This document shows positions 1-6,397 of a DNA stretch of 6,397 bases, one piece after another. Origin of the DNA: an uncultured Pseudomonadota bacterium (GTDB lineage: Bacteria > Pseudomonadota > Gammaproteobacteria > Burkholderiales > SG8-39); the NCBI GenBank assembly GCA_903895005.1, contig CAITSH010000499.1:1-6397 (forward strand), read 5' to 3'. The position numbers were made by a program, and so were the translations under genes. The notes beneath the pieces were generated by a model that was not told where the DNA came from, ran no database searches, and worked only from the letters and a program-made list of their open reading frames with translations. Every line of letters begins with the position of its first letter. Position 1 is the first letter of the stretch.

Positions 1-778
1 ACGAGGTCGGGAATTTCTGGCTGCGGTAAATGACGCGGAAGTTCTCTTCCTTGATCTGGCCGCGCTCGCCCATGCGGTGATATACGTCGGAGGCCACTGC
101 CGCGCCGTCGTAGTCACCCGAGTTCACGCCCAGGATCGATTGGTCGTGCTTGCCCGAGAACAGGATGCTGTAGTCCTTGCCCGGGGCGAGGCCTTCTTTC
201 GGGAACAGCGCCATCGGCGCCATGTGGCCGGAGTTGGACGAGGGCGAGGTGTGGGCGAACTTCTTTCCCTTTAGGTCGGAGAGCTTCTGGTAGGGGCTGT
301 CTTTCTTGACGATCACCAGCAGGTTGTAGCCCTGGAATCCCGTTTCCGTGCCCTTGACGGCAAACGGAACGGCACCGGCGATATTGACCGCGAAGGCAGT
401 GGGGCCGGTAGAGAAGCCGCCCACGTGCAGGCGGCCCGAGCGCATGGCCTCGATTTCGGCGGCGTTGGATTGCACCTGGTAGAACACAACGCGCTTTCCG
501 GTACAGGTGCCAAGGTGCTCGGTAAAGGGCTTGAACACCTTTTCGTAGACGGCCGGGTCTTCAACCGGGGTGTAGGTGAATACCAGCGTGCCGGGCGTCT
601 TGAGTTTTTTCACGTCCTTGGGCGTGTCGGCCACGAGGTCGTTGTTCTCGTCGCAGTAAAGCGGGTCGAGGTCGCCGCGGCTCTTGCAGGCGTCCTGTGC
701 CGCGGCGTGGCCGCTGAGGCCTGCGATGCAGGCGAGGGCGGCGACGAGCGCGAGGGCGCGGGTGACGGGATTGAGCAT
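1..778 (-). CDS. phnD: PhnD-type phosphate/phosphite/phosphonate ABC transporter periplasmic binding protein, 3' end outside window
   Basis: Reading leftward from ATG at 778 gives 259 residues with no stop before the window edge, so the C-terminus is missing. Residues 1-27 look like a Sec signal peptide: a short basic N-region, a hydrophobic stretch (ALALVAALACIAGL) and an AAA|QD cleavage site. The mature protein starts with a cysteine-containing segment having DLDPLYCD and DLVAD, then the periplasmic-binding fold entry TLVFTYTPVEDP. The family signature HTSPSSNSGHMAP and a later block FSGKHDQSILGVNSGDYDGA follow, as in PhnD/SsuA-like phosphonate or phosphite binders. By family it captures an oxyanion or phosphonate ligand in the periplasm and delivers it to an ABC permease, which would lie to the left. 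The start is fixed by the Shine-Dalgarno AAGGAGGA just upstream. Ligand identity cannot be read from the sequence, and the symbol denotes the family rather than proven phosphonate uptake. Confidence 0.85.
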   Translation of the reverse strand, partial: MLNPVTRALALVAALACIAGLSGHAAAQDACKSRGDLDPLYCDENNDLVADTPKDVKKLKTPGTLVFTYTPVEDPAVYEKVFKPFTEHLGTCTGKRVVFYQVQSNAAEIEAMRSGRLHVGGFSTGPTAFAVNIAGAVPFAVKGTETGFQGYNLLVIVKKDSPYQKLSDLKGKKFAHTSPSSNSGHMAPMALFPKEGLAPGKDYSILFSGKHDQSILGVNSGDYDGAAVASDVYHRMGERGQIKEENFRVIYRSQKFPTS

Positions 779-784
779 GGGTGA

Positions 785-792
785 TCCTCCTT
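785..792 (-). promoter_or_regulatory. Shine-Dalgarno of the phnD-type gene
   Basis: On the minus strand AAGGAGGA lies six bases before the ATG at 778. It is a near-perfect match to the anti-Shine-Dalgarno sequence and fixes the start in front of the signal peptide. Confidence 0.8.
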
Positions 793-918
793 CAATGAAT
801 GGTACGGGCAGTGTACGAACCGCGTATTACAGGCGGGTGAGCGCGTTGGCGTGCGCGTTTCGAACTCATTCGTTTTTTATTTTTGTTGCAGCGCACTCCC
901 GGTGACCGGGACGTCCGT

Positions 919-947
919 AATATAGACCCGCGGCGCACCCTTCGCAA
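919..947 (-). promoter_or_regulatory. Candidate sigma70 promoter for the phnD-type gene
   Basis: The minus strand reads TTGCGA (942-947), exactly 17 bases of spacer, then TATATT (919-924), close to the TTGACA/TATAAT consensus. Transcription would start near 912 and leave a leader of about 130 bases before the ATG at 778. No obvious Pho box was seen. The call rests on hexamer match and spacing only. Confidence 0.45.
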
Positions 948-1106
948 CGCCGCAGGAAGGCGTTTTCACCCTCTGGCGTGCTAACATTTGAGACCCTGTT
1001 CCCGAATTGTTCCGAAAATGCTGCGGAAAATGCGGCGCAAACGCCGGGCGACTGGGAATTCAGGTGCAAAACCGGTCCCAATTCAAGTTAAAAACGATCT
1101 GAACCC

Positions 1107-2468
1107 ATGAACGTCGTCATCCTCGCAGCCGGGCAGGGCAAGCGCATGCACTCGGATCAGCCCAAGGTGCTGCACCAGCTGGCCGGCCTCACGCTGCTCT
1201 CGCATGTGGTCACCGCCGCGCGCGCGCTCAAGCCCGCGCGCATTGTGGTCGTTTACGGCCATGGCGGCGAGCGGGTGCGCGAAGCCTTTTCTGCCGAGGC
1301 AGACCTGGCATGGGTCAAGCAGGAGCCGCAACTTGGAACTGGTCACGCCGTGATGCAGGCGGTGCCGCTGCTCGATGACAAAGTACCCACGCTGGTGCTC
1401 TACGGTGATGTGCCGCTGATCCGGTCGGTGACCCTGCAGCGCCTGATTGAGGCGGCGGGCGAGGGTGTCGGACTTCTTACCGTCGAGCTTGATGATCCGG
1501 AGGGTTACGGCCGTATTGTTCGCAGTCGCGGCAAGGTGACGCGCATCGTCGAGCAAAAAGACGCCACTGATAAGCAGCTGGAAATTCGCGAGACCAACAC
1601 CGGCATCATGGTGCTGCCGACCAAGCAACTGAAAGCCTGGCTGACCAGGCTCAAGAACGACAACGCGCAAAAAGAGTATTACCTCACCGATGTGATCGCC
1701 GCAGCGGTCAAGGCCAAGGTCGCGGTGGAAACCGCCGCCCCGGACATCGTCTGGGAAACCACCGGCGTCAACAGCAAGCCGCAGCTGGCTGAACTTGAGC
1801 GCATCTACCAGTTCGAAGTGGCCGACATGCTGATGGAAGACGGTGTCACGCTGTTCGATCCTTCGCGCATCGACGTGCGCGGCCGCCTCACCTTCGGCCG
1901 CGATGTGTCCATCGACGTCAATTGCGTGTTCGAGGGCGATGTGACCCTGGGTGACGGCGTCACCATCGGACCCCATTGTGTGTTGAAGAACGTGCGCATC
2001 GCCGCCGGCACGCGTGTCGAGGCGTTTTGCCATTTTGAAGATGCGGTCATCGGTGCCAATTGCCGCCTCGGGCCCTACGCGCGCATCCGTCCCGGCACAA
2101 AGCTCGCCGAGGACGTGCACATTGGTAACTTCACCGAGGTCAAGAACAGCGACATCGGTGCTGGCTCCAAGGCGAATCACCTTGCCTATGTTGGTGACAG
2201 CACGGTGGGGCGCAACGTTAACGTCGGTGCCGGGACCATCACCTGCAATTACGATGGCGCCAACAAGCACCGCACGATCATTGAAGATGACGTGTTCATT
2301 GGCTCGGACACGCAGCTTGTCGCGCCGGTGCGTGTCGGGCGTGGCGCCACACTGGGCGCCGGCACCACCCTCACCAAGGATGCACCGGCCGACCAGCTCA
2401 CCATCTCGCGCGCCAAGCAGGTGAGCATCCCCGGCTGGAAACGCCCGGTGAAACAGCCCAAGTCCTGA
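1107..2468 (+). CDS. glmU: Bifunctional GlmU: GlcNAc-1-phosphate uridyltransferase / glucosamine-1-phosphate acetyltransferase
   Basis: This cytoplasmic enzyme makes UDP-GlcNAc in two steps: acetyl-CoA-dependent acetylation of glucosamine-1-phosphate, then UTP-dependent uridylyl transfer. At 453 residues it is essentially full length (E. coli 456). The N-terminal pyrophosphorylase domain (about 1-225) shows LAAGQGKRM at 6-14, K20, QLGTGHA at 75-81, the metal-binding Asp in YGDVPL (D101), NTGIMV at 164-169 and N222. The C-terminal left-handed beta-helix acetyltransferase (about 245-440) keeps R328, K346, H358, Y361 and the N381/Y382 pair, matching E. coli R333, K351, H363, Y366, N386 and Y387. 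The C-terminus is the usual [16 protein letters not shown]. The ribosome site before ATG 1107 is weak, but starting here places the nucleotide-binding loop correctly. It is the first gene of a probable operon that ends with glmS. A long antisense open frame over it is a G+C-rich codon shadow. Confidence 0.97.
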
Positions 2469-2475
2469 TGCGCTG

Positions 2476-3366
2476 ATGGACAAGCTCCAGCACGAGATGC
2501 AGCACACGCTGGACGACCTGTTGCTGTTTGCCGGTGACCAATTGGTGGTCGCCTGCCAGGAGCGTATCGCCGTACTGCTGGCCCAGCCCGAGTACGCCGA
2601 TCCGCGCCGGCTCGAGCGCTTCGGCTTCAAGGGCTACTCGCAGCAGGATGAGGACGGCATCCTGCAGGAGATTTTCCGCCGTATCGGTTTTGGCAGCGGG
2701 GAGGATGCGCGTCGCTTTGTCGAGATTGGCGTCGGTGACGGCCTTGAGAACAACACGCTTTACCTGCTCTACCAGGGCTGGCGCGGATTGTGGATCGATG
2801 CCGACCAGGACCGTTGTGCCGCGATTCGCGCGCGCTTTGCCGCACCTCTCGCCAATGGCGAATTGCAGCTCGCGCAGGCGATCGTCAATGCCGAAAACAT
2901 CAACGGGCTGATCGCCGCGGCCGGGATCGGGCGCACCGGTGGCAAGGGTGCCGGCGGCGAGATCGACTTGCTGAGCGTTGATATCGACGGCAACGACTAT
3001 TACGTGCTCGATGCCATTCTCAAGCAGGGCGATGTGTCACCGCGCGTGGTGGTGGTCGAGTACAACGCGCGCTTTCGTCCGCCCGTAAAACTGGTACAGC
3101 CCTACGCCCCGCTGTATTCGTGGGACGGCAGCGATTACTTTGGCGCGTCGTTGTGCGCCATGAGCGAACTGGCGCAACAATGCGGCTATCGACTTGTCGC
3201 GACCAACCTCACCGGCGTGAATGCATTTTTCGTGCGCGAGGATCTCGCCGGCGCGCACTTCATGCCGGCAGACGCGGCCCTGCTGTTTAATCCGGCGCGC
3301 TATCGCCTGATTCCCGGTTTTGACAACGGGCACCGTCCCAACTTCGGCGCTTATTTGCGCAAATGA
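2476..3366 (+). CDS. FkbM-like SAM-dependent methyltransferase-fold protein between glmU and glmS
   Basis: The 296-residue protein has no visible signal peptide or membrane segment, so it is probably cytoplasmic. After an N-terminal helical region (about 1-45), [17 protein letters not shown] (51-67) leads into FVEIGVGDG (81-89). This resembles SAM-binding motif I, with acidic WIDAD (106-110) at the end of the next strand as expected for ribose contact. [18 protein letters not shown] (164-181), [10 protein letters not shown] (191-200) and NAFFVRED (249-256) look like later strands of a Rossmann-like methyltransferase fold. The pattern recalls FkbM-type methyltransferases and related uncharacterised proteins near surface-polysaccharide genes, but acceptor and activity are unknown. 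ATG 2476 lies 7 bases after the glmU stop and has a poor Shine-Dalgarno, so translation may be coupled to glmU. The gene ends 25 bases before glmS. Placement between two UDP-GlcNAc pathway genes suggests, by inference only, a cell-envelope role. Confidence 0.65.
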
Positions 3367-3378
3367 ACAGTCACAGAA

Positions 3379-3384
3379 AGAAGG
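3379..3384 (+). promoter_or_regulatory. Shine-Dalgarno that sets the glmS start
   Basis: AGAAGG lies seven bases before ATG 3392. It supports starting GlmS there, so that the second residue is the catalytic cysteine. A 24-codon in-frame upstream extension would overlap the preceding gene and bury that cysteine. Confidence 0.75.
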
Positions 3385-3391
3385 TTCCCCC

Positions 3392-5221
3392 ATGTGCGGC
3401 ATCGTCGGCGCCATCGCCAAACGTAACGTAGTACCCATTTTGCTCGAAGGCCTGAAGCGCCTCGAGTACCGCGGCTACGACTCGGCCGGTGTGGCCGTGG
3501 TGAAGGACGGCAAGTTGCTGCGCATGCGCTCGACCGGGCGCGTGGCTGAACTGGAAAAGCTGGCGCAGGCCGGCGCGCTCGCGGGCGCGCTTGGCATCGC
3601 GCACACGCGCTGGGCCACCCACGGCGTGCCCTCCGAAAAAAACGCCCACCCGCATGTCTCTGGCAATGTTTCGGTGGTGCATAACGGCATCATCGAGAAC
3701 CACGACGGCATGCGCGAGGGGCTGCGCGCCAAGGGATATGTGTTTGTCTCGGACACCGACACCGAGGTCATCGCCCACCTGGTGCACGCCAAGCTTGCGG
3801 GCGGCGCCGGGCTGCTTGAGGCGGTGCGCCTCGCCGTGCAGGAACTTACCGGCGCTTACGCCATTGCCGTGGTCGATGCCGCCGACCCGTCCTGCCTGGT
3901 GGTGGCGCGCAACGGCGCACCGCTGCTGTTGGGCCTGGGGGAGGGTGAAAACTTCGCCGGTTCCGACATGTCGGCGCTGATCCAGGTGACCAAGCGGGTG
4001 ATTTACCTCGAGGACGGCGATGTCGCGGAAATAAGGCTCGACGGCATTCGCATCATCGACGCCGCGGGCAAGCCGGTGGAGCGCGCCACGCACGAGTCCA
4101 GGCTCACCGCCGATGCGGTTGAGCTGGGCCAATACGACCATTACATGCAAAAGGAAATCTTCGAGCAGCCGATGGCGGTGGCCAACACCCTCGAAATCGT
4201 CACCGGCGCGCATTCGATTTCGCCGCAGATTTTCGGCGCCGGGGCGGAAAAGATATTTGCCGATATTGATGCGGTGCTGATCCTCGCCTGCGGCACCAGT
4301 TACCACTCTGGCATGGTGGCGCGCTACTGGCTCGAGGGCGTCGCCGGCATTCCCTGCAACGTCGAGATCGCCAGCGAATACCGTTATCGCGAGTCGGTGC
4401 CCAACCCGCGCGCGTTGGTGATCGCCATCTCGCAGTCGGGCGAGACCGCCGACACGCTGGCGGCGTTGCAGCACGCCAGGGCGCTGGGCCACAAATATTG
4501 CCTGTCGATTTGCAACGTGCCCGAATCGGCGCTGATCCGCGCCGCCGACCTGCGCTTTTTGACGCGCGCCGGCCCGGAGATCGGCGTCGCCTCGACCAAG
4601 GCTTTCACCACCCAGCTCGCCGCGCTGGTGCTGCTGACCTTGACGCTGGCCAAGATGCGCAAACGCCTCTCGCCCGCGCGCGAGGCCGAACTGCTGCTGG
4701 CCTTGCGCCACCTGCCCAAGGCCCTCGAAAAGGTGCTGCACATCGAACCGCAGGTCAAGGCCTGGGCGGACAAATTCACCCACAAGCATCACGCCTTGTT
4801 TCTTGGCCGCGGCATCCACTACCCGATCGCCATGGAAGGCGCGCTCAAGTTAAAGGAAATCTCCTACATTCACGCCGAGGCGTATGCGGCCGGTGAATTG
4901 AAGCACGGGCCGCTCGCCCTGGTGGACAAGGACATGCCGGTGGTTGCGGTGGCGCCCAACAACGCGTTGCTGGGCAAGTTGCGGTCCAACTTGCAGGAGG
5001 TGCACGCGCGCGGCGGCCAGTTGTTCGTGTTTGCCGACGAGGACACCGAGCGCACCGGCAAGGAGCCGGTCGAGGTTATCCTGCTGCCCGAGCACGCCGG
5101 CATCCTCTCGCCCATACTGCACACCATTCCGCTGCAACTCCTGGCCTATCATGTGGCACTTTCGCGCGGCAACGACGTCGACAAGCCGCGCAACCTCGCC
5201 AAGAGCGTGACGGTGGAGTAA
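3392..5221 (+). CDS. glmS: Glutamine:fructose-6-phosphate aminotransferase (isomerizing), GlmS
   Basis: This cytoplasmic enzyme converts fructose-6-phosphate plus glutamine to glucosamine-6-phosphate plus glutamate, the committed step of UDP-GlcNAc synthesis. The product is 609 residues, the same length as E. coli GlmS. The N-terminal Ntn glutaminase domain begins MCGIVGA, with Cys2 as nucleophile after Met removal. It includes HTRWATHG (71-78), HPHVSG (86-91), NGIIEN (98-103) and SDTDTE (120-125). Two SIS sugar-isomerase domains follow. The first has [10 protein letters not shown] (298-307), [10 protein letters not shown] (346-355) and ASTKAF (400-405). The second has [10 protein letters not shown] and [20 protein letters not shown], with Lys486, Glu489 and His505 corresponding to E. 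coli K485, E488 and H504 in mature numbering. The C-terminus [13 protein letters not shown] is nearly invariant. It is the third gene of the glmU cluster. No glmS riboswitch precedes it, only a 25-base gap. Its 3' end is the usual target of Tn7-family insertion, and the DNA composition changes immediately after its stop. Confidence 0.98.
5186..5221 (+). other. attTn7-type attachment region at the glmS 3' end
   Basis: In characterised Tn7 elements TnsD binds the last few dozen bases of glmS and insertion falls about 25 bases past the stop codon. The conserved [11 protein letters not shown] codons are present here, and foreign-looking DNA starts right after the stop. The presence of a target is established by homology. 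Its actual use in this genome is inferred from composition alone, because no Tn7 end or target-site duplication was identified. Confidence 0.4.
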
Positions 5222-5239
5222 TCCCGTTAGGGGGTAGTC

Positions 5240-5262
5240 GAGACGGCTTTCTAGTCCGTTTC
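5240..5262 (+). repeat. Short hairpin just after glmS
   Basis: GAGACGG (5240-5246), a nine-base loop and CCGTTTC (5256-5262) form a seven-pair stem with one G-T wobble. It begins 19 bases after the glmS stop, but no T-run follows, so it is a poor intrinsic terminator. It might slow polymerase, protect the mRNA 3' end or mark the element edge. A competing pairing exists between TAGTCC (5252-5257) and GGACTA (5276-5281). Confidence 0.35.
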
Positions 5263-5289
5263 AGCTTGGTGGTTAGGACTAAGGGGTTG

Positions 5290-5550
5290 ATGATCGGCTC
5301 CTATTCAGCCTACCAAACAGAGCTGTCTGATCGAATCATCCGACTAAGGGACTCAGAGGGACTTACCTACCGAGCTATAGCCGATTTATTGATTGAGGAG
5401 GGGTATAGGTCACCCCGAGGGTTCGATCTCGGTCCAGAGAGCGTTTTCTCAATCTATAAAAAGCGAAAAAAAAGGGATACCAGATTGAACGGTATCCCTA
5501 AGGTGGAAATTGAAGATCTAGAAGTCATAAGGTTCCAACAAACGACCTAG
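5290..5550 (+). CDS. Small protein resembling the helix-turn-helix 'Recombinase' segment of serine recombinases
   Basis: Starting at ATG 5290 the product is 86 residues. Residues 8-45 read as two helices and a turn: IIRLRDSEGLTYRAIADLL, then EEGYRSPRG. This matches the spacing of the PF07508-type DNA-binding segment of large serine recombinases (G-L-S/T, R-x-I-A-x-x-L, G, S/T-P-R-G). Residues 56-63 (YKKRKKRD) are strongly basic and probably contact nucleic acid. There is no serine-recombinase catalytic domain, so it cannot be a recombinase alone; a regulator, excisionase-like or accessory DNA-binding protein is more likely. The start is uncertain: TTG 5266, GTG 5269 and TTG 5287 are in frame upstream, while AAGG at 5281-5284 sits five bases before ATG 5290. 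Codons for residues 62-70 double as the stem of a minus-strand terminator. It converges on the minus-strand cluster and is the first gene of the AT-rich island. Confidence 0.6.
   Translation: MIGSYSAYQTELSDRIIRLRDSEGLTYRAIADLLIEEGYRSPRGFDLGPESVFSIYKKRKKRDTRLNGIPKVEIEDLEVIRFQQTT
5466..5499 (-). terminator. Rho-independent terminator of the minus-strand cluster
   Basis: Read on the minus strand, AGGGATACC (5491-5499), a nine-base loop and GGTATCCCT (5473-5481) form a perfect nine-pair stem. It runs directly into eight T residues (5466-5473, the first shared with the stem). This is a textbook intrinsic terminator for leftward transcription. No T-run follows the stem on the plus strand, so it is unidirectional. 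It lies inside the coding region of the opposing 5290-5550 gene, about 100 bases past the last minus-strand stop at 5598. Confidence 0.8.
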
Positions 5551-5590
5551 GAACAACGATACTCACGAATTTCAGCCGAGTACGATCACT

Positions 5591-5641
5591 ACCCTAACTA
5601 GACTGAGGGTATGACGACAACCGTTTGTTTGGAGTTAGGGT
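5591..5641. repeat. Nine-base inverted repeat at the end of the minus-strand cluster
   Basis: ACCCTAACT (5591-5599) and AGTTAGGGT (5633-5641) are perfect reverse complements 33 bases apart. The core GTTAGGG also occurs at 5226-5232, five bases past the glmS stop, followed by a similar TAGT. The repeat covers the 3' ends of both tiny minus-strand ORFs. There is no T-run, so it is not an intrinsic terminator. It might be a protein-binding site or part of an element end; its function is unknown. Confidence 0.5.
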
Positions 5642-5753
5642 TCAGGGAAATAGTGAACGACTGTTGATTGGACTTCTTGATTAGATCTAGGAGTCTGTCT
5701 TTGGTTATCGACATTCCCGATTTCTGTGCTTCCTTGACCAGTTGATTTGACAT
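5598..5753 (-). CDS. Tiny protein of 51 residues, function unknown
   Basis: From ATG 5753 the product begins MSNQLVKEAQ. It is helical and basic through about residue 27, then a polar stretch leads to a beta-like C-terminus rich in Val and Ile (TVVVIPSV). A good Shine-Dalgarno, AAGGAA at 5761-5766, lies seven bases upstream. The frame stays open to 5798 but has no better start there. It overlaps the 5635-5820 frame by 119 bases. Either the two are genuinely overlapping genes or only one is translated. A third option is one broken or frameshifted gene, since joining residues about 1-22 of the upstream ORF to this sequence needs a +1 shift. No family was recognised. It is the last gene of the minus-strand cluster before the terminator at 5466-5499. 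Confidence 0.45.
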   Translation of the reverse strand: MSNQLVKEAQKSGMSITKDRLLDLIKKSNQQSFTISLNPNSKQTVVVIPSV

Positions 5754-5820
5754 CTTTATCTTCCTTTTTCTTTTTGGGTTTCTTGGCTTCTTCAACAAGC
5801 CATTCTTTGAAACTAAGCAT
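5635..5820 (-). CDS. Tiny lysine-rich protein of 61 residues, function unknown
   Basis: ATG 5820 follows Shine-Dalgarno AAGGAG (5827-5832) by six bases. That Shine-Dalgarno overlaps the stop codon of the ribbon-helix-helix gene, which suggests coupled translation. The product begins MLSFKEWLVEEAKKPKKKKED: a short amphipathic helix, then a lysine-rich tract. After about residue 24 the composition becomes polar and featureless. That tail is where the 51-residue frame overlaps, so it may be only the shadow of that frame, with the real product shorter or frameshifted. The FKEWLVEE start loosely resembles N-terminal peptides of T4-like phage proteins, where a hydrophobic-x-Glu site can be cut by a prohead protease; this is weak resemblance only. 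Confidence 0.4.
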   Translation of the reverse strand: MLSFKEWLVEEAKKPKKKKEDKDVKSTGQGSTEIGNVDNQRQTPRSNQEVQSTVVHYFPEP

Positions 5821-5830
5821 TTCCTTCTCC

Positions 5831-6028
5831 TTAAAACAGCTCAGATCGAGCCTTCTTAAAATTTTCAGAGTTGTTCCAATGTTCGTTAAGAAAACGCTTA
5901 AGACAGTAGCGGATTACCTCAGAACGGTTATGACCTAGTCGGTCACATAACTCATCGAACTTATTAACGAATTGATTGGTTGCTCGAACACCTAGAATTT
6001 GATTTCTACTAGAGACCTTGTTGTTCAC
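5831..6028 (-). CDS. Ribbon-helix-helix (CopG/Arc-type) DNA-binding protein
   Basis: The 65-residue product starts at GTG 6028. Residues 10-15 (QILGVR) fit the DNA-contacting strand, 17-31 the first helix (FVNKFDELCDRLG) and 34-46 the second helix with the family-typical NRSEVIRYCLKRF. Such proteins dimerise, bind short operator repeats and usually repress their own promoter. In small plasmids of the pMV158 type a CopG protein controls the rep gene, which fits the HUH gene next door. The cluster order is HUH gene, this gene, then two tiny ORFs, all leftward. The 57-base gap upstream is very A+T-rich and contains two copies of ATATTTA (6055-6061 and 6082-6088), possible operator half-sites. 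An antitoxin role is possible, but neither downstream ORF resembles a known toxin. Confidence 0.75.
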   Translation of the reverse strand: MNNKVSSRNQILGVRATNQFVNKFDELCDRLGHNRSEVIRYCLKRFLNEHWNNSENFKKARSELF

Positions 6029-6033
6029 TGAAA

Positions 6034-6041
6034 CCCTCCTT
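6034..6041 (-). promoter_or_regulatory. Shine-Dalgarno that sets the GTG start of the ribbon-helix-helix gene
   Basis: The minus strand has AAGGAGGG, with its GGAGG core six bases before GTG 6028. The near-perfect ribosome site decides for this non-ATG start. Confidence 0.75.
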
Positions 6042-6051
6042 TTTTGTGGTT

Positions 6052-6082
6052 TTTATATTTAGGCGTTTTTTAACTTTCGTAA
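6052..6082 (-). promoter_or_regulatory. Weak promoter candidate before the ribbon-helix-helix gene
   Basis: On the minus strand TATAAA (6052-6057) is a reasonable -10, but the best upstream hexamer, TTACGA (6077-6082), matches only half the -35 consensus with a 19-base spacer. The region is A+T-rich and lies between two same-strand genes, so the cluster may instead be read through from the HUH gene. Confidence 0.25.
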
Positions 6083-6085
6083 TAT

Positions 6086-6397
6086 TTAAGCCCAATAGGA
6101 GTTGATGTCTCTCATAGACTTACCTTTAAGAATGTAGTTAAGCCAAGCATCTGACTCACCTGATCTAAGAGGTTCAATTAAGAAAGTTGATACACGATGT
6201 AAAGATTGAAGGTCTTTGTTCAATCTTTGGTCTAGATGTGAATTATCAAAATCGTAGATTCGGTGAGCCAGACTCTTAGGTACTGGAAAGACACCGTGAA
6301 TATGATGAGGATTGTTACGAGATGAAAGTGGCTTAAAGAAGCTACCTTGATCGTATTCATATTGGATAAAGTACTCAATTGGAATGACAGAGTTCCA
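6086..6397 (-). CDS. Putative HUH-type replication/mobilisation endonuclease, C-terminal 103 residues only
   Basis: An uninterrupted minus-strand frame enters at the window edge, codon-aligned, and ends at TAA 6086-6088; its start lies outside. In-window residues 9-16 (YFIQYEYD) look like a beta strand. They are followed by NPHHIHGVFPV (29-39), containing a His-hydrophobic-His motif (H32, H34), the metal site of HUH nucleases. Residues 88-91 (NYILKGK, Y88 and K91) fit the catalytic Tyr motif YxxK, 54 residues after the second His, as in rolling-circle Rep proteins. The protein ends 12 residues past that motif, so no superfamily-3 helicase domain follows. By family it would nick one DNA strand at an origin and attach covalently to the 5' end, for rolling-circle replication, mobilisation or transposition. 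It lies upstream of the ribbon-helix-helix gene on the same strand. The assignment rests on two short motifs and their order. Confidence 0.6.
   Translation of the reverse strand, partial: WNSVIPIEYFIQYEYDQGSFFKPLSSRNNPHHIHGVFPVPKSLAHRIYDFDNSHLDQRLNKDLQSLHRVSTFLIEPLRSGESDAWLNYILKGKSMRDINSYWA

Follow-up and report, generated by a model that had tools for sequence, protein, structure and literature searches.

Organization of the glmS locus

The window, by which we mean the whole stretch of 6,397 nucleotides analysed here, consists of two parts that differ in base composition, with 62.8% GC from position 1 to the glmS stop codon (1–5221) as against 40.9% from 5222 to 6397. In the AT-rich part, ORF94 on the plus strand faces ORF61, the RHH gene and the HUH frame, all of which are on the minus strand. 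The features are as follows.

2–778, minus strand: phosphonate-type binding protein gene
1107–2468: glmU, identified by its sequence and by the genes beside it in tblastn
2476–3366: FkbM-like gene (Pfam match below cut-off)
3392–5221, plus strand: glmS, the host gene that is the target of the element
5207..5221, plus strand: GTGACGGTGGAGTAA, final codons of glmS (VTVE stop), of which related elements have a second copy at their far end
5224..5236, plus strand: CCGTTAGGGGGTA, left-end arm of the element
5287–5550, plus strand: ORF94, 87 aa when begun where its relatives begin, or 94 aa if the TTG at 5266 is taken as the start
5635–5820, minus strand: ORF61, a small charged protein, downstream of RHH
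5831–6028, minus strand: RHH (CopG-like) DNA-binding protein, 65 aa (PF01402, phrog_876)
6056..6062, minus strand: CTAAATA box upstream of RHH
6086..6397, minus strand: putative HUH endonuclease gene, C-terminal 103 codons and stop, corresponding to residues 94–196 of the relative P0003; the 5' part lies past the window end
6125..6136, minus strand: motif III, YILK, with the predicted catalytic Tyr (Y181) and Lys (K184), in a predicted helix
6287..6304, minus strand: motif II, HIHGVF, with two predicted metal-binding histidines (H125 and H127 of P0003)
6356..6358, minus strand: invariant Glu (E107), on the strand preceding the HUH strand

The FkbM-like gene is missing from between glmU and glmS in those related loci that show both genes. 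The RHH protein matches PF01402 at 6.4e-4, just short of the cut-off, and phrog_876 at 1.2e-5, and possible roles for it are copy control, autorepression or partnership in a relaxosome. ORF61 matched no family in Pfam or PHROGs. ORF94 is a small helical conserved protein encoded approximately 50–70 nt past glmS, with weak similarity to the Recombinase domain and to sigma region 4 and no match in a plasmid search; it is possibly an attachment-site or directionality factor.

The HUH frame (6086–6397, minus strand) comprises 103 residues and is open up to the window end. A preliminary description of this DNA correctly gave residue 32 as the start of HIHGVF and residue 88 as that of YILK, with Tyr88 54 residues past His34 and the end of the frame 12 residues past Lys91. 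It also held that no start codon precedes the motifs, which is true of HIHGVF, before which there is no in-frame ATG, GTG or TTG, but not of YILK; the frame has just two such codons, TTG at residue 59 (after HIHGVF and before YILK) and ATG at residue 95.

A family of predicted HUH endonucleases

Searches with the fragment alone recovered two proteins: P0001, of 157 aa, which matches the entire fragment at 98% identity, and P0002 (78%). The profile built from these matched 182 proteins at E≤0.1, those among the 120 matches listed being mostly 190–216 aa long, and a profile of 34 members matched 206 proteins at E≤0.01 (120 listed). None of the matches listed carries a precomputed Pfam domain. 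The full-length member P0003 has 196 aa and contains motif I (FTxTVTFK), motif II (HHIHG) and motif III (YxxK).

We aligned 150 sequences, namely 143 fetched proteins, six genome loci and the window. Residues E107, H125, H127, Y181 and K184 are identical in all 150, with pairwise identities averaging 59% and falling as low as 33%, and in motif I W46, F49, T52, F55 and K56 are each conserved in 136–145 of approximately 147. A second, divergent group of 169–171 aa (loci L022, L029, L030, L031 and L032) retains all five residues, which are also among the 16 columns that are invariant across 13 genome loci and P0003. A TAG codon was flagged in three shorter members; in L022 it is the natural end of the frame after YILKGK.

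The positions of these residues were compared with a predicted model of the protein at the level of secondary structure. H125 and H127 lie on strand 125–133 and Y181 lies inside helix 172–183, and in the available portion of a published account the placement of the catalytic Tyr in a YxxK/H motif on a helix is a defining character of the HUH superfamily (PMC5714925). The order of strands and helices in the model is that of a ferredoxin-like (RRM-like) fold, and the top VIA rows, 2x3g and ribosomal protein S6, share this arrangement. The majority of the VIA list is ribosomal protein S6, and among the best 50 rows only 2x3g was recognised as an HUH enzyme. Despite its PDB title (hypothetical protein), we take 2x3g to be the HUH Rep ORF119 of SIRV1; it is from an archaeal virus and is 15% identical to the family, with no detectable sequence relation. 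Foldseek gave weak matches to the Y1 transposases 2xo6, 2xma and 2vhg (E ∼0.1). We are highly confident that the protein is an HUH endonuclease, with E107 a candidate for the third metal ligand, and the window fragment is best read as the catalytic C-terminal half of a one-tyrosine enzyme from an undescribed family of approximately 196 aa. With motifs I to III and no further domain recognised, this agrees with the compact single-domain Rep or mobilisation enzyme, interrupted by the window end, that had been proposed at the outset.

Relationship to known families

The HUH protein matched nothing in Pfam, PHROGs or NCBIfam, and a PDB sequence search gave nothing credible. When all 34 members were compared with Pfam at E values up to 10, only scattered chance-level rows to unrelated families appeared, and none of the members matched any HUH family; a clear match to an unrelated family, which would have spoken against the original proposal, was not seen, and the comparison with known Rep, relaxase and Y1 transposase families that it recommended gave no assignment. 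The plasmid families Rep_1 and Rep_2, the phage family Phage_GPA and YagK_YfjJ_C share with these proteins motif I, the HUH pair and a Tyr on a helix, but differ in that the 34 members have no Pfam match. Profile-profile comparison gave probabilities of 0.2% to YagK_YfjJ_C and 0.1% to Phage_GPA, although this is a weak test, as the comparison of those two HUH families with one another yields only 10.5%. Membership of Rep_trans (PF02486), in which the Tyr lies in a beta sheet and there are three acidic metal ligands, was rejected, the Tyr here being on a predicted helix and no Pfam match having been obtained.

No match to the fragment was found by tblastn among phages and plasmids. Scans of viral contigs with HUH, RHH and ORF238 (a neighbouring gene described below) were likewise negative; they used few exact peptide patterns, and absence from viruses does not follow, since the same kind of scan also missed the genome contigs when the fragment alone was the query. 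The family as delimited here (206 proteins at E≤0.01) has thus been missed by Pfam, PHROGs and NCBIfam, and it is easily overlooked because the listed proteins, where named, are called hypothetical.

Host range and gene neighborhood

A profile scan of genome contigs yielded six loci, in Zwartia panacis, Sheuella amnicola, a Comamonas MAG, two beta-proteobacterial MAGs and Polynucleobacter; Zwartia, Sheuella and Polynucleobacter belong to the Burkholderiales. Genome surveys contributed seven more (G448, G1066, G1061, G1151, G1063, G1089 and G1172), giving 13 in total. The HUH profile was positive in 2/268, 2/398, 1/399, 9/186 and 2/103 genomes of overlapping sets, and a survey for the large recombinase described below was positive in 3/151. 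At these frequencies the HUH gene is rare in reference genomes.

The HUH gene is accompanied by RHH in 12 of the 13 loci (all but L029), by ORF238 in 10, by ORF61 (relatives found by tblastn) in nine and by a small serine recombinase in eight, counts that include several pieces ending before the expected positions of these neighbors. The genes for integration are more varied. glmS bounds the element in seven loci (L001, L002, L003, L004, L006, L032 and L033), and L021 has the same large recombinase on a piece that stops short of glmS. Tyrosine-integrase-type ORFs are near HUH in five others (L005, L022, L029, L030 and L031), the call resting on family matches in L005, L022 and L029 (weak and below Pfam cut-offs in the first two) and on similarity to L005 or L022 in L030 and L031. 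A tRNA-Met is present in the piece for L022, L029 and L031. In L029 (9751–12213), tRNA-Met, a tyrosine integrase and a 169-aa HUH gene occur without RHH or ORF238, possibly a minimal version.

ORF238 (L001 6982–7698, L021 10268–11017 and others) belongs to no known family. Its C-terminus is usually (L/K)G(L/V/A/M)FP, which loosely resembles a clamp-binding motif, and a model of it (pLDDT 72) has no structural match below E 0.4. Relatives with approximately 35% identity occur on three Bradyrhizobium plasmids; on the one examined, ORF238 is near a CyRepA1-type replication gene, and no such HUH or recombinase gene is annotated nearby.

Integration at the 3' end of glmS

At the far end of the elements in L001, L004 and L006 (pieces L013, L014 and L015, respectively), a large serine recombinase terminates at the boundary. 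The L013 protein has Resolvase, Recombinase and zinc-ribbon domains. In L013 (2132–3865) and L015 (472–2193) the recombinase ends in SVTVE, the last residues of GlmS, so that the duplicated attachment sequence takes in the end of the recombinase gene; the L014 and L002 frames stop earlier. The last glmS codons (near GTTACGGTGGAGTRA) are present at both ends of the element, and the adjoining arms carry GGGGGT or a close form in an inward-pointing arrangement (CCGTTAGGGGGTA in the window). In an element-free relative, G1067 (L035), glmS is joined straight to a flank that matches the far flank of L006 at 76% from exactly these codons.

The distance from the glmS stop codon to the far end is ∼15.3 kb in L001, 13.8 kb in L004, 14.0 kb in L006 and ∼9.7 kb in L002. 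In L002 (2447–12143) and L033 (2641–12443) the recombinase side adjoins glmS and ORF94 is at the far end, with only a remnant of the recombinase in L033, and in L036 (G1049, 416–780) ORF94 lies beside a far-type flank. The orientation of the element is therefore not fixed, and the opposite orientation may reflect either inversion or two-way integration. The elements are small integrative islands of Burkholderiales, ∼10–15 kb in the four with both ends seen, of which HUH is a core gene.

The preliminary description had the element inserted at attTn7, and the location at the end of glmS is borne out. Tn7 and Tn7-like elements share insertion at the glmS 3' end, but these islands use serine recombinases, duplicate the last glmS codons at the far end and insert in both orientations; no Tn7-type transposase was recognised among the genes examined, nor were TnsABC-type genes among the gene lists or the part of the island ORFs that was scanned.

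Sequences upstream of the HUH gene

Eleven of the 13 loci (not L006 or L029) have the pattern ATAGTNWWACG at a distance of 127–157 nt before the HUH start codon. Across both strands of the loci (243 kb) there are 12 occurrences, 11 of these at this place, as against approximately 2.9 in total and 0.002 per 300 nt expected from base composition, for a pattern that was derived from the data and later widened. A narrower pattern, set before L029–L033 were fetched, holds in three of those five, among which L030 resembles L022 and L033 resembles L002. The L021 motif is TAGTATTAC, a form that the nick site takes in circular ssDNA viruses, and we regard ATAGTTTTACG upstream of the HUH gene as a candidate nick site. 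Most related loci have a CTAAATA box upstream of RHH, and several have one upstream of HUH; as the box precedes RHH too, at 6056–6062 in the window, a promoter or operator role is possible.

The preliminary description advised looking for a nicking hairpin upstream of the gene; the conserved motif is present there, but the proposed hairpin did not outperform its controls. A hairpin around CTTGTTT, suggested by covariation seen by eye, was not supported: in eight sequences 68.8% of cells pair, a value reached in 115 of 500 shuffles; its covariation score was reached in 65 of 500, and a slide of +3 scored higher (0.565 vs 0.310). L002 and L033 could not be aligned to it. Single-strand folds of six upstream regions gave z values from +0.61 to −2.36, below −2 in L003 only, and an Rfam search of six sources gave nothing at gathering thresholds and sub-threshold rows at L003 only.

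Sliding clamp, clamp loader and cargo genes

Three of the 13 loci (L001, L004 and L021) encode a gp45-type sliding clamp upstream of HUH. It matches phrog_223 at 3.8e-42 in L001 and 1e-40 in L021 and PDB entry 1b77 at 1.8e-15 (L001), and the L004 copy was found by tblastn with the L001 clamp (1e-31). The same three loci have a gp44/RFC-type loader upstream of HUH (phrog_168, 6.7e-43 in L001 and 2.7e-43 in L021). A loader is present in five loci overall, the others being L006, with no clamp recognised, and L003, where its last 20 residues are near the contig edge (tblastn 2e-4) and are followed by HUH. The island clamp is approximately 30% identical to phage clamps. The loader (L001 8499–9110, L021 12243–12893) differs from T4 gp44 in covering approximately the first two thirds of the phage profile, and the collar part therefore seems to be missing; in L021 and L006 a separate ORF (143 and 176 aa, respectively) follows the loader. 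No polymerase was recognised beside the clamp and loader among the proteins scanned. L002, L005 and L033 have other, mutually related ORFs upstream of HUH.

To judge from their sequences, the islands often carry putative defence genes. Of 15 chosen cargo proteins from eight elements submitted to PADLOC at a threshold of 1e-3, 14 match a model. Clear restriction-modification matches are to type I (L033), type III (L004) and type IIG/I (L021) systems and to type II methylases (L002 and L031), although a lone methylase does not prove a defence system. Further clear matches are to PDC-S18 (L021), ZorA, ZorB and ZorC (L005) and PDC-S37 (L001); one match, that of the L006 protein, is marginal (9.4e-4), and a protein of L002 has none. 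Between ORF86 and the core of L001 (12593–13440), a PIN-domain protein adjoins one of 135 aa that weakly matches HEPN, a possible toxin-antitoxin or defence pair. Small ORFs in L005 (10357–12746) and L021 (17927–19816) look similar and are in the same order when the ORF lists are compared by eye, suggesting that an island with a tyrosine-integrase-like ORF (L005) and one with serine recombinases (L021) have cargo beyond the core in common.

Role of the HUH protein

Integrases and targets vary from island to island, whereas the HUH gene keeps the company of RHH and usually of ORF238, ORF61 and the small recombinase, and this argues for a role in the excised circle and not in integration. We think it probable that the HUH protein starts rolling-circle replication of this circle. 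Excision of the island as a circle would be the work of the large serine recombinase in the glmS elements and of a tyrosine integrase in the others. The HUH protein would nick one strand at an origin immediately in front of its gene, remain on the 5' end through Y181 and initiate rolling-circle replication. The RHH protein would restrain HUH expression or copy number, and the small serine recombinase would resolve multimers. In some islands, their own T4-type clamp and loader may add processivity or capture a phage replisome. A Rep with a small RHH regulator is known from pMV158, whose RepB and CopG resemble the HUH and RHH pair.

The protein could instead be a mobilisation relaxase that nicks an oriT near its gene so that a conjugative element carries the excised island, with RHH as relaxosome partner. 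The motifs are compatible with both uses and cannot by themselves separate replication from mobilisation, relaxosomes often include an RHH protein, and the lack of a recognised polymerase among the proteins scanned would also fit. Small integrative and mobilisable elements are common (PMC5704250, PMC7563843). However, the proteins scanned, which included part of the small ORFs, matched no relaxase family and contained no recognisable coupling protein or transfer gene, and the clamp and loader beside HUH indicate replication; these adjoining replication genes lead us to favor rolling-circle replication, and we consider conjugal mobilisation unlikely. The weak Foldseek matches to Y1 transposases would accord with a transposase or integrase, IS200/IS605 or Helitron-like, that moves the element into the glmS end, but a large serine recombinase terminates at the far boundary at glmS and HUH relatives accompany tyrosine integrases in five loci, making this very improbable. 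Finally, the window copy is incomplete with its 5' part unseen, but a decayed remnant or chance motif match is scarcely credible and is ruled out for the family, as the frame is interrupted by the window end and not by a stop codon, and its near-identity to the longer relative P0001 and the invariance of the catalytic residues across the alignment speak against both.

Relationship to other islands and satellites

A more far-reaching possibility, which we regard as doubtful, is that these islands are a new class of satellites of T4-like phages. The HUH Rep would nick the excised circle, the island's clamp and shortened gp44-type loader would recruit the polymerase of the infecting phage (or its clamp-dependent late transcription) onto the island, and exchangeable defence cargo would protect the host from competing phages. 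No packaging or capsid-hijack genes were recognised among the island proteins scanned, which included part of the small ORFs. In the available portion of their description, PICMIs are small integrative phage satellites that protect their hosts from other phages and whose replication is consistent with a plasmid-like rolling circle (PMC10803314); they differ in their core genes int, alpA and prim and in their location at fis. Tycheposons are likewise small integrative elements; those of the Methylophilaceae, according to the part of the source available, start at tRNA-Met, carry xerD and end at glmS (PMC10872708). Neither an HUH gene nor a T4-type clamp is described in those portions of the two accounts.

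By title and start of abstract, we found no paper that describes the element or the family, in literature coverage outside of which lie most subscription journals and bioRxiv. Within that coverage, neither the family nor its islands appear to have been described, nor their combination with a clamp and loader of T4 type, although the kind of enzyme is known. The islands to which the family is tied are small, often carry defence genes and lie at the end of glmS or next to tRNA-Met. On the satellite reading, a rolling-circle initiator would be paired with a T4-type clamp and loader, and the island would target the last codons of glmS by means of a recombinase whose own C-terminus copies them. The occurrence of clamp and loader genes of T4 type beside an HUH initiator, with no polymerase recognised next to them among the proteins scanned, provides a testable model for how a satellite-like island could be copied.
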